DNA of 64,000 nt, taken from contig CP059070.1 in the NCBI GenBank assembly GCA_017798125.1, forward strand, positions 1,674,001-1,738,000. Direction: 5' to 3'. Position numbers and translations under genes: made by a program. Source of the stretch: Cryomorphaceae bacterium. Its GTDB lineage: Bacteria; Bacteroidota; Bacteroidia; Flavobacteriales; ECT2AJA-044. This document shows, piece after piece, positions 1 through 64,000 of this stretch. The number at the start of each line of letters is the position of its first letter. Within the stretch, counting starts at the first letter, position 1. Below the pieces are notes generated by a model. The model did not search any database. It was given only the letters and a program-made list of their open reading frames with translations, and had not been told where the DNA came from.

Positions 1-20
1 GGGTTGTGTACCTTGAGGGC

Positions 21-1727
21 ATGAATAGACTTTTTAGCCTTTTGATGAGCTTGGTCGCGCTCACGGCGTGGGCTCAACCAGAAAATCGCTACTTGGACAA
101 TCGTACCTATGAGCACGATGAGCTCATTGAAGAATATCGCGCCTTAGAGCAGGCCTATGAAGAGGCCGATTTGATCGAATATGGTCCAACAGATGTGGGA
201 CGCCCTCTGCACCTTTTCGTTATGAACAAGGCCAAAGTCTTTGATCCTCTGCGTATTGAAAAGCAGAGCACCATCCTCATCCTCAATGGTATCCATCCCG
301 GGGAGAGTTGCGGCATTGATGCTTCACTCAAATGGGCCTATGACATGCTTTCTTCAGGTTCTCTACCTCCACACGTAGTCATCGCTATAGTGCCAGTCTA
401 CAACATTGGAGGGGCTTTAAACCGCAGACCCCAGACAAGAGCCAATCAGAACGGACCCGTAGGTCAGGGATTTCGCGGGAATGCGAGAAACCTTGATCTG
501 AATCGGGACTTCATAAAGGCGGATGCCCTCAATACGCAGAGCTTATATGCCATTTTTCAGGATTGGGATCCCGATGTCTTTGTAGATACGCACACGACCG
601 ATGGTGCGGACTTCCCGTATAACTTAACCTTGATTGGCACTCAGCCCGATGCCCTGGGCCCCATCATGGGACAATATATGCGCCAAATCTTTGAACCCGC
701 GCTGTATATGGAAATGAGTCTTCAAGGAGAAGAAATTACCCCTTATGTCAATGTTTTTGGAGCGGATCCTTTTCAAGGTTGGAACCGCTTTTTCGAGTCG
801 CCTCGTTACAGCACGGGTTTCGCGGGGTTACATCACACCTTTTCCTTCGTAACCGAAGCTCATATGCTCAAGCCTTATTCAGATCGGGTAGAGGCAACCT
901 ACACTTTTCTATCCACCATCACCCAGTACCTCGAAGTTCATCGCTATCAGATTGAATCCCTGCGATCAGCGAGTAGAGACCAGAGTCTTCAAGCCACTTC
1001 TTGGCCCGTAGCCTGGGCCTTGGATACGACCAGGATGACGCGACTTTCCTTTAAGGGCTACCCGGCGAAAATGGTGCCCATGGAAGCGGTAGAAGGGGAG
1101 AAGATCGTGTTTGATCAGACACAGGTGGTCAAAAGAAATGTGGACTACTATGAGTGGTATAAGCCCACCGTGGAAGTCCAGATTCCCGATTACTACATTG
1201 TGCCTCAAGCCTGGCGCGAAATCATCGATCGACTTCAGTGGAACGGGGTGCAGATGGAGCGCCTTAGAGCGGACAGCATTGCTGGGGTAGAAGTGACCTA
1301 TATTACTAGTTTTGAAAATGCCCGTGGCCCTTATGAAGGGCACTATAGTCATGGTGATTCAGTGGGCGTCCTCAGGGAATCGGATACCGTTCGATTGTAC
1401 AAGGGCGATTATTTAATCCCGACCAATCAAAAGGCCCGGAGGTTCATTGTAGAAACGCTCGAGCCAGAAGCGACCGATAGCTATTTTCGGTGGGGCTTTT
1501 TTGACAGTGCTTTGCAACAGAAAGAATGGTATAGCTCGTATATTTTTGACACGACTGCCGTTCGAATGCTCGTTGAAGATCCTGCACTCCAAGAGGAGTT
1601 TGAGCGCGCCAAACTTGAAGATCCCAACTTGGCCAGCAGCGGAAGATTTCAGATGTACTGGCTGTATCAACACAGTGAACTCTTTGAACGGAGCAATCGA
1701 TATCCGATCTATCGATCTTTTAAATAA
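21..1727 (+). CDS. Secreted M14-family zinc carboxypeptidase
   Basis: Predicted to trim C-terminal residues from peptides outside the cytoplasm, 568 aa. Residues 1-19 look like a signal peptide ending in AWAQ. HPGE at 92-95 gives the first two zinc ligands (HxxE), His191 in VDTHTTDG the third, RNLDLNRDF at 156-164 is the family substrate-carboxylate segment, and Glu279 in FVTEAH is the expected general base, so the enzyme looks active. The C-terminal 250 residues are a non-catalytic extension I cannot assign. I chose the ATG at 21 because it opens directly on the signal peptide; an in-frame GTG at 6 would add five residues. It is followed after 33 bp by an unknown gene on the same strand. Substrate unknown. 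Confidence 0.88.
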   Translation: MNRLFSLLMSLVALTAWAQPENRYLDNRTYEHDELIEEYRALEQAYEEADLIEYGPTDVGRPLHLFVMNKAKVFDPLRIEKQSTILILNGIHPGESCGIDASLKWAYDMLSSGSLPPHVVIAIVPVYNIGGALNRRPQTRANQNGPVGQGFRGNARNLDLNRDFIKADALNTQSLYAIFQDWDPDVFVDTHTTDGADFPYNLTLIGTQPDALGPIMGQYMRQIFEPALYMEMSLQGEEITPYVNVFGADPFQGWNRFFESPRYSTGFAGLHHTFSFVTEAHMLKPYSDRVEATYTFLSTITQYLEVHRYQIESLRSASRDQSLQATSWPVAWALDTTRMTRLSFKGYPAKMVPMEAVEGEKIVFDQTQVVKRNVDYYEWYKPTVEVQIPDYYIVPQAWREIIDRLQWNGVQMERLRADSIAGVEVTYITSFENARGPYEGHYSHGDSVGVLRESDTVRLYKGDYLIPTNQKARRFIVETLEPEATDSYFRWGFFDSALQQKEWYSSYIFDTTAVRMLVEDPALQEEFERAKLEDPNLASSGRFQMYWLYQHSELFERSNRYPIYRSFK

Positions 1728-1760
1728 TCAACTATTTGGCTTGAGTCCGGTTCTAATGGT

Positions 1761-2339
1761 ATGAAGTGGACTTGGAATTTAAAGACCGTTTTTCTGAGCT
1801 GGTTGGGCATCATGGTGGTCGTTTTGGCTTTCACCATGCCCGAGTCGAGGCCCATCGACTTGGAAGAGGTGAGTTTTCATACCACCGAGAGTTCTGAAAT
1901 GTACTTCAAGAATGTTCGTTCCTATTTCTACGAAGTTTGGGATGATCCCAAAAGCGGCTTTGTCCACTACCGCATTAAGTCGCGAAATCAGAATCCAGCG
2001 GTTCCTTCCATCAACTTTCTCATTCTCCACAATTGGCGTTTTGACGAGGCCTATGTCATGTTAGAGCCCAACGAGGCGCTGAGTAGCGCCCAGGGACTAT
2101 CCCTGTCCGTGGTCACGTCGAGTGATAGCCTTTCATTTGCGCTTGGTGACTTCACCAATTACGAACACTGGATGACCTCGGGACGCATCTACATGGCCCT
2201 TAGGGAAGACGACTCGCGATTCTGGTTATCGGATTCTGAAGGCAATCGAAAAGTCGCTCTTTATCTGGACGGAGAAGAGCGAAAAAGTCTGAAAAAAACC
2301 CTCAGAGACTACTACAAACTCGTCGGGAAGATCTATTAA
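1761..2339 (+). CDS. Conserved hypothetical membrane-anchored protein
   Basis: A 192-aa protein I do not recognise. One hydrophobic helix at about residues 7-25 (FLSWLGIMVVVLAF) anchors it or is an uncleaved signal, and the remainder is polar and aromatic, as expected for a periplasmic or extracytoplasmic domain. There is no lipobox, no cysteine pair and no obvious catalytic motif. It starts 33 bp after the M14 peptidase on the same strand and may be cotranscribed with it. The following 90 bp lead into the rhodopsin gene, which appears to be a separate unit. Confidence 0.7.
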   Translation: MKWTWNLKTVFLSWLGIMVVVLAFTMPESRPIDLEEVSFHTTESSEMYFKNVRSYFYEVWDDPKSGFVHYRIKSRNQNPAVPSINFLILHNWRFDEAYVMLEPNEALSSAQGLSLSVVTSSDSLSFALGDFTNYEHWMTSGRIYMALREDDSRFWLSDSEGNRKVALYLDGEERKSLKKTLRDYYKLVGKIY

Positions 2340-2429
2340 TACTGATATTATAGAAGTTTCAAAAACAATTGGAACATTCTGTGAAAAAGTGCGTTAGTGG
2401 AGTATTGCTAACCAAAAAAATCAGTTGCT

Positions 2430-3167
2430 ATGAATTTATTAGACATTGTAGCCATTCCCAAAGATGATCCAGTAGCGTTTACATTCTTTACTGGATACAT
2501 GGCCATGCTGGCCGCTTCCGTATTCTTCTTCTTCGAGCGTGGAAGAGTGGATGGCAAATGGAAACTCTCCTTGTTGGTGTCCGGTTTGATTACCGGTATC
2601 GCAGCGGTACATTACTACTACATGCGCGATTACTACATGGCCACAGGGGAGAATCCAACTGCCTTGCGCTACATTGACTGGACACTCACAGTGCCCTTGA
2701 TGTGTGTCGAATTCTATTTGTTAACGAAGGCGGCCGGAGCCACCAAAAGCTTGATGTGGAAACTCATCGGAGCATCTGTTTGGATGTTGGTCACCGGATA
2801 CTACGGTGAGGCCTTTACCGATGGTTCTACGGGACACAGCGTATTGTGGGGTGCATTGTCCACCTTGGGATACCTCTATGTCTTGTACACAGCTTGGTTC
2901 GGTGAAGTAGCCAAATTAGCCGAGAATGGAGATGCTGTCGTGAAACGCGGTGTGCGCACCTTGGCTTGGTTTGTCCTTGTAGGATGGGCAATCTACCCTA
3001 TTGGATACATGTGTATGCCAGGAGGATGGCTTAACACCGGTTTAGGATGGACTTCTGAGAATGTAGACCTGTTCTACAATATCGCAGACGCCATTAACAA
3101 AATTGGATTCGGATTGGTCGTGTACGGAATTGCGACTTCATCCAGCAACGAAACAGCTACAGCGTAA
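2430..3167 (+). CDS. Proteorhodopsin, light-driven proton pump
   Basis: Seven-helix retinal protein of 245 aa that pumps protons out of the cell in light. Helix C carries RYIDW with Arg80, Asp83 (acceptor), Thr87 and Glu94 (donor), the DTE signature of proton pumps. Met91 sits at the spectral tuning position (105 in the gammaproteobacterial protein) and predicts green absorption. His61 partners Asp83 in helix B. Lys224 in helix G is the retinal Schiff-base lysine, with Asp220 as counter-ion. Gly141 (LWGALST, helix E) lies where bacteriorhodopsin has Trp138 and xanthorhodopsin Gly156, so the retinal pocket may be open to a carotenoid antenna. There is no cleavable signal peptide, as usual in flavobacteria. 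A strong terminator follows and carotenoid genes lie next door; no retinal synthase (blh) is in the window. Confidence 0.98.
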   Translation: MNLLDIVAIPKDDPVAFTFFTGYMAMLAASVFFFFERGRVDGKWKLSLLVSGLITGIAAVHYYYMRDYYMATGENPTALRYIDWTLTVPLMCVEFYLLTKAAGATKSLMWKLIGASVWMLVTGYYGEAFTDGSTGHSVLWGALSTLGYLYVLYTAWFGEVAKLAENGDAVVKRGVRTLAWFVLVGWAIYPIGYMCMPGGWLNTGLGWTSENVDLFYNIADAINKIGFGLVVYGIATSSSNETATA

Positions 3168-3194
3168 TCAGTTCATACCCGAGTAACCTGTTGC

Positions 3195-3225
3195 AAAGCC
3201 GTCCTCATCGAGGACGGCTTTTTTT
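3195..3225 (+). terminator. Rho-independent terminator after proteorhodopsin
   Basis: Perfect 12-bp inverted repeat (AAAGCCGTCCTC, loop ATC, GAGGACGGCTTT) running into a T tract. It separates the rhodopsin transcript from the carotenoid genes. Confidence 0.93.
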
Positions 3226-3266
3226 ATGGAACCCTAGGCCGTGAAATGCGTTACCTTGCCAAAGCC

Positions 3267-4769
3267 ATGAAGAACCCGCCCAAAAAAGCCCTCATTGTGG
3301 GCGCCGGAATCGCTGGAATCGCCACGTCTATCCGACTGCGGAAGCTCGGATACGAAGTAGATGTGCTGGAAGCCAACGATTATCCAGGTGGAAAGCTTAC
3401 GGCTTTTGACCAAGACGGTTTTCGGTTCGATGCGGGGCCTTCGCTCTTTACCTTGCCCTATCTCGTCGATGAACTCTTCGAATTGTGTGACGAGAATCCT
3501 CGCGATCACTTCAACTACCACGGAAAAGAGGTTGCCTGCCACTATTTCTGGGAAGACGGCACCTTTTTACCGGCATGGACGGATCGCTCTCGGTTTGCAC
3601 ATGAAGTAGAAGAGCGGTTGGAAGTGCCTGCGGCACGATTGTCTCGCCACCTTGAACACGCCCAGACCTTGTGGGACAGCACCAGTACGCTTTTTATGGA
3701 GCGCAGCTTGCATCGGCTCGAGACCTATTTAAGTCGGGAAACGCTGAAGGCCATGGTCAATCTGCACCGCTTGAACCTGTTGACCACCATGCACAAGGCC
3801 AACGAACGAGCCTTAAAGCACCCCAAGCTCACCCAGCTTTTTGACCGATACGCGACCTACAATGGTTCCAGTCCCTATTTGGCACCAGGGGTCATGAACA
3901 TCATACCCCACCTCGAGCATCACTTGGGTACGTATTATCCCGAGGGAGGCATGCACGAAATCACCATGTCCTTGGTTCGCTTAGCTGAGCGAATAGGAGT
4001 GCGTTTCACGTACCAATGCCCAGTGGAGCGTATCCGTGTGGAAAAGGATATGGCCGTTGGGGTAGAGGTAGCATCGGCCCGTGAGGGCCAGAAATTTATT
4101 CCCGCGGATGTAGTGGTCAGCAACATGGACGTGGTGCCTACCTATAGAAGGCTCATGCCCGAGCAAAAGGCCCCGGAGAAGACCTTGGCGCAACCGCGGA
4201 GCAGCAGCGCGCTGATTTGGTATTGGGGCATTAATCGGAGCTTTCCAGGCTTGGATTTACACAACATATTCTTCAGTGAGGATTACCAGACGGAATTTGA
4301 CTATATCTTCGAAAAAGGCAAGGTCTTTGAGGATCCTACGGTGTATGTAAACATCAGCAGTAAGGAAGATCCGAAAGACGCCCCAGAGGGAATGGAAAAT
4401 TGGTTCGTCATGGTGAATGTGCCCGGGAATACCGGTCAAGACTGGGACATGCTCATTGGGCAAACCCGGAATGCCGTTCTGAAGAAATTGAGCCGCATGT
4501 TGGGCGAAGATATCGAGTCGTTGATTACCAGTGAGTCTGTGCTTGATCCGATCAGTATTGAATCGAAAACAAGTTCGTATCAAGGTTCGCTGTACGGAGC
4601 TGCTTCGAATAATTCCATGGCCGCTTTTTTAAGGCATCCGAATTTTCATCGACGCATAAACGGGCTCTATTTCGCGGGAGGTAGCGCTCATCCCGGTGGG
4701 GGAATACCCCTGTGTTTATTGTCTGCAAGGATCACCGCTGATCTGGTTGAAAAAATTGAACGTCCATGA
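3267..4769 (+). CDS. crtD: CrtD-type carotenoid desaturase (1-hydroxycarotenoid 3,4-desaturase), FAD-dependent
   Basis: FAD-dependent oxidoreductase of the CrtI/CrtD family, about 500 aa. The N-terminus has the dinucleotide-binding motif VGAGIAGIA followed by EANDYPGGK, and the C-terminus has the family FAD motif (YFAGGSAHPGGG near 475-486). The segment FRFDAGPSLFTLP resembles flavobacterial CrtD rather than CrtI, whose equivalent reads FDMGPSWYWMP, and the next gene is cruF, its usual pathway partner. Together they would hydrate one psi end of gamma-carotene and add the 3,4 double bond, towards myxol or saproxanthin. I prefer the ATG at 3267, just before the nucleotide-binding fold; an ATG at 3246 would add seven residues. 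Phytoene desaturation itself must be encoded elsewhere if this is CrtD. Confidence 0.85.
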   Translation: MKNPPKKALIVGAGIAGIATSIRLRKLGYEVDVLEANDYPGGKLTAFDQDGFRFDAGPSLFTLPYLVDELFELCDENPRDHFNYHGKEVACHYFWEDGTFLPAWTDRSRFAHEVEERLEVPAARLSRHLEHAQTLWDSTSTLFMERSLHRLETYLSRETLKAMVNLHRLNLLTTMHKANERALKHPKLTQLFDRYATYNGSSPYLAPGVMNIIPHLEHHLGTYYPEGGMHEITMSLVRLAERIGVRFTYQCPVERIRVEKDMAVGVEVASAREGQKFIPADVVVSNMDVVPTYRRLMPEQKAPEKTLAQPRSSSALIWYWGINRSFPGLDLHNIFFSEDYQTEFDYIFEKGKVFEDPTVYVNISSKEDPKDAPEGMENWFVMVNVPGNTGQDWDMLIGQTRNAVLKKLSRMLGEDIESLITSESVLDPISIESKTSSYQGSLYGAASNNSMAAFLRHPNFHRRINGLYFAGGSAHPGGGIPLCLLSARITADLVEKIERP

Positions 4770-5395
4770 CCGTAAAGGCCAAGCGCTCCATAATTGTCCT
4801 CATCATCCTCCACGTTGTGGGAATTCTCGGTATGCTCAGTCCGCTGAAGCACTGGTTTGTCGCATTGACGCCGGTGAACCTGCTCATCACGGCGGGCTTG
4901 CTTCTTTGGAATCACCGCGAATTCCGGTTGAGTACCGCGTGGATGCTCTTGTTGGCTTATTTTGTTGGTTTGGGGGTCGAAATCATCGGAGTAGCTACTG
5001 GCGCCATATTCGGGGAGTACAAGTACGGTATTGTGCTCGGTCCAAAACTGGCCGGTGCGCCTATGGTTATCGGGGTCAACTGGGTCATTTTGCTCTTCGC
5101 ATCCGGAGAGCTGGCCCGATGGATGTTTCGCTGGGTGGGTTGGCGTATGATTGCCGGAGCCTTCAGCATGGTACTCCTCGATATTCTCATTGAACCCGTG
5201 GCTATTTCCCTGGAATGGTGGGCGTGGACCCGCGGAGTGCCACCACTTATGAACTATGTCGGCTGGTTCCTCGTTTCGCTTTCATTGCATGCCGTATATG
5301 CTTGGACACTGCGCGATCAGCGCAATGATATTGGCTCAGCGGTATTCGCCATTCTCTTTGGCTTTTTCGTATTGCTTAATATTGCGTTGGTATGA
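4766..5395 (+). CDS. cruF: CruF-like carotenoid 1,2-hydratase (DUF422 membrane protein)
   Basis: Polytopic membrane protein, 209 aa, with about six or seven hydrophobic helices, of the DUF422 carotenoid biosynthesis family. CruF adds water across the 1,2 double bond of an acyclic carotenoid end. Family-like features are the GVEIIGVATGAIFGEYKYG segment near 70-88 and LLDILIEPVA near 140. Its ATG overlaps the crtD stop by 4 bp (ATGA), as do the next two junctions, so the four carotenoid genes are probably translationally coupled. The pairing with crtD supports a monocyclic 1-hydroxy product. Confidence 0.83.
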   Translation: MTVKAKRSIIVLIILHVVGILGMLSPLKHWFVALTPVNLLITAGLLLWNHREFRLSTAWMLLLAYFVGLGVEIIGVATGAIFGEYKYGIVLGPKLAGAPMVIGVNWVILLFASGELARWMFRWVGWRMIAGAFSMVLLDILIEPVAISLEWWAWTRGVPPLMNYVGWFLVSLSLHAVYAWTLRDQRNDIGSAVFAILFGFFVLLNIALV

Positions 5396-5868
5396 CCACG
5401 GCTCTCTACATCTTGATTTTTCTCGCCACCTTCTTTGGAATGGAGTTCATGGCGTGGTTCACGCATAAGTATGTCATGCACGGCCCGCTTTGGGTACTGC
5501 ACAAGGACCACCACCAACACGAACCAGGATTCTTTGAGAAGAATGATGCCTTCTTCCTCATTTTTGCCGTGCCCAGTTGGCTCGGAATTATGCTGGGACT
5601 GATGTATCAGCAGTATTGGGCAGTTTACATGGGCGCGGGTATCGCGGCCTATGGATTCACGTATTTCATGGTACACGATGTGTTTATTCACCAGCGATTC
5701 AAGTGGCTACGCCGATCGGATCATCCGTATTGGCGCGCCATCCGCAAAGCGCATAAAGTACACCACAAGCACCTCAATAAGGAGCATGGCGAATGCTTTG
5801 GCATGCTGGTGGTTCCCATTAAGTACTACCGCGAAGCGTTTCGCTACGTCCAAGCACAAAAGAAATGA
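5392..5868 (+). CDS. crtZ: Beta-carotene 3-hydroxylase CrtZ
   Basis: Membrane di-iron hydroxylase of the fatty-acid hydroxylase superfamily, 158 aa, which puts 3-hydroxyl groups on beta-ionone rings (beta-carotene to zeaxanthin, or the ring of myxol-type carotenoids). The histidine clusters are visible: HKYVMH near 24-29, HKDHH near 37-41, HDVFIHQ near 90 and HKVHHKH near 121-127. Four hydrophobic segments surround them. The start overlaps the cruF stop as ATGA. Its product is the class of hydroxylated carotenoid reported to serve fenestrated proton-pumping rhodopsins, which makes its position beside the rhodopsin notable. Confidence 0.93.
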   Translation: MTTALYILIFLATFFGMEFMAWFTHKYVMHGPLWVLHKDHHQHEPGFFEKNDAFFLIFAVPSWLGIMLGLMYQQYWAVYMGAGIAAYGFTYFMVHDVFIHQRFKWLRRSDHPYWRAIRKAHKVHHKHLNKEHGECFGMLVVPIKYYREAFRYVQAQKK

Positions 5869-6554
5869 ACGAGCACTATTACTATCTGCTCATCAATCTT
5901 TTCACCATTAGTGTGCCTTTGATTCGGAGCTTTGAGCCCCGCATCCACTATGCCGGCAGTTTTAAAGAGCTCTTCGCGGGAATTGGCATCACAGGTACCA
6001 TCTTCATCGTATGGGACGCCATCTTCACCGCTCGCGGCGTTTGGGGTTTCAATCCGCGCTACTTAAGCGGAATCGAGGCCTTTGGATTGCCCCTAGGAGA
6101 GTGGCTCTTCTTTGTGACCGTGCCTTTTTCGTGCGTGTTCATCTACCGCGTTCTCAATTACTTTTTTCCGGCTGACCCTGCGGGTCGATGGTCGCGTTCC
6201 CTGACCCAGTTCCTCATCTTCTTCTCGCTGGCCTTGGCTCTTTCCAATACCGATAAGGCCTACACCTTTTGGACCTTTCTGCTCTTGGGGCTGACCCTCG
6301 GTGCCTTATACTACTATGGTGCAACGCACTTGGCATATTTCTACAGGGCCTACGCCGTGATCTTGATTCCCTTTCTCATCGTTAACGGGATTCTGACCGG
6401 AACCGGTATAGAAGAGCAAATTGTTTGGTACAACGACGCTGAAAACTTGGGTCTGCGCATTGGGACCATTCCAGTGGAGGATACCTTTTACGGCATGCTC
6501 CTGATCCTCGGTGTGGTCACCATCTACGAATACCGATTGCGGGCTCGTTCCTGA
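5865..6554 (+). CDS. crtYcd: Lycopene beta-cyclase, fused CrtYc-CrtYd type
   Basis: Integral membrane cyclase of 229 aa with six or seven helices, made of two tandem CrtYc/CrtYd-like halves; each half is about 100 residues. It closes psi ends of lycopene into beta rings. Conserved segments include FKELFAGIGITGTIFIVWD in the first half (near 25-45), a PLGEWLFF helix, and PVEDTFYG near 205 in the second. This fused form is typical of Bacteroidota. It is the last gene of the coupled chain crtD-cruF-crtZ-crtYcd (ATGA overlap with crtZ). crtB, crtI and blh are not in the window. Confidence 0.9.
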   Translation: MNEHYYYLLINLFTISVPLIRSFEPRIHYAGSFKELFAGIGITGTIFIVWDAIFTARGVWGFNPRYLSGIEAFGLPLGEWLFFVTVPFSCVFIYRVLNYFFPADPAGRWSRSLTQFLIFFSLALALSNTDKAYTFWTFLLLGLTLGALYYYGATHLAYFYRAYAVILIPFLIVNGILTGTGIEEQIVWYNDAENLGLRIGTIPVEDTFYGMLLILGVVTIYEYRLRARS

Positions 6555-6622
6555 GCTTTTGGCTTTTCCTTAACAGCACCAGCACCCCGTATTTTCTAAC
6601 TTGTTGTTTCAAATCCACAACT

Positions 6623-7579
6623 ATGCGTTTTGCTCTCCTCTTTGTCGTCCTATTCTCAGCGGCTGGTCTAGTTGCTCAAGTATCTGAGTCCAGGATCGAT
6701 CCCATTCCCGGTGATAGCCTGATTGTCTTGGCTCCTGGGATTGAGATTCCGGCCGTAAACCCAGGATACGTACTCTGGTTGCCTGAAGATAGATCCGTAA
6801 CCGGAATGGTCGTCTTTACGCGTCCACGACGGGCGAATGAACCGACAGATGATTTCATTTCCTATGCTACGGAAAATGATTTGGCTGTACTCTATGCGCA
6901 TACCCATAATCGATTGGAGTTTCTCTTTGATGACGCGGCGATGGACATGCTCTTGGGTTATATCGCGGAGGTTTGCCGACTCTATGACGTTCCGCGCGAT
7001 CAGCTGCTTTATTGCGGTATGTCCTTGGAAGGCACCCGAGCACTTAAACTTGCGATACGGGGAGCTGAATTGAACGGGGAACTTCATATCGGGCCGCAGG
7101 CCATAGCCATCTGCGATGCCCCGCTCGATTTTGTTCGTTTCCATCGCGAGGCTACATCCGCTAGAGATCGAAGTATTTCAGAAGTAGCCGCCAATGAAGG
7201 GCGCTGGGTGTCCGCGCATCTCGAAGAAAAACTCGGCGACCCGGTTGAGGATCGCGAAGCGTATGTGGATTATTCTCCATACTGCCATGCCGCCTACGGG
7301 GGCCCTCATTTGACCGTTTTTAAAGACATTGCTGTGCGCGCCTACACGGAACCCGATGTGCTTTGGTGGATGGAGACTCGGGGAAAAGACTACTATGGCA
7401 TGAACGCCGTTGATGCGGCTGGTTTGATCAATGAGCTTCATTATCTGGACAATGAATCCGCTGAACTCATTTTAACCGAGGACAAAGGATATCTTCCTGA
7501 TGGTTCCCGACATCCGCACAGCTGGAGTATCGTGGATGAAGAGGAACTCATAGATTGGTTTTTATACCTTTCGGAGTAA
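6623..7579 (+). CDS. Secreted alpha/beta-hydrolase-like protein of unknown function
   Basis: A 318-aa exported protein with a signal peptide (about residues 1-19, ending GLVAQ). The middle holds YCGMSLEG near 132-139, which fits a GxSxxG nucleophile elbow of an alpha/beta hydrolase, and the preceding region alternates strands and helices as in that fold. Late Asp and His residues (for example DGSRHPHSW near the C-terminus) could complete a triad. I do not recognise the subfamily, so substrate and activity are unknown. It sits between the carotenoid operon and an outer membrane barrel gene whose start lies 12 bp downstream; the two are probably cotranscribed. Confidence 0.75.
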   Translation: MRFALLFVVLFSAAGLVAQVSESRIDPIPGDSLIVLAPGIEIPAVNPGYVLWLPEDRSVTGMVVFTRPRRANEPTDDFISYATENDLAVLYAHTHNRLEFLFDDAAMDMLLGYIAEVCRLYDVPRDQLLYCGMSLEGTRALKLAIRGAELNGELHIGPQAIAICDAPLDFVRFHREATSARDRSISEVAANEGRWVSAHLEEKLGDPVEDREAYVDYSPYCHAAYGGPHLTVFKDIAVRAYTEPDVLWWMETRGKDYYGMNAVDAAGLINELHYLDNESAELILTEDKGYLPDGSRHPHSWSIVDEEELIDWFLYLSE

Positions 7580-7590
7580 ACTCCGGCCGT

Positions 7591-8706
7591 ATGAAACGCC
7601 TTCTTATCCTTGTCCTCCTGCTCAGCTGGACCACTTCATTAAAGGCTCAGGAGCAGGGTGTGTTCAAGGATACCTTAGACGGCGCCTTTGACGTCAGTCA
7701 TTTTCTTTTTGATCTTCACGGATTCCTTCCCATTGTGAGCCCCATTACAGAGCCCGCTGTAGGTTACGGAGCCGTACTTATGAATGCATTCTTCATTCCC
7801 AAGAAAGGGGAGAGCGAACGTCTGTTTCGCATGCCGGATGTGGCCTTTGGAGGGGGAGGGCTTACTGAAAACGGCACCTGGTTTCTGGGCGGAGGATACT
7901 TGGGCTTTTGGAACGAAGATCGGGTGAGGTATCGCGGATTTGCGGGCTATGGGTCCATCAACTTGACTTACTATGCCTTTTCTGAATTGCTGGACCGTGA
8001 ATTGGCGATTGAATACAATCTGGCCAGCACCTTTCTTCATCAGGAGGCCAATTGGCGAATAGGGGAGACCGATCTGTTTATTGGAGGTTCCTATCGATTT
8101 GTACGCACCCGGGTCAGCTCGGATAGGGACCCTGAGGATTTAATACCCTCTGTGGATCGCGAAATCACGACAAGCGGGCTCGGTGCACAAATCCAGTACG
8201 ACCATAGAGACAATGTGTTTTCTCCTACATCCGGATTTATCACGAGCCTTTCCATGACCTATTATCCCGATGAGCTCGGAAGCACTCGAGACTACGGACA
8301 ACTGATTTGGTACCTGAACTACTACATTCCCATAGGCTCCAAGTGGATCTCAGGATTTCGGGCTCAATCCAATTGGGCTGTGGCAGATCCTCCCTTCTAT
8401 GCTCTGCCATATATTGAATTGCGGGGGGTTCCAAACCTCCGGTATCAAGGGGACTGGATCGGTCTTGTTGAGACTGAGCAACAGTTTCGCATGACTCGTC
8501 GTTGGGCCCTTTTGGGATTTGCAGGTTACGGCTGGGCCCAAAGCAGTGAGTCTTTAACACGTTCCGATGCAACAGCCTGGAACGCCGGTGGAGGTTTCCG
8601 GTATCTACTTGCCCGGGCCTTTGGTTTACAAGCTGGTGTTGATGTAGCCCGAGGTCCCGAACAATGGGCGTTCTACGTAGTCGTGGGCTCTTCTTGGGGC
8701 CGTTAG
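7591..8706 (+). CDS. Omp85/surface-antigen-like outer membrane beta-barrel protein
   Basis: A 371-aa exported protein with a signal peptide (residues 1-20, ending SLKAQ) and many amphipathic strands rich in Gly and aromatic residues. IQYDHRDNVFSPTSG near 210 and LRGVPNLRYQGD near 283 resemble the bacterial surface antigen (D15/BamA barrel) region, the second matching the conserved loop-6 RGF/Y motif. No POTRA domains are present, so it is a barrel-only relative and not BamA itself. The chain ends in strand-like aromatic residues. I chose the ATG at 7591 because it begins the signal peptide. It lies 12 bp after the hydrolase-like gene. Function and any exported substrate are unknown. Confidence 0.78.
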   Translation: MKRLLILVLLLSWTTSLKAQEQGVFKDTLDGAFDVSHFLFDLHGFLPIVSPITEPAVGYGAVLMNAFFIPKKGESERLFRMPDVAFGGGGLTENGTWFLGGGYLGFWNEDRVRYRGFAGYGSINLTYYAFSELLDRELAIEYNLASTFLHQEANWRIGETDLFIGGSYRFVRTRVSSDRDPEDLIPSVDREITTSGLGAQIQYDHRDNVFSPTSGFITSLSMTYYPDELGSTRDYGQLIWYLNYYIPIGSKWISGFRAQSNWAVADPPFYALPYIELRGVPNLRYQGDWIGLVETEQQFRMTRRWALLGFAGYGWAQSSESLTRSDATAWNAGGGFRYLLARAFGLQAGVDVARGPEQWAFYVVVGSSWGR

Positions 8707-8822
8707 GACCGTATTTAGATTCCTTAACATTCGTGTTATTCTCTTGTTAATGGGTTCATTTTCAGAAACCTGAGCGATGATTCGCCGTTGACCCGGCATA
8801 TGAATCACTAAATCTTCTGAAA

Positions 8823-10040
8823 ATGAAAGCAAATTTCCTCTTGAAAAGCGCGTTGTCACTCCTCCTCGCGTTTTTGTGCGCAAACTCTTTACATGCACAC
8901 AACGACTCCACCACTGCCTATTTAGGTGTTTGGTACCAGCATGTTTCTAAGAAAAAAGCGAAGTTCATGGAAGTCCCCAACGCCAATGACAATGGCGTAT
9001 TGATCGAAGGGGTAGCGCCTGGTTCTCCGGCAGACTTAGCGGGCTTGGAGTTCATGGATTATATGTACGAATTCAATGGAGTCACCTTAAGTGAGGACGT
9101 TGATTGGGATGATCTGTTTGATGAAATGGCACCGGGTGAATCCGTCACGATGAAGGTCGTGCGTCAAAAAGAGACGCTGAATCTTCGTGCGAATTTGGTC
9201 AGTCGACTGGAACGTCAGAATGATCACTACAACACAAACGCCTTTCTCGGGGTCGAGTATAGATGGGAAGAGAACAAGCAACCAGATCAAGGGGCTTGGA
9301 TCGATGTTATTGAAGGAACTACAGCAGAACGCATCGGACTCGAAGACGGAGACATCATTGTCGGTATCAACGACTACGAAATCTATGATTGGCACGACTT
9401 AGGGATCGTCATTGACAATTCTGAGCCCGGATCGGAGTTCTGCGTCACCTACCTACGAGACGGGGAAGAGTACCGCACCTGTGATATGATTACAAAGCGC
9501 AACGAATCTCCAGAGAACTACGAAGACATGGAAGAGGAACTAGAAGCTCCCCTTGCTTCAGAGACGGAGGCCCTGAGGGCCCCTGAGGCGATTGAGCCTG
9601 AGCCAGGTATCGTTCTAAAACCCAGCATTCCTACTCCTGTTGAGGGTCGAGAGATCCAAGGTGAGAACGGTCTTGTGAAACTCTTCGAAGATGAAGTCAG
9701 CTCTGTGAAAATGGTCGATATGACCAAAGATGAGGTTGAAATGATGGAAGACAAGTTCGAAATGGACATGCCTGAGCGAGGAATTCCCTATCGGGACCTG
9801 AATGTCTATCCCAATCCGAACGACGGGCGCTTTACCTTCTTTATTGACCTAGAAAAAACTGCGGATGCCGATCTTCGAATTACGGATGCACAAGGGCGAC
9901 TCGTATACGAAGAGTCGATTCCCGGGGCATCAGGACGCATTGAACGCCGATTAGACATCAGTGGACGTGCCAAGGGCATCTACTTCGTGATTGTACTTCA
10001 AGGCAATAAGAGCATCACGAAGCGCGTGGTTGTCGACTAA
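8823..10040 (+). CDS. Two-PDZ-domain protein with T9SS type A sorting domain
   Basis: Secreted 405-aa protein. Residues 1-25 form a signal peptide. Two PDZ domains follow: GVLIEGVAPGSPADLAGL near 54-72 and GAWIDVIEGTTAERIGL near 157-174 are the carboxylate-loop and helix regions. A long acidic linker rich in Glu, Pro and Met spans about 225-320. The C-terminal 80 residues (from VYPNPNDGRF to the final VVVD) are a type A T9SS sorting domain, so the protein should cross the outer membrane and be released or anchored at the surface. There is no protease domain, which is unusual for a twin-PDZ secreted protein; it may act as a peptide-binding adaptor. Its stop overlaps the convergent small gene by 4 bp. 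Confidence 0.85.
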   Translation: MKANFLLKSALSLLLAFLCANSLHAHNDSTTAYLGVWYQHVSKKKAKFMEVPNANDNGVLIEGVAPGSPADLAGLEFMDYMYEFNGVTLSEDVDWDDLFDEMAPGESVTMKVVRQKETLNLRANLVSRLERQNDHYNTNAFLGVEYRWEENKQPDQGAWIDVIEGTTAERIGLEDGDIIVGINDYEIYDWHDLGIVIDNSEPGSEFCVTYLRDGEEYRTCDMITKRNESPENYEDMEEELEAPLASETEALRAPEAIEPEPGIVLKPSIPTPVEGREIQGENGLVKLFEDEVSSVKMVDMTKDEVEMMEDKFEMDMPERGIPYRDLNVYPNPNDGRFTFFIDLEKTADADLRITDAQGRLVYEESIPGASGRIERRLDISGRAKGIYFVIVLQGNKSITKRVVVD

Positions 10041-10210
10041 TACAGGAATAATTTCCAGACAATCGCACTAAGGCCAATAAAGCCAATCAGGGCCTGAGCA
10101 AAGGTTTTACCAAAGCTCAGGCCTTGTGCTTTTTGATATCGACCGACCAGGTAGGCGCCGAAAGCGTCAATGGCCAAAACCAGGAGGGCATTGGTTAACG
10201 TGAAGTCCAT
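10037..10210 (-). CDS. Small membrane protein downstream of the CoA-transferase
   Basis: A 57-aa protein with two hydrophobic helices separated by a short basic loop (GRYQKAQG). I do not recognise a family. The start was set at 10210 because the ATG overlaps the stop of the upstream CoA-transferase in the sequence TAATG, the same junction used at the other end of that gene; an alternative start at 10222 adds four residues. It is the last gene of a three-gene minus-strand unit and converges on the PDZ protein gene. Confidence 0.62.
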   Translation of the reverse strand: MDFTLTNALLVLAIDAFGAYLVGRYQKAQGLSFGKTFAQALIGFIGLSAIVWKLFLY

Positions 10211-11487
10211 TAGCTGTGGCAAATATCGAAGGCTGCGCGATCCAGTGATTCTCGGTGATCTGGATGAGCAATATCCCGAAGTAATTCGCAGCGTTGCTTG
10301 ATGGTTTTTCCATACAAATCCGCTACTCCGTATTCGGTAATCACATAGTGCACGTGAGCACGTGTTGTAACCACCCCAGCCCCTTGCTTTAAGAAACCGG
10401 ATATTCGGCTTTCCCCTCTTCGCGTGACACTAGGTAAGGCAATGATGGGTTTACCGCCTTCGCTCAAGCTTGCTCCGCGGATAAAGTCCATCTGTCCGCC
10501 CACACCGGAGTAAAGGCGTGTCCCAATAGAATCGGCATTGACCTGTCCGGTCAAATCCACTTCGATGGCGCTGTTGATGGAAATAGCTTTCGGGTTCCGT
10601 CGAATGACGGCAACGTCATTTACCCAGGAGATGTCGCGCATTTCAACCATGGGGTTGTCGTCGATGAAATCATACAATTTCTTCGATCCCATAACGAACC
10701 CGCTGACAATCTTGCCTTTTCTGAATCGCTTGAATTTTCCCGTGATTACCCCAGACTCAACCAATGGAATGACGCCATCACTGAACATCTCGGTGTGAAT
10801 CCCCAAGTCCTTGTGGTTGCCCAACTGTGCCAGTGCTGCATTCGGTATAGCGCCAATCCCCATCTGTAAGGTTGAGCCATCTTCAATCAGACCGGCAATG
10901 TGCGCTCCAATTTTCATTTCGACTTCACTTGGTGCTATGGGGTTGTGTGCGATTAGCTCTTCTTCCTGTTCGGTTATCGCGTCGAACTCTGAAATATGTC
11001 GTATTCCATCCCCACCGGTTCTCGGCATGTTGGGGTTGATTTGCGCGATAACATACTTCGCCTTTTCCATAGCCGCAAGCGAGGCGTCTACAGAGGTTCC
11101 CAAGGAACAGAAACCGTGACGATCCGGCGGGCTAACCGACATTAAGGCGACGTCTACCGGCAGAATGTCACGACGAAAGAGCGCTGGAACTTCGCTCAGA
11201 AATACAGGCGTGTAGGACGCGTGTCCGGCATCGAGTGCGTGACGAACATTAGCACCGATGAACAAGGCGTTCACGTGAAATGAATCCTTGTATTCGGGAG
11301 CGGCGTAGGGGGCATCTCCTTCTGTATGTAAGTGAATGATTTCCACATTGCGGAGCTCTGAAGCTCTCGCTGTCATGGCGTTGATCAGTGCTCGAGGAGC
11401 AGCCGCTACGGCGTGCACGTATACACGATTTCCGCTTTTAATAACCTTAACTGCTTCTTCTGCAGTTTGGACTTGATTGGTGCTCAT
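10210..11487 (-). CDS. Acetyl-CoA hydrolase/transferase family CoA-transferase
   Basis: Class I CoA-transferase of 425 aa, in the family of acetyl-CoA hydrolase, succinyl-CoA:acetate and 4-hydroxybutyrate CoA-transferases; it moves CoA between acyl groups, probably involving acetate. Visible family motifs are LGIHTEMFSDG near 228-238, INSAIEVDLTGQVN near 304-317 and SGVGGQMDFIRGA near 327-339, with conserved glutamates at 233 and 309, either of which fits the family's catalytic position. The true acyl substrates cannot be read from sequence. Start and stop codons both overlap small membrane-protein genes as TAATG, so all three are probably translated together. Confidence 0.92.
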   Translation of the reverse strand: MSTNQVQTAEEAVKVIKSGNRVYVHAVAAAPRALINAMTARASELRNVEIIHLHTEGDAPYAAPEYKDSFHVNALFIGANVRHALDAGHASYTPVFLSEVPALFRRDILPVDVALMSVSPPDRHGFCSLGTSVDASLAAMEKAKYVIAQINPNMPRTGGDGIRHISEFDAITEQEEELIAHNPIAPSEVEMKIGAHIAGLIEDGSTLQMGIGAIPNAALAQLGNHKDLGIHTEMFSDGVIPLVESGVITGKFKRFRKGKIVSGFVMGSKKLYDFIDDNPMVEMRDISWVNDVAVIRRNPKAISINSAIEVDLTGQVNADSIGTRLYSGVGGQMDFIRGASLSEGGKPIIALPSVTRRGESRISGFLKQGAGVVTTRAHVHYVITEYGVADLYGKTIKQRCELLRDIAHPDHRESLDRAAFDICHS

Positions 11488-11678
11488 TAGTTGAGATGAT
11501 CTTTAAAGTAATACAGCACGGCTGCTCCGATTAAGATCGTAAGCAGGACGATGTAGCTTCTTTTGTAGTAGATATTGTGACGGCGAATGTCCTTTCGGTA
11601 TGCCCAGATGAGATACCCGATAAATGTCAGCGCAAAGATGAGCGCAAATACCCAGTGTCCCGGGGTGATATTATCCAT
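11487..11678 (-). CDS. Small two-helix membrane protein upstream of the CoA-transferase
   Basis: A 63-aa protein with two transmembrane helices (about 10-26 and 41-58) separated by a strongly basic loop (YRKDIRRHNIYYKR). No family recognised. It is the first gene of the unit leading to the CoA-transferase; its TAA stop shares a base with that gene's ATG (TAATG). Upstream lies a palindrome with a -7-like element for each strand (11701-11720), so it is probably transcribed from there. Confidence 0.68.
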   Translation of the reverse strand: MDNITPGHWVFALIFALTFIGYLIWAYRKDIRRHNIYYKRSYIVLLTILIGAAVLYYFKDHLN

Positions 11679-11700
11679 AGCATGTAGCTTTACCCTGCGA

Positions 11701-11720
11701 CAAATTTAGTCCTAAATTTG
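11701..11720. promoter_or_regulatory. Back-to-back divergent -7 elements forming a palindrome
   Basis: CAAATTTAG, spacer TC, CTAAATTTG: a 9-bp perfect inverted repeat midway between divergent genes. Each arm contains TAAATTTG, matching the Bacteroidota -7 consensus TAnnTTTG, one facing each way. No clear TTG -33 element is seen at 19 nt for either. It could also be an operator. Confidence 0.6.
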
Positions 11721-11742
11721 TTCCCTAAACCTGATAAAAGTT

Positions 11743-12126
11743 ATGAAAAGACAGCTCGATCACGTCGCTAAATTCCACGATGTATTTGGAATTGGCAATG
11801 AGGAGTCCCCGATTGGAGAAGTTTCCAATGATACGTACATGTTACGCTATAAACTCATGCGCGAGGAGAATGAAGAATACTTAGAAGCAGCGGAGAATGG
11901 CGATCTTGTAGAAATTGCCGACGCCCTTGGAGACATGATGTACATCCTCTGTGGAACCATTTTGAAACATGGACTTCAACACAAGATTGAAGAAGTTTTC
12001 GAAGAAATTCAACGTAGCAATATGAGCAAACTTGATGGTGATGGGAATCCCATCTATCGAGAAGACGGTAAAGTGATGAAAAGCGAGCTGTACTTTAAGC
12101 CGGACATTGCAAGCATATTGAAGTAA
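11743..12126 (+). CDS. MazG-like / phosphoribosyl-ATP-pyrophosphohydrolase-fold nucleotide pyrophosphatase
   Basis: A 127-aa all-alpha protein with the metal-binding pattern of the MazG/PRA-PH superfamily: REENEEYLEA near 41-50 (ExxE) followed by EIADALGDMMY near 57-67 (ExxD). Members hydrolyse nucleoside triphosphates to monophosphates plus pyrophosphate, often as house-cleaning enzymes. It is too short for full MazG and has no HisI domain. It is followed by a GNAT gene with a TAATG overlap, so the two are coupled. Substrate unknown. Confidence 0.82.
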   Translation: MKRQLDHVAKFHDVFGIGNEESPIGEVSNDTYMLRYKLMREENEEYLEAAENGDLVEIADALGDMMYILCGTILKHGLQHKIEEVFEEIQRSNMSKLDGDGNPIYREDGKVMKSELYFKPDIASILK

Positions 12127-12560
12127 TGAACCTGAAAATCGTTCCATTTCGTTGGGGTGACCAGAACATGACTCGGGAGTGCCGAGTGATACGTGATCGC
12201 GTTTTTTTAGAAGAACAGGGGGTGCCTTTCGCCTTGGAAAACAGGGGAAATTTGGAGGCTCAGTTTTACCTGGCTTACGATACCTCAGGGGAAGCCGAAA
12301 TTCCCATGGGATGTGCTCGATATCGCAAAACAGAGGAAGGTTACAAAATTGAACGCGTCGCGGTTTTACCCGGATATAGGGACCGCGCAGTTGGTGCCGC
12401 AATCGTAGAGCGAATACTCTTAGATATACCTAGGTCACAGGCGTATTTACATGCCCAGGAAGGGGCAAGACGTTTTTGGGAACGTGTGGGGTTTGCAGTA
12501 GAGGGGGATCCTTTTTACGAAGCCGAGATCAGGCATTTTCGTATGAAGGCTGAACTTTAA
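12126..12560 (+). CDS. GNAT family N-acetyltransferase
   Basis: A 144-aa acetyltransferase of the GNAT fold. FLEEQGVPFALEN near 29-41 is the ElaA/YjcF-like N-terminal region, VAVLPGYRDRAVGAAIVERIL near 78-98 holds strand 4 and the acetyl-CoA pyrophosphate loop, and LHAQEGARRFWERVGF near 109-124 is the C-terminal signature. Acceptor unknown. It overlaps the MazG-like gene by one base (TAATG) and its 3' end overlaps convergent ilvE by 32 bp. Confidence 0.86.
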   Translation: MNLKIVPFRWGDQNMTRECRVIRDRVFLEEQGVPFALENRGNLEAQFYLAYDTSGEAEIPMGCARYRKTEEGYKIERVAVLPGYRDRAVGAAIVERILLDIPRSQAYLHAQEGARRFWERVGFAVEGDPFYEAEIRHFRMKAEL

Positions 12561-13593
12561 CGCGCCACCCATAAGGGTCTTCGCTTTTATTGTGTTGAAG
12601 CTGAAGCAGCCAATTCTTCAATCGCGGAGCCCAGCTTTCTTCCGTGTACGATATGCTGTAACGTTCTTCCCGGTAAGCAACTTCACTGATGGGGCTCACA
12701 ATTACCGCTGTTCCAACTCCAAAGAGTTCCGTCAAGGAGCCATCGCGAAGACGTGTGAGCAATTCATCGACTGAAATAGGGCGCTCTTCTACCGTGATGT
12801 CATGGTCTTGAGCAATTTTGATCACGGATTTACGCGTAATTCCTTCTAGGATAGTTCCGGTTAGTGAAGGAGTTACCAAAGTGTCACCAACACGCATCAT
12901 GATGTTCATGGTGCCGGATTCTTCCAAATAGCTGTGGGTCGCAGCATCCGTCCACAGGAGCTGAGTAAACCCCTGTTCTTGGGCGAGCTTGGTTGGATAA
13001 AATGCGCCGGCGTAGTTCCCCGCAGCCTTAGCTTCACCAACTCCACCCTTGGCCGCGCGCGCATATTCCTCTTCGACTTTTACTTTGACATCTCCTTTGT
13101 AGTACGCACCAGCAGGCGAGGCCACAATCATGAAGGTAAATTCATCAGCTCCTTTGGCAGAAATAAATTCACCGTTTGCAAACATGAATGGGCGGAGATA
13201 CAGAGCGTGATCAAACCCTGGAACGACCCATCCACTGTCCATGTGAACCAAACGATGCAATCCATCCATAAATACCTCTTCCGGTACTTCTGGCATGGCT
13301 AAGCGAGTGGCGGATTTGTTAAACCTTTTCCAGTTCTCGAGCGGCCGGAATAGGAAGCAGTCCCCAGCTTCGTCCTTGTAAGCCTTCATTCCTTCAAAAA
13401 TGGCTTGTCCATAGTGGAATACAGGGGCTCCAGGGGCAATAGGGAAGGGTCCATACGGCATGACTTCAGGCTCATCCCAAGCGCCGTTTTTGAAGTGACA
13501 CACTACCATGTGGTCCGTAAACGTGGTGCCAAATACCAGATTATTTAAATCGACCGAATCAAGACGAGATTGGGTGGTAGGTGTGACTTTCAT
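12529..13593 (-). CDS. ilvE: Branched-chain amino acid aminotransferase
   Basis: PLP-dependent class IV aminotransferase, 354 aa, the last step of leucine, isoleucine and valine synthesis and the first of their breakdown. The PLP lysine is in GEAKAAGNYAG, the phosphate-binding region includes YLEESGTMNI and GTILEGITRKS. Length and motifs match the larger BCAT form. I chose the ATG at 13593, since an upstream ATG at 13665 would put the -7 element inside the gene. A good -7 box on the minus strand (TATCTTTG, 13614-13621) lies 21 bp upstream. The fused branched-chain-type E1 dehydrogenase at 20.9-23.4 kb could use its keto-acid products. Confidence 0.95.
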   Translation of the reverse strand: MKVTPTTQSRLDSVDLNNLVFGTTFTDHMVVCHFKNGAWDEPEVMPYGPFPIAPGAPVFHYGQAIFEGMKAYKDEAGDCFLFRPLENWKRFNKSATRLAMPEVPEEVFMDGLHRLVHMDSGWVVPGFDHALYLRPFMFANGEFISAKGADEFTFMIVASPAGAYYKGDVKVKVEEEYARAAKGGVGEAKAAGNYAGAFYPTKLAQEQGFTQLLWTDAATHSYLEESGTMNIMMRVGDTLVTPSLTGTILEGITRKSVIKIAQDHDITVEERPISVDELLTRLRDGSLTELFGVGTAVIVSPISEVAYREERYSISYTEESWAPRLKNWLLQLQHNKSEDPYGWRVKVQPSYENA

Positions 13594-13613
13594 GTAGTGT
13601 GATTTTGGGAGTG

Positions 13614-13639
13614 CAAAGATAGGGTTTTTTGTACCTTTG
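13614..13639. promoter_or_regulatory. Divergent -7 elements for ilvE and the DUF4920 lipoprotein
   Basis: TATCTTTG on the minus strand (13614-13621) faces ilvE and TACCTTTG on the plus strand (13632-13639) faces the lipoprotein gene. Both fit TAnnTTTG exactly and are separated by 10 bp, so the two promoters must overlap. Neither has TTG at exactly 19 nt. Confidence 0.65.
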
Positions 13640-13663
13640 TTCCTTACGTTAAAAAACGCCACC

Positions 13664-14173
13664 ATGAAGAAAGTGTTTATCGCAATGATTGCCGCAGCTG
13701 CTTTTTACGCGTGCGGAAGTGCTTCAACTGAAGAGGCCGCTGAGACTGAAGTAACTGCTGATGAGGTTGTTGCTGAAGAAGTAGAAGTTGAGGCATACGG
13801 AGAAGAAATTTCTACCGAGGGTGCTGTAGAAGCTTCCGAACTAATTGCCATGCTCGATGGGCAGGATAGTGTTCAGGTTAAAGTAAAAGGAACCATCAAT
13901 GAAGTTTGCCAGAAGAAAGGTTGCTGGATGAACGTTGCGATGGGTGAAGAAGAGGAAATGCTTGTTCGCTTTAAAGACTATGGATTCTTTGTTCCAATGG
14001 ACGCTGATGGTCGTACTGTGACCATGGAAGGTTGGGCAAAAGTGGAAGAGCAGAGCGTGGAGTGGCTGCGTCACCAAGCAGAAGATGCTGGTGCGAGCGA
14101 AGAGGAAATTGCCATGATCACCGAACCAGAGGTAAGCGTAAGCTTTATGGCTTCTGGCGTCGTTATCGAATAA
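13664..14173 (+). CDS. DUF4920 domain lipoprotein
   Basis: A 169-aa lipoprotein. The signal peptide ends in FYACGS, with Cys14 the likely lipidated residue. A very acidic Glu/Ala/Val linker (about 17-60) leads to a DUF4920 domain containing VKGTINEVCQKKGCWMNV near 80-97, whose CQKKGC pair is typical of the family, and MLVRFKDYGFFVP near 105. DUF4920 proteins are found in Bacteroidota envelopes, function unknown; the Cys pair could bind metal or be redox active. I chose the ATG at 13664 because it starts the signal peptide and lies just after a TACCTTTG -7 box. It precedes a haem lipoprotein by 6 bp. Confidence 0.85.
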   Translation: MKKVFIAMIAAAAFYACGSASTEEAAETEVTADEVVAEEVEVEAYGEEISTEGAVEASELIAMLDGQDSVQVKVKGTINEVCQKKGCWMNVAMGEEEEMLVRFKDYGFFVPMDADGRTVTMEGWAKVEEQSVEWLRHQAEDAGASEEEIAMITEPEVSVSFMASGVVIE

Positions 14174-14179
14174 GCTGCG

Positions 14180-14638
14180 ATGAAATTGAAGATGATAATA
14201 GGAGGATGTCTCATTGGGGCATCCTTTTTTTTGTCCTGTACCTCAGGAGAAAAAGAGCAGTCCAATACAGACGCTTCGGTTAAGAAGGAAATTGTCAATC
14301 CGAATGGAGATAGCGAACTAGCTCTGCTTATGCGTCAGATGTTTGACGAGTCCATGGCAGCTAAAAACTTGATCCTAGACGGCCAGCCGGCCCCCGATTT
14401 TTCAGATCAGTTTGTGACTATTCATACCGCTCAGGAGACGGACAGTACGGTTCGTACGGTTGAATTTAAAGCCTTGAGTGAGGTGTTTTTGACTCAAGTC
14501 GAGCGTTTGGAAGAGGCTCCTGCTGAGGAGCGGATCGCTGCGCACAACAATATGGTCGCTTCGTGCTTGGCTTGTCACCGGGTGTATTGCCCAGGACCCA
14601 TGGTCAAGATTAAGAAACTCAAGATCGCCGAATCGTGA
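14180..14638 (+). CDS. Monohaem c-type cytochrome-like lipoprotein
   Basis: A 152-aa protein with a lipobox (FFLSC, Cys20). A single haem c motif, CLACH, lies close to the C-terminus (near 133-137, followed by RVYCPGP), preceded by helices. This arrangement recalls the four-helix cytochrome c-prime/b562 fold, in which the haem motif is in the last helix, and a Met in the first helix (LMRQMFDE) could be an axial ligand. Electron partners are unknown. It follows the DUF4920 lipoprotein directly and overlaps mnmD (GTGA), so it is in a five-way packed plus-strand run. Confidence 0.75.
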   Translation: MKLKMIIGGCLIGASFFLSCTSGEKEQSNTDASVKKEIVNPNGDSELALLMRQMFDESMAAKNLILDGQPAPDFSDQFVTIHTAQETDSTVRTVEFKALSEVFLTQVERLEEAPAEERIAAHNNMVASCLACHRVYCPGPMVKIKKLKIAES

Positions 14639-15309
14639 AACGGAAGGTGATCCGGACGGGTGATGGATCCCACACCTTGGAGATTTTCGATGGTGCGGAG
14701 CACTACCACAGTACCCATGGCGCTGTTCAGGAGTCGCGCCACGTGTATGTGGATATGGGGCTTCAAAGCAGACATCGCGCCGTAGAGGCGCTGAGTATTT
14801 TGGAAATTGGGCTGGGCACCGGTTTAAATGCGATGCTCACACTAGAGTACGCCCAGAAAAATGGTCTTCAGGTCCGGTATACGGCCTTGGAGGCCTTTCC
14901 TTTGACAGAGGAGGAGTGGAATCCCTTGAATTACGACGAGCTTATTGAGTTGCCAGCGGTTTCGGAGAAATGGTCGGAACTCCATCGTTCGCCTTGGGGT
15001 AAATCCACGGAGTGGGCTGAGGGATTTGAGTTGTTGAAGATCCATGAAAAAGTCCAAGACGTGAACATAGAGGACCGCTTCGATGTCGTATATTTCGATG
15101 CCTTCGGGCCTCGGCATCAGCCCGAAATGTGGGAGGATGCCGTTTTCCAAAAGATGTACCGTCTTATGAGACCCGAAGGGGTGCTGGTGACGTACAGTGC
15201 CAAAGGAGAAGTGCGCCGAGCCATGACCCGTTCAGGTTTTACCGTAGAACGATTGCCTGGGCCACCGGGGAAAAGAGAAATGCTAAGAGCAACGAAACCA
15301 CAAGTATGA
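14635..15309 (+). CDS. mnmD: tRNA (5-methylaminomethyl-2-thiouridine) methyltransferase MnmD
   Basis: SAM-dependent methyltransferase, 224 aa, equal to the N-terminal domain of E. coli MnmC; it completes mnm5s2U at the wobble position of certain tRNAs. ILEIGLGTGLNA near 54-65 is the SAM motif, DAFGPRHQPEMW near 154-165 and YSAKGEVRRAM near 184-194 are family signatures, and GPPGKREMLRA closes the domain. The oxidase half (MnmC C-terminal) is absent, as in most Bacteroidota. The start is GTG at 14635, overlapping the previous stop as GTGA. Confidence 0.92.
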   Translation: MKRKVIRTGDGSHTLEIFDGAEHYHSTHGAVQESRHVYVDMGLQSRHRAVEALSILEIGLGTGLNAMLTLEYAQKNGLQVRYTALEAFPLTEEEWNPLNYDELIELPAVSEKWSELHRSPWGKSTEWAEGFELLKIHEKVQDVNIEDRFDVVYFDAFGPRHQPEMWEDAVFQKMYRLMRPEGVLVTYSAKGEVRRAMTRSGFTVERLPGPPGKREMLRATKPQV

Positions 15310-15755
15310 CCACCAAACAATTCAACATTCGGGTTTACGGACTTTTGATTCATCCAGAAAAAGGGATTCTAATTTCCGAAGAACGATATCAGGGGCATCA
15401 TTTCACCAAATTTCCCGGTGGAGGATTGGAGTGGGGTGAGGGCCCTGCGGAAACAGTACGGCGGGAATTGCGTGAAGAACTGGACTTGGAGGTTTCGCAT
15501 GCGGAGCACGTCTATACAACGGACTTTTTTGTGCAGTCGGCGTTTCGCGAGTCCGACCAGGTATTGAGCATTTACTACCGCATTACCCCGATGAATTGGG
15601 CAGATTTAGACAATGTCGAGGAGCGTGAGAATACCGACGAACCCGGGCGAACCCAGAAGTTTCATTGGGTTCCGATGAATGAGCTGTCGATGGAGTCCGT
15701 CCGCTTTCCAACCGACCGACGCGTCGTTGATTTACTGATGCGCTCGGGCATTTAA
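15306..15755 (+). CDS. NUDIX hydrolase
   Basis: A 149-aa hydrolase of nucleoside diphosphate derivatives. The NUDIX box is complete: GGGLEWGEGPAETVRRELRE then ELDLEV, near 38-63, with the REUxEE metal-binding glutamates. Substrate cannot be inferred. I chose ATG 15306, which overlaps the mnmD stop as ATGA; a longer frame reaching back to 15129 lies inside mnmD and lacks NUDIX homology. Its stop overlaps that of the convergent unknown gene by three bases. Confidence 0.9.
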   Translation: MTTKQFNIRVYGLLIHPEKGILISEERYQGHHFTKFPGGGLEWGEGPAETVRRELREELDLEVSHAEHVYTTDFFVQSAFRESDQVLSIYYRITPMNWADLDNVEERENTDEPGRTQKFHWVPMNELSMESVRFPTDRRVVDLLMRSGI

Positions 15756-16387
15756 ACCGGGTCGAGTCTTCTTTGGACCAGTTGGTCCGCTTTCTTATAA
15801 AGCACTTGTGGGTCCGCGGTTCGCCAAGCAAAGTCTTGGAGCTGACCACCACTAACGAAGTATTGATCAATGCCTGTTTCACTCATTTCGCGTTGAATGA
15901 AGTCGCGAAAATTCACAAGGGCTACCCATCCGTCCTCGATGTCATCGAACCACTCCTCATAATAGAGTTCGTCAGAGGCGTGGAAGTTGAGTACATTTTC
16001 ACCAATGAGGATAAACTTGTCAATTCCCTGGGCGATCATTTTATCGATGATGTCTCGCTTGAGAAACATAATGTCGTTGTGTAGGCAATCATTCCACTCC
16101 CCAATCATTTCGATGATGGTGAACCCCATGTCGTAGTCGGCATACAGCTGTTTGATAAAGAGCGTTTCCGAGCCGATAGGGTCCCATTGAGGGTGAATGT
16201 AATAACCGTATATCTGGTCTGTGAAGTACACTTCTGAATTGAGGTGACCATAGTACGGCGATCGCTCGTCTTGACTGGCGATATACAGATGTCTCCAATT
16301 GTAGAATGGCTCGAGTTGATGCACGTCTTTCCTTTGCTCTAGAACACCTGAGCGTCCAATTGGTTTATAGGAAGAACGGACGCTCAT
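15752..16387 (-). CDS. Conserved hypothetical protein
   Basis: A 211-aa soluble-looking protein rich in Tyr, Trp, Asp and Glu that I do not recognise. It has no signal peptide, no membrane segment and no familiar motif; the N-terminal segment YNWRHLYIASQDERSPYYG and the region MGFTIIEMIGEWNDCLHND look well ordered. The ATG at 16387 shares two bases with the ATG of the divergent epimerase gene (CATG at 16385-16388). A longer frame back to 16441 would run into that gene. The stop overlaps the convergent NUDIX stop. Confidence 0.68.
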   Translation of the reverse strand: MSVRSSYKPIGRSGVLEQRKDVHQLEPFYNWRHLYIASQDERSPYYGHLNSEVYFTDQIYGYYIHPQWDPIGSETLFIKQLYADYDMGFTIIEMIGEWNDCLHNDIMFLKRDIIDKMIAQGIDKFILIGENVLNFHASDELYYEEWFDDIEDGWVALVNFRDFIQREMSETGIDQYFVSGGQLQDFAWRTADPQVLYKKADQLVQRRLDPV

Positions 16388-17309
16388 GGAACAACATAAA
16401 GATACCATTTTAATCACCGGGGGAAGCGGATTGGTCGGCACGCGACTAACCGAGTTGTTGCTTGATTCCGGCTACCGCGTTAAGCACTTGAGTACCCGTC
16501 AAAAAGGCGGCGTACGTGTACTGGACAATGGAGTGCATGTATATGGCTGGGATCCTGCCAATCACACCATGGACCGAGAGGCCCTAAGTGATGTCGGCCA
16601 GATCATCAACCTCGCCGGAGCATCCATCTCAGCGAGGTGGACCAAGGCGTATAAGGCCTTGATCAGAAGCAGTCGTGTAGATTCCTTGCGAACGCTTTAT
16701 ACTGCCCTTTCTGAAATCGAGCATCGCGTAGATGCTCTTATAAGTTCTTCCGCTGTTGGATATTACCCTTCTGAAACGGGTGTAGTTTTCGAAGAAGATG
16801 CGGCCCCGGATGACGGGTTTCTCGGTCGGGTGTGTCAGGAGTGGGAGGAAGAAGCCAATCGATTCAAAGCGCTTGGACTGCGCGTCGCGCTCATGAGAAC
16901 AGGGATTGTCTTGTCCGCGAGCGGAGGAGCGCTGCCCGTAATAGCTCGCACGGTACGATGGTTTGTGGGTGCCCCTCTAGGTCCAGGAAACCAAGTACTG
17001 CCTTGGGTTCATATCGATGATCTGAGCAGAATGTACATGCATGCCCTGCAACAGCCTTTAGAAGGGCCGTATAACGCGGTTGGACTTGTTGGTGCAACCA
17101 ATAAGAGCTTCACAAGATCGGTAGCTCGCGTCCTTCGGAGACCTGTGTGGCCCATCAGTGTTCCCGCCTTTGTGCTCCGAACGGTTCTCGGGGAGCAGGC
17201 GACCTTGGTTTTGATGTCCAGCCCATCTAGCCCAGAGCGCTTGATTAAGACGGGCTTTACATACCGCTACACAGATTTGGACATTGCTCTGATCGACATT
17301 CTCATCTGA
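16386..17309 (+). CDS. TIGR01777-family NAD(P)-dependent epimerase (YfcH/SDR39U1-like)
   Basis: Atypical extended short-chain dehydrogenase, 307 aa. The nucleotide-binding motif ILITGGSGLVGTRL is at 8-21, and INLAGASISARW near 75-86 and SSSAVGYYPSETG near 119-131 (with YYP) are the signatures of the YfcH subfamily. The C-terminal DUF1731-like region (RRPVWPISVPAFVLRTVLGE) is present. Cellular role unknown. The ATG at 16386 overlaps the start of the divergent unknown gene, so each promoter must lie inside the other gene. Confidence 0.9.
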   Translation: MEQHKDTILITGGSGLVGTRLTELLLDSGYRVKHLSTRQKGGVRVLDNGVHVYGWDPANHTMDREALSDVGQIINLAGASISARWTKAYKALIRSSRVDSLRTLYTALSEIEHRVDALISSSAVGYYPSETGVVFEEDAAPDDGFLGRVCQEWEEEANRFKALGLRVALMRTGIVLSASGGALPVIARTVRWFVGAPLGPGNQVLPWVHIDDLSRMYMHALQQPLEGPYNAVGLVGATNKSFTRSVARVLRRPVWPISVPAFVLRTVLGEQATLVLMSSPSSPERLIKTGFTYRYTDLDIALIDILI

Positions 17310-17338
17310 CTTCTTTTTAAACTTTCTTTTGTTCGCAC

Positions 17339-17373
17339 AAAAAAAACCGCCCATCTTTTCAGATGAGCGGCTT
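17339..17373 (-). terminator. Terminator of the YceI gene
   Basis: On the minus strand CCGCTCATCT, loop GAAA, AGATGGGCGG (one G-T wobble) runs into eight Ts. It lies 22 bp beyond the yceI-like stop; on the plus strand it lacks a T tract. Confidence 0.85.
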
Positions 17374-17394
17374 TCAGAGAAACTTGGGGGTTGC

Positions 17395-18057
17395 TTACTT
17401 GCTTGCTGCAAGAGCGATCTCCAAACCGATGTCGTTGTTGATCGCTTGATCTTTCAATTCCGCTGGATCAAAGAAAGTAACGCTACGGAAACGTACGTTC
17501 CAGTCTGAACGGTCAATAACAAAAGGTGCTGTAGTAGCCATCACTGCTCCTTCGCTCATGCTTACAGCAGCAGGGAAGGTGATGCTCTTAGTGATGTCCT
17601 TCATGGTCAAGTTACCGGTGATGTTGTGCGTGAACGCATCGTCACCTGTGTAAGCCTCAACGCTTGTAATTTCGAATTGAGCAGTAGGGAAGGAGTCAAC
17701 AGAGAAAAAGTCTGGAGATTTCAAGTGACCGACCAACTTTTGGTTATACTCTTCGTTCTCGACATCCAAGTTCACAATGCTGTTCATGTCAATAGTGAAA
17801 GAACCACCTACGAGGTTTCCGTCTTTTACGTCCAATGAACCTTCGCTGATGTTGATGTTTCCATTGTGTACCTTTCCAGCCACATCACTTCCTACCCATT
17901 TGATGGATGATTCGTCCGTGTTCGCTGCCAAAGTAGTCGCTTCAACTACTTCTTGTACTTCCTGAGCTTCGTTGGCTTCAACGCGCTCTCCTTCGACTCC
18001 GCTTCCGCATGATGCGAGGAACATTGCGGCTGCTCCGAATAACAATACTTTTTTCAT
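17395..18057 (-). CDS. YceI family lipoprotein
   Basis: A 220-aa lipoprotein (lipobox FLASC, Cys17) with a C-terminal YceI domain, a lipocalin-like barrel that binds isoprenoid or amide lipids. Domain features are IKWVGSDVAGKVHNGNI near 54-70, FTIDMNSIVNLD near 87-98, LKSPDFF SVDSFPTAQFE near 112-128 and the terminal RSDWNVRFRS region. I chose the ATG at 18057, which begins the signal peptide. Upstream are a good minus-strand -7 box and two matching palindromes (18085-18125) suggesting repression by a dimeric regulator. It is monocistronic, with its own terminator. Confidence 0.9.
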   Translation of the reverse strand: MKKVLLFGAAAMFLASCGSGVEGERVEANEAQEVQEVVEATTLAANTDESSIKWVGSDVAGKVHNGNINISEGSLDVKDGNLVGGSFTIDMNSIVNLDVENEEYNQKLVGHLKSPDFFSVDSFPTAQFEITSVEAYTGDDAFTHNITGNLTMKDITKSITFPAAVSMSEGAVMATTAPFVIDRSDWNVRFRSVTFFDPAELKDQAINNDIGLEIALAASK

Positions 18058-18084
18058 GGTTGCTCTATTTGAGTTTTGTTTGGG

Positions 18085-18125
18085 CAAATGTATGTAGATA
18101 CATTGAATAATGCATGTAATTACAT
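18085..18125 (-). promoter_or_regulatory. Promoter with two ATGTAnnTACAT palindromes upstream of the YceI gene
   Basis: On the minus strand TACATTTG (18085-18092) fits the -7 consensus, 27 bp before the ATG. ATGTAGATACAT (18092-18103) and ATGTAATTACAT (18114-18125) are inverted repeats of the form ATGTAnnTACAT whose centres lie 22 bp apart, about two helical turns. The first abuts the -7 box, the second covers the expected -33 region, as for a repressor operator. Confidence 0.65.
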
Positions 18126-18219
18126 ATAAATAACACCAATTGTTCATTGGCGTAACAAATAAAGATTTGCGCGGTTCGAGGAAATGTTTTAAATTGATAT
18201 CAAAATAATATCACTTATC

Positions 18220-19074
18220 ATGTCAAACGAAAAAACAGTTCGCCCCATGTCCGGCTACGTCGGCTTGGTTCTTTTTCTCGGATTACTCATTGTAACCATA
18301 GCCGGCCTAGCCATAGGTCGCAGCCCAATTTTTGCACTCTTGTTCTTGCCGACCGTTATGATGGTACCTGGATTCTTTTTCCTGAACCCCAATGGGTCAA
18401 AGGTGCTCACACTCTTCGGAGATTACGTGGGAACGGTCAAGGAAAACGGATTCTTCTGGGTGAATCCATTCTATTCAAAGCAAACCATCTCCTTACGCGC
18501 TCGCAACTTCGACAGCGAGCGAGTGAAGGTCAACGACAAGATGGGGAACCCTATCATTATCAGTGTAATTCTGGTTTGGAAGGTCAAGGACACCTTTGCA
18601 GCCGCTTTTGAGGTTGACGATTACGAAAACTTTGTGCGCGTTCAAACGGATGCAGCAGTACGGAAGCTCGCAGGTAAATACCCTTATGATAATTTCGATG
18701 ACGAAGGGGCAGAGGTGACGCTCCGTAGCGGACAGGAGGAAGTCAACGACAATCTTGAAAAAGAATTGGATGAGCGCCTTTCCATCGCTGGGATCGAAGT
18801 CACTGAAGCGCGTATTGGATACTTGGCTTATGCCCAGGAGATCGCAGGCGCTATGCTGAAGCGTCAACAAGCTTCTGCCGTGGTGGCTGCGCGTCTTAAG
18901 ATTGTCGAAGGAGCGGTGGGTATGGTGGAAACAGCCTTAGAAGAATTGTCTAAGAAACAAATCATCGAGCTCGATGAAGAAAAGAAGGCGGCCATGGTTT
19001 CTAACTTGATGGTCGTCTTGTGCGGAGATCGAGATGCCTCACCGGTGGTCAATACGGGAACCTTGAATCATTAA
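18220..19074 (+). CDS. SPFH/band 7 domain membrane protein
   Basis: A 284-aa protein with two N-terminal hydrophobic helices (about 12-32 and 37-55) followed by an SPFH/band 7 domain: NENGFFWVNPFYSK-like segment near 75-87, VKVNDKMGNPIIISVILVWKV near 101-121 and IAGIEVTEARIGYLAYAQEIA near 189-209, then a charged coiled-coil-forming tail. Such proteins form large membrane scaffolds. The next gene, two bases downstream, encodes a 51-aa ribbon-helix-helix protein, a pairing that suggests a functional unit. Confidence 0.88.
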   Translation: MSNEKTVRPMSGYVGLVLFLGLLIVTIAGLAIGRSPIFALLFLPTVMMVPGFFFLNPNGSKVLTLFGDYVGTVKENGFFWVNPFYSKQTISLRARNFDSERVKVNDKMGNPIIISVILVWKVKDTFAAAFEVDDYENFVRVQTDAAVRKLAGKYPYDNFDDEGAEVTLRSGQEEVNDNLEKELDERLSIAGIEVTEARIGYLAYAQEIAGAMLKRQQASAVVAARLKIVEGAVGMVETALEELSKKQIIELDEEKKAAMVSNLMVVLCGDRDASPVVNTGTLNH

Positions 19075-19076
19075 GC

Positions 19077-19232
19077 ATGCCCAATAAAAAAGCCTTCGCA
19101 TTGCGACTGAATGAAGAAACGCTCAAGGCGGTCGAAAAATGGGCCGCCGATGAGTTTCGCAGTACGAATGGACAATTGGAGTGGATCATCACCGAAGCCC
19201 TTAAGAAGGCCGGTCGAAAAAAGCCGAAATGA
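19077..19232 (+). CDS. Arc-like ribbon-helix-helix protein
   Basis: A 51-aa basic protein that fits the ribbon-helix-helix fold: strand KKAFALRLNEE (4-14), helix ETLKAVEKWAADE, turn and helix NGQLEWIITEALKKAG. It would bind DNA as a dimer. I chose the ATG at 19077, two bases after the SPFH stop; a longer frame from 19020 lies within the SPFH gene. The 3' end overlaps the convergent small membrane-protein gene by 32 bp. What it regulates is unknown. Confidence 0.8.
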   Translation: MPNKKAFALRLNEETLKAVEKWAADEFRSTNGQLEWIITEALKKAGRKKPK

Positions 19233-19431
19233 TGGTCAGTAGGCCGCGTCCGCCGAAATAGAAGGCGGATAAAATCAGGACTACGGCCAGTACGGTTAAC
19301 CACCACGCTCCCTGTTCAGGATCGAACGCAAGCGTTAATACAATGGGGGCGCTGAAAATAAAAGGAAAGGCGAGAGCGATAAGCTTTACGCCTTTCATTA
19401 GTTTATCGCGATCTGTCTTAGGTACTGCCAT
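19201..19431 (-). CDS. Small two-helix membrane protein, DUF6095-like
   Basis: A 76-aa protein with a charged N-terminus (KTDRDKLMKGVK) and two transmembrane helices (about 15-36 and 42-65), resembling the DUF6095 family of flavobacteria. The ATG at 19431 overlaps the 3' end of murQ by 14 bp, so it probably follows murQ in one transcript; a TTG at 19437 is the only longer option. Function unknown. Confidence 0.72.
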   Translation of the reverse strand: MAVPKTDRDKLMKGVKLIALAFPFIFSAPIVLTLAFDPEQGAWWLTVLAVVLILSAFYFGGRGLLTIISAFFDRPS

Positions 19432-20233
19432 GCTCAAATGTATGAACTGCAGCGCGAACGCTCCCTTCCTGAAGGAGCAATTTTTGCGCCGTTGGTTCGT
19501 CTAATCCCGTGGCTTGCATCACCATATAGGTCCCGCGTGCTACCAGTTTATCATTGCTCAATTGCATATCCACCATCTTGTTTCCCTGCACGCGACCCAG
19601 TCGGATCATAGTGCTGGTGGTTAGCATATTGAGCACTAGCTTCTGAGCTGTTCCCGCTTTCATACGTGTGCTCCCGGTCACAAATTCTGGCCCCACGATA
19701 ACCTCTACCGGAAAATCCGCTTCCTTGCTCAAGGGGGTCTCGGTGTTGCAGGTAATGCAGCCGGTTGTGATTTGTGCCTCACGGCACGATGCTAAAGCTC
19801 CAACAACATAGGGCGTTGTTCCAGAGGCGGCAATTCCCACGACTACATCGGACTCTGATACCCCGTGTTCCTGAAGATCTTTCCATCCACCCGAACGATC
19901 GTCTTCGGCAAATTCCACAGCCTTCCGTATCGCGCTGTCCCCTCCGGCAATGATGCCAATCACCCAATCGTGCGGAACACCAAAGGTGGGCGGACACTCG
20001 CTCGCATCCACAATGCCCAACCGACCACTCGTTCCAGCACCCAGATAAAACAAACGTCCACCTGAGGACATTTTTTGATAAACGGCCTCGGCCAGTGCTT
20101 CAATTTGAGGAAGTGACCGTTCAACAGCGAGAGGTACCGTCTGATCCTCACGATTGATGTTCTCCAGGAGTTTTCCCAGAGCCATGTGTTCTAGGTGATC
20201 GTATTTACTGCTCTTTTCGGTTTCCTTATCCAT
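19418..20233 (-). CDS. murQ: N-acetylmuramic acid 6-phosphate etherase
   Basis: SIS-domain lyase of 271 aa that removes D-lactate from MurNAc-6-phosphate, part of peptidoglycan sugar recycling. The sugar-phosphate site FYLGAGTSGRLGIVDASECP near 61-80 and the signature GSTRMKAGTAQKLVLNM near 180-196 are intact. The length is a little short of the usual 300 aa, mainly at the C-terminus, a form common in Bacteroidota. A TATGTTTG -7 box lies 38 bp upstream. No PTS partner (MurP) is nearby, as expected in this phylum. Confidence 0.95.
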   Translation of the reverse strand: MDKETEKSSKYDHLEHMALGKLLENINREDQTVPLAVERSLPQIEALAEAVYQKMSSGGRLFYLGAGTSGRLGIVDASECPPTFGVPHDWVIGIIAGGDSAIRKAVEFAEDDRSGGWKDLQEHGVSESDVVVGIAASGTTPYVVGALASCREAQITTGCITCNTETPLSKEADFPVEVIVGPEFVTGSTRMKAGTAQKLVLNMLTTSTMIRLGRVQGNKMVDMQLSNDKLVARGTYMVMQATGLDEPTAQKLLLQEGSVRAAVHTFEHGST

Positions 20234-20270
20234 GCCTTGGGCGTATATGAAGCGCGTTTTCTGTGTAAAG

Positions 20271-20278
20271 CAAACATA
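20271..20278 (-). promoter_or_regulatory. -7 element of murQ
   Basis: TATGTTTG on the minus strand, an exact match to TAnnTTTG, 38 bp before the murQ start. The nearest TTG upstream is 22 nt away, a slightly long spacing. Confidence 0.55.
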
Positions 20279-20333
20279 CTAAACGGCTTTTCCGTTTCCG
20301 CAAAAAGCACCTATCTTCCGTAAAATTCTACTC

Positions 20334-20924
20334 ATGAAAAAGTTCTTATTTCTCGTCTTCCTCTCGTTGAGCGCTTTTCAAATCAAAGCCCAGGAGACTA
20401 AAACCCTGCTCGATGGAAATGCAGAAATCAGTGGTTTCGGTGGATTCAATTTCGGAATTCACACCATCGACGGCTCTGCATCCCCAAGCTTTGGTGGGGG
20501 TGGAGCCATGCTTTTGAATCGGGCCTTCTGGTTGGGAGGGTTTGGAGAAGGAATCAACGTCAACAAGAGCTACACCTATATGACTAATGAGGGAGAGCGG
20601 GTTATTGACCTAGACATGGGCTACGGAGGCCTTTGGACAGGTTATAAAATCCGGCCACAGGACGTTATTCACCCACAAGTTGATGTTAAGCTGGGTTGGG
20701 GCGGAGTTTCGGCAAAAGGTGCAGACAACGGCCTCGAGTACTTAAGCTCGACCATTTTCGTCTTCCTTCCATCAGCTGGTGTCGAAGTCAATATTACACG
20801 CGTCTTTCGCGTTCAGCTCATGGCTGGATATCGCTCTGTAAGTGGATCAGACATTGATTTTGCCAATTCCAGCGATCTCAGCGGCTTCGTCGGAAACTTC
20901 GGCTTCGTCTTTGGATGGTTTTAA
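20334..20924 (+). CDS. Outer membrane beta-barrel protein of unknown function
   Basis: A 196-aa exported protein with a signal peptide (residues 1-19, ending FQIKAQ) and alternating Gly/aromatic strands over the whole chain, ending in FGFVFGWF as barrel proteins do. About eight strands could be formed. No conserved motif identifies a function. It is divergent from murQ and convergent with the E1 gene, so it is probably transcribed alone. Confidence 0.72.
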   Translation: MKKFLFLVFLSLSAFQIKAQETKTLLDGNAEISGFGGFNFGIHTIDGSASPSFGGGGAMLLNRAFWLGGFGEGINVNKSYTYMTNEGERVIDLDMGYGGLWTGYKIRPQDVIHPQVDVKLGWGGVSAKGADNGLEYLSSTIFVFLPSAGVEVNITRVFRVQLMAGYRSVSGSDIDFANSSDLSGFVGNFGFVFGWF

Positions 20925-20945
20925 AGAATCCAGCTCAGCAATCCC

Positions 20946-23363
20946 TTAGAGGGCTGGAAAATTGACGGGATCGGCTTCGTGCATCATCTTATATACCGCC
21001 TCGACAACATCATCGGCGCTGGGCTTGCTGAAGTAATCTCCATCACTCCCGTAAGCTGGACGGTGCTCTTTTGACGCCAAAGTGATAGGCTCACTATCCA
21101 AGTGGTAATACCCGCCTTGTTCCTCGAGCACCTTCTGCATCATATAAGCAGAGGCACCTCCAGGCACGTCCTCGTCTAGGAAGACAATACGATTGGTTTT
21201 CTTTAATCTTTCACCAATCATGTGATTGAGGTCAAAGGGCATAAGGCTCTGAACATCAATAATTTCCATTGAAACACCCAGTTCGCTCAAGTACTGAGCA
21301 GCTTCTTGTGCAATACGGCAATTGGAACCATAGGTAACAAGGGTAACATCTTCACCTTCACGTATCACTTCAGGTACACCAAGCGGTGTCCGGAGCTCCC
21401 CAAGGTTCTCAGGCATCTTCTCCTTGAGTCGGTATCCATTCAAGCACTCGACAATGAGTCCAGGATCATCACTATCCAATAAGGTATTGTAAAAACCTGC
21501 GGCCTGTGTCATGTTTCGAGGAACCAAGACGTGAATCCCGCGACAGGCGTTGATGATCATCCCCATTGGTGAACCTGAATGCCAGATACCTTCGAGTCGG
21601 TGACCACGCGTTCGGATAATCAGAGGTGCTTTTTGACGTCCCTTGGTTCTGTAGTGTACCGTTGCTAGGTCATCACTCATGGTTTGGAGTGCATAAAGGA
21701 GGTAGTCCAAATACTGAATCTCCGCAATGGGTCGGAGTCCACGCATGGCCATTCCTACTCCTTGGCCTACGATGGTGCTCTCTCGAATACCCGTATCGAA
21801 TACTCGAAGCTCTCCGTGCTTGTCCTGTAGGCCTTCTAGTCCTTGATTCACATCTCCAATTTTTCCACTGTCTTCACCGAAGATCAGTGTATCGGGATGT
21901 TCACTCAAGATTCGGTCAAAATTGTCCCTCAATATGATTCGAGCATCTACCTCTTCCGGAGAGGATCCATACTCAGGCTTTACTCCTGTGACATTCAATG
22001 CCGAATGAGCCGATTCACTGTAGAGGTGTGAGTTATAGCGATCCGCATTGGACTTTTGCTCCGCCTCCAAGAATCCTTTGAGCGCATTGCGTTCGTTTGA
22101 CGATTCTCCACGCGATAGCCAGAGTGCTCTGCGCACAGCGTGATGAACATCTCTTCGAATGGGGTCCATTGCAGCGGCTAGGTCATCAGCGATTTTTGCG
22201 ATAAAGGCTTTCTGTCCGCTCGTTTTGGCCAAAGCCTTAATAAGCTCAATGGCTCGAGTAGATTCTTCCTTGATGGGAGCCAAAAAGGCCTTCCATGCCG
22301 CGGCTTTGGCTTGTCTCACAGCCTTTACTGCATCCTTCTCCAGCGCTTCAAGCTCTTCCTCTGAAGCAATAGCGGACTCGACCATCCACTGCTTCATCTT
22401 CACCAAACAATCATGATCCTGCTCCCATTGAAGGCGCTCAGGGCTTTTGTAACGCTCATGACTTCCCGAGGTACTGTGGCCTTGAGGTTGTGTAACCTCC
22501 ACCACATGAATCAAGACGGGTACGTGCTCATCACGGGCAATACGCTCGGCTTTTTGATAGGCCTCCACGAGTCCCGGATAATCCCAACCCTTGACTTTGA
22601 TGATTTCAAAGCCAGCGCCATGCTCATCCCGCTGAAACCCTTTGAGGATTTCGCTAATGTTTTCTTTGGTCGTTTGGTATTTTGCGGGAACTGAAATTCC
22701 GTACTCATCGTCCCAAACGGACATGATGACGGGTACTTGCAATACCCCTATGGCGTTGATCGCCTCGAAGAATACACCCTCAGAGGTAGAAGCATTTCCG
22801 ATGGTTCCAAATGCGATTTCATTTCCAGAACGGGAGAACTGACTTCGATCCTTCAGGCCTTCGTGCTGACGGTAAATCTTGGATGCTTGAGCCAATCCAA
22901 CCAGTCGAGCCATTTGGCCCGCGGTAGGGGAGATGTCTGCGCTCGAGTTCTTTTGGTCCGTTAAGGATTTCCATTCTCCATCTGGAGTCAATGACTGAGT
23001 AGCGAAGTGTCCGCCCATTTGGCGGCCAGCGGAAGCGGGCTCAATGTCGATGTCGGGATGGGCATACAACGCTGCAAAATGCTGCTGTATGGACAATGCA
23101 CCAATGGACATCATAAAGGTTTGATCTCGGTAATAACCTGATCGGAAGTCACCGTTTTGGAACACCTTGGCCATAGCCAATTGGGCTACTTCTTTCCCGT
23201 CTCCAAAAATGCCAAACTTTGCTTTTCCAGTCAGCACCTCTCTGCGACCGAGCAGGCTGGCCTCGCGGGATTCCACACCAGTCTGATAATCCTTGATGAC
23301 TTCTGCTTTAAAGTCCTCGAAAGAAATATCCTGTTCCGTTTTAGGGTTGGAATCGATGCTCAT
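20946..23363 (-). CDS. Fused alpha/beta E1 component of a 2-oxoacid dehydrogenase
   Basis: An 805-aa thiamine-diphosphate enzyme that fuses the alpha (about 1-410) and beta (about 465-805) subunits of an E1 decarboxylase. In the alpha part, GTIGNASTSEGVFFEAINA near 186-204 and WDDEYGIS near 217 mark the ThDP/Mg site. In the beta part, FGEDSGKIGDVNQGLEGL and FDTGIRESTIVGQGVGMAMRG are the transketolase-like motifs. The fusion and sequence fit the branched-chain oxoacid-type enzyme common in Bacteroidota; pyruvate is less likely but not excluded. E2 and E3 are not in the window. A TACCTTTG -7 box lies 23 bp upstream. Confidence 0.9.
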   Translation of the reverse strand: MSIDSNPKTEQDISFEDFKAEVIKDYQTGVESREASLLGRREVLTGKAKFGIFGDGKEVAQLAMAKVFQNGDFRSGYYRDQTFMMSIGALSIQQHFAALYAHPDIDIEPASAGRQMGGHFATQSLTPDGEWKSLTDQKNSSADISPTAGQMARLVGLAQASKIYRQHEGLKDRSQFSRSGNEIAFGTIGNASTSEGVFFEAINAIGVLQVPVIMSVWDDEYGISVPAKYQTTKENISEILKGFQRDEHGAGFEIIKVKGWDYPGLVEAYQKAERIARDEHVPVLIHVVEVTQPQGHSTSGSHERYKSPERLQWEQDHDCLVKMKQWMVESAIASEEELEALEKDAVKAVRQAKAAAWKAFLAPIKEESTRAIELIKALAKTSGQKAFIAKIADDLAAAMDPIRRDVHHAVRRALWLSRGESSNERNALKGFLEAEQKSNADRYNSHLYSESAHSALNVTGVKPEYGSSPEEVDARIILRDNFDRILSEHPDTLIFGEDSGKIGDVNQGLEGLQDKHGELRVFDTGIRESTIVGQGVGMAMRGLRPIAEIQYLDYLLYALQTMSDDLATVHYRTKGRQKAPLIIRTRGHRLEGIWHSGSPMGMIINACRGIHVLVPRNMTQAAGFYNTLLDSDDPGLIVECLNGYRLKEKMPENLGELRTPLGVPEVIREGEDVTLVTYGSNCRIAQEAAQYLSELGVSMEIIDVQSLMPFDLNHMIGERLKKTNRIVFLDEDVPGGASAYMMQKVLEEQGGYYHLDSEPITLASKEHRPAYGSDGDYFSKPSADDVVEAVYKMMHEADPVNFPAL

Positions 23364-23385
23364 GTGTAGTGTAGTTAGAAGAGCT

Positions 23386-23393
23386 CAAAGGTA
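23386..23393 (-). promoter_or_regulatory. -7 element of the fused E1 gene
   Basis: TACCTTTG on the minus strand, an exact TAnnTTTG match 23 bp before the start at 23363. No -33 TTG at the usual distance. Confidence 0.55.
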
Positions 23394-23454
23394 CGGAAAA
23401 ATGACCTTTTCACTTAGAGACACAACAGCCCTCAGTCCCAGTTGGTTCGGAGGT

Positions 23455-23829
23455 TCATGCAGCCGGTGGCCGACTCAACTGCTCCAAGATTCGAAGAAGT
23501 CTCTTCCTTTCTTCTTTGAGCAGGAGCACTTCGTCTTCTAGGGAATCCACTTGATCATTGTAGGTTGCAGTAGATGGCTTATCTGAGCGGGGTGAATCGA
23601 AAGCTAGTCCTTGAAGACGTTCGATTAAATTGCTTTCTCGGAAAAGTTGGGGGACATCAATTTCAAGTATTTGACAAATGTCCTTAAGGCGTTGGACCGT
23701 TAGTTTGGTTTCACCGCGTTCCATCTTGGCATAGGCCGATTGAGATATTTCGAGTTTGAGACTGACATACTCTTGAGAAAGACCCTTTATTTCGCGGATC
23801 ACTCGGATGTTCTTACAGATGTTTTCCAT
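23455..23829 (-). CDS. XRE-family HTH transcriptional regulator
   Basis: A 124-aa regulator. The Cro/C1-type helix-turn-helix spans about residues 2-62, with IREIKGLSQEYVSLKLEISQ and SAYAKMERGETKLTVQRL. The C-terminal 40 residues (SLEDEVLLLKEERKRLLRILEQL) form a heptad-patterned helix, probably for dimerisation. I chose the ATG at 23829, where homologues usually start; 23856 would add nine residues. It lies upstream of the E1 gene on the same strand but 91 bp away with a promoter between, so coregulation is only possible. Confidence 0.87.
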   Translation of the reverse strand: MENICKNIRVIREIKGLSQEYVSLKLEISQSAYAKMERGETKLTVQRLKDICQILEIDVPQLFRESNLIERLQGLAFDSPRSDKPSTATYNDQVDSLEDEVLLLKEERKRLLRILEQLSRPPAA

Positions 23830-23938
23830 AGCTCGATAGGTTTGATTTTCTTTCAATCGAAACTAATTTAGCACCATGCCTAGGACACCCTAAAGCCAAT
23901 TTTATTTGGACATTGCGAGACGAGAATTGATCAGAATT

Positions 23939-24469
23939 ATGAGCGATAAAAATGGCATCAAATTCAGTAATAGACGAGTCGGGCGCGCAGTCTTCATGTG
24001 TTTGGTGTGTGCGTTCTTGGGGGCCTGTTCTCCCGACGGTGCCGAAAGGGTGCTGGACCAATTTCCAACCCTGGAGTTGAGTCTTGGAGATTCGGTCGTT
24101 CGACTTCCTGATGAACTCCCCAGCGGAGGATGGAAAGGTATGATTTTGGTCAAATTTGATACGGACTGCCATCTCTGTCACGACAAAGCCGCCTCAATGG
24201 AAAAGGAAAGGGATGTACTTGAGCCCTTCATGATCGTCATGGTTAGTTCACAGCCCTTTGAGAAGGTTGAGTCTTTTGCCAAGCAATATGGCTGGTCGTC
24301 TCAATCCAACATCCTCTATGGGTCTGTGTCAGAAGAGCTCTTTTATGAGACGTTTCAAGTGGTAGGGTCGCCAACAACGCTACTTTTTGACAAGACGGGG
24401 AAGGAGGTCTACCGTTTTGATGGAAACCCATCGCTAAAGCCTATTCTGCCGGCTTTCTTCAAAGAATAG
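23939..24469 (+). CDS. Thioredoxin-fold lipoprotein with a CxxC pair
   Basis: A 176-aa lipoprotein. A basic N-terminus and hydrophobic stretch lead to the lipobox FLGACS (Cys near 30). VKFDTDCHLCHDKA near 71-84 gives a CxxC redox pair in the thioredoxin position, and VVGSPTTLLFDKTGKEVYRFDG near 142-163 includes the cis-Pro and beta-hairpin. It could be a periplasmic disulfide or peroxide-related reductase. A TTG upstream at 23906 opens the same frame, but the ATG at 23939 is preferred. It converges on rplT with a shared terminator. Confidence 0.78.
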   Translation: MSDKNGIKFSNRRVGRAVFMCLVCAFLGACSPDGAERVLDQFPTLELSLGDSVVRLPDELPSGGWKGMILVKFDTDCHLCHDKAASMEKERDVLEPFMIVMVSSQPFEKVESFAKQYGWSSQSNILYGSVSEELFYETFQVVGSPTTLLFDKTGKEVYRFDGNPSLKPILPAFFKE

Positions 24470-24475
24470 GGCATA

Positions 24476-24505
24476 AAAAAAGGGACCTCAAAGGGTCCCT
24501 TTTTC
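24476..24505. terminator. Bidirectional terminator between the thioredoxin-fold gene and rplT
   Basis: A tract followed by GGGACC, loop TCAAAG, GGTCCC-type stem and T tract; works in both directions between convergent genes. Confidence 0.88.
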
Positions 24506-24521
24506 ATCGAGCCGTAGGCTC

Positions 24522-24869
24522 TTACTTTTTCACTTGGTCAACGATCGCTTTGAATGCTTCAGGGTGGTTCATGGCCAAATCAGCCAACACCTTGCGGTTC
24601 AATTCGATTCCTTTTTCGTTGACTTTACCCATGAACTCTGAATAGCTCATGCCGTGCTCGCGAACACCAGCGTTGATACGTTGGATCCAAAGTGCGCGGA
24701 AGTTGCGCTTCTTGGTTTTGCGATCGCGGTATGCGTACTGCATACCTTTTTCAACTTTGTTTTTGGCTACTGTGTGGACGTTCTTTCCACGACCAAAAAA
24801 TCCTTTAGCTTGCTTTAAGACCTTTTTACGTCTCGCGCGGGAAGCCACCGCATTTACCGATCTAGGCAT
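24522..24869 (-). CDS. rplT: 50S ribosomal protein L20
   Basis: Standard length (115 aa) and motifs: [22 protein letters not shown] at the start, [16 protein letters not shown] in the middle. L20 binds 23S rRNA early in assembly. It is last in the operon thrS-infC-rpmI-rplT; the 79-bp spacer from rpmI could hold an autoregulatory site, but I cannot identify one. Confidence 0.98.
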
Positions 24870-24948
24870 TTCTCAAATTGTTTTTTGCACTCAGTGCCGC
24901 TCAGCGGACTTTCAACTAAGCACAGGGTTCATTACTCCGTTTACTTAC

Positions 24949-25146
24949 TTACTTCAAGTTCAATTGCTCTTTCACAGAGTTCACGTCTGACTTGTGTACC
25001 AATCCTGATTTGGTCAGGTTGCGTTTCTGCTTGGTACCTTTTTTAGTCAAGATGTGGCTCTTGAAAGCGTGCTTGCGCTTGATCTTACCAGTTCCGGTCA
25101 GCTTGAATCGCTTCTTGGCGCTGGATTTCGTCTTCATCTTAGGCAT
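24949..25146 (-). CDS. rpmI: 50S ribosomal protein L35
   Basis: A 65-aa basic protein beginning [19 protein letters not shown], the L35 signature, and ending in the usual QLNLK region. It sits between infC and rplT in the standard order. Confidence 0.97.
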
Positions 25147-25172
25147 TGCTGCTTATTTTTGAGCTTACTTAA

Positions 25173-25736
25173 TTACTTCTTTGCGGCTTTGGGAGCGATG
25201 AACATGATCATCCGTTTTCCTTCCAACTTCGGTAGCTGTTCAACTTTCCCAATGTCCTCCAATTCCTGCGCCAGGCGCAATAAAAGGATTTCACCTTTGT
25301 CCTTGAAGAGGATGGTACGTCCCTTGAAGAATACAAAAGCCTTCAACTTAGCACCGTCTTCCAAGAACTTGCGCGCATGCTTGAGTTTAAACTCGTAATC
25401 GTGCTCATCGGTATTCGGGCCGAACCGAATCTCTTTGACCACAACTTTCTGCGCGTTTGACTTAATCTGCTTCTGCTTCTTCTTTTGATCGTACAGAAAC
25501 TTCTTATAGTCGATGATTCTAACAACTGGAGGATCAGCCTTTGCAGAAATTTCAACCAAGTCTAAACCCTGATCTTCCGCCATCTTTAAGGCTTGGTTCA
25601 GAGAATATACCCCTTGTTCTACATTTTCACCGACCAGACGAACTTGTTCCGCGGTGATTTTCCGGTTGATTTTATGAGGATCTTCTTCGCGGCGACGCTG
25701 CGGTTTACCTCTTCCTCTTCTTCTACGAATAGCTAT
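25173..25736 (-). CDS. infC: Translation initiation factor IF-3, non-AUG start
   Basis: IF-3 keeps the initiator tRNA and start codon under proof on the 30S subunit. The full protein is about 187 aa: a basic N-terminus ([14 protein letters not shown]), the N domain ([20 protein letters not shown]), the linker and the C domain ([31 protein letters not shown]). An ATG exists only at 25583, which would delete the whole N domain. Upstream in frame, the codons after the thrS stop read AAG GAA GTA GCC ATA GCT ATT CGT, with no ATG, GTG or TTG, so initiation must use ATA (25736) or ATT (25730). AAGGA lies 7 nt before ATA. Rare starts on infC underlie autoregulation in E. coli (AUU). Confidence 0.9.
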
Positions 25737-25748
25737 GGCTACTTCCTT

Positions 25749-27695
25749 TTAGTTATTAAAATCTTCAATCATGGCGTTGGCCTCTTCAGTCAGATGCTTG
25801 GCAAATTCTTCGAGTCCCATGGACCCTAAGTCTCCTTCGCCGTGCTTTCGAACCGAAACGGTTGCCGCCTCTTGTTCTTTCTCGCCCACAATGATCATAT
25901 ACGGGATCTTGCTGACCTCCGCATCCCGGATCTTCCGACCCGTTTTTTCACTGCGCTCGTCAATGAGGGCGCGAATATCGTAATTTTTTAGCTCATTCTC
26001 AACTTTGTAGGCGTATTCAGCATACTTTTCGCTGATGGGGAGAATGATGACTTGATCCGGTGTTAACCACAAGGGGAAGTTACCGCCGCAGTGCTCTGTC
26101 AAGACGGCAACGAAGCGCTCCATAGACCCAAATGGTGCGCGGTGGATCATGACCGGACGATGGCTTTCGTTGTCACTTCCTTTGTATTCCAATTCAAAGC
26201 GCTCGGGCAAGTTGTAATCTACTTGGATGGTACCCAATTGCCAAGAGCGTCCCAAGGCGTCCTTCACCATGAAGTCGAGCTTGGGTCCGTAGAATGCCGC
26301 TTCGCCGAGTTCGGTGACTGTTTTCAGTCCCTTTTCTTCGGTAGCTTCAATGATTGCGCGCTCTGCCTTATCCCAGTTTTCGGAGCTTCCGATGTACTTC
26401 TCGGGATCCTCGGGATCGCGAAGAGAGATCTGAGTGGTAAAGTCTTCAAAGCCCAAGGCAGTAAAGACGTACAAGACCAAGTCGATCACCTTCTTAAACT
26501 CGTCCTTGAGCTGATCCGGTGTACAGAAGAGGTGGGCGTCATCTTGAGTAAATCCACGAACGCGGGTTAGACCGTGCAACTCACCACTTTGCTCGTAGCG
26601 ATATACTGTTCCGAATTCGGCATAGCGAATAGGAAGGTCCTTGTAGCTTCGAGGCTCTGACTTATAGATTTCGCAGTGATGCGGGCAGTTCATCGGCTTC
26701 AGCAAGTAAACTTCGCCCTCTTGCGGAGTTTCAATCGGCTGAAAGCTGTCCTTACCATATTTGGCGTAGTGACCACTGGTCACATATAATTCTTTGTTCC
26801 CAATGTGCGGAGTGATGACTGGCAAGTATCCGGCTGCTTTTTGGGCAGTCTTCAGGAATTGCTCCAGACGTTCACGCAGCATGGCTCCTTTGGGCAACCA
26901 AAGCGGAAGTCCTTGCCCCACTTTTTGGCTGAAGGTGAAGAGTCCAAGTTCTTTACCCAGTTTCCGGTGATCGCGTTTTTTGGCTTCTTCCAACAACTCC
27001 AAATGCTCCTTAAGCATGCTTTGCTTGGGGAAGCTGACGCCGTAGATGCGGGTGAGCTGAGGCTTGTTCTCGTCTCCGCGCCAGTATGCTCCGGCGGCAT
27101 TGAGGATTTTTACAGCCTTGATGAGGCCGGTATTGGGCAAGTGTCCACCGCGGCAGAGATCCGTAAAATCGCTGTGGTCGCAGAAGGTGATGGAACCGTC
27201 TTCTAGGTTCTCGATCAGCTCTACCTTGAATTCATTGCCCTGCTTTTGATAGAAGTCCAAGGCATCCGCCTTAGAAACTGCGCGCATTTTGAACTCCGCT
27301 TTTTCGCGAGCCAAGTCCAAGAAGAGCTTTTCAATTGCGGGAAAGTCTTTTTCTGAAACGTTGTGCTCACCGAAGTCCACGTCGTAGTAAAACCCATTTT
27401 CGATGGCCGGCCCAATGGTCAATTTCACGCCGGGATACATCCGCTCCAAGGCTTGAGCCAATACGTGGGCCGAAGAATGCCAAAAAGCCTTCTTTCCTTC
27501 ATCGTCGTTCCAGGTGAACAAACGCAAGGTGCTATCCTCCGTGATGGGATCGTGAATTTCAACCGTTCGTCCGTTGACTTCAGCCGATAATACATTGCGC
27601 GCCAGCCCTGGACTAATGTCCACGGCTACTTCGTGTGCGCTCACTGGTCCGTCAAAACTGCGGACCGATCCATCAGGAAGGGTGATGTTCACCAT
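25749..27695 (-). CDS. thrS: Threonyl-tRNA synthetase
   Basis: Class II synthetase of 648 aa, full length. TGS domain at 1-62, then the editing domain with [10 protein letters not shown] near 73-82 and CRGGH near 181-185, the catalytic core with motif 2 (FRYEQSGE-like, [18 protein letters not shown]) and motif 3 ([16 protein letters not shown]), and the anticodon-binding domain ([10 protein letters not shown]). It starts the thrS-infC-rpmI-rplT operon, with a TATCTTTG -7 box 27 bp upstream and 12 bp before infC. Confidence 0.98.
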
Positions 27696-27721
27696 GATTG
27701 TTTACGTTCAATTTTGGTGGG

Positions 27722-27729
27722 CAAAGATA
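27722..27729 (-). promoter_or_regulatory. -7 element of the thrS operon
   Basis: TATCTTTG on the minus strand, exact TAnnTTTG match, 27 bp before the thrS ATG. A clear -33 TTG is not seen because the region overlaps the end of the response regulator gene. Confidence 0.58.
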
Positions 27730-27733
27730 ACAA

Positions 27734-28897
27734 CTATTTGCTCGCGTAGAGTGCTACATCATCCGCGGATATCTCACTGCCGCAAAGGATCGTTAGGCGC
27801 TCCACTACGTTGCGGAGTTCTCGGATATTTCCGGTCCAGTCGATCTTTTTTAGAGCCTCAAGCGCCTGCGGCGCGAAACGCTTCGCTGCGGTTCCTTGCT
27901 CATTGGCAATTTGCTGCAGAAAATGGTTGGCCAAAAGCGGAATGTCTTCGGCCCGATCATTCAAGCTCGGCACCTTGATCAAAATGACGCTCAAACGGTG
28001 GTAGAGGTCCTCTCGAAAGCGCCCTTCTTTAATCTCTTCGACCAGGTTTTTGTTGGTCGCAGCAATCACGCGTACGTCCACCTTGATCTCTTTATCACCG
28101 CCCACGCGGGTAATTTTTTTCTCCTGTAATGCCCTCAGTACTTTGGATTGAGCACTCAGGCTCATGTCCCCAATTTCATCCATGAAAAGGGTTCCGCCTT
28201 GGGCGTTTTCGAACTTCCCTTTGCGCTGTTTGACGGCAGAGGTAAAAGCCCCTTTCTCGTGACCGAAGAGTTCACTTTCAATGAGTTCTGCAGGAATGGC
28301 CGCACAGTTGACCTCGATCATCGGCCCTTTGGAGCGCTCGCTCTGTTCGTGAATCTGATGAGCCACCAATTCCTTTCCCGTACCGTTTGGTCCGGTGATC
28401 ATGACGCGTGCATCCGTAGGCGCCACTTTCTCAATCATGTTCTTGATCGACTGAATACCGTCTGATTCGCCAATGATTTCATAGCGCTTGCTCACCTTCT
28501 TTTTAAGTCGACGATTCTCTTCAACCAATGAGGTGCGGTCCAAGGCCAAGCGAACAGTATTGAGCAGTCGGTTGAGATCGGGCGGCTTTGAGATGTAGTC
28601 GTAGGCACCCTTCTTTATACACTCCACAGCGGTATCAATGTCTCCGTGGCCGGAGATCATGACAATGGCGCTGTCTGGACTCAGAATGCGAGCGCGCTCC
28701 AGTACCTCGATACCGTCCAGCCCGGGCATTTTAATATCGCTCATGATGAGGTCGTAGGACTCCTTGCGGAGCATGTCCACGCCTTCTTTCCCGTCGGCGG
28801 CTTCGTCCACGTGGTAGTCGGGATTCTCGTCCTTCAGGATGTTCTTGAGCACATTTCGAATGCTCTGTTCGTCTTCTATGATCAGTATTTTGGACAT
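27734..28897 (-). CDS. NtrC-type sigma-54 response regulator lacking a DNA-binding domain
   Basis: A 387-aa regulator. The receiver domain (1-120) has Asp54 in SDIKMPG as phosphoacceptor. The AAA+ domain (about 142-375) has Walker A GPNGTGKE (169-176), Walker [10 protein letters not shown] and the R-finger region [11 protein letters not shown]. The sigma-54 contact loop reads GAFTSA (216-221), a variant of GAFTGA. The protein stops just after [18 protein letters not shown], so the Fis-type helix-turn-helix of about 60 residues is missing and no reading frame downstream restores it. It may activate from solution, as some DBD-less relatives do. I chose the ATG at 28897 before the receiver domain. 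No histidine kinase is adjacent. Confidence 0.92.
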
Positions 28898-28898
28898 A

Positions 28899-29828
28899 TC
28901 AATTTTTGTTTCGGTAGTGCTGAACCAAGGCCCCTTCTTTAAGGGCATAGGTACTGAGCGTTACCTGTTTCATGTTCCACCGCTGAACTACGTAGCGGAT
29001 GATGGAACTGCTGAGGACCATCATTTCAGCGCGCATTTCGAGCATTCCGGGCATGGCCAAGCGCTCTGCTTGGGTGGAATGTCGGAGTTGAGCGTAAATG
29101 GTCTCGAAATCACTTAAGCGAAAATCGTACCGATTTCCTTTAGTGTTGACTTCTTCTTTATAAATCCCGGCCAGAATTAAATCGGCCATGGTGTCGAAAC
29201 TACCTGAGGATCCGACAAGGTGCGTGGCTGGATACTGCTGAAGAGCTTCACCCAGATCGATCAACGCACCGTCCAAGATGGAGTGGAGGGTGTCCAGGTC
29301 ATCTGCGCCGAGTGGGTCAGAGGGCTGTATACGTTCAAGTAGCCTGGAGACGCCGAGGGCATAACTTTTCTTCCAATGGATTTTTCCGGCTGAGGTCAGG
29401 ATGAATTCAGTACTTCCGCCCCCGATGTCCATAATAACCAGGGGTTCAGCTCCGAAATCCGAAGAGGAACGAACGCCTTCGCAAATGAGTTCGGCTTCTC
29501 GATCTCCGGAGATGACCTGTACCTTGAGGCCGTAGTCAGCGTGTATTTGCTGTACGAAATCCGTTCCGTTCGAGGCATCCCTTACCGCCGAGGTGGCAAA
29601 GGCTAGGATAGACTCCACGCCGTATTCTTGAGCGGTGTTGATGTGGCTTTCAATGGCCAACAGGCCTCGGGCGATGGCATCTTCCTCCAAGTGTCGCTTG
29701 GCGAAGCCGCCCTTGCCTAGCTTCACGGGAATCTTTGTCTTGAATTCCGTGACAACACGTCCTTCTTCGATGCGGCCGATCAGTAGATTGAAGGTATTGG
29801 TACCCAAGTCAATGATGGCCGTGTTCAT
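28899..29828 (-). CDS. Ppx/GppA family exopolyphosphatase/phosphatase
   Basis: A 309-aa protein with the actin-like ASKHA fold: AIIDLGTNTFNLLI near 4-17 (phosphate 1), ATSAVRDASNG, IMDIGGGSTEFIL near 137-149 (phosphate 2) and VGSSGSFDTMA. It matches the N-terminal two domains of Ppx/GppA, hydrolysing polyphosphate or pppGpp; the C-terminal HD-like region of long Ppx is absent. The ATG at 29828 begins directly at the fold. Its TGA is one base before the response regulator ATG, and the permease gene ends 39 bp upstream. Confidence 0.9.
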   Translation of the reverse strand: MNTAIIDLGTNTFNLLIGRIEEGRVVTEFKTKIPVKLGKGGFAKRHLEEDAIARGLLAIESHINTAQEYGVESILAFATSAVRDASNGTDFVQQIHADYGLKVQVISGDREAELICEGVRSSSDFGAEPLVIMDIGGGSTEFILTSAGKIHWKKSYALGVSRLLERIQPSDPLGADDLDTLHSILDGALIDLGEALQQYPATHLVGSSGSFDTMADLILAGIYKEEVNTKGNRYDFRLSDFETIYAQLRHSTQAERLAMPGMLEMRAEMMVLSSSIIRYVVQRWNMKQVTLSTYALKEGALVQHYRNKN

Positions 29829-29867
29829 GGAGGAGTGCTCTTGCATCGGCCCGTAGGGCCAAATCGT

Positions 29868-31184
29868 TTATCCTTTAAAGCGAATCCACTTCAGGAGTTC
29901 GCCATAAGTGACCTTCTTACCATACATCAAGATTCCGGTGCGGTAGATGCGCGCCGCTACCCAAACGGTTCCCAAGAATCCGAGGACCAGAAGGACCATC
30001 GAGATGATGAGATCCATCGTTGGGACCCCTAGGGCTACCCGTACCATCATGATGATGGGGGAGGTGAAGGGGATGATGGAGAACCAGAAGGCCAGGGGGC
30101 TTTCCGGATTGGTAATGATCGTTTGGGCGATGATGATGGCCAGAATCAAAGGCATACTGACCGGCAACATGAATTGCTGTGAGTCGCTTTCGTGATCTAC
30201 GGCAGAGCCAATGGCTGCGAACAGAGCTCCGTAGAGCAAGTAGCCGCCCATGAAGTAAAACATGAAGCATCCGAGGACCAAGGGGAAGTTGATCGAGTTG
30301 ATCATCTTGATGATTTCGGGCATAGCTGCTTCTTTGGCCGCTTCCATTTCAGGTCCGCTCATTTGGCCCGCGAGTTCGGTGCTGCTGTAGGTGTCGCCTA
30401 AGAACGCCATCTGGGCCACTGTGACAATGGCGAAGGTGAGGACTACCCAAAGCAAGAACTGTGTTAGTCCAACCAAGGCTACCCCGATGATTTTTCCGAG
30501 CATAAGCTGGAAGGGGCGTACGGAGGAAATGATGACTTCCACAATACGGCTCGATTTCTCTTCAATCACGCCGCGCATCACTTGCGCACCGTACAAGAAA
30601 ATGAACATGTAAATGAGGAAGGCCATGATGAATCCCACGGCCGTCGAAAATTCGCTGAAGTTTTCCTCTTCCTTTTCGCCCTCCATACTGATGGTGCTGA
30701 TGGTAATCGACGTCTTGGCCGCTTCAATTTTGTCTAGATCGACACTATCTCTGCGAAGTTTCAAGTTTTCGAGTTCTCGCTCAATCTGGCGCTTGATGGA
30801 GTACTTGAGGTCAATGCTGATGGTCTTCTCAGAGTAGATCTGAATGGACTTTTCAATGTAATTGAGATCGCAGTTCTGCCCACACGGAATGTACAGGAGT
30901 CCGTCGCCGTCGGAGTCTATAAGCCGCTCCTTGGCGTCTTCCAAGTCCATTTCTTCCAGATACGTGTAGCTGACGTCATCGTTGTCCTCTAGGTACCCAG
31001 TGAATAGATCCGTCTCGTCCAATACCAGCATGTTCTGTTGGGGTGCTCCGCTGTCTGCGATGAGAATAGGGACGATGAATAAAGAGGCCATTAAGATCGG
31101 TCCCAAAATGGTCATCACGACGAAGGATCTCTTCCGAACCCGTGACAAGTATTCGCGCTGAATGATCAATCCTGTTCTGTTCAT
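29868..31184 (-). CDS. ABC transporter permease, NatB-like ABC-2 type
   Basis: A 438-aa membrane protein. One helix near 22-44 precedes a large extracytoplasmic domain, followed by about five helices from 180 on; the signature QVMRGVIEEKSSRIVEVIISSVRPFQLMLGKI near 195-227 marks ABC-2/NatB exporters. Substrate unknown (sodium, peptides or antibiotics in the family). It overlaps the ATPase gene by 4 bp (ATGA). Confidence 0.9.
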   Translation of the reverse strand: MNRTGLIIQREYLSRVRKRSFVVMTILGPILMASLFIVPILIADSGAPQQNMLVLDETDLFTGYLEDNDDVSYTYLEEMDLEDAKERLIDSDGDGLLYIPCGQNCDLNYIEKSIQIYSEKTISIDLKYSIKRQIERELENLKLRRDSVDLDKIEAAKTSITISTISMEGEKEEENFSEFSTAVGFIMAFLIYMFIFLYGAQVMRGVIEEKSSRIVEVIISSVRPFQLMLGKIIGVALVGLTQFLLWVVLTFAIVTVAQMAFLGDTYSSTELAGQMSGPEMEAAKEAAMPEIIKMINSINFPLVLGCFMFYFMGGYLLYGALFAAIGSAVDHESDSQQFMLPVSMPLILAIIIAQTIITNPESPLAFWFSIIPFTSPIIMMVRVALGVPTMDLIISMVLLVLGFLGTVWVAARIYRTGILMYGKKVTYGELLKWIRFKG

Positions 31185-32083
31185 GATGCTGCGTTTTGTA
31201 CGGTTTGGATAAAGATGTCGTTGGCGGTAGGAACCACTTCAGAGAAATGGTGCACCTGTACTTGGCCGATGAGTTTTTGGAGTAAGTCGTTGGAAGACGC
31301 TCCGTTCTGCAATTGAATGCGCGCGTGGTTGCTTCCGCTTTCCATGACCACCATGTCTGAGGGGAGGTCTGAGGGAAGAGAACCGCCGGAGAATTCAATG
31401 CGGTAGATGTCGTTCTTGTATTCGTTTTTGATCTCGCTCAGCTTTCCGTCGAGGATTTTCTGAGACTTGTTGATCAGCGCAATGTGATCGCACATCTCTT
31501 CCACACTTTCCATTCGGTGCGTAGAGAAGATCACCGTAGCTCCGTTGTCGCGTAAACGCAAGATTTCTTCCTTGATGAGGTTGGCATTGATGGGATCAAA
31601 GCCGCTGAAAGGCTCATCGAAAATGAGGAGTTTGGGTTCGTGCAAAACGGTAGTAATGAACTGTACCTTTTGCGCCATACCCTTACTCAGTTCCTCTACC
31701 TTTTTATCCCACCAATCGATGATGTCCATACGGACAAACCACTCTTTGAGCTTCTTTTTGGCGTCCCCAGTACTCATGCCCTTAAGGCGTGCCAGGTATA
31801 GAGCCTGTTCCCCGACCTTCATTTTCTTGTACAGTCCGCGCTCCTCAGGCAGATATCCAATTTGCTCGATGTGATTGGGCTGAAGGGGCTGGCCGTCGAG
31901 TACAACAGTCCCTGTGTCGGGCGCTGTAATTTGATTGATGATACGAATCAGAGAGGTTTTTCCTGCTCCGTTGGGACCGAGTAACCCGAAGATGGAGGAC
32001 TTGGGTACTTCGATCGATACACCGTCCAAAGCGCGGTGCTCCGCATAGTCTTTGACGATGTTTTCCGTGATGAGTAGACTCAT
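31181..32083 (-). CDS. ABC transporter ATP-binding protein, NatA-like
   Basis: A 300-aa ATPase with Walker A GPNGAGKTS near 35-43, signature ELSKGMAQKVQF near 133-144 (LSKGM replacing LSGGQ, common in this group), Walker B LLIFDEPFSG near 153-162 and the H-loop FSTHRMES. The C-terminal 90 residues are the extra domain of NatA/DrrA-type exporters. It pairs with the permease directly downstream. A terminator after dnaJ separates it from the chaperone genes. Confidence 0.93.
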   Translation of the reverse strand: MSLLITENIVKDYAEHRALDGVSIEVPKSSIFGLLGPNGAGKTSLIRIINQITAPDTGTVVLDGQPLQPNHIEQIGYLPEERGLYKKMKVGEQALYLARLKGMSTGDAKKKLKEWFVRMDIIDWWDKKVEELSKGMAQKVQFITTVLHEPKLLIFDEPFSGFDPINANLIKEEILRLRDNGATVIFSTHRMESVEEMCDHIALINKSQKILDGKLSEIKNEYKNDIYRIEFSGGSLPSDLPSDMVVMESGSNHARIQLQNGASSNDLLQKLIGQVQVHHFSEVVPTANDIFIQTVQNAAS

Positions 32084-32093
32084 AAGTGTTGCA

Positions 32094-32122
32094 ATAAAAA
32101 AGGGATCACCGTAGTGACCCCT
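32094..32122 (-). terminator. Terminator after grpE-dnaJ
   Basis: On the minus strand GGGGTCAC, loop TACG, GTGATCCC, then six Ts. It lies 10 bp after the dnaJ stop and ends the minus-strand run from pcrA. Confidence 0.82.
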
Positions 32123-32131
32123 AATATATCA

Positions 32132-33256
32132 TTATGAAAACATTTCCTTGACCCGATCAAAGAAGGATTTATTGTTTCGATCCGGTTGTGGTTTGGCGCT
32201 TGCACTTTCGCTAAACTCCTCGAAGAACTTCTTCTCTTCCTTGCTCAGATTTTGAGGCGTCCAAACATTGATGTGAACCAGAAGGTCTCCTTTGCCATAG
32301 TGTTCTACACTGGGCAGTCCCTTTCCTTTCAATCGCAGAATCTTTCCGCTTTGAACACCTGCATCGAGCGATATTCTCGCCTTCCCTGAAACGGTCGGAA
32401 CTTCGACCTTGGTTCCGAGAGCGGCATCCGAAATGGAGATAAACAAATCGTAGTGCAGATTGCTGCCCTCGCGATGTAGTTCCTCACTCGGAACTTCTTC
32501 GATGACCACGATTAGGTCACCTGCCGGGCCACCTTTGGGTCCTTCGTTTCCTTTGCCGCGGACATTCAACTGCATCCCATCGCTAACACCTGCCGGGACT
32601 TTAATTTCAACCACTTCTTCAAAGCGCTCGAGTCCGTCGGCATTGACGCCCGCTTCTTTGTTGCTCACGACTTTACCATCTCCACCGCAAGTAGGGCAGG
32701 TAGAGGCCGTTTGCATGCGACCGAGAATAGTCTCCGTCACGCGGTTTACGCGGCCAGAGCCGTGACAAGTAGGGCAGGTAGAGTAGCTGACCTTGCCCGT
32801 ATTCTTCATTCGAGCCACCTTAACCTTCTTAGTGGTGCCGTTGGCTACTTCTTCTAAGGTCAGTTTCACGCGAATACGCAGGTTGCTGCCGCGACGTGCA
32901 CGCCCGGGTCCACGTCCGCCACCACCTCCTCCGAAGAAGCTCTCAAAGGGAGAGCCTCCGCCGAAAATGTCGCCGAACTGGCTGAAGATGTCGTCCATGT
33001 TCATGCCGCCACCGCCGAATCCGCCACCGCCCATACCGGCGTGACCAAATCGATCGTACTTGGCTCGCTTGTCGCCATTACTCAGCACTTCATAGGCCTC
33101 TGCAGCCTCCTTGAATTTGCCTTCCGCTTCCTTATCGTCCGGGTTCTTGTCGGGATGATACTTCAAGGCCAATTTGCGATAGGCCTTTTTGATCTCCGTT
33201 TCACTGGCATCTTTCGATACCCCAAGAACGTCGTAATAATCTCTTTTATCCGACAT
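32132..33256 (-). CDS. dnaJ: Chaperone DnaJ with a single zinc centre
   Basis: Hsp40 co-chaperone, 374 aa, stimulating DnaK. J domain at 1-70 with the HPD motif (YHPDKNPDD), a Gly/Phe-rich linker (75-115), then the zinc region and two substrate-binding domains. Classical DnaJ has four CxxCxGxG repeats; here only CPTCHGSG and CPTCGGDG (repeats 2 and 3) are present. The positions of repeats 1 and 4 read [10 protein letters not shown] and [10 protein letters not shown], without cysteines. One of the two zinc sites is therefore missing, as seen in other flavobacteria. It lies 6 bp after grpE. Confidence 0.95.
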
Positions 33257-33262
33257 GATCTC

Positions 33263-33817
33263 TTATTGTCCCACGACCACTTTCGCGAAGCGAATCACGC
33301 GGTCATTTAGGGTATATCCTTTTTCCACCTCGTCTACTACCTTGCCTTTCAAGTCGTCTGAAGGCGCTGGAATTTGCGTGATGGCTTCATGTACATCAAC
33401 ATCCAAGGGCTGACCAATGGTCGACTCCATTTCTTTCAAGCCCTTTTGCTCTAAAGTCTTCTTGAACTTATTGTGAATCAGTTCGACACCTTCGAGCAAG
33501 CCTGCCATCTCTTCCGTTTCTGACATGGACTTCATCGCTCGATCAAAATCGTCCATCACGGGCAATAGGGCCGTCATAAGCTCTTCGGTAGAGCGTCCAA
33601 TCAATTCGATGCGCTCACGTGCTGTTCGCTTTTTGTAATTCTCAAACTCAGCAAACAATCGGAGGTACTTATCCTTGGCCTTTTGAAGCTCTTCGGCTTC
33701 GCTTGATTGGCCCTCACGGGCCGATGCATCCTGTTCGGCCTCTTCTCCACCCGGTTCCTGAACTTGTGCTTCAGCTACTTCAGGTTCTTGCTCTTCGTGC
33801 TTCTTATTCTTCGCCAT
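33263..33817 (-). CDS. grpE: Nucleotide exchange factor GrpE
   Basis: A 184-aa DnaK exchange factor. An acidic, Glu/Gln-rich N-terminus precedes a long helix (YLRLFAEFENYKKRTARER near 52-70) and the C-terminal beta domain (VHEAITQIPAP, VEKGYTLNDRVIRFAKVVV). It directly precedes dnaJ. Confidence 0.96.
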   Translation of the reverse strand: MAKNKKHEEQEPEVAEAQVQEPGGEEAEQDASAREGQSSEAEELQKAKDKYLRLFAEFENYKKRTARERIELIGRSTEELMTALLPVMDDFDRAMKSMSETEEMAGLLEGVELIHNKFKKTLEQKGLKEMESTIGQPLDVDVHEAITQIPAPSDDLKGKVVDEVEKGYTLNDRVIRFAKVVVGQ

Positions 33818-33879
33818 CGTTCTGTCGTTTACACGGCCTTAATCAAAAGGCAGGCCAGACCGTTTTTTGTGTCACAATG

Positions 33880-34425
33880 TCACTCTCCGGCAATCTGAGC
33901 CAGTTTGTTCTTTAGGGCTGCACCGCGAAGGTTTTTCGCAACGATGACTCCATTCCCGTCGATGAGGTAGTTGGTCGGAATGCTGTTCACACGGTACTGA
34001 GCTACAACGGCAGAGCTCCAGCCTTTCAATTCACTCACGTGATACGGCCAAGTAAGGTTGTCCTGAGCAATCGCTCTGTTCCACGATTCGGCTGGATTTC
34101 CTTGACGCGGAGTCCCGTCCAAAGACACGCTGTATACCGTGAATCCTTCAAACCCGTTCAGGACGTAGTCCTTATAGGCTTCATAAGTCGCCACGACATT
34201 GGGATTTTCGCGACGACAAGGACCGCACCAGCTCGCCCAAAAATCGATGAGGACGTATTTGCCGCGGAGCTCGCTCAACTTCATTACTTCACCTTCCGTA
34301 TTGCTCAGTTCAATTTCAGGAGCCATATCGCCGACATTGAGGCCAACGTTCTGTGCGCAGCAGTTGCGATCGACAACTACAAACAAGAGTACCCCCAAAA
34401 GGGCTATGTCCAATATTCTTTTCAT
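33880..34425 (-). CDS. TlpA-like periplasmic thioredoxin
   Basis: A 181-aa exported redoxin. Signal peptide 1-24 (ending NCCAQ); the double Cys before the cleavage site leaves open a lipoprotein. The thioredoxin site WASWCGPCRREN near 66-77 is intact, followed by NSIPTNYLIDGNG with cis-Pro near 146-158. It is a likely disulfide reductase for cytochrome maturation or envelope proteins. It lies between murA (12 bp) and grpE (62 bp). Confidence 0.9.
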   Translation of the reverse strand: MKRILDIALLGVLLFVVVDRNCCAQNVGLNVGDMAPEIELSNTEGEVMKLSELRGKYVLIDFWASWCGPCRRENPNVVATYEAYKDYVLNGFEGFTVYSVSLDGTPRQGNPAESWNRAIAQDNLTWPYHVSELKGWSSAVVAQYRVNSIPTNYLIDGNGVIVAKNLRGAALKNKLAQIAGE

Positions 34426-34437
34426 TGTATTCTTCCT

Positions 34438-35745
34438 TTAGTCAATTCGAATGATGTCCGCACCAATAGCGTTCAAGCGGTCATCAATGTTTTCGTATCC
34501 GCGGTCAATCTGCTCAATATTGTGAATGGTACTACGCCCATCGGCACTCATAGCCGCAATCAAAAGCGAGATCCCGGCGCGAATATCCGGAGAAGTCATG
34601 GTGGTTGGCTTAAGTCCAGCCTGGCGGTCAAGACCAATAACGGTCGCACGGTGCGGATCACACAAGATGATTTGAGCCCCCATGTCAATCAGTTTATCGA
34701 CGAAGAACAACCGGCTTTCAAACATCTTTTGATGAATCAAAACGCTTCCGCGAGCCTGCGTACACGTCACCAGAATAACACTCAAGAGGTCAGGGGTCAA
34801 GCCCGGCCACGGAGCGTCGGCAATGGTCATGATGGATCCGTCAATGAAGGATTCAATTTCATAATGCGCCTGCGGCGCGATGTGAATGTCCTCGCCCTTA
34901 CGCTCCAGGTTGATTCCCAGACGCTTAAACGTATTAGGGATAACACCCAATTCGTCGTACGCTACATTTTTGATCGTCAAATCTGATTGGGTCATGGCTG
35001 CCATGCCGATATACGATCCAATCTCGATCATATCGGGCAAGCATCGATGCTCACATCCTTTCAATTCGGTTACCCCAGTAATCTTGAGCAAGTTGGAGCC
35101 AATGCCTTCGATTTGAGCACCCATGGCCACCAGCATTTTACAGAGCTGCTGCAAGTAGGGCTCGCAAGCCGCGTTATAAATGGTGGTTTCACCTTCTGCC
35201 ATAGTTGCAGCCATGACGATGTTGGCCGTCCCAGTAACGGAAGCTTCATCCAGGAGCATATACGTTCCTTGTAGGCGCTTAGAGGTCACCTTGTAGAACG
35301 AAGCCGAATCATCGTATTCGAAATCGGCACCGAGGTTTTGGAATCCGATAAAGTGGGTGTCCAGTCTTCTTCGACCAATTTTATCACCTCCAGGTCGCGG
35401 GATGTATCCTCGCCCAAATCGGGTGAGTAGGGGACCTACAATCATGATGGATCCACGCAGTGCGGCACCCTTTTGTTTGAAGGCCGGAGAGTCCAAGTAG
35501 CCGAGATTAACTTCGTCTGCGTGGAAGCTGTAATCGTTGGGTCCAAGCTTCTCCACTTTCACCCCTAAATCGACCAGTAACTCGATCAATTTATTGACAT
35601 CGCGAATGTTCGGGATGTTTCGAATGATGACCTTTTCAGGAGTGAGCAGTACGGCACATATTACCTGTAGTGCTTCGTTTTTCGCCCCCTGCGGGGTGAT
35701 GGATCCGGAGAGCGGTTTTCCTCCGTTTATAATGAAGGTCGACAT
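34438..35745 (-). CDS. murA: UDP-N-acetylglucosamine 1-carboxyvinyltransferase, Asp variant
   Basis: First committed enzyme of peptidoglycan synthesis (enolpyruvyl transfer from PEP to UDP-GlcNAc), 435 aa, cytoplasmic. KNEALQ near 22-27 is the substrate lysine/asparagine site, and the repeated inside-out alpha/beta barrel is full length. The active-site loop reads PRPGGDKIGRRRLDTH (117-131), where E. coli has PGGCTIGARPVDLH: Asp121 replaces the catalytic Cys115 to which fosfomycin binds. The same change occurs in mycobacteria and chlamydiae and gives fosfomycin insensitivity. Part of the minus-strand run pcrA-DUF4290-murA-tlpA-grpE-dnaJ. Confidence 0.97.
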   Translation of the reverse strand: MSTFIINGGKPLSGSITPQGAKNEALQVICAVLLTPEKVIIRNIPNIRDVNKLIELLVDLGVKVEKLGPNDYSFHADEVNLGYLDSPAFKQKGAALRGSIMIVGPLLTRFGRGYIPRPGGDKIGRRRLDTHFIGFQNLGADFEYDDSASFYKVTSKRLQGTYMLLDEASVTGTANIVMAATMAEGETTIYNAACEPYLQQLCKMLVAMGAQIEGIGSNLLKITGVTELKGCEHRCLPDMIEIGSYIGMAAMTQSDLTIKNVAYDELGVIPNTFKRLGINLERKGEDIHIAPQAHYEIESFIDGSIMTIADAPWPGLTPDLLSVILVTCTQARGSVLIHQKMFESRLFFVDKLIDMGAQIILCDPHRATVIGLDRQAGLKPTTMTSPDIRAGISLLIAAMSADGRSTIHNIEQIDRGYENIDDRLNAIGADIIRID

Positions 35746-35757
35746 GGAGTGAGGAGC

Positions 35758-36420
35758 TTATTTACGGCGTTTATAATTTCTCTTCTTGTTGTTGTTGCTG
35801 CGCTTGCGGTTATTGTTGCGCTGATTGCTGTTGTTGCCTGAGGAATTCACCAAATTTTTGCTTTGAGCCAATTCTTGATCCTCGTTAAGGGCTAGTTTAC
35901 CCGCGGACAGTTCAGCTAAATGGTCTAGTATCACCTTATCCTCCACGGAATCCTTATTCCAATTCAGATAGCTTTTTTTCATGTGATTGGCCAGCTGTCG
36001 AATCATCTGAGGACGATGCTCCAGATCCTCCATTTCGCTGACCGTCTCGATCATTTTGATCACATTCTTTCCGTAGTAGCGGTATTTGATGCGTTCTTGA
36101 GGATAGTCTATTTTATCTGGACGCTCCTCGAATGAATCTCTTGTGGGTTTCGGATAAGGTGATTCGACATCCAATTCGAAATCACTCATGATGAACAAGT
36201 GATCCCAAAGCTTGTGCTTGAAATCAGGGACATCGCGCAAGTGCGGATTCAGGTTTCCGATAACGTCGATAATGGCTTGAGCCACTTTCTGACGCTTTTC
36301 CTTGTCCTCAATGGTCACTGCATAATCGACCATCTGCTGCACGTGCCGTCCATACTCTGGAATTTTCAGCTTCTCTTTCTCCGTATTGTATTGCATCATA
36401 AACATATCCTTATCCGGCAA
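35758..36420 (-). CDS. DUF4290 family protein with a basic, Asn-rich tail
   Basis: A 220-aa cytoplasmic protein of the DUF4290 family, limited to Bacteroidota and of unknown function. The helical domain has LKIPEYGRHVQQMV near 19-32 and KIDYPQERIKYRYYGKNV near 103-120. The last 35 residues are a low-complexity tail of Asn, Arg and Lys that ends KRNYKRRK and could bind RNA. An internal ATG eight codons in would give the more usual N-terminus MQYNTEKEK. It lies 12 bp upstream of murA. Confidence 0.85.
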   Translation of the reverse strand: MPDKDMFMMQYNTEKEKLKIPEYGRHVQQMVDYAVTIEDKEKRQKVAQAIIDVIGNLNPHLRDVPDFKHKLWDHLFIMSDFELDVESPYPKPTRDSFEERPDKIDYPQERIKYRYYGKNVIKMIETVSEMEDLEHRPQMIRQLANHMKKSYLNWNKDSVEDKVILDHLAELSAGKLALNEDQELAQSKNLVNSSGNNSNQRNNNRKRSNNNKKRNYKRRK

Positions 36421-36431
36421 AGGTAACCAAA

Positions 36432-36503
36432 TATAGCGCCTTGAGTTTGCCCGGTTATAGCCCCTTCAGAATACTAGACTATAGCGCCTTGAGTTTGGCA
36501 AAC
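36432..36503. repeat. Three degenerate 24-bp tandem repeats across the pcrA stop codon
   Basis: Units start at 36432, 36456 and 36480, each with TATAGCgCCTTgAG. Units 1 and 3 share 18 identical bases (TATAGCGCCTTGAGTTTG); unit 2 matches 12 of the first 14. Unit 3 encodes the C-terminal KLKAL and part of the stop codon of pcrA, and the two others lie downstream in frame, as decayed C-terminal copies. Confidence 0.8.
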
Positions 36504-38833
36504 TTCAAGAGCAGTTTCTTTTCCCCGTGACGATCAAATTGAACCACGGCTTTCTGATTAGGTCCGCTTCCCTCCAGTCGAAGAACCTCACCAACACCAA
36601 ATCGCTCGTGCGCAATCCGCATACCTTCGCTCAAGGGCAAATTGAACACGTAATCACCTGGCGCATCCGCTGCACTGGTCTTTTTACGTTCACTTTGCTT
36701 CAAGGGCTTCATATTCTTTTTGAGGCCGAGCGGTTTTGGACGTTCCGAAGGGGGTTTCTTTGGAGCGGGTTTGGATCGGGCCGCAGGCCCTCTGCTTCCT
36801 CCGTTAAAGTCCAATTTGTACTTATTGGGAATGGCTGGGTTTCGACGCTCGGTTGGAATCATCCAATCCAAGTATTTGTCGTCAATTTCTTCTAGGAAGC
36901 GGCTGGGTTCATTGTCGATGATTTTTCCCCAACGGTACCGCTGAAGCGAGTAGGTAAGGGTTGCGCTCTCCTCAGCCCGCGTAACCGCCACATAAAAGAG
37001 CCGACGCTCTTCCTCGAGATCGCTGCGCGAATTCACGGCCATCATGCTCGGGAAAAGGTCCTCTTCCAAGCCCACGATATAGACATGAGGGAATTCCAGT
37101 CCTTTCGCCAAGTGAATGGTCATCAAACTCACCTTGTTCCGGTCGTCACCTTCGTTGTTGTCCTGATCCGTAATGAGGCTCACTTCTTCCAAGAAGGCAC
37201 TCAAATCCGTGCGTCTGGTTTCTTCAGGTCCTTCTTTGCGCTCTTCAATAAATTCTTTGATGGAATTGAGCAATTCCTGAATATTCTCAGCCCGACTGAT
37301 TCCTTCAGGGGTCTGATCGTCGTTGAGCTCCTTGAGTATGCCCGTTTCGTTTGCAATGTGCTGGGCTAGCGTGAAGGCATCTTGGGTCTCCGCCATCACC
37401 TTGAAGCTCTGTACCATGGTTGCGAAGTTGATCAGCTTTCGCTGAACGCCACCCGTCAGCCCTACTTGTGGATAAGCATCAATTCGCTCCGTTAGGTCCC
37501 AAAGGCTACATCGGAAGTCGTTTGCCGAAACCGTCAACTTCTGCAGAGTCGTATTTCCAATTCCACGCTTTGGGTAGTTGATTACTCTCCGATAGGCTTC
37601 CTCGTCGTTGTGGTTGATGGTCAAGCGTAAATAGGCGAGGAGGTCTTTGACTTCCCTTCGCTGATAAAAGCTCACCCCTCCGTAAATGCGATAGGGGATA
37701 TTTCTTTTGCGAAGAGCGTCCTCTATGCTTCTCGACTGGGCGTTGGTCCGATACAGAACGGCAAAGTCTCCTAAGCGACGGTTTTCGCGCATTTGACGTT
37801 CCCAAATAGAACCGGCAACATACTGGCCTTCTTGGTTGTCTGAAATGGCCTGATAGACACGGATCTTCTCTCCTTCTTTATTGGAAGTCCATACTTCTTT
37901 TTGCAGTTGATCTTGATTGTGCTTGATGACCGAGTTGGCCGCACCTACAATCATTTTGGTACTGCGGTAGTTTTGTTCAAGTTTCAGCGCCAGCGCATCT
38001 GGATAGTCCCGGTTGAAGTTCAGAATGTTCTTGATGTTGGCTCCTCGGAAGGCATAAATACTTTGCGCATCATCCCCCACTACGCAAATATTCTCGAAGC
38101 GGCTGGCGAGCGATTTCACAATCAAGTACTGTGCGTGGTTGGTATCCTGGTACTCATCGACCAGTAAGTACTTGAATCGCTGCTGGTATTTCGCAAGTAC
38201 ATCTGGGAATTTGTTGAGCAGCTCATTAGTCTTGACCAATAAATCGTCGAAGTCCATAGCTCCAGCTCGGAAGCATCGATCTACGTACATGGCGTACAGG
38301 TTGCCTGTCTCGGGTCTTTTGGCTGCGCTATCCTGCTCCTGCAATTCCGGAATATCCCAGTAGGCCTGCGGAGTAACCAAAGAGTTCTTGAAGCTGCTGA
38401 TGCGCCCCTGGATCTGCTTGGGCTTATAGATGTCGGTGTCGAGGTTTTGCTCTTTTATAAGGTTGGAAATGAGCTTTCGAGAGTCCTCCGTATCGTAGAT
38501 CGTGAAATTGCTCGGGTAGCCGAGTTTGTCTGCTTCGATCCGTAGGATCCGCGCAAAAACAGAGTGAAAGGTGCCCATCCATAGGTTGCGGGCTTCCGTT
38601 CCTCCAACAATGCGCTCAATCCGCTCTTTCATTTCCCGGGCCGCCTTATTGGTAAAGGTCAGGGCAAGAATATTGAAGGGGTCTACGCCAAGGGCCATCA
38701 AATGAGCTATGCGGTAGGTGAGGACCCGCGTTTTACCGGAGCCCGCGCCTGCAATGATCATTAAAGGTCCTTCTGTATGTTCGACCGCCAGCCTTTGCGG
38801 TTCATTTAATTGTGCGAGATACTCCGTGCTCAT
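36479..38833 (-). CDS. pcrA: UvrD/PcrA-type ATP-dependent DNA helicase
   Basis: Superfamily 1A 3'-5' helicase of 784 aa involved in repair and replication restart. Motif I AGAGSGKTRV near 28-37, motif II VDEYQDTN near 225-232, motif III VVGDDAQSIYAFRGA near 250-264, motif IV EQNYRST, motif V TIHLAKGLEFPHV and motif VI YVAVTRAEESATL are all present. The C-terminal region (GMRIAHERFGVGEV) is the PcrA Tudor-like, RNA polymerase-binding domain. The promoter is a textbook TTG-N19-TACTTTTG just upstream. The last codons are part of a 24-bp tandem repeat. Confidence 0.95.
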   Translation of the reverse strand: MSTEYLAQLNEPQRLAVEHTEGPLMIIAGAGSGKTRVLTYRIAHLMALGVDPFNILALTFTNKAAREMKERIERIVGGTEARNLWMGTFHSVFARILRIEADKLGYPSNFTIYDTEDSRKLISNLIKEQNLDTDIYKPKQIQGRISSFKNSLVTPQAYWDIPELQEQDSAAKRPETGNLYAMYVDRCFRAGAMDFDDLLVKTNELLNKFPDVLAKYQQRFKYLLVDEYQDTNHAQYLIVKSLASRFENICVVGDDAQSIYAFRGANIKNILNFNRDYPDALALKLEQNYRSTKMIVGAANSVIKHNQDQLQKEVWTSNKEGEKIRVYQAISDNQEGQYVAGSIWERQMRENRRLGDFAVLYRTNAQSRSIEDALRKRNIPYRIYGGVSFYQRREVKDLLAYLRLTINHNDEEAYRRVINYPKRGIGNTTLQKLTVSANDFRCSLWDLTERIDAYPQVGLTGGVQRKLINFATMVQSFKVMAETQDAFTLAQHIANETGILKELNDDQTPEGISRAENIQELLNSIKEFIEERKEGPEETRRTDLSAFLEEVSLITDQDNNEGDDRNKVSLMTIHLAKGLEFPHVYIVGLEEDLFPSMMAVNSRSDLEEERRLFYVAVTRAEESATLTYSLQRYRWGKIIDNEPSRFLEEIDDKYLDWMIPTERRNPAIPNKYKLDFNGGSRGPAARSKPAPKKPPSERPKPLGLKKNMKPLKQSERKKTSAADAPGDYVFNLPLSEGMRIAHERFGVGEVLRLEGSGPNQKAVVQFDRHGEKKLLLKFAKLKAL

Positions 38834-38850
38834 AAATCCAACTTCTCCGC

Positions 38851-38880
38851 CAAAAGTAAATAAATAGGGGAGTGACTCAA
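38851..38880 (-). promoter_or_regulatory. Consensus promoter of pcrA
   Basis: On the minus strand TTG (38880-38878), exactly 19 nt, then TACTTTTG (38858-38851), 17 bp before the ATG at 38833. Matches the Bacteroidota TTG-N19-TAnnTTTG consensus. Confidence 0.75.
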
Positions 38881-38930
38881 GGCCAACCTCTCGGCATTTA
38901 TTAACGTTAAATCAATAACGTCAAATCCAC

Positions 38931-38938
38931 TATCTTTA
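38931..38938 (+). promoter_or_regulatory. Possible -7 element of the T9SS type B protein gene
   Basis: TATCTTTA, one mismatch to TAnnTTTG, 19 bp before the ATG at 38958. A perfect palindrome TTAACGTTAA (38901-38910) lies 20 bp upstream and may be regulatory. Confidence 0.4.
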
Positions 38939-38957
38939 GCCTCGATCTCCCTTTGTT

Positions 38958-40853
38958 ATGACCAGACGATTCCTCCTTTTGTTCTCCCTATTGACGGGCT
39001 TCGTACAAGCACAAGTTATTGCGCCGGCCGATACTTTTTTGTGTCAAGGCGGCCCCATGAGTTTAACGGCGACCTACCTAGGTGGCGGCGGTTCAACGAC
39101 CTATGCCGACTCCATCATCCCGTACTTCTGGGAATCTACGCCCTTGACCGGTTCCTACAACGGTCCTGATGATCAGCATTCCGGGGTTGTTAATATTGGC
39201 TTCGATTTCTGTTTTTATGGACAAACCTATTCTCAGGTTGTGGTATCCACTAATAACTACCTCACTTTTGATCTGACCAACGCCAGTGGATTTTCACCGT
39301 GGACTACGCAGGCTATTCCCAATCCAAATGAACCCTTAGCTTCCATCATGGGGCCATGGCTGGATATCAATCCCGCCACCGGGGGGACTATTACCTACGG
39401 CACGGTGGGAACAGCGCCTTTCCGGAAGTTCGTGGCAAGCTTCAATAACGTGCCGATGTTCTCGTGTACCTCGCTTCTATATAAAGGTCAAATTGTCATC
39501 TACGAAACCACGAACGTAATAGAGACTCACATCGAGAACCTTCCCTTATGCTCGAATTGGAACGGGGGAAATTCCGTACATGGCCTGCATAACGAAACGG
39601 GAACAGCCGCCTACACCGTCACGGGTCGAAACAACACACCCACGACCTTTACAAATGAAGGGCGAAGGTTTTACGGAACTGGAACAACCAATGTCATTTG
39701 GTACGATGAAAATTTCAACGCACTGGATACTGGATTAACTGTGACGGTGAATCCTACGACGTCAACGACTTACTACCTCGGACTCGAGTGCGGCGGAATT
39801 CAGGATTCTGTTTTTGTTCAAATCGGCTCCGTTGGCGCCAGTTTTGATGTGCGGGACGAGTCTTGCTATGCCTATGATGACGGTGAGGCCACGGTCCTCC
39901 TTCCCAACAACGGAGGGCAATGGGATGTTACATGGCTGAACGTATTCAACAACGTTCTCCAAGTGGACAATAACATTACCGGATCCGCAACCATTAACGG
40001 TCTTGCCGCTGGAGCGTACTTTGTTGAAATGTACGATCAGGTGAACGATTGCTCAGTTGTTGATACCGTTTACATTAATCAACCTCCCCCCATCGTGCTA
40101 AACGAGCAGGTGATGAACGCTTTCTGTGATCAGAACAACGGTTCTATTGATCTGACCTTGACCGGCGGATTTGGTCCTCTAACATTTAGTTGGGACGATG
40201 GAACACCTACCTTGGATCGAGAGAACCTATCGCCTGGGGATTACACCATTTATGTAGTGGACAGTATCGGTTGCGATTCAACCATTACTTTTACCATTGC
40301 CAACGAATTTCCAGTGACGGCTGACTTGAGCGCTTCGCCAACGAGTGGACTCGCTCCTCTCACGGTCAACTTCAACAATCTATCCACTGGCGGAACAAGC
40401 TATGGAATTGAATTTGGTACGGGCGACTCTGGGAATAATCCGGACACCACTTATACCTTCACAGAGAATGGTCTTTACACCGTAGTATTATATGGTGTAG
40501 ATTCCCTTTCTGGTTGTACAGACACAACAACCTTAATCATTGACGTAACGAGTGACCCGAGGGTAATGATGCCCAATGTTTTTAGTCCAGGAGGAAATTT
40601 TCCTTATTTCAATGCGGTGACGGCCAACGACAGCACGGCTAATATTGATCAGTTCCAGGGAGTTATTTACACCAGATGGGGTAATACCATCTATGAATGG
40701 TCGGACTGGTCAACGCCCTCTGCCGGTTGGGACGGCACCGTGGGTGGGTCCGAAGCTAGTGAAGGGGTTTACTATTATACAGTCCGTGCCACTGGAGGAA
40801 ATGGAAAAACCATTGAACAGAGCGGTCATTTAATGCTCATTCGCAACGATTAA
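38958..40853 (+). CDS. Large secreted protein with SprB-like repeats, PKD domain and T9SS type B sorting domain
   Basis: A 631-aa surface protein. Signal peptide 1-18 (ending GFVQAQ). The N-terminal third (VNIGFDFCFYGQTY, VSTNNYLTFD) resembles domains found in flavobacterial adhesins. Two SprB-like repeats follow (near 297-373 and 380-448, each with a GSIDLTLTGG or GEATVLLPNNGG type strand and a final Cys-Asp/Cys-Ser VV). A PKD domain spans about 452-528 (LTVNFNNLSTGGTSYGIEFG). The last 95 residues (VMMPNVFSPGGNFPYF to HLMLIRND) are the gliding-motility-associated C-terminal domain, a type B T9SS signal. Probably an adhesin or cell-surface matrix protein; single-gene unit with terminator. Confidence 0.92.
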   Translation: MTRRFLLLFSLLTGFVQAQVIAPADTFLCQGGPMSLTATYLGGGGSTTYADSIIPYFWESTPLTGSYNGPDDQHSGVVNIGFDFCFYGQTYSQVVVSTNNYLTFDLTNASGFSPWTTQAIPNPNEPLASIMGPWLDINPATGGTITYGTVGTAPFRKFVASFNNVPMFSCTSLLYKGQIVIYETTNVIETHIENLPLCSNWNGGNSVHGLHNETGTAAYTVTGRNNTPTTFTNEGRRFYGTGTTNVIWYDENFNALDTGLTVTVNPTTSTTYYLGLECGGIQDSVFVQIGSVGASFDVRDESCYAYDDGEATVLLPNNGGQWDVTWLNVFNNVLQVDNNITGSATINGLAAGAYFVEMYDQVNDCSVVDTVYINQPPPIVLNEQVMNAFCDQNNGSIDLTLTGGFGPLTFSWDDGTPTLDRENLSPGDYTIYVVDSIGCDSTITFTIANEFPVTADLSASPTSGLAPLTVNFNNLSTGGTSYGIEFGTGDSGNNPDTTYTFTENGLYTVVLYGVDSLSGCTDTTTLIIDVTSDPRVMMPNVFSPGGNFPYFNAVTANDSTANIDQFQGVIYTRWGNTIYEWSDWSTPSAGWDGTVGGSEASEGVYYYTVRATGGNGKTIEQSGHLMLIRND

Positions 40854-40879
40854 AAAATACCTTATATAATAGGTTACAT

Positions 40880-40909
40880 CTCCCGCCAAGTGCGGGAGTT
40901 TTCTTTTTG
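40880..40909 (+). terminator. Terminator after the T9SS type B gene
   Basis: CTCCCGC, loop CAAGT, GCGGGAG followed by TTTTCTTTTT, 27 bp after the stop codon. It isolates the surface-protein gene from the ribosomal superoperon. Confidence 0.9.
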
Positions 40910-40953
40910 ATCCAAGTGCCCAAAATCCCTGTAGATTTTCCCTTTCTAACCAC

Positions 40954-40983
40954 TTGGATGTTAGATTTTTTGTCTTACCTTTG
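40954..40983 (+). promoter_or_regulatory. Consensus promoter of the ribosomal superoperon
   Basis: TTG (40954-40956), exactly 19 nt, then TACCTTTG (40976-40983), matching TTG-N19-TAnnTTTG. The rpsL ATG is 59 bp downstream, leaving a 50-nt leader. This is the only clear promoter seen before rpsL. Confidence 0.78.
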
Positions 40984-41041
40984 CAGTCCCTAAAAAACTG
41001 GGGTATTGTATTTTATCTGATCGGAACACAATTATAAGTAT

Positions 41042-41420
41042 ATGCCAACGATACAGCAGCTTGTACGAAAAGGCAGAAAACAGCATCGAAAAGAAGAGTA
41101 AGTCTGCGGCACTCGATTCGAGTCCCCAAAGAAGAGGTGTTTGTGTACGTGTTTATACCACCACCCCAAAGAAGCCGAATTCGGCTATGAGAAAGGTGGC
41201 CAGGGTAAGGTTGACCAATGGGAAAGAGGTGAACGCATATATCGGCGGAGAAGGTCACAACCTTCAGGAGCACTCGATCGTGTTAGTTAGAGGAGGAAGG
41301 GTTAAGGACCTTCCAGGTGTACGGTATCACATTGTAAGGGGAGCACTGGATACGGCAGGAGTCGAAGGTAGACTTCAAAGAAGATCAAAATACGGCGCTA
41401 AGCGACCAAAGAAAAAATAA
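41042..41420 (+). CDS. rpsL: 30S ribosomal protein S12 (one frameshift in this sequence)
   Basis: S12 lies at the decoding centre. The frame starts correctly as [14 protein letters not shown] but an extra base near 41084 (CAG c ATC GAA) diverts it to a stop at about 41100; dropping one base restores [13 protein letters not shown] and the rest of the protein ([24 protein letters not shown] in two overlapping windows, [13 protein letters not shown] at the end). SSP replaces the usual SCP before QRRGVC. A ribosomal protein cannot be lost, so this is probably a sequence error. It is the first gene of the superoperon. All but a few Arg codons are AGA, AGG, CGA or CGG, unlike the ribosomal genes after 45.3 kb. 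Confidence 0.93.
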
Positions 41421-41446
41421 TACGGTAACGAGCACTCTATACTAAG

Positions 41447-41917
41447 ATGAGAAGAAGAACCGCAAAGAAGCACACAATTCTACCAGATCCTAAGTTTAAC
41501 GAGGAGCTGGTAACCAAGTTTGTGAACAATCTCATGCTTGAAGGCAAGAAAACTTTGGCCTTTAAAATCTTTTATGATGCTATCGAGATAGTAGACAAGA
41601 AGGTTGAGGAAGAGAATGGGTTGGATGTTTGGAAGAAGGCATTGACTAACGTAACACCAGGTGTTGAGGTAAGAAGCCGTCGTGTTGGTGGAGCTACATT
41701 CCAGATTCCTACTCCGGTGCGAGATGCTCGTAAGCTGTCTTTGGGAATGAAGTGGTTGATCAAATATTCCAGACTCCGTAATGAGAAGTCCATGTCTGAG
41801 AAATTAGCCGGTGAGATCATCGCTGCAGCTAAGGAAGAGGGCGCAGCTTACAAGAAAAAAGAAGATACGCATAGAATGGCAGAAGCAAACAAAGCCTTCT
41901 CTCATTTTAGATTTTAA
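41447..41917 (+). CDS. rpsG: 30S ribosomal protein S7
   Basis: A 156-aa protein that nucleates assembly of the 30S head. The family signatures are intact: [20 protein letters not shown] near 11-30, [16 protein letters not shown] near 74-89 and [13 protein letters not shown] at the end. It is unbroken although genes on both sides carry indels. Confidence 0.98.
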
Positions 41918-41945
41918 GAACACACAGACACTAGACCATACTGTC

Positions 41946-44048
41946 ATGTCAAAGAGAGATTTAACATACACGAGGAACATTGGGATTGCCGCTCACATTG
42001 ATGCGGGTAAGACTACTACTACCGAGCGTATTCTGTATTATGCCGGTGTTAGCCATAAGATTGGTGAGGTTCACGATGGTGCCGCTACCATGGACTGGAT
42101 GGAGCAAGAGCAGGAAAGGGGTATTACTATTACCTCGGCTGCAACAACTGTTTTCTGGCCTTATAGAGGTAATGAGTATCACATCAATATTATTGATACA
42201 CCCGGTCACGTTGACTTTACTGTGGAAGTAAACCGATCCTTGCGAGTACTCGATGGGTTGGTTTTCTTGTTTAGTGCGGTAGATGGTGTTGAGCCTCAGT
42301 CTGAAACTAACTGGCGACTGGCTAACAACTACAACGTACCAAGACTTGGTTTCGTGAACAAGATGGACCGTTCTGGTTCTGACTTCCTCAACGTTTGCCG
42401 TCAGGTAAAAGAGATGTTGGGAAGCACGGCAGTGCCTTTGCAATTGCCTATTGGTTCAGAGGAGCACTTCAAAGGTGTAGTTGATTTGGTGAACAATGGA
42501 ATCGTATGGAACGAGGAGGATATGGGAATGACTTTCGAGGAAGTTCCTGTACCTGAGGATATGGCTGCTGAGGCTGAAGAGTACAGAGAGAAGTTGCTGG
42601 AGGCTGTTGCGGAGTACGATGATACGCTCATGGAGAAGTACTTTGAGGATCCAAACAGCATTAGCGAGGAAGAGATTCTTAACGCTTTGAGACAGGCCAC
42701 TATCAATGGTGACCTAGTTCCTATGATGTGTGGTTCTGCTTTCAAGAACAAGGGTGTTCAGGCCATGTTGGACATGGTAATGAGATCTTGCCTTCACCAC
42801 TAGATGTTGAAGCCATCGAAGGAACCAATCCTGACACAGAGGAGCCAGCTACAAGAAAGCCGTCAACTGAAGAGCCATTTTCGGCACTGGCATTTAAGAT
42901 TGCTACGGATCCATTCGTAGGACGTCTTTGCTTTGTGAGGTCGTACTCAGGAAGCCTAGATGCAGGGTCTTACGTTCTAAACACACGAACTGGAAACAAA
43001 GAGAGAATCTCTAGAATTTTCCAGATGCACGCGAACAAGCAAAATCAAATTGAGAAGCTGCACTGTGGAGACATCGCGGCCTTGGTTGGATTTAAAGACA
43101 TTAAGACGGGTGATACACTTTGTGCTGAGAAGTCACCGATTGTACTGGAGTCCATGGATTTCCCAGATCCGGTAATTGGTATCGCTATTGAGCCTAAAAC
43201 TCAGGCGGACGTCGATAAGCTAGGTATTGCTCTGGCAAAGTTGACTGAAGAAGATCCAACGTTGACTATTCACACCGATGAGGACTCTGGCCAGACTGTA
43301 TTGAGTGGTATGGGTGAGCTTCACTTGGATATCATCCTCGATCGTCTGAAGAGAGAATTCAAAGTTGAATGTAACCAAGGTGCGCCTCAGGTAGCCTACA
43401 AGGAAGCTATTGTTGGTAGTGTTGAGCACAGAGAGGTTTACAAGAAGCAGACTGGTGGCCGTGGTAAGTTCGCAGACATTCAAGTGGTTATTGAAGCGGC
43501 TGATGCGGAGACTGAAGGACTTGATTTTGAAAACAAGATCAAGGGAGGAAACATTCCAAGAGAATTCATTCCATCCGTTGAAAAAGGATTTAAGGATGCC
43601 ATGGCCAATGGTGTATTGGCTGGTTTCCCACTAGATAGACTTAAGGTTACATTGATCGATGGGTCTTTCCACCAGGTGGATTCAGATCAGCTGTCTTTCG
43701 AGCTTTGTGCCAAGATGGCGTACAGAGAGGCGATTCCAAGATGTCAGCCTGTGATCCTTGAGCCTATCATGAAATTGGAAGTGGTAACCCCTGAGGAGAA
43801 CATGGGTGACATTGTTGGTGACCTGAACAGAAGTCGTGGGAATGGTTGAAGGTATGGACGACCGTGCCGGATCCAAAGTAGTTAAGGCTAAGGTGCCGCT
43901 TTCCGAAATGTTTGGATATGTGACTGCCTTGAGAACCATCTCTTCAGGACGAGCGACTTCAACTATGGAGTTCTCACACTACGATCAGTGTCCTAAGAAT
44001 ATCTCTGATGAGGTAATTGCTAAGGCCCAAGGTAAAGTTGAAGCATAA
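41946..44048 (+). CDS. fusA: Elongation factor G (two frameshifts in this sequence)
   Basis: GTPase that drives translocation. The G domain is clear: [13 protein letters not shown] near 17-29, DTPGHVDF and NKMDRSG. The frame breaks twice: one G appears missing near 42783 (GTAATG[G]AGATC, in [11 protein letters not shown]) and one A extra near 43841 (GGG a ATG, in GMVEGMDDR). Each break has an uninterrupted continuation in the next frame, and the three parts align end to end as one EF-G of about 700 aa. This argues for sequence errors. tuf does not follow, as usual in this phylum. Confidence 0.93.
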
Positions 44049-44060
44049 TAAGAAGGTCAG

Positions 44061-44366
44061 ATGAACCAGAAGATTAGAATAAAATTAAAGTCTTACGATC
44101 ACAACTTGGTTGACAAGAGCGCTGAGAAAATCGTGAAGACGGTGAAGACTACCGGAGCTGTTGTTAGTGGTCCAATTCCACTGCCAACGCACAAACGGAT
44201 CTACACTGTATTGAAGTCGCCACACGTGAACAAAAAGGCACGTGAGCAGTTTCAGCTTTGCGCATACAAGCGCCTGATGGACATCTACAGTACTTCATCT
44301 AAGACTGTAGACGCACTCATGAAGCTGGAGCTACCAAGTGGTGTGGAAGTAGAAATTAAAGTGTAA
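44061..44366 (+). CDS. rpsJ: 30S ribosomal protein S10
   Basis: A 101-aa protein, intact. [18 protein letters not shown] near 4-21 and [28 protein letters not shown] near 37-65 (in two overlapping halves) are the S10 signatures. First gene of the S10 part of the superoperon, 12 bp after fusA. Confidence 0.98.
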
Positions 44367-44383
44367 TAACCAACATTAGAGAG

Positions 44384-45010
44384 ATGCCAGGATTGATTGG
44401 AAAAAAGTTGGGAATGACTAGCTTGTACAGTGCCGAGGGCAAGAACTTGCCATGCACGCTATTGGAAGTTGGTCCATGCTATGTTACGCAGATCAGAACC
44501 CAGGAAGCTGATGGATATGATGCTGTGCAGATAGCTTGGGGCGAGCGTTCAAGGAGAAGAATACTCCTAAGGCACTCGCCGGACACTTCAAGAAAGCTGG
44601 TGTATCACCAAAGAGCAAGGTCATTGAAGTTGATGGCTTTGAGCAAGATTTGAAATTAGGTGACGCTGTTACTGTAGAGATCTTCGAAGCTGGTGAGTTT
44701 GTTGACGTTGTTGGAACATCTAAAGGGAAAGGTTTCCAGGGTGTTGTTAAACGTCACAACTTCCGAGGAGTTGGAGATGCTACACACGGTCAGCACAATC
44801 GAATGAGAGCCCCAGGTTCTATTGGAGCGGCTTCTTATCCTGCCCGGGTATTCAAGGGTATGAAGTATGGCTGGCCAAATGGGTAACGCCAGCGGTGAAG
44901 CAGATGTCGCTGCAAATTCTCAAAGTTGATGTGGAAAAGAATCTTGATGGTGGTTAAAGGATCTGTAGCCTGGTGCCAAAGGAGGAACTTCGTAATCATT
45001 CGAAAAATAA
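44384..45010 (+). CDS. rplC: 50S ribosomal protein L3 (several frameshifts in this sequence)
   Basis: L3 binds the 3' end of 23S rRNA near the peptidyl-transferase centre. [18 protein letters not shown] opens correctly; a base is missing near 44549 (before [17 protein letters not shown]), and further single-base shifts follow near 44867, 44897, 44946, 44970 and 44989. Reading across them gives [23 protein letters not shown] and GAKGGTFVIIRK, so the whole protein (about 205 aa) can be traced. At least six indels in one essential gene point to bad sequence, not decay. The end is approximate. Confidence 0.85.
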
Positions 45011-45016
45011 GGAAGC

Positions 45017-45669
45017 ATGGATTTAGCAGTATGTAGATACCAGAACGGAAAGAAGACCTCTAAGAAGCGTTAAGCTGACCTAGGCTGAGTCCATTTTCGG
45101 GATTGAGCCGAATGATCATGCTATCTACCTTGATGTGAAGCAGTACTTGGCCAACCAGCGTCAAGGAACTCACAAGGCCAAGGAAAGAGCCGAGATCGTG
45201 GGTAGTACCAGAAAGATCAAGAGAGCAAAAAGGAACTGGTACTGCACGATGCAGGTAGCATCAAGAACGCCATTGTTCAAGCGGAGGTGGACGTATCTTC
45301 GGTCCAAGACCACGTAACTACGGGTTCAAATTGAACAAAAAAGTGAAGCGTTTGGCTCGAGTTTCTGCCTTGAGTTACAAAGCCAAGGATTCGAATATTG
45401 TCGTTTTGGAGGACTTTTCATTCGAAGCTCCAAAGACCAAGGATTTTGCTGGTGTTTTAACAGCAGTGGCGTCTGACGCGAAAAAATCCTTGCTAGTACT
45501 GGCTGAGCCAAATAAAAACGTATATTTGTCCTCCCGAAATTTGCAGGGTGTAGAGGTTGTAACCGCCTCAGAATTAAACACTTACAAAACTTTGGGGGCA
45601 AACAAGTTGATTTTGACTGAAGGATCAATTGAAAAGATTGAAACTTTATTAAGCGAGAAGAAATCATGA
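45017..45669 (+). CDS. rplD: 50S ribosomal protein L4 (N-terminal half frameshifted in this sequence)
   Basis: L4 lines the exit tunnel. MDLAV opens the protein, an extra C near 45068 and an in-frame TAG near 45081 interrupt it, and [20 protein letters not shown] follows. More shifts near 45217, 45252 and 45277 fall within the conserved [13 protein letters not shown] / [13 protein letters not shown] loop, which can still be read across frames. From 45331 ([18 protein letters not shown]) to the stop the frame is clean and the codon usage matches later genes. Its stop overlaps rplW (ATGA). Confidence 0.87.
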
Positions 45670-45956
45670 GTGTATTGATTAAGCCGATTATTACGGAGAA
45701 AATGACAGGCCTTGCTGAGGACCTGAATCAGTACGGATTCTTGGTCGCTAAATCAGCTAATAAGGTCGAAATCAAAAAGGCTATTGAAGGGAAGTACGGG
45801 GTATCTGTAACTGGTGTTCGTACGGTGAACTACAATGGCAAGAGCAAATCTCGATATACCAAAGGAGGTATGATCGAGGGGAGAACGAACTCATATAAGA
45901 AAGCCATTGTGTCTGTCGCTGAGGGAGACATGATCGATTTCTATAGCAATATTTAA
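45666..45956 (+). CDS. rplW: 50S ribosomal protein L23
   Basis: A 96-aa protein at the tunnel exit, docking site for trigger factor and [23 protein letters not shown] near 3-22 and VKKAI-type segment [15 protein letters not shown] near 33-47 are typical. Start overlaps rplD by 4 bp. Frame intact. Confidence 0.97.
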
Positions 45957-45961
45957 TTGAG

Positions 45962-46786
<825 letters not shown>

Positions 46787-46795
46787 GACTGAATC

Positions 46796-47077
46796 ATGGC
46801 AAGATCACTCAAAAAAGGACCATACGTACACTATAAGCTCGAGCGCAAAGTAATGGCTCAAGCGGAAGGTGGAAAGAAAGGGGTTATTAAGACCTGGTCA
46901 CGCGCTTCTATGATCACTCCTGACTTCGTTGGAATGACTATCGCAGTGCACAACGGACGCCAGTTTGTACCGGTGTACGTAACGGAAAACATGGTAGGGC
47001 ACAAGCTCGGAGAGTTTGCTTTGACCCGCACGTACCGTGGCCACGGAGGAAATAAAAAAGATAAGGGTAAGCGATAA
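46796..47077 (+). CDS. rpsS: 30S ribosomal protein S19
   Basis: A 93-aa protein of the 30S head. [41 protein letters not shown] (two overlapping windows) and [14 protein letters not shown] are the S19 hallmarks. Intact. Confidence 0.98.
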
Positions 47078-47103
47078 TAGCCTAATCGAGAAAAGAATTA
47101 GAA

Positions 47104-47511
47104 ATGGGTTCAAGAAAACACAATGTCGCCGAGGCACGCAAGGAAGCAAACAAGAATATTGCTTTCGCCAAGTTGCGAAACTGTCCAACCTCACCACGCA
47201 AAATGCGTCTGGTAGCTGATATGATTCGTGGAATTGACGCTGATAAAGCTCTTTTCATGTTGAAGTACAGCAACAAAGAAGCTTCTCAAAGCATGGAGAA
47301 GTTGTTGCAAAGCGCAATTGCGAACTGGGAGCAGAAGTTTGATGAGACTTTTGATGTTGATTCAGGTTTGTACATCAAAGAAGTATATGTGGACAGCGCA
47401 CGTATGCTTAAGCGCCTTCAAACTGCACCTCAAGGACGTGCACACAGAATCCGTAAGCGTTCGAACCACGTAACGATGGTATTGGATACGCGTAACAACA
47501 CTGAAGACTAA
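47104..47511 (+). CDS. rplV: 50S ribosomal protein L22
   Basis: A 135-aa protein with a tunnel-lining hairpin. LRNCPTSPRKMRLVADMIRG near 24-43 and RRLQTAPQGRAHRIRKRSNH-type segment near 101-119 match the family. Intact. Confidence 0.97.
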   Translation: MGSRKHNVAEARKEANKNIAFAKLRNCPTSPRKMRLVADMIRGIDADKALFMLKYSNKEASQSMEKLLQSAIANWEQKFDETFDVDSGLYIKEVYVDSARMLKRLQTAPQGRAHRIRKRSNHVTMVLDTRNNTED

Positions 47512-47517
47512 GAAGTA

Positions 47518-48240
47518 ATGGGACAAAAGACCAATCCAATCGGAAACAGACTTGGAATCATCCGCGGATGGGAATCCAACTGGTACGGAGGAGATAACTA
47601 CGGTGATAAATTAGCTGAAGACAAAAAGGTACGTAACTACCTCTACGCACGTCTTTCGAAAGCTAGTGTTTCTCGAATCATCATCGAGAGAACCTTGAAG
47701 CTGGTAACAGTTACAATCACTACTGCGCGTCCAGGTATCATCATTGGTAAAGGAGGACAGGAAGTCGATAAACTGAAGGAAGAGTTGAAAAAACTCACTG
47801 GTAAAGAGGTTCAAATCAACATTTTCGAGATTAAACGACCAGAACTAGATGCATTCTTAGTCGCATCGAGTATTGCTCGTCAGATCGAAGGGCGAATCTC
47901 TTACCGTCGTGCTACCAAAATGGCAATTGCTGCGGCAATGCGCATGGGAGCTGAAGGAATCAAGATCCAAATCAGCGGACGTTTGAATGGAGCGGAGATG
48001 GCTCGTACAGAGATGTTCAAGGATGGACGTACACCACTTCACACCTTCCGTGCAGATATCGATTATGCTTTGGTTGAAGCGCACACTACCTACGGACGTT
48101 TGGGAGTGAAGGTATGGATCATGAAAGGAGAGGTTTACGGAAAGCGTGACTTGTCTAATGTATTGGGTCAGAAGGCTGGAAAATCACCACAAGGTGGTGG
48201 CGGAGGTCGTCGTCCTGGAGCAAGAAGAAGAAAGAAGTAA
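47518..48240 (+). CDS. rpsC: 30S ribosomal protein S3
   Basis: A 240-aa protein at the mRNA entry tunnel with helicase role. [20 protein letters not shown], the KH domain [20 protein letters not shown] near 68-87 and [13 protein letters not shown] near 157-169 are intact. The tail is Gly/Arg/Lys-rich ([18 protein letters not shown]). Confidence 0.98.
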
Positions 48241-48263
48241 GATTTAGATAAAAGGCAGCTAAA

Positions 48264-48686
48264 ATGTTACAGCCGAAAAGAACAAAATTCCGTCGCGTAC
48301 AGAAAGGCCGAATGAAAGGGAACGCTCAACGCGGAAACCAATTGGCATTCGGAACTTTTGGAATTAAAGCTTTGGAATCGACTTGGATGACTTCAAGACA
48401 AATTGAAGCAGCTCGTATCGCCGCTACGCGTTACATGAAGCGTGAAGGTCAATTGTGGATCCGTGTGTTCCCCGATAAGCCAATTACCAAGAAGCCAGCC
48501 GAAGTACGGATGGGTAAGGGTAAAGGAGCGCCAGAATATTGGGCTGCTGTCGTTAAGCCAGGTCGAGTTCTCTTTGAATTGGACGGAGTACCTGCAGATG
48601 TTGCTAAAGAAGCACTTCGTTTGGCTGCTCAGAAATTGCCAATCACGACCAAATTTGTTGTACGCCGCGACTTTACCGGTCAATAA
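48264..48686 (+). CDS. rplP: 50S ribosomal protein L16
   Basis: A 140-aa protein near the A-site t[23 protein letters not shown] and [20 protein letters not shown] plus [14 protein letters not shown] are the signatures. Intact; ten of sixteen Arg codons are CGT/CGC, the normal pattern for this genome. Confidence 0.98.
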
Positions 48687-48695
48687 TATTTTGAG

Positions 48696-48899
48696 ATGAA
48701 ACAATCAGTAATCATTGAAATGTCTACAGCCGAGTTGATCGAACGCATCGGTGAAGAACAAAACAAATTGGCGGATATGCGCATGAGTCATGCTGTATCG
48801 CAGTTGGAAAACCCAATGGAATTGCGCCAGTTGAGAAAAACAATTGCCCGTTTGAACACGGAGTTGACGAAGAGAAACGCAGAACAAGCGTCAAACTAA
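48696..48899 (+). CDS. rpmC: 50S ribosomal protein L29
   Basis: A 67-aa two-helix protein at the tunnel exit. [20 protein letters not shown] and [20 protein letters not shown] fit L29. Start at 48696 gives a slightly long N-terminus ([14 protein letters not shown]); an internal ATG at 48720 is the alternative. Confidence 0.95.
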
Positions 48900-48907
48900 T
48901 TTGGCTG

Positions 48908-49168
48908 ATGGAAACGACAAGAAATCTAAGAAAAGAGCGTATCGGCATTGTAACCAGCAACAAGATGGATAAGTCTGCTGTGGTTATGATCGAGCGCAAA
49001 GTGAAGCACCCTATGTACGGGAAGTTTGTCAAGAAAACTTCAAAGTTTATGGTGCATGATGAAAAGAATGATTGCAACATCGGTGATACAGTTCGCATTA
49101 TGGAAACACGTCCATTGAGCAAGAACAAGAACTGGCGCCTGGTGGAAATTATTGAAAGAGCTAAATAA
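48908..49168 (+). CDS. rpsQ: 30S ribosomal protein S17
   Basis: An 86-aa OB-fold protein. [19 protein letters not shown] and [20 protein letters not shown] and [18 protein letters not shown] are diagnostic. Intact; sequence quality drops immediately after it. Confidence 0.98.
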
Positions 49169-49174
49169 ACTGTC

Positions 49175-49550
49175 ATGGTACAACAAGAGTCACGACTGAA
49201 AGTTGCAGACAACACGTGGAGCCACGGGAAGTGCTTGGTGCATTAGAGTGTTGGGAGGAACGAAGAGGAGATATGCTTCCATCGGAGACACCATCGTATG
49301 TACTGTAAAAGACGCGATGCCATCAGGTAACGTCAAAAAGGGCCAGGTGTCCAGAGCAGTAGTAGTAAGAACGAAGAAGGAAGTAAGACGACCAGATGGT
49401 TCTTACATCCGATTCGACGACAACGCTGTAGTACTGTTGAACACAGGCAGGTGAGATGAGAGGTACTAGGATATTTGGTCCTGTTGCCAGAGAGCTGAGA
49501 GAGAAGCAAGTTCATGAAGATTGTATCACTTGGCTCCTGAGGTAATATAA
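49175..49550 (+). CDS. rplN: 50S ribosomal protein L14 (several frameshifts in this sequence)
   Basis: L14 forms an intersubunit bridge. [14 protein letters not shown] opens correctly, then extra bases near 49217, 49226 and 49236 break the frame; a clean run follows ([16 protein letters not shown] through [11 protein letters not shown]), then shifts near 49448, 49511 and 49531 before [19 protein letters not shown] and KIVSLAPEVI. All of L14 can be traced across frames. None of its 14 Arg codons is CGT or CGC, whereas neighbouring intact ribosomal genes use mostly those, so the segment differs in origin or quality. Confidence 0.87.
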
Positions 49551-49551
49551 A

Positions 49552-49886
49552 ATGGCGGAATGAAGAGTCAGCTGCAAAAGAAAACATAGGAGATAGCGTA
49601 CAAGTTATTGCTGGGAAAGAGGAGAGCAAGGAAGGTGTTGTCCAAAAGGTTGACAGCAAAAGCAATCGCGCGATTGTGGAAGGATTGAACCGTTGTGAAG
49701 AAACACGTAAAACCTAGTGCAGCAAATCCACAAGGTGGAATTACAGAAGAAGAAGCTCCAATTCACATCTCAAATTTGATGGTCTTGGATCCTAAGTCTG
49801 GTGAGCCTACACGTGTAGGTCGTCGCGTGAATGACGAGGGTAAAATTGAGAGATACTCTAAAACATCAGGGGAGGTACTAAAATGA
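49552..49886 (+). CDS. rplX: 50S ribosomal protein L24 (N-terminus frameshifted in this sequence)
   Basis: L24 starts 50S assembly. The ATG at 49552 is followed by frame breaks near 49558, 49588 and 49693; across them the text reads [27 protein letters not shown] and [15 protein letters not shown], as expected. From 49695 ([20 protein letters not shown]) to the stop the frame is clean. The stop overlaps rplE as ATGA. Confidence 0.85.
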
Positions 49887-50435
49887 GCGATTACAAGCCA
49901 AGATTAAAGACCGAATACCAGGATCGAATCATTCCTGCGTTGACTGAGCAGTTTAGCTACACGAACGTAATGCGTGTACCAAAGCTTAAGAAAATTGTCT
50001 TGAGCCAAGGGGTAGGAGAGGCTGTAGCAGATAAGCGCCTGATTGAGTCAGCATTGGAGGAAATGACCATGATCGCCGGTCAGAAAGCAGTACCTACGTA
50101 CTCGAAGAAGGACATCTCAGTAACTTCAAATTGAGAAAAGGGATGCCAGTTGGAGCAAGAGTCACCTTGAGAGGTGATACGAATGTATGAATTCCTCGAT
50201 AGCTTAATCTCGTTGCAGCTGCCAAGTAACACGTGACTTCAGAGGTGTGGTACTGGATTTGATAAGAGTGGAAACTATCACATTCGGTATTACCGAGCAA
50301 ATCATCTTTCCGGAGATCGATATCGATAAGGTGAACCGAGTAAGTGGAATGGATGTAACATTTGTTACCAACTCTGGGACAAAAGAAGAATCGAAGCATT
50401 GTTGGAAGGTTTTGGTTTCCTCTGAAAAAAAGTAA
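49883..50435 (+). CDS. rplE: 50S ribosomal protein L5 (frameshifted C-terminal half in this sequence)
   Basis: L5 contacts 5S rRNA. The first 80 residues are clean ([39 protein letters not shown]). After KKDIS at 50118 two extra bases break the frame, and more breaks follow near 50184, 50210-50235, 50278 and 50385. [38 protein letters not shown] and LLEGFGF can be read in successive frames up to the stop at 50435. The broken half is rich in AGA codons. Probably sequence error. Confidence 0.85.
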
Positions 50436-50439
50436 TAGG

Positions 50440-50704
50440 ATGGCAAAAGAATCAATGAAGGCGCGAGAGCGCAAACGAGAGCGAATGGTGGCTAAGTATG
50501 CTGAGAAGCGCGCGGCTTTGAAAGAAGCCGGAGACTGGGATGCTTTGCAAAGCTTCCTAAGAACTCCTCAGTGAGGTTGCATAACCGTTGTCAGCTTACT
50601 GGCCGACCAAGAGGTTATATGCGGCAGTTTGGAATTTCGCGGTAACCTTCCGCAAAATGGCGCTGGCAGGTAAAATCCCTGGAGTAACGAAAGCCAGTTG
50701 GTAG
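50440..50704 (+). CDS. rpsN: 30S ribosomal protein S14 (two frameshifts in this sequence)
   Basis: S14 of the zinc-free type, about 89 aa. [20 protein letters not shown] through DWDALQ is clean; one A seems missing near 50549 and one G near 50640. Across them [27 protein letters not shown] and [20 protein letters not shown] complete the protein. It marks the end of the second indel-rich patch. Confidence 0.88.
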
Positions 50705-50720
50705 ATTAAAAAGAGAAGCA

Positions 50721-51116
50721 ATGACAGATCCAATTGCAGATTTTTTGACTCGTATGCGCAATGCGCTTATGGCTGGTCATAAAGTAGTAGATGTTCCTTC
50801 ATCAAAGATCAAAGTAGAAATCGCTAAGATTTTGAAAGATCAAGGTTACATCCGCGATTACAAGATTGAAGAAGATAACAAACAAGGAGTCTTGAAAGTG
50901 GCCTTGAAATACAATGCGAAGACAAAGCTTCCAGCCATCAAGAAGCTTCAGCGTGTAAGTAGCCCAGGACTTCGACAGTACAGCAACGCACAGGACATGC
51001 CTCGCGTATTGAATGGGTTGGGTATTGCCATTGTTTCTACTTCGAGTGGAGTAATGACAGATAAAAAGGCTCGCCAAGAAAACGTGGGCGGCGAAGTACT
51101 CTGTTACGTTTATTAA
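50721..51116 (+). CDS. rpsH: 30S ribosomal protein S8
   Basis: A 131-aa protein binding central 16S r[23 protein letters not shown], the [12 protein letters not shown] loop and [18 protein letters not shown] near 102-119 identify it. In E. coli S8 is the translational repressor of the spc operon. Intact. Confidence 0.98.
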
Positions 51117-51135
51117 TTAGAAAAGACTAAGAGGG

Positions 51136-51684
51136 ATGTCACGAATTGGAAAGAATCCGATTGAAATTCCACAGGGAGCGGAAATTAAAATCGATGGCCA
51201 GATGGTCACGGTAAAGGGCCCCAAAGGAGAATTGTCTCACGAGATCAACGAGGGAATCTCCGTAAGTATGGAAGACGGAATCTTGGAAGTAAAACGCGCT
51301 AATGATTCTAAAGATCTGCGTGCACTTCACGGAACAAACCGCGCCTTGCTCAGCAATATGATTCAAGGGGTTACCACAGGATTCACGAAGTCATTAGAGT
51401 TGGTTGGAGTAGGATATCGTGCTTCAAATCAAGGACAGAAATTGGATCTGTCTTTGGGTTTCAGCCACAACATTGTGTTTGAAATTCCAGCGGAAGTGAA
51501 ATTGGAGACGAAGTCTGAGAAGGGACAGAACCCACAAGTTATTTTGAGTTCTCATGACAATCAACTTTTGGGAATGGTCGCGGCTAAGATTCGCGCATTC
51601 CGCAAGCCTGAGCCTTACAAAGGAAAGGGTGTTCGATTTACAGGAGAGCATATTCGTCGTAAAGCAGGTAAAGCTGCAGGTTAA
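51136..51684 (+). CDS. rplF: 50S ribosomal protein L6
   Basis: A 182-aa protein with two similar domains. SRIGKNPIEIPQGAEIKIDG and MVTVKGPKGELSHEI at the start and PEPYKGKGVRFTGEHIRRKAGKA at the end (two windows) are the L6 signatures. Intact. Confidence 0.98.
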   Translation: MSRIGKNPIEIPQGAEIKIDGQMVTVKGPKGELSHEINEGISVSMEDGILEVKRANDSKDLRALHGTNRALLSNMIQGVTTGFTKSLELVGVGYRASNQGQKLDLSLGFSHNIVFEIPAEVKLETKSEKGQNPQVILSSHDNQLLGMVAAKIRAFRKPEPYKGKGVRFTGEHIRRKAGKAAG

Positions 51685-51685
51685 T

Positions 51686-51691
51686 AGGAGG
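51686..51691 (+). promoter_or_regulatory. Full Shine-Dalgarno sequence before rplR
   Basis: AGGAGG 8 nt upstream of the rplR ATG, immediately after the rplF stop. Such a perfect site is exceptional here: most genes in the window have none, as is normal for this phylum. Whether it is used is unknown. Confidence 0.5.
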
Positions 51692-51699
51692 ATAGAATT

Positions 51700-52053
51700 A
51701 TGGCATTGACAAAATCCGAAAGAAGACAGCGTATTAAAATGCGCGTTCGCAAGAAGGTAGCGGGTACCCCTGATCGTCCTAGACTTTCAGTTTTCCGCTC
51801 GAACAAAGAAATCTACGTTCAGTTGATCAACGATCTAACGGGAGAGACGCTTGTAAGCGCCTCATCACGGGAGAAGGATGTAAAGGCTGAAGGTACCAAA
51901 AGCGAAGTCGCACGTGAAGTAGGAAAAGTGGTTGCGGCTAAGGCAATTGAGAAAGGAATTACGGAGTGTAGCTTCGATCGTAACGGGTACTTGTATCACG
52001 GGCGAGTTAAGCATTTGGCTGAAGGAGCTCGTGAAGGCGGCTTAAAATTTTAA
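51700..52053 (+). CDS. rplR: 50S ribosomal protein L18
   Basis: A 117-aa 5S rRNA-binding protein. [20 protein letters not shown] and the C-terminal [20 protein letters not shown] identify it. Preceded by an AGGAGG motif. Intact. Confidence 0.97.
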
Positions 52054-52060
52054 TTAGGAT

Positions 52061-52585
52061 ATGTTAACAGAATACAAAAACGTCGAGCGCGTAAAACCTA
52101 CCGGAATCGAGTTGAAAGACCGCTTGGTTGGTATCCAGCGTGTAACCAAGGTGACCAAGGGTGGTCGTACTTTTGGCTTCTCTGCAATTGTTGTTGTAGG
52201 AGACGAGAACGGTGTTGTAGGTATCGGTTTAGGTAAGTCAAAGGAAGTTTCTGAGGCGATTACCAAAGGAATCGAAGACGCTAAGAAAAACTTGGTTCGT
52301 ATTCCACTAGTGAAAGGAACTATTCCTCACGCTCAGGACGGTAAATTCGGGGGTGCTCGAGTGTTCATCCGTCCAGCTGCGAATGGTACAGGAGTAATTG
52401 CCGGTGGAGCAATGCGCGCCGTATTGGAAGCTGTAGGAGTGCATGATGTACTTGCAAAGTCTAAGGGCTCATCAAACCCACATAACGCTGTTAAAGCGAC
52501 TATGGATGCTTTGTTGAACCTTCGCGATGCAAATGCAGTAGCGGCTCAACGCGGCGTTTCTGTAAGCAAAGTATTTAACGGATAA
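52061..52585 (+). CDS. rpsE: 30S ribosomal protein S5
   Basis: A 174-aa protein affecting decoding accuracy. [40 protein letters not shown] and [20 protein letters not shown] are the conserved segments. Intact, 8 bp after rplR. Confidence 0.98.
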
Positions 52586-52597
52586 TTCGGTACTGAA

Positions 52598-52774
52598 ATG
52601 AGTACGATCAAAGTAAAACAAGTACGAAGCGCCATCAATCGGACTAAGCGTCAGAAGGATACAATGGTTGCTTTGGGATTGAAAAAGATGAATCAAGTAG
52701 TCGAGCACAACGACACTCCTCAGATTCGAGGTATGGTCGCTAAGGTGAGTCACTTGGTTGAAGTTATTGACTAA
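52598..52774 (+). CDS. rpmD: 50S ribosomal protein L30
   Basis: A 58-aa protein starting STIKVKQVRSAINRTKRQKD, with VALGLKKMNQVVEHNDTPQI and the ending MVAKVSHLVEVID. Found by direct translation between rpsE (12 bp) and rplO (28 bp), the conserved position of rpmD. Confidence 0.96.
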   Translation: MSTIKVKQVRSAINRTKRQKDTMVALGLKKMNQVVEHNDTPQIRGMVAKVSHLVEVID

Positions 52775-52802
52775 ACAAGCTTAAGGCTTAATTTGAATAG
52801 AA

Positions 52803-53252
52803 ATGGATTTAAGTAATCTGCAACCTGCGAAAGGATCAGTAAAAAAGGGAAACCGAGTAGGCCGCGGAGAGGGAAGCAAGAAAGGCGGAACTTCCGGACG
52901 TGGTCACAAAGGAGCGAAATCTCGTTCTGGTTACTCTAAGAAACAAGGATTTGAAGGTGGTCAAATGCCTCTTCAGCGTCGTGTACCAAAGTTTGGTTTC
53001 AAAAATCCAAATCGCGTTGAGTACGTAGCGATTAATCTGGATACGCTTCAAAGATTGGTGGATGACAAGAAAGTTTCTGACACGATCAACATGGAAACAT
53101 TCATCAAGAATGGTTTTGCCAGCAAAAATGATCGTATCAAGATTCTTGGTCGTGGTGAGTTAAGTGCAAAATTGAACATCACCGTTCACAAAGTTTCAGC
53201 TACAGCTAAAGCTGCGATTGAAGGTAATGGTGGATCTGTAGACTTGATCTAA
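52803..53252 (+). CDS. rplO: 50S ribosomal protein L15
   Basis: A 149-aa protein. The Gly/Lys/Arg-rich N-terminus (RVGRGEGSKKGGTSGRGHKG) and GFEGGQMPLQRRVPKFGF near 49-66 define L15. Eight bp before secY. Confidence 0.98.
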   Translation: MDLSNLQPAKGSVKKGNRVGRGEGSKKGGTSGRGHKGAKSRSGYSKKQGFEGGQMPLQRRVPKFGFKNPNRVEYVAINLDTLQRLVDDKKVSDTINMETFIKNGFASKNDRIKILGRGELSAKLNITVHKVSATAKAAIEGNGGSVDLI

Positions 53253-53259
53253 TAGTAGG

Positions 53260-54597
53260 ATGAAGAAGTTTATAGAGACCATTAACAACATCTGGAAGAT
53301 TGAGGAACTCAGAAATAGGATTCTGACGACCCTAGGTTTTCTATTGGTTTACCGCTTGGGATCATATGTGGTCCTTCCAGGTATTGACCCAGCGCAGTTA
53401 GAAGCTCTTCAACAGCAGGCTTCTACTGGTTTGCTTGGGCTTCTGAACCTCTTTACTGGAGGAGCGTTTGCGCAGGCCTCGATTTTGGCCTTGGGTATCA
53501 TGCCTTACATTTCTGCATCGATTGTGATTCAGTTGATGGGCTTGGCAGTACCATATTTGCAAAAGCTCCAGAAGGAAGGAGAGAGCGGACGTCGTAAGGT
53601 TAACCAAATCACTCGTTATTTGACGATTTTAATCACGGCTGCCCAAGCTCCGGGTTACATTGCAAACTTGCAGACTCAATTACCTGAGACCGCGTTTTTG
53701 TTGAGCCCAGGCACATTCTGGTTCAGCAGTATGGTTCTTCTTATTAGTGGTACCATCTTTACTATGTGGTTGGGAGAGAAGATTACGGATCGTGGAATTG
53801 GAAATGGAATCTCGTTGATTATCATGATTGGTATCATTGCGAGCTTGCCTCAGTCTTTCGTTCAAGAATTTGTTTCGCGATTGGAAAGCACAGGTGGAGG
53901 TTTAGTAGTCTTACTAGTTGAGATCGTGATCCTTCTTGTAGTTATTCTTGCTTCTGTAGCGTTGGTTCAAGGTGTTCGCCGTGTACCCGTTCAATATGCT
54001 AAGCAGGTTGTTGGAAACAAACAATACGGAGGTGGTGTACGCCAGTACTTGCCATTGAAGGTAAATGCGGCGGGAGTAATGCCAATCATCTTCGCGCAAG
54101 CCATCATGTTTGTACCCATTACCTTGGCCGGTTTTACGGGAACGGAAGCGAACTGGTTCATTACTGAGTTCACCAATTTTCAGGGATTCTGGTACAATTT
54201 TGTCTTCGCTTTGATGATTATCATCTTCACTTATTTCTATACGGCTATTACGGTTAATACGAACCAAATGGCGGATGATATGAAACGCAATGGAGGATTT
54301 ATCCCAGGTGTTAAGCCCGGTAAGAGTACAGCGGACTTCTTGGATACGGTAATGTCGCGTATTACGCTACCAGGATCTATCTTCCTCGCCTTGATCGCCA
54401 TTCTTCCCGCATTTGCTATGCAGGCAGGAGTGAATCAGCAGTTCTCCCAGTTCTATGGAGGAACCTCCTTGTTGATTATGGTAGGGGTAGTGCTAGATAC
54501 GTTACAACAAATTGAATCATATCTCCTGAATCGCCATTATGACGGTCTTATGAAAACGGGCCGTTTGAAGGGAAGAGCAACGGGAGCGTCAATCTAA
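53260..54597 (+). CDS. secY: Protein translocase subunit SecY
   Basis: Channel of the Sec translocon, 445 aa with ten transmembrane helices. [13 protein letters not shown] near 29-41, [16 protein letters not shown] near 78-93 (helix 2), [20 protein letters not shown] and the C-terminal [11 protein letters not shown] motif (near 425-435) are intact. Usual position in the spc region; adk and map are not inserted between secY and infA. Confidence 0.98.
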
Positions 54598-54613
54598 AAC
54601 AGAACAAGTATAT

Positions 54614-54829
54614 ATGGCCAAACAAGCGGCAATAGAGCAGGACGGAACCATCGTAGAAGCATTATCAAATGCTATGTTTCGAGTAGAACTTGAAAACGGA
54701 CACGTGGTTACGGCGCACATTTCGGGAAAAATGCGGATGCATTACATCAAATTGCTTCCGGGTGATAAAGTAAAACTCGAGATGTCTCCTTACGATTTGA
54801 CCAAGGCCAGAATTACATATCGATACTAA
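54614..54829 (+). CDS. infA: Translation initiation factor IF-1
   Basis: A 71-aa OB-fold protein occupying the ribosomal A site during initiation. [20 protein letters not shown] and [20 protein letters not shown] and [13 protein letters not shown] are diagnostic. Confidence 0.98.
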
Positions 54830-54848
54830 AAGAGAATAAACGCAAGTC

Positions 54849-54965
54849 ATGAAGGTAAGAGCGTCACTAAAGAAGAGAAGTGCTGACTGCAAGATCGTAC
54901 GTCGTAAAGGTCGTTTGTACGTCATCAACAAGAAGAATCCAAAATTTAAGCAACGTCAGGGGTAA
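54849..54965 (+). CDS. rpmJ: 50S ribosomal protein L36, zinc-free form
   Basis: A 38-aa protein read directly between infA and rpsM ([20 protein letters not shown], ending KQRQG). Of the four zinc ligands of the classic form only Cys14 remains; Cys11 is Ser, and the Cys27 and His33 positions are Asn/Lys and Phe. It is the C-minus type found in many flavobacteria. Confidence 0.96.
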
Positions 54966-54990
54966 TCTGATTTTGTAACACGATAAGACT

Positions 54991-55368
54991 ATGGCACGTA
55001 TTGCAGGGGTTGATTTGCCCAGAAACAAAAGAGGAGTAATTAGTTTGACCTACATTTTCGGAATAGGTCTGAGCCGCTCTGAAGAGATCTTGGAGAAAGC
55101 GGAGGTGGACATTCACACCAAAGTAGAAGATTGGTCTGATGATCAATTGGCACGTATTCGCAATATCATCTCTGAGGAATACAAAGTTGAAGGAGAATTG
55201 CGCTCAGAGGTTCAAATGAACATCAAGCGCCTCATGGATATTGGTTGTAATCGAGGAATCCGTCATCGTGCGGGCTTGCCTCTCCGTGGCCAGCGTACAA
55301 AGAACAACTCTCGTACGCGTAAAGGAAAACGTAAAACGGTTGCTAACAAGAAGAAAGTAACCAAATAA
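54991..55368 (+). CDS. rpsM: 30S ribosomal protein S13
   Basis: A 125-aa protein of the 30S head. [36 protein letters not shown] and [20 protein letters not shown] are the signatures; the basic tail contacts P-site tRNA. Confidence 0.98.
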
Positions 55369-55380
55369 ACTTAAGGTCTA

Positions 55381-55770
55381 ATGGCAAAGACGACGAAAAA
55401 AGTAAAGAAGAACAAAGTAAAGGTTGATGCAATCGGTGAGGCACACATCAGTGCTTCATTCAACAACATCATCATTTCTTTGACTAACAAAACAGGTCAA
55501 GTAATTTCTTGGTCATCTGCCGGAAAAATGGGTTTCCGTGGGTCTAAGAAAAACACACCTTACGCGGCTCAGGTAGCTGCTGAAGATTGTGCAGGACGCG
55601 CGAGCGAAGCCGGTCTTAAGAAGGTTAAAGTTTACGTTAAAGGACCAGGAAACGGAAGAGAAAGCGCGATTCGCGCAATTCACAATTCCGGAATTGATGT
55701 AACCGAGATCGTTGACGTTACTCCGTTGCCACACAACGGATGTCGTCCACCGAAACGTCGTCGTGTATAA
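55381..55770 (+). CDS. rpsK: 30S ribosomal protein S11
   Basis: A 129-aa protein. [40 protein letters not shown] and [18 protein letters not shown] identify it. Intact, 12 bp after rpsM. Confidence 0.98.
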
Positions 55771-55789
55771 TTAGAGAAACAGAGAAGAA

Positions 55790-56398
55790 ATGGCAAGATA
55801 TAGAGGACCAAAGACTAAAATTGCACGCCGCTTTGGAGAGGCAATTTTCGGACCCGATCGTTCTTTCGAGAAGAGAAACTACCCTCCTGGGCAGCACGGT
55901 GTAAACAAGCGTCGTGGTAAGAAAAGTGAGTACGCTATTCAGTTGATGGAAAAGCAGAAAGCAAAATATACTTATGGACTATTGGAGCGTCAGTTCTCAA
56001 ACATGTTTAAGAAGGCATCACGAAGCAAAGGGGTAACCGGTGAGGTTCTTTTGCAGTTGTGCGAATCACGTTTGGACAATGTAGTCTTCCGCATGGGTAT
56101 TGCAAACTCTCGTCGTCAAGCGCGTCAGCTTGTATCACACCGTCACATTACGGTGAACGGAGAAATTGCAAGTATTCCATCAATGAATATGAGCGCGGGC
56201 GATGTTGTAGGTGTTCGTGAGAAGAGCAAGAGCATGGTAGTTATCCAAGACTCATTGCGCGACAACCGTGCTGGTCAGTACGAATGGATCGAGTGGAATG
56301 GCGAAACGATGGAAGGAAAGTACTTGGCTATTCCAGAGCGTCAACAAATCCCTGAAAACATCAAGGAGCAGTTGATCGTCGAATTGTACTCGAAGTAA
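55790..56398 (+). CDS. rpsD: 30S ribosomal protein S4
   Basis: A 202-aa primary 16S-binding protein. [20 protein letters not shown] and the S4 domain [20 protein letters not shown] near 91-110 and [15 protein letters not shown] are intact. The Cys-rich zinc site of some S4 forms is absent. Confidence 0.98.
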
Positions 56399-56424
56399 TA
56401 ACAGACTTAATCCACTCAAAAAAT

Positions 56425-57417
56425 ATGGCAATCCTCAATTTTCAGAAGCCAGATAAAGTAATCATGAATACCTCCACTGAAACGGAGGGACAGTTCGAAT
56501 TCCGCCCGTTGGAGCCAGGATATGGTTTGACCATCGGAAACGCACTTCGTCGTGTGCTCTTGAGCAGCCTAGAGGGTTTCGCTTTCACGAGCGTTCGCAT
56601 CGAAGGGGTGGATCACGAATTCTCGACCATCAAAGGAGTGGTAGAGGATGTAACTGAGATCATTTTGAACCTCAAGCAAGTTCGCTTGAAGAAGCAAATT
56701 GAAGGTGTTGAGAATGAAACCGTTCACGTGAGCATTTCTGGTCAAGAAACGCTTACAGCGGGAGATCTTCAAAAATTCACCTCAGGATTTCAAGTATTGA
56801 ACACGGACTTGGTTTTGGCGACCATGGATAAGAGCGTCAAAATCGATATGGAGTTGACCATTGAGAAAGGTCGTGGATATGTTCCAGCAGAAGAGAACAA
56901 AAAGTCGAATGCGGCTTTGGGTACCATCTTCATGGACAGCATTTACACGCCTATCAAGAATGTTCGCTACAGCATCGAGAACTACCGTGTGGAGCAAAAA
57001 ACAGACTTTGAAAAGTTATTGATCGAAATCGAAACCGACGGTTCTTTGCATCCTAAAGAGGCTTTGACTGATGCGGCTAAAATCTTGATCCAGCACTTCA
57101 TGTTGTTCTCTGACGACAAATTCACGTTTGAGGATGAGGAAACAACTGGAGCGGAGGAGTATGACGAAGAGTCTTTGCACATGCGTCAGCTCTTGAAAAC
57201 CAAGCTGGTTGATTTAGATCTATCGGTTCGTGCTTTGAATTGCTTGAAAGCTGCAGAAGTGGAGACCTTAGGTGAATTGGTGACGTACACCAAGAGTGAC
57301 TTGATGAAGTTTAGAAATTTCGGAAAGAAAAGCCTCACGGAATTGGACGAGCTCGTTCAATCAAAAGGCCTTGAGTTCGGAATGGACGTTGCGAAATACA
57401 AATTGAACAAGGACTGA
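56425..57417 (+). CDS. rpoA: RNA polymerase alpha subunit
   Basis: A 330-aa subunit. N-terminal assembly domain with [20 protein letters not shown] near 28-47 and [21 protein letters not shown]-terminal domain (about 250-320) with [20 protein letters not shown] and [15 protein letters not shown], the helices that bind UP-element DNA and activators. Confidence 0.98.
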
Positions 57418-57441
57418 GAATAGTCCAAAGAGTAAGAAGAG

Positions 57442-58065
57442 ATGAGACACGGAAAAAAGTTCAATCACTTAGGACGTACGGCGGAGCACCGTAAGGCAAT
57501 GTTGGCTAACATGGCGTCGTCATTGATCGAGCACAAGCGCATCAACACGACGGTTGCCAAAGCTAAGGCTTTGAAGAAGTACATTGAGCCTTTGATTACT
57601 AAGTCAAAGACTGATACGACGCACTCACGTCGTGTAGTTTTCTCACAACTTAAGAACAAGGAAGCAGTAACGGAATTATTTCGTGAAGTTGCTGTGAAGG
57701 TAGCGAATCGTCCAGGTGGATATACTCGTATCATTCGCACAGGAAATCGCCTCGGAGATAATGCAGAAATGTGTTTGATCGAGTTGGTTGACTTTAACGA
57801 GTTGTACACCAACGAGAAACCGGCTAAGAAAAAACGCTCTCGTCGAGGAAGCGCTAAGAAAACTGAGGCAGCAGCACCAGCAGTTGAAGAAACAGTTGTG
57901 GAAGAAGTAGCTGAAGAGACAACAGCAGAGGCTGTGGTAGAAGAAGCTCCCGCTGCAGAAGAAGCTGTAGAAGAGACTGCTGCAGAAGAAGCAGTGGAGG
58001 AACCAGCCGCGGAAGATCAAGGCGAAAGCGAAGAAGAAAAGAAAGAAGATAAAGCCGGTGAATAA
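57442..58065 (+). CDS. rplQ: 50S ribosomal protein L17 with long acidic C-terminal extension
   Basis: A 207-aa protein; typical bacterial L17 has about 120. Residues 1-125 are the ordinary domain ([59 protein letters not shown]). A short basic stretch ([15 protein letters not shown], 128-142) is followed by about 65 residues of Ala, Glu and Val in loose repeats (VEEVAEE, AEEAVEE) ending in an acidic/lysine tail. The extension is low complexity and may be solvent exposed near the tunnel exit; its role is unknown. Last gene of the superoperon, followed by a terminator. Confidence 0.96.
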
Positions 58066-58092
58066 TTGTGGTATTCTTCTTGAATCATAATG

Positions 58093-58127
58093 AAAAAGGA
58101 TAGAGCTTTGGCTTTATCCTTTTTTTT
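58093..58127 (+). terminator. Terminator at the end of the ribosomal superoperon
   Basis: AAAAAGGATAGAGC, loop TTTG, GCTTTATCC and a run of Ts (one G-T pair in the stem), 28 bp after the rplQ stop and 13 bp before carA. Confidence 0.87.
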
Positions 58128-58139
58128 ATACCCATCTCC

Positions 58140-60541
<2,402 letters not shown>

Positions 60542-60552
60542 GCACTACATAC

Positions 60553-61857
60553 ATGGATAAGATAAAAGAGAAGTTTGAGAGCATAATTGGACCTTCGGTA
60601 CTTGAAGCCCGTGATTTCCTTAAGGAGCACGGAGACGAAGTACTTGGAGAGATCAAGGTGTCTCAACTTTACACCGGAATGCGCGGGATGCCCGCACTGA
60701 TTTGTGAAACTTCTAAGCTCGACCCGGAAGAGGGAATTCGCTTTAGAGGATACAGCATTCCAGAGCTTCAAGAGAAATTACCGACCTATCCACCGGATGG
60801 GCGCCAGCCTCTTCCTGAAGGGGTATTCTACTTGATGTTGACTGGAGAATTGCCAGACGATGACATTGTACGTCGAGTAAGTAATAACTGGGCACGCAGA
60901 AGTATTGTGCCACCGCACGTCTTTAAGGTGATCGATGCACTGCCGATGCACACCCATCCGATGACCCAATTTGTAGCGGGTATCATGGCATTGCGCACGG
61001 AAAGCGAATTCGCGAAAGCCTACCGCGACGGTATCAACAAGAAAGGTTACTGGGATCCGACCTATGAAGACGCGATGAATTTGATTGCGCGCCTGCCTCG
61101 CTTGGCAGCGTACATCTACCGTCGCATGTACCATAATGGGGATCATATTGAGCCGGATTCACGTCTCGATTGGTCAGGAAACTTCGCACACATGCTCGGC
61201 TTCGACAACGAAGAATTCAGAGAGTTGATGCGTTTGTACATGACCATTCACAGTGATCATGAGGGCGGAAATGTTTCTGCACACACCACTCACTTGGTCG
61301 GTAGCGCCTTGAGCGATGCCTACTTGAGTTTCGCTGCAGGGATGAACGGACTTGCCGGACCATTGCACGGATTGGCCAACCAAGAAGTTATTCGCTGGAT
61401 TCTCTCCATGCGCGACGAATTGGGTGGAGGATTGCCAAGCAAAGAGCAAATCGCCAACTACGTGAAGAAAACCCTGAACGAAGGAAAAGTGATTCCTGGA
61501 TTCGGACACGCTGTCTTGCGTAAAACGGACCCTCGTTACAAAGCACAGCGAGAGTTCGCCCAGGAATACATGCCACACGACGAGCTGTTCTTGGTTGTGG
61601 ATCGCATCTACCAAGTTGTTCCAGAAATTTTGGGGTCACTCGGAAAGATCAAGAACCCATGGCCGAATGTCGATGCGCACAGCGGACAGTTGTTGATGCA
61701 CTACGGCCTCACTCAATACGATTTCTACACAGTACTTTTCGGTGTATCTCGTTCCTTGGGTGTATTGACCAACTTGATCTGGGATCGCGCCATGGGCATG
61801 CCTATCGAGCGTCCAGGCTCAACGACCACCAAGCTCCTCATCGAGCGTTTCAAGTAA
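60553..61857 (+). CDS. gltA: Citrate synthase, eukaryotic (mitochondrial)-like type
   Basis: A 434-aa enzyme condensing oxaloacetate and acetyl-CoA. Catalytic residues fit: His in SDHEGGNVSAHTTHLVG (near 232-248), His in GFGHAVLRKTDPRY (near 317-330) and Asp in NVDAHSGQLL (near 373). These blocks, plus MNGLAGPLHGLANQEV and YTVLFGVSRSLGVL, follow the animal mitochondrial enzyme far more closely than the E. coli NADH-regulated form, whose N-terminal regulatory domain is absent. Third gene of carA-eno-gltA, closed by a strong terminator. Confidence 0.95.
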   Translation: MDKIKEKFESIIGPSVLEARDFLKEHGDEVLGEIKVSQLYTGMRGMPALICETSKLDPEEGIRFRGYSIPELQEKLPTYPPDGRQPLPEGVFYLMLTGELPDDDIVRRVSNNWARRSIVPPHVFKVIDALPMHTHPMTQFVAGIMALRTESEFAKAYRDGINKKGYWDPTYEDAMNLIARLPRLAAYIYRRMYHNGDHIEPDSRLDWSGNFAHMLGFDNEEFRELMRLYMTIHSDHEGGNVSAHTTHLVGSALSDAYLSFAAGMNGLAGPLHGLANQEVIRWILSMRDELGGGLPSKEQIANYVKKTLNEGKVIPGFGHAVLRKTDPRYKAQREFAQEYMPHDELFLVVDRIYQVVPEILGSLGKIKNPWPNVDAHSGQLLMHYGLTQYDFYTVLFGVSRSLGVLTNLIWDRAMGMPIERPGSTTTKLLIERFK

Positions 61858-61882
61858 GAATTCTGGCCCTACGGGCCGATGC

Positions 61883-61911
61883 AAAAAGCCTCGCTTCGGC
61901 GGGGCTTTTTT
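61883..61911 (+). terminator. Terminator after carA-eno-gltA
   Basis: AAAAAGCCTCGC, loop TTCG, GCGGGGCTTTTTT: a strong hairpin with a UUCG tetraloop and T tract, 25 bp after the citrate synthase stop. Confidence 0.93.
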
Positions 61912-61918
61912 CGTTTCC

Positions 61919-61948
61919 TTGGACCAAACCAAGCGCTTCCTATCTTTG
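61919..61948 (+). promoter_or_regulatory. Consensus promoter of the ubiD-like gene
   Basis: TTG (61919-61921), exactly 19 nt, then TATCTTTG (61941-61948), 21 bp before the ATG at 61970. Matches TTG-N19-TAnnTTTG. Confidence 0.77.
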
Positions 61949-61969
61949 TTATACTGCTAAACTTCATTT

Positions 61970-63802
61970 ATGGGCTATAAGAGCCTCGAACAAGCCATCA
62001 TTGATCTCGAACGCCACGGACACCTCGTCCGGGTGAAGGAGGAAGTCGATCCCAACCTGGAAATGGCCGCCATTCACCTTCGGGTCTTTGAAGCAGGAGG
62101 CCCCGCCATTCTCTTTGAGCGCGTCAAAGGAAGCAAGTTCCGCGCAGCCTCTAACCTCTTTGGTTCGTTGGATCGATCTAAGTTTCTGTTTCGCCACACA
62201 CTCGACGCCGTCCAGAAAGTAGTGGAACTCAAAGGAGATCCTACCCTCGCTTTTAAGAGACCTCTTCACTATGCCAGCGCACCCTTCACGGGGTTGACCG
62301 CGCTTCCTATGAAGTCCATGGGGCCTGTACCTGTTGCGGCCCACACTTGTGCCGTTTCGAAGTGGCCGCAGATCAAACATTGGTCCATGGACGGTGGCCC
62401 ATTTGTCACCTTACCGGTAGTCTACACCGAAGACATTGACAAGCCTGGAGTCATGAACTCCAACCTTGGGATGTATCGCATTCAGCTTGGCGGAAATGAT
62501 TACGTGCAAGACGAGGAAATTGGCCTGCACTACCAGTTGCACAGAGGAATAGGGGTACACCAAACTAAAGCCAACGCCAAAGGGCAGCCGCTTAAAGTGA
62601 GCATCTTTGTGGGCGGACCACCATCACTGACGCTAGCAGGTGTTATGCCCCTTCCGGAAGGCTTGAGCGAGCTCACTTTTGCTGGAGCATTAGGCGGACG
62701 TCGTTTCCGCTACGCTCGAAAAGATGGCTACACCCTGGCCTCGGAAGCGGACTTTGTCATCACTGGCGAGGTTCACCCCGGAGAGAATAAACCCGAAGGC
62801 CCCTTCGGTGATCATTTGGGGTACTATAGCCTCAAGCATCCCTTCCCACTAATGAAGGTGCACAAAGTCTTCCACCGCAAGAACGCTATATGGCCGTTTA
62901 CCGTAGTTGGCCGTCCACCTCAAGAAGATACTCAATTCGGGGCGCTCATCCACGAAATTACAGGGCCAGCCATACCCAACGAGATTCCCGGATTGCGAGA
63001 AGTCAATGCCGTTGATGCGGCAGGGGTTCATCCGCTTCTCCTCGCAGTGGGCTCAGAACGCTATACGCCCTACTTGGAGAAGAAAAGACCTCAAGAGATT
63101 CTGACGATTGCCAACCATATATTGGGATTTGGTCAGCTCAGCCTGGCCAAGTTCCTCTTCATCATCGATGGAGCGGATAACCCAAATCTGACGACGCACC
63201 ACATCGCCGAATTCTTTGCTCACGTCCTCGAACGCGTAGATTGGACTCGGGATCTCCATTTTCACACGAAAACAAGCATCGATACGCTCGATTACAGCGG
63301 CGATGGACTGAATACCGGCTCCAAGGTCGTCATTGCTGCCGCAGGGGCCGTAAAACGCTCCTTAGGGACCGAAAGACCCTCTGTTGATTGGGGAGAAGAA
63401 GTGCGTGATGTGCAAGTCGCCCAACCGGGCACCCTTGCTGTACAGTTGGATTCTTGGAAGGACTATGCCTCCGCGAAGGAGGAAATTGAGCGCCTCACGG
63501 CGCGATGGTCGTCTGCGGACCTCAGAGCATTTCCACTGATCGTGTTGGTCGACGATGCGCCCTTCGCGGCCCGAACACTCAATAATTACCTCTGGGTGAC
63601 CTATACGCGCTCCAATCCGAGCCACGACATTTACGGGGTAGGAGCAGTCCAGGAAAACAAGCATTGGGGATGTACCGGACCATTGGTCATCGATGCCCGT
63701 ATCAAAACACATCATGCGCCACCAGTGGAGAAAGACCCCGAAGTAGAAAAGCGCGTTGATGCGCTTGGAGCATCTGGAGGAAGCCTCTACGGCATTATCT
63801 GA
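61970..63802 (+). CDS. ubiD: UbiD family decarboxylase
   Basis: A 610-aa decarboxylase that uses prenylated FMN, probably in quinone (menaquinone) synthesis. The N-terminal domain (LEQAIIDLERHGHLVRVKEE), the prFMN/metal region (MNSNLGMYRIQ near 163-173, with HRGIGVHQ) and the catalytic segment with Arg and Glu/Asp (ENKPEGPFGDHLGYYS near 269-284) are present. The C-terminal domain (TRSNPSHDIYG) is typical of UbiD. The flavin prenyltransferase UbiX is not in the window. Bacteroidota may use this relative for futalosine-type menaquinone synthesis, which I cannot decide here. Its stop overlaps a convergent T9SS gene. Confidence 0.93.
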   Translation: MGYKSLEQAIIDLERHGHLVRVKEEVDPNLEMAAIHLRVFEAGGPAILFERVKGSKFRAASNLFGSLDRSKFLFRHTLDAVQKVVELKGDPTLAFKRPLHYASAPFTGLTALPMKSMGPVPVAAHTCAVSKWPQIKHWSMDGGPFVTLPVVYTEDIDKPGVMNSNLGMYRIQLGGNDYVQDEEIGLHYQLHRGIGVHQTKANAKGQPLKVSIFVGGPPSLTLAGVMPLPEGLSELTFAGALGGRRFRYARKDGYTLASEADFVITGEVHPGENKPEGPFGDHLGYYSLKHPFPLMKVHKVFHRKNAIWPFTVVGRPPQEDTQFGALIHEITGPAIPNEIPGLREVNAVDAAGVHPLLLAVGSERYTPYLEKKRPQEILTIANHILGFGQLSLAKFLFIIDGADNPNLTTHHIAEFFAHVLERVDWTRDLHFHTKTSIDTLDYSGDGLNTGSKVVIAAAGAVKRSLGTERPSVDWGEEVRDVQVAQPGTLAVQLDSWKDYASAKEEIERLTARWSSADLRAFPLIVLVDDAPFAARTLNNYLWVTYTRSNPSHDIYGVGAVQENKHWGCTGPLVIDARIKTHHAPPVEKDPEVEKRVDALGASGGSLYGII

Positions 63803-64000
63803 CGACCGAGAAAGGCAGAACGGCCTCCCCGATTTGCATGTGATAGCTTCCAGAGGATAGCCCAACTAAGGAAAGAGACTCGTCTTCTTTGATGCGCCCG
63901 TTTCGGACGGATCTACCAAGCTCATCATAGATAACGTAGGCGCTTTCTTGATCCAGTCCGTCCAATCGCAAGAGGTCTTCTGCAGGATTCGGATAGAGTC
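63795..64000 (-). CDS. C-terminal end of a T9SS type A sorted protein (cut by the window edge)
   Basis: On the minus strand an open frame runs in from beyond 64000 to a TAA at 63797-63795. It encodes LYPNPAEDLLRLDGLD, a middle strand (AYVIYDELGRSVRNG) and a final HMQIGEAVLPFSVVR, the pattern of a type A T9SS sorting domain. The functional part lies outside the window. It overlaps the ubiD stop by 8 bp, convergently. Confidence 0.85.
   Translation of the reverse strand, partial: LYPNPAEDLLRLDGLDQESAYVIYDELGRSVRNGRIKEDESLSLVGLSSGSYHMQIGEAVLPFSVVR

Follow-up and report, generated by a model that had tools for sequence, protein, structure and literature searches.

Carotenoid antennae containing lutein and zeaxanthin have been described for the proteorhodopsins KR1 (from Dokdonia eikasta) and EINA29G6 and for the xanthorhodopsin Kin4B8 (Chazan et al. 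2023, as summarized in PMC12308411); for KR1 and EINA29G6 the summary mentions no monocyclic pigment. In their study of rhodopsin-binding carotenoids, Fujiwara et al. (2024 preprint; Nat Microbiol 2025, 10:2603), as cited in PMC11855829 and PMC13093654, identified myxol and zeaxanthin in Nonlabens marinus, and the title of that study stresses photocycle acceleration. N. marinus makes 58 mol% zeaxanthin, and N. spongiae and N. arenilitoris make 90 to 97% myxol (PMC11855829). Both N. spongiae and E. coli produce myxol with the set CrtB, CrtI, CruF, CrtD, CrtA-OH, and CrtZ plus a cyclase (PMC11855829), and a proteorhodopsin together with myxol-type carotenoids has already been reported for Schleiferia thermophila (PMC4148732). 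An earlier note on this DNA suggested that an antenna made from a CruF/CrtD product would be undescribed; as the citing papers present it, the N. marinus study pre-empts this. Pumps and pigments of these types are already known from related bacteria, and in this respect the locus is an ordinary, if good, example.

The window analyzed here, 64,000 nucleotides in length, covers positions 1,674,001 to 1,738,000 of a 2.84 Mb genome that consists of a single contig and whose relatives place it in the Flavobacteriales. Its open reading frame at 2430 to 3167 (plus strand, 245 amino acids) matches PF01036 in a Pfam profile search (147.9 bits, 4e-43), gives no match in a PHROGs scan, and is the sole rhodopsin in the genome. 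Alignment places D83, T87, and E94 (the DTE motif) and the Schiff-base lysine K224 as in a proton pump. The green/blue tuning site, where Leu or Met rather than Gln marks green-absorbing proteins, is occupied by Met91, which is invariant in the alignment of 11 sequences. Since Met91 lies at the position of Leu105 in green proteorhodopsin, we assign the protein to the green-absorbing type, and it is predicted to be a proton-pumping proteorhodopsin of the Bacteroidota clade. The best PDB matches were entries 9jou and 9jov (E ~1e-77; 55.8% identity over the alignment), which the PDB names simply Proteorhodopsin and which we take to be NM-R1 of Nonlabens marinus. NM-R1 belongs to the same clade and has the same pump motif and the fenestration glycine (Gly142), and its host makes myxol and zeaxanthin, as predicted for the present cell. 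It differs in carrying Gly146 where the window rhodopsin has Thr145 and in its loop residues, and its gene, unlike that in the window, does not adjoin crtD. Fujiwara et al. reportedly included myxol bound to NM-R1.

Gly141 (codon 2850 to 2852, plus strand; in LWGALST) aligns in MAFFT with xanthorhodopsin Gly156, Kin4B8 Gly153, NM-R1 Gly142, and bacteriorhodopsin Trp138; the xanthorhodopsin and bacteriorhodopsin references were identical to PDB chains at every residue. The position of xanthorhodopsin Gly156 is thus occupied by a small residue, as the earlier note had proposed, and not by the bulky one it had named as counterevidence. Green proteorhodopsin has Phe at this site, and two solved proteorhodopsins outside this clade have Phe and Trp. 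The glycine is invariant in the 11-sequence alignment and in all 109 distinct Bacteroidota homologues covering the site (taken from genomes of the order, genomes with the CrtY-Blh fusion treated below, and 80 named public-genome loci), a sample that was picked by similarity to the window rhodopsin and so describes this clade only. Genomes without CrtD are included, and the same glycine is found in all Bacteroidota proteorhodopsins of an independent study's set (PMC13043013). Such invariance rules out a small residue placed there by chance. Because it is present in every homologue, the fenestration glycine is a clade trait that says very little about this particular locus, and by itself it is no proof of carotenoid binding.

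The carotenoid pocket of Kin4B8 includes Thr157, Tyr204, Ser208, and Tyr209 (PMC13093654). Thr157 and Tyr204 are kept in the window rhodopsin as Thr145 and Tyr193, whereas the anchors Ser208 and Tyr209 are replaced by Pro197 and Gly198 in a gapped, poorly aligned loop. Kin4B8 and the Salinibacter xanthorhodopsin share with the window rhodopsin the fenestration Gly and the pocket Thr and Tyr, but they are only 32.5% and 29.9% identical to it and belong to a different rhodopsin family, and salinixanthin, the pigment of xanthorhodopsin, is a 4-keto carotenoid. Given the homology to its relatives, carotenoid binding by the window rhodopsin is plausible and probable.

Downstream of the rhodopsin, on the same strand, lie four carotenoid genes: crtD at 3246 to 4769 (1-hydroxycarotenoid 3,4-desaturase; NF042421, 702.8 bits against a cut-off of 500), cruF at 4766 to 5395 (carotenoid 1,2-hydratase; PF04240, 87.9 bits, and below the cut-off of TIGR03460), crtZ at 5392 to 5868 (a His-box protein assigned as beta-ring 3-hydroxylase), and crtYcd at 5865 to 6554 (a fused heterodimer-type lycopene cyclase; PF18916 in two stretches, and TIGR03462). 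CrtZ had no match in Pfam or NCBIfam and was assigned by tblastn and syntenic homologues; plasmids of Pantoea ananatis carry a hydroxylase-family gene to which it is 42% identical, Paracoccus plasmid genes match it as well, and it is conserved in 33 of 37 relatives. Each gene overlaps the next by 4 bp, which indicates a tight operon. The rhodopsin stop codon is 78 bp from the crtD start and 3.39 kb from the end of crtYcd; the gene families, strand, and distances given in the earlier note are thereby confirmed.

An intrinsic terminator is predicted at 3195 to 3221 (plus strand), with a perfect 12-bp stem, a 3-nt loop, and a T tract, and the hairpin folds at −20.1 kcal/mol (z −6.0 against shuffles). 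A generic terminator scan gave terminator-like sites equally often in shuffled and real sequence, but no other site in the region came near this stem length. Because this strong terminator precedes crtD, the rhodopsin most likely has a transcript of its own, separate from that of the crt operon; read-through is possible. Among 80 other named proteorhodopsin loci, a rhodopsin directly precedes a crt cluster at just one, so adjacency as a conserved antenna operon was ruled out. At that locus (L122:579-8152, Flavobacteriales MAG UBA10329), blh is divergent from the rhodopsin, and crtI-crtB-crtD-cruF-crtZ-crtYcd follow.

We also searched a congener (G001), a 97% complete draft of 140 contigs in which the rhodopsin's place lies inside a contig. 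Neither a rhodopsin nor CrtY-Blh was found in this 97% complete genome, and it retains crtD-cruF-crtZ-crtYcd (72 to 87% identity) behind a homologue of the window open reading frame at 1761 to 2339. The interval between this homologue and crtD is filled by an unrelated open reading frame of 224 amino acids (L191:716-1642). This pattern indicates a joint loss or gain of the pump and the retinal enzyme, with the pigment operon staying in place. Since the operon is kept where there is no proteorhodopsin, its pigment must be of use even where the pump is absent, for example in photoprotection. As the congeners share the pigment operon and only one has the pump and retinal enzyme, they offer a natural comparison that could separate a light-harvesting role of the pigment from a protective one. 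The earlier note had taken adjacency as a pointer to an antenna; the clade-wide glycine, the terminator, and the operon of the congener all weaken that reading, and neither Gly141 nor adjacency gives evidence of binding that is specific to this genome.

The rest of the carotenoid pathway is dispersed over the genome. Genes for CrtI and CrtB lie about 22 to 24 kb before the window start, next to a CarH-like MerR gene and an IPP isomerase gene and, slightly further, a photolyase-like gene; CrtI scores above the NF058655 cut-off (bifunctional phytoene desaturase/3,4-desaturase). This crtI-crtB-idi stretch (L032:5280-14254) also encodes the CarH-like MerR/B12-binding regulator, a PAS protein, the photolyase/cryptochrome-like protein, and, as read from the sequence, a likely ECF-type sigma factor; it has the look of an island that responds to light. 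A CrtA-type gene was found outside the window at 1,331,210 to 1,331,893 and is 39% identical to one beside a crtY-cruF-crtD-crtZ-crtB-crtI cluster in another genome of the order. The gene set for myxol (CrtB, CrtI, cyclase, CruF, CrtD, CrtA-OH, and CrtZ) is therefore complete in the genome, with CruF and CrtA assigned by family, as both fall below the NCBIfam equivalog cut-offs. In N. spongiae and strain P99-3 the same set is clustered and accompanied by CrtY, whereas here it is spread over several sites and the operon cyclase is CrtYcd. The earlier view that 3-hydroxylated, monocyclic carotenoids can be made is supported by these genes, and the CrtA-type gene sharpens the predicted end product to myxol, which is the likeliest pigment, with zeaxanthin a possible second.

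Taken together, we consider it moderately probable that a green-tuned pump of this clade, with an open retinal pocket, works in a myxol-making cell and holds a 3-hydroxy-beta ring in the Gly141 fenestration, gaining blue-light transfer, a faster photocycle, or both. CrtYcd, CrtZ, CruF, and CrtD of the window, together with CrtA-OH, would form the pigment arm leading to myxol, and the cell would probably make some zeaxanthin as well. The 3-hydroxy-beta ring, which is common to both, would most likely lie in the fenestration beside the retinal ring, and the bound carotenoid would hand over energy from blue light, make the photocycle faster, or both, as citing papers report for the Nonlabens system. 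With this locus, the known carotenoid-ready proteorhodopsins gain another Flavobacteriales lineage.

The window rhodopsin could instead be a retinal-only pump with a glycine inherited as a clade feature, next to an operon making photoprotective myxol as a membrane antioxidant, the adjacency being due to chance or loose co-regulation. We regard this as unlikely, even though it accounts for a glycine that is present whatever the neighboring genes, for the terminator between rhodopsin and crtD, for a crt operon that is kept without a proteorhodopsin in the congener, and for a xanthophyll cluster that adjoins just 1 of 80 other proteorhodopsin loci. The related fenestrated flavobacterial pumps KR1 and EINA29G6 bind hydroxylated carotenoids, according to the summary in PMC12308411, as does the pump of Fujiwara et al. 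according to citing papers, and the lasting conservation of the glycine throughout the clade speaks for some function. It is also rather doubtful that zeaxanthin is the bound carotenoid and myxol stays free in the membrane. Zeaxanthin is a demonstrated partner of Kin4B8 and KR1 (as summarized in PMC12308411), CrtZ with a bicyclizing cyclase could make some of it, and it amounts to 58 mol% in N. marinus; however, CruF and CrtD pull flux to the monocyclic product, myxol dominates in N. spongiae and N. arenilitoris, and the ring end is identical in the two pigments. Given the CrtA-type gene of the genome, saproxanthin, which lacks the 2-hydroxylation, is a quite improbable main pigment in place of myxol: the window has no crtA and the CrtA-like protein scores 204 bits against an NCBIfam cut-off of 300, but CrtA of the Nonlabens-type cluster also falls below it (189 bits) and the congener has retained the gene.

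In the reading we favor, with a hydroxylated carotenoid at Gly141, retinal apparently comes from a separate enzyme. A single protein of the genome (647 residues; C1:354777-356720, equal to L033:6777-8720) matches the Blh family of beta-carotene dioxygenases, and does so in its C-terminal part, the N-terminal part being a CrtY lycopene cyclase (PF05834, 142.8 bits; PF15461, 106.2 bits). It passes the TIGR03753 cut-off and lies about 1.32 Mb from the window rhodopsin. This CrtY-Blh fusion would provide a predicted one-protein route from lycopene through beta-carotene to retinal. Full-length homologues with 37 to 41% identity were found in 12 other genomes of the order (one ends at a contig edge), and all 12 have a rhodopsin, mostly adjoining the fusion in divergent orientation. 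A CrtY-Blh-type open reading frame is also near 13 of the 80 named Bacteroidota rhodopsin loci, some of these 13 belonging to the 12 genomes of the order and some to other Bacteroidota MAGs. In a tree, the CrtY halves of the fusions form one clade, in which the only unfused-looking members are from loci cut at edges. Among 13 aligned fusions, Asp140-Ser141-Arg142 and Glu205 are invariant in the CrtY half and six histidines (417, 467, 499, 572, 579, and 635) in the Blh half, and with these residues kept both halves look active.

Of the 13 genomes with a fusion, 12 (among them the present one) also encode a CrtYcd, which fits a split in which pigment and retinal each have their own cyclase. Judging from the fusion, the making of retinal may be separated from that of pigment in many Bacteroidota. 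The fusion lies outside the window and is the part of this work that is new to us, as a literature search for a bacterial CrtY-Blh fusion found no description in the papers covered; a related four-domain CrtI-CrtB-CrtYcd-Blh protein is known from a protist (PMC10016063). We infer from the genes the identity of the pigment, its binding, its effect by energy transfer or on the photocycle, and the division of labor between the cyclases. The fullest version, in which myxol, a monocyclic triol, is the main and truly energy-transferring antenna and two lycopene cyclases are dedicated, CrtYcd to pigment and CrtY-Blh to retinal, is put forward tentatively and is not the likely outcome.

Two further genomes bear on the fusion and on retinal supply. 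In G224, locus L199:5046-9864 (its contig is apparently that of L137) has a CrtY-Blh fusion with a rhodopsin gene on either side and broken pieces of CrtY next to one of the two rhodopsin genes, as though a rhodopsin-crtY unit had been duplicated in tandem and had then decayed. In G024, which is 98% complete, a rhodopsin and Blh are present and no match to CrtI/CrtD or CrtZ was found, which reflects either an assembly gap or a source of carotene from outside.
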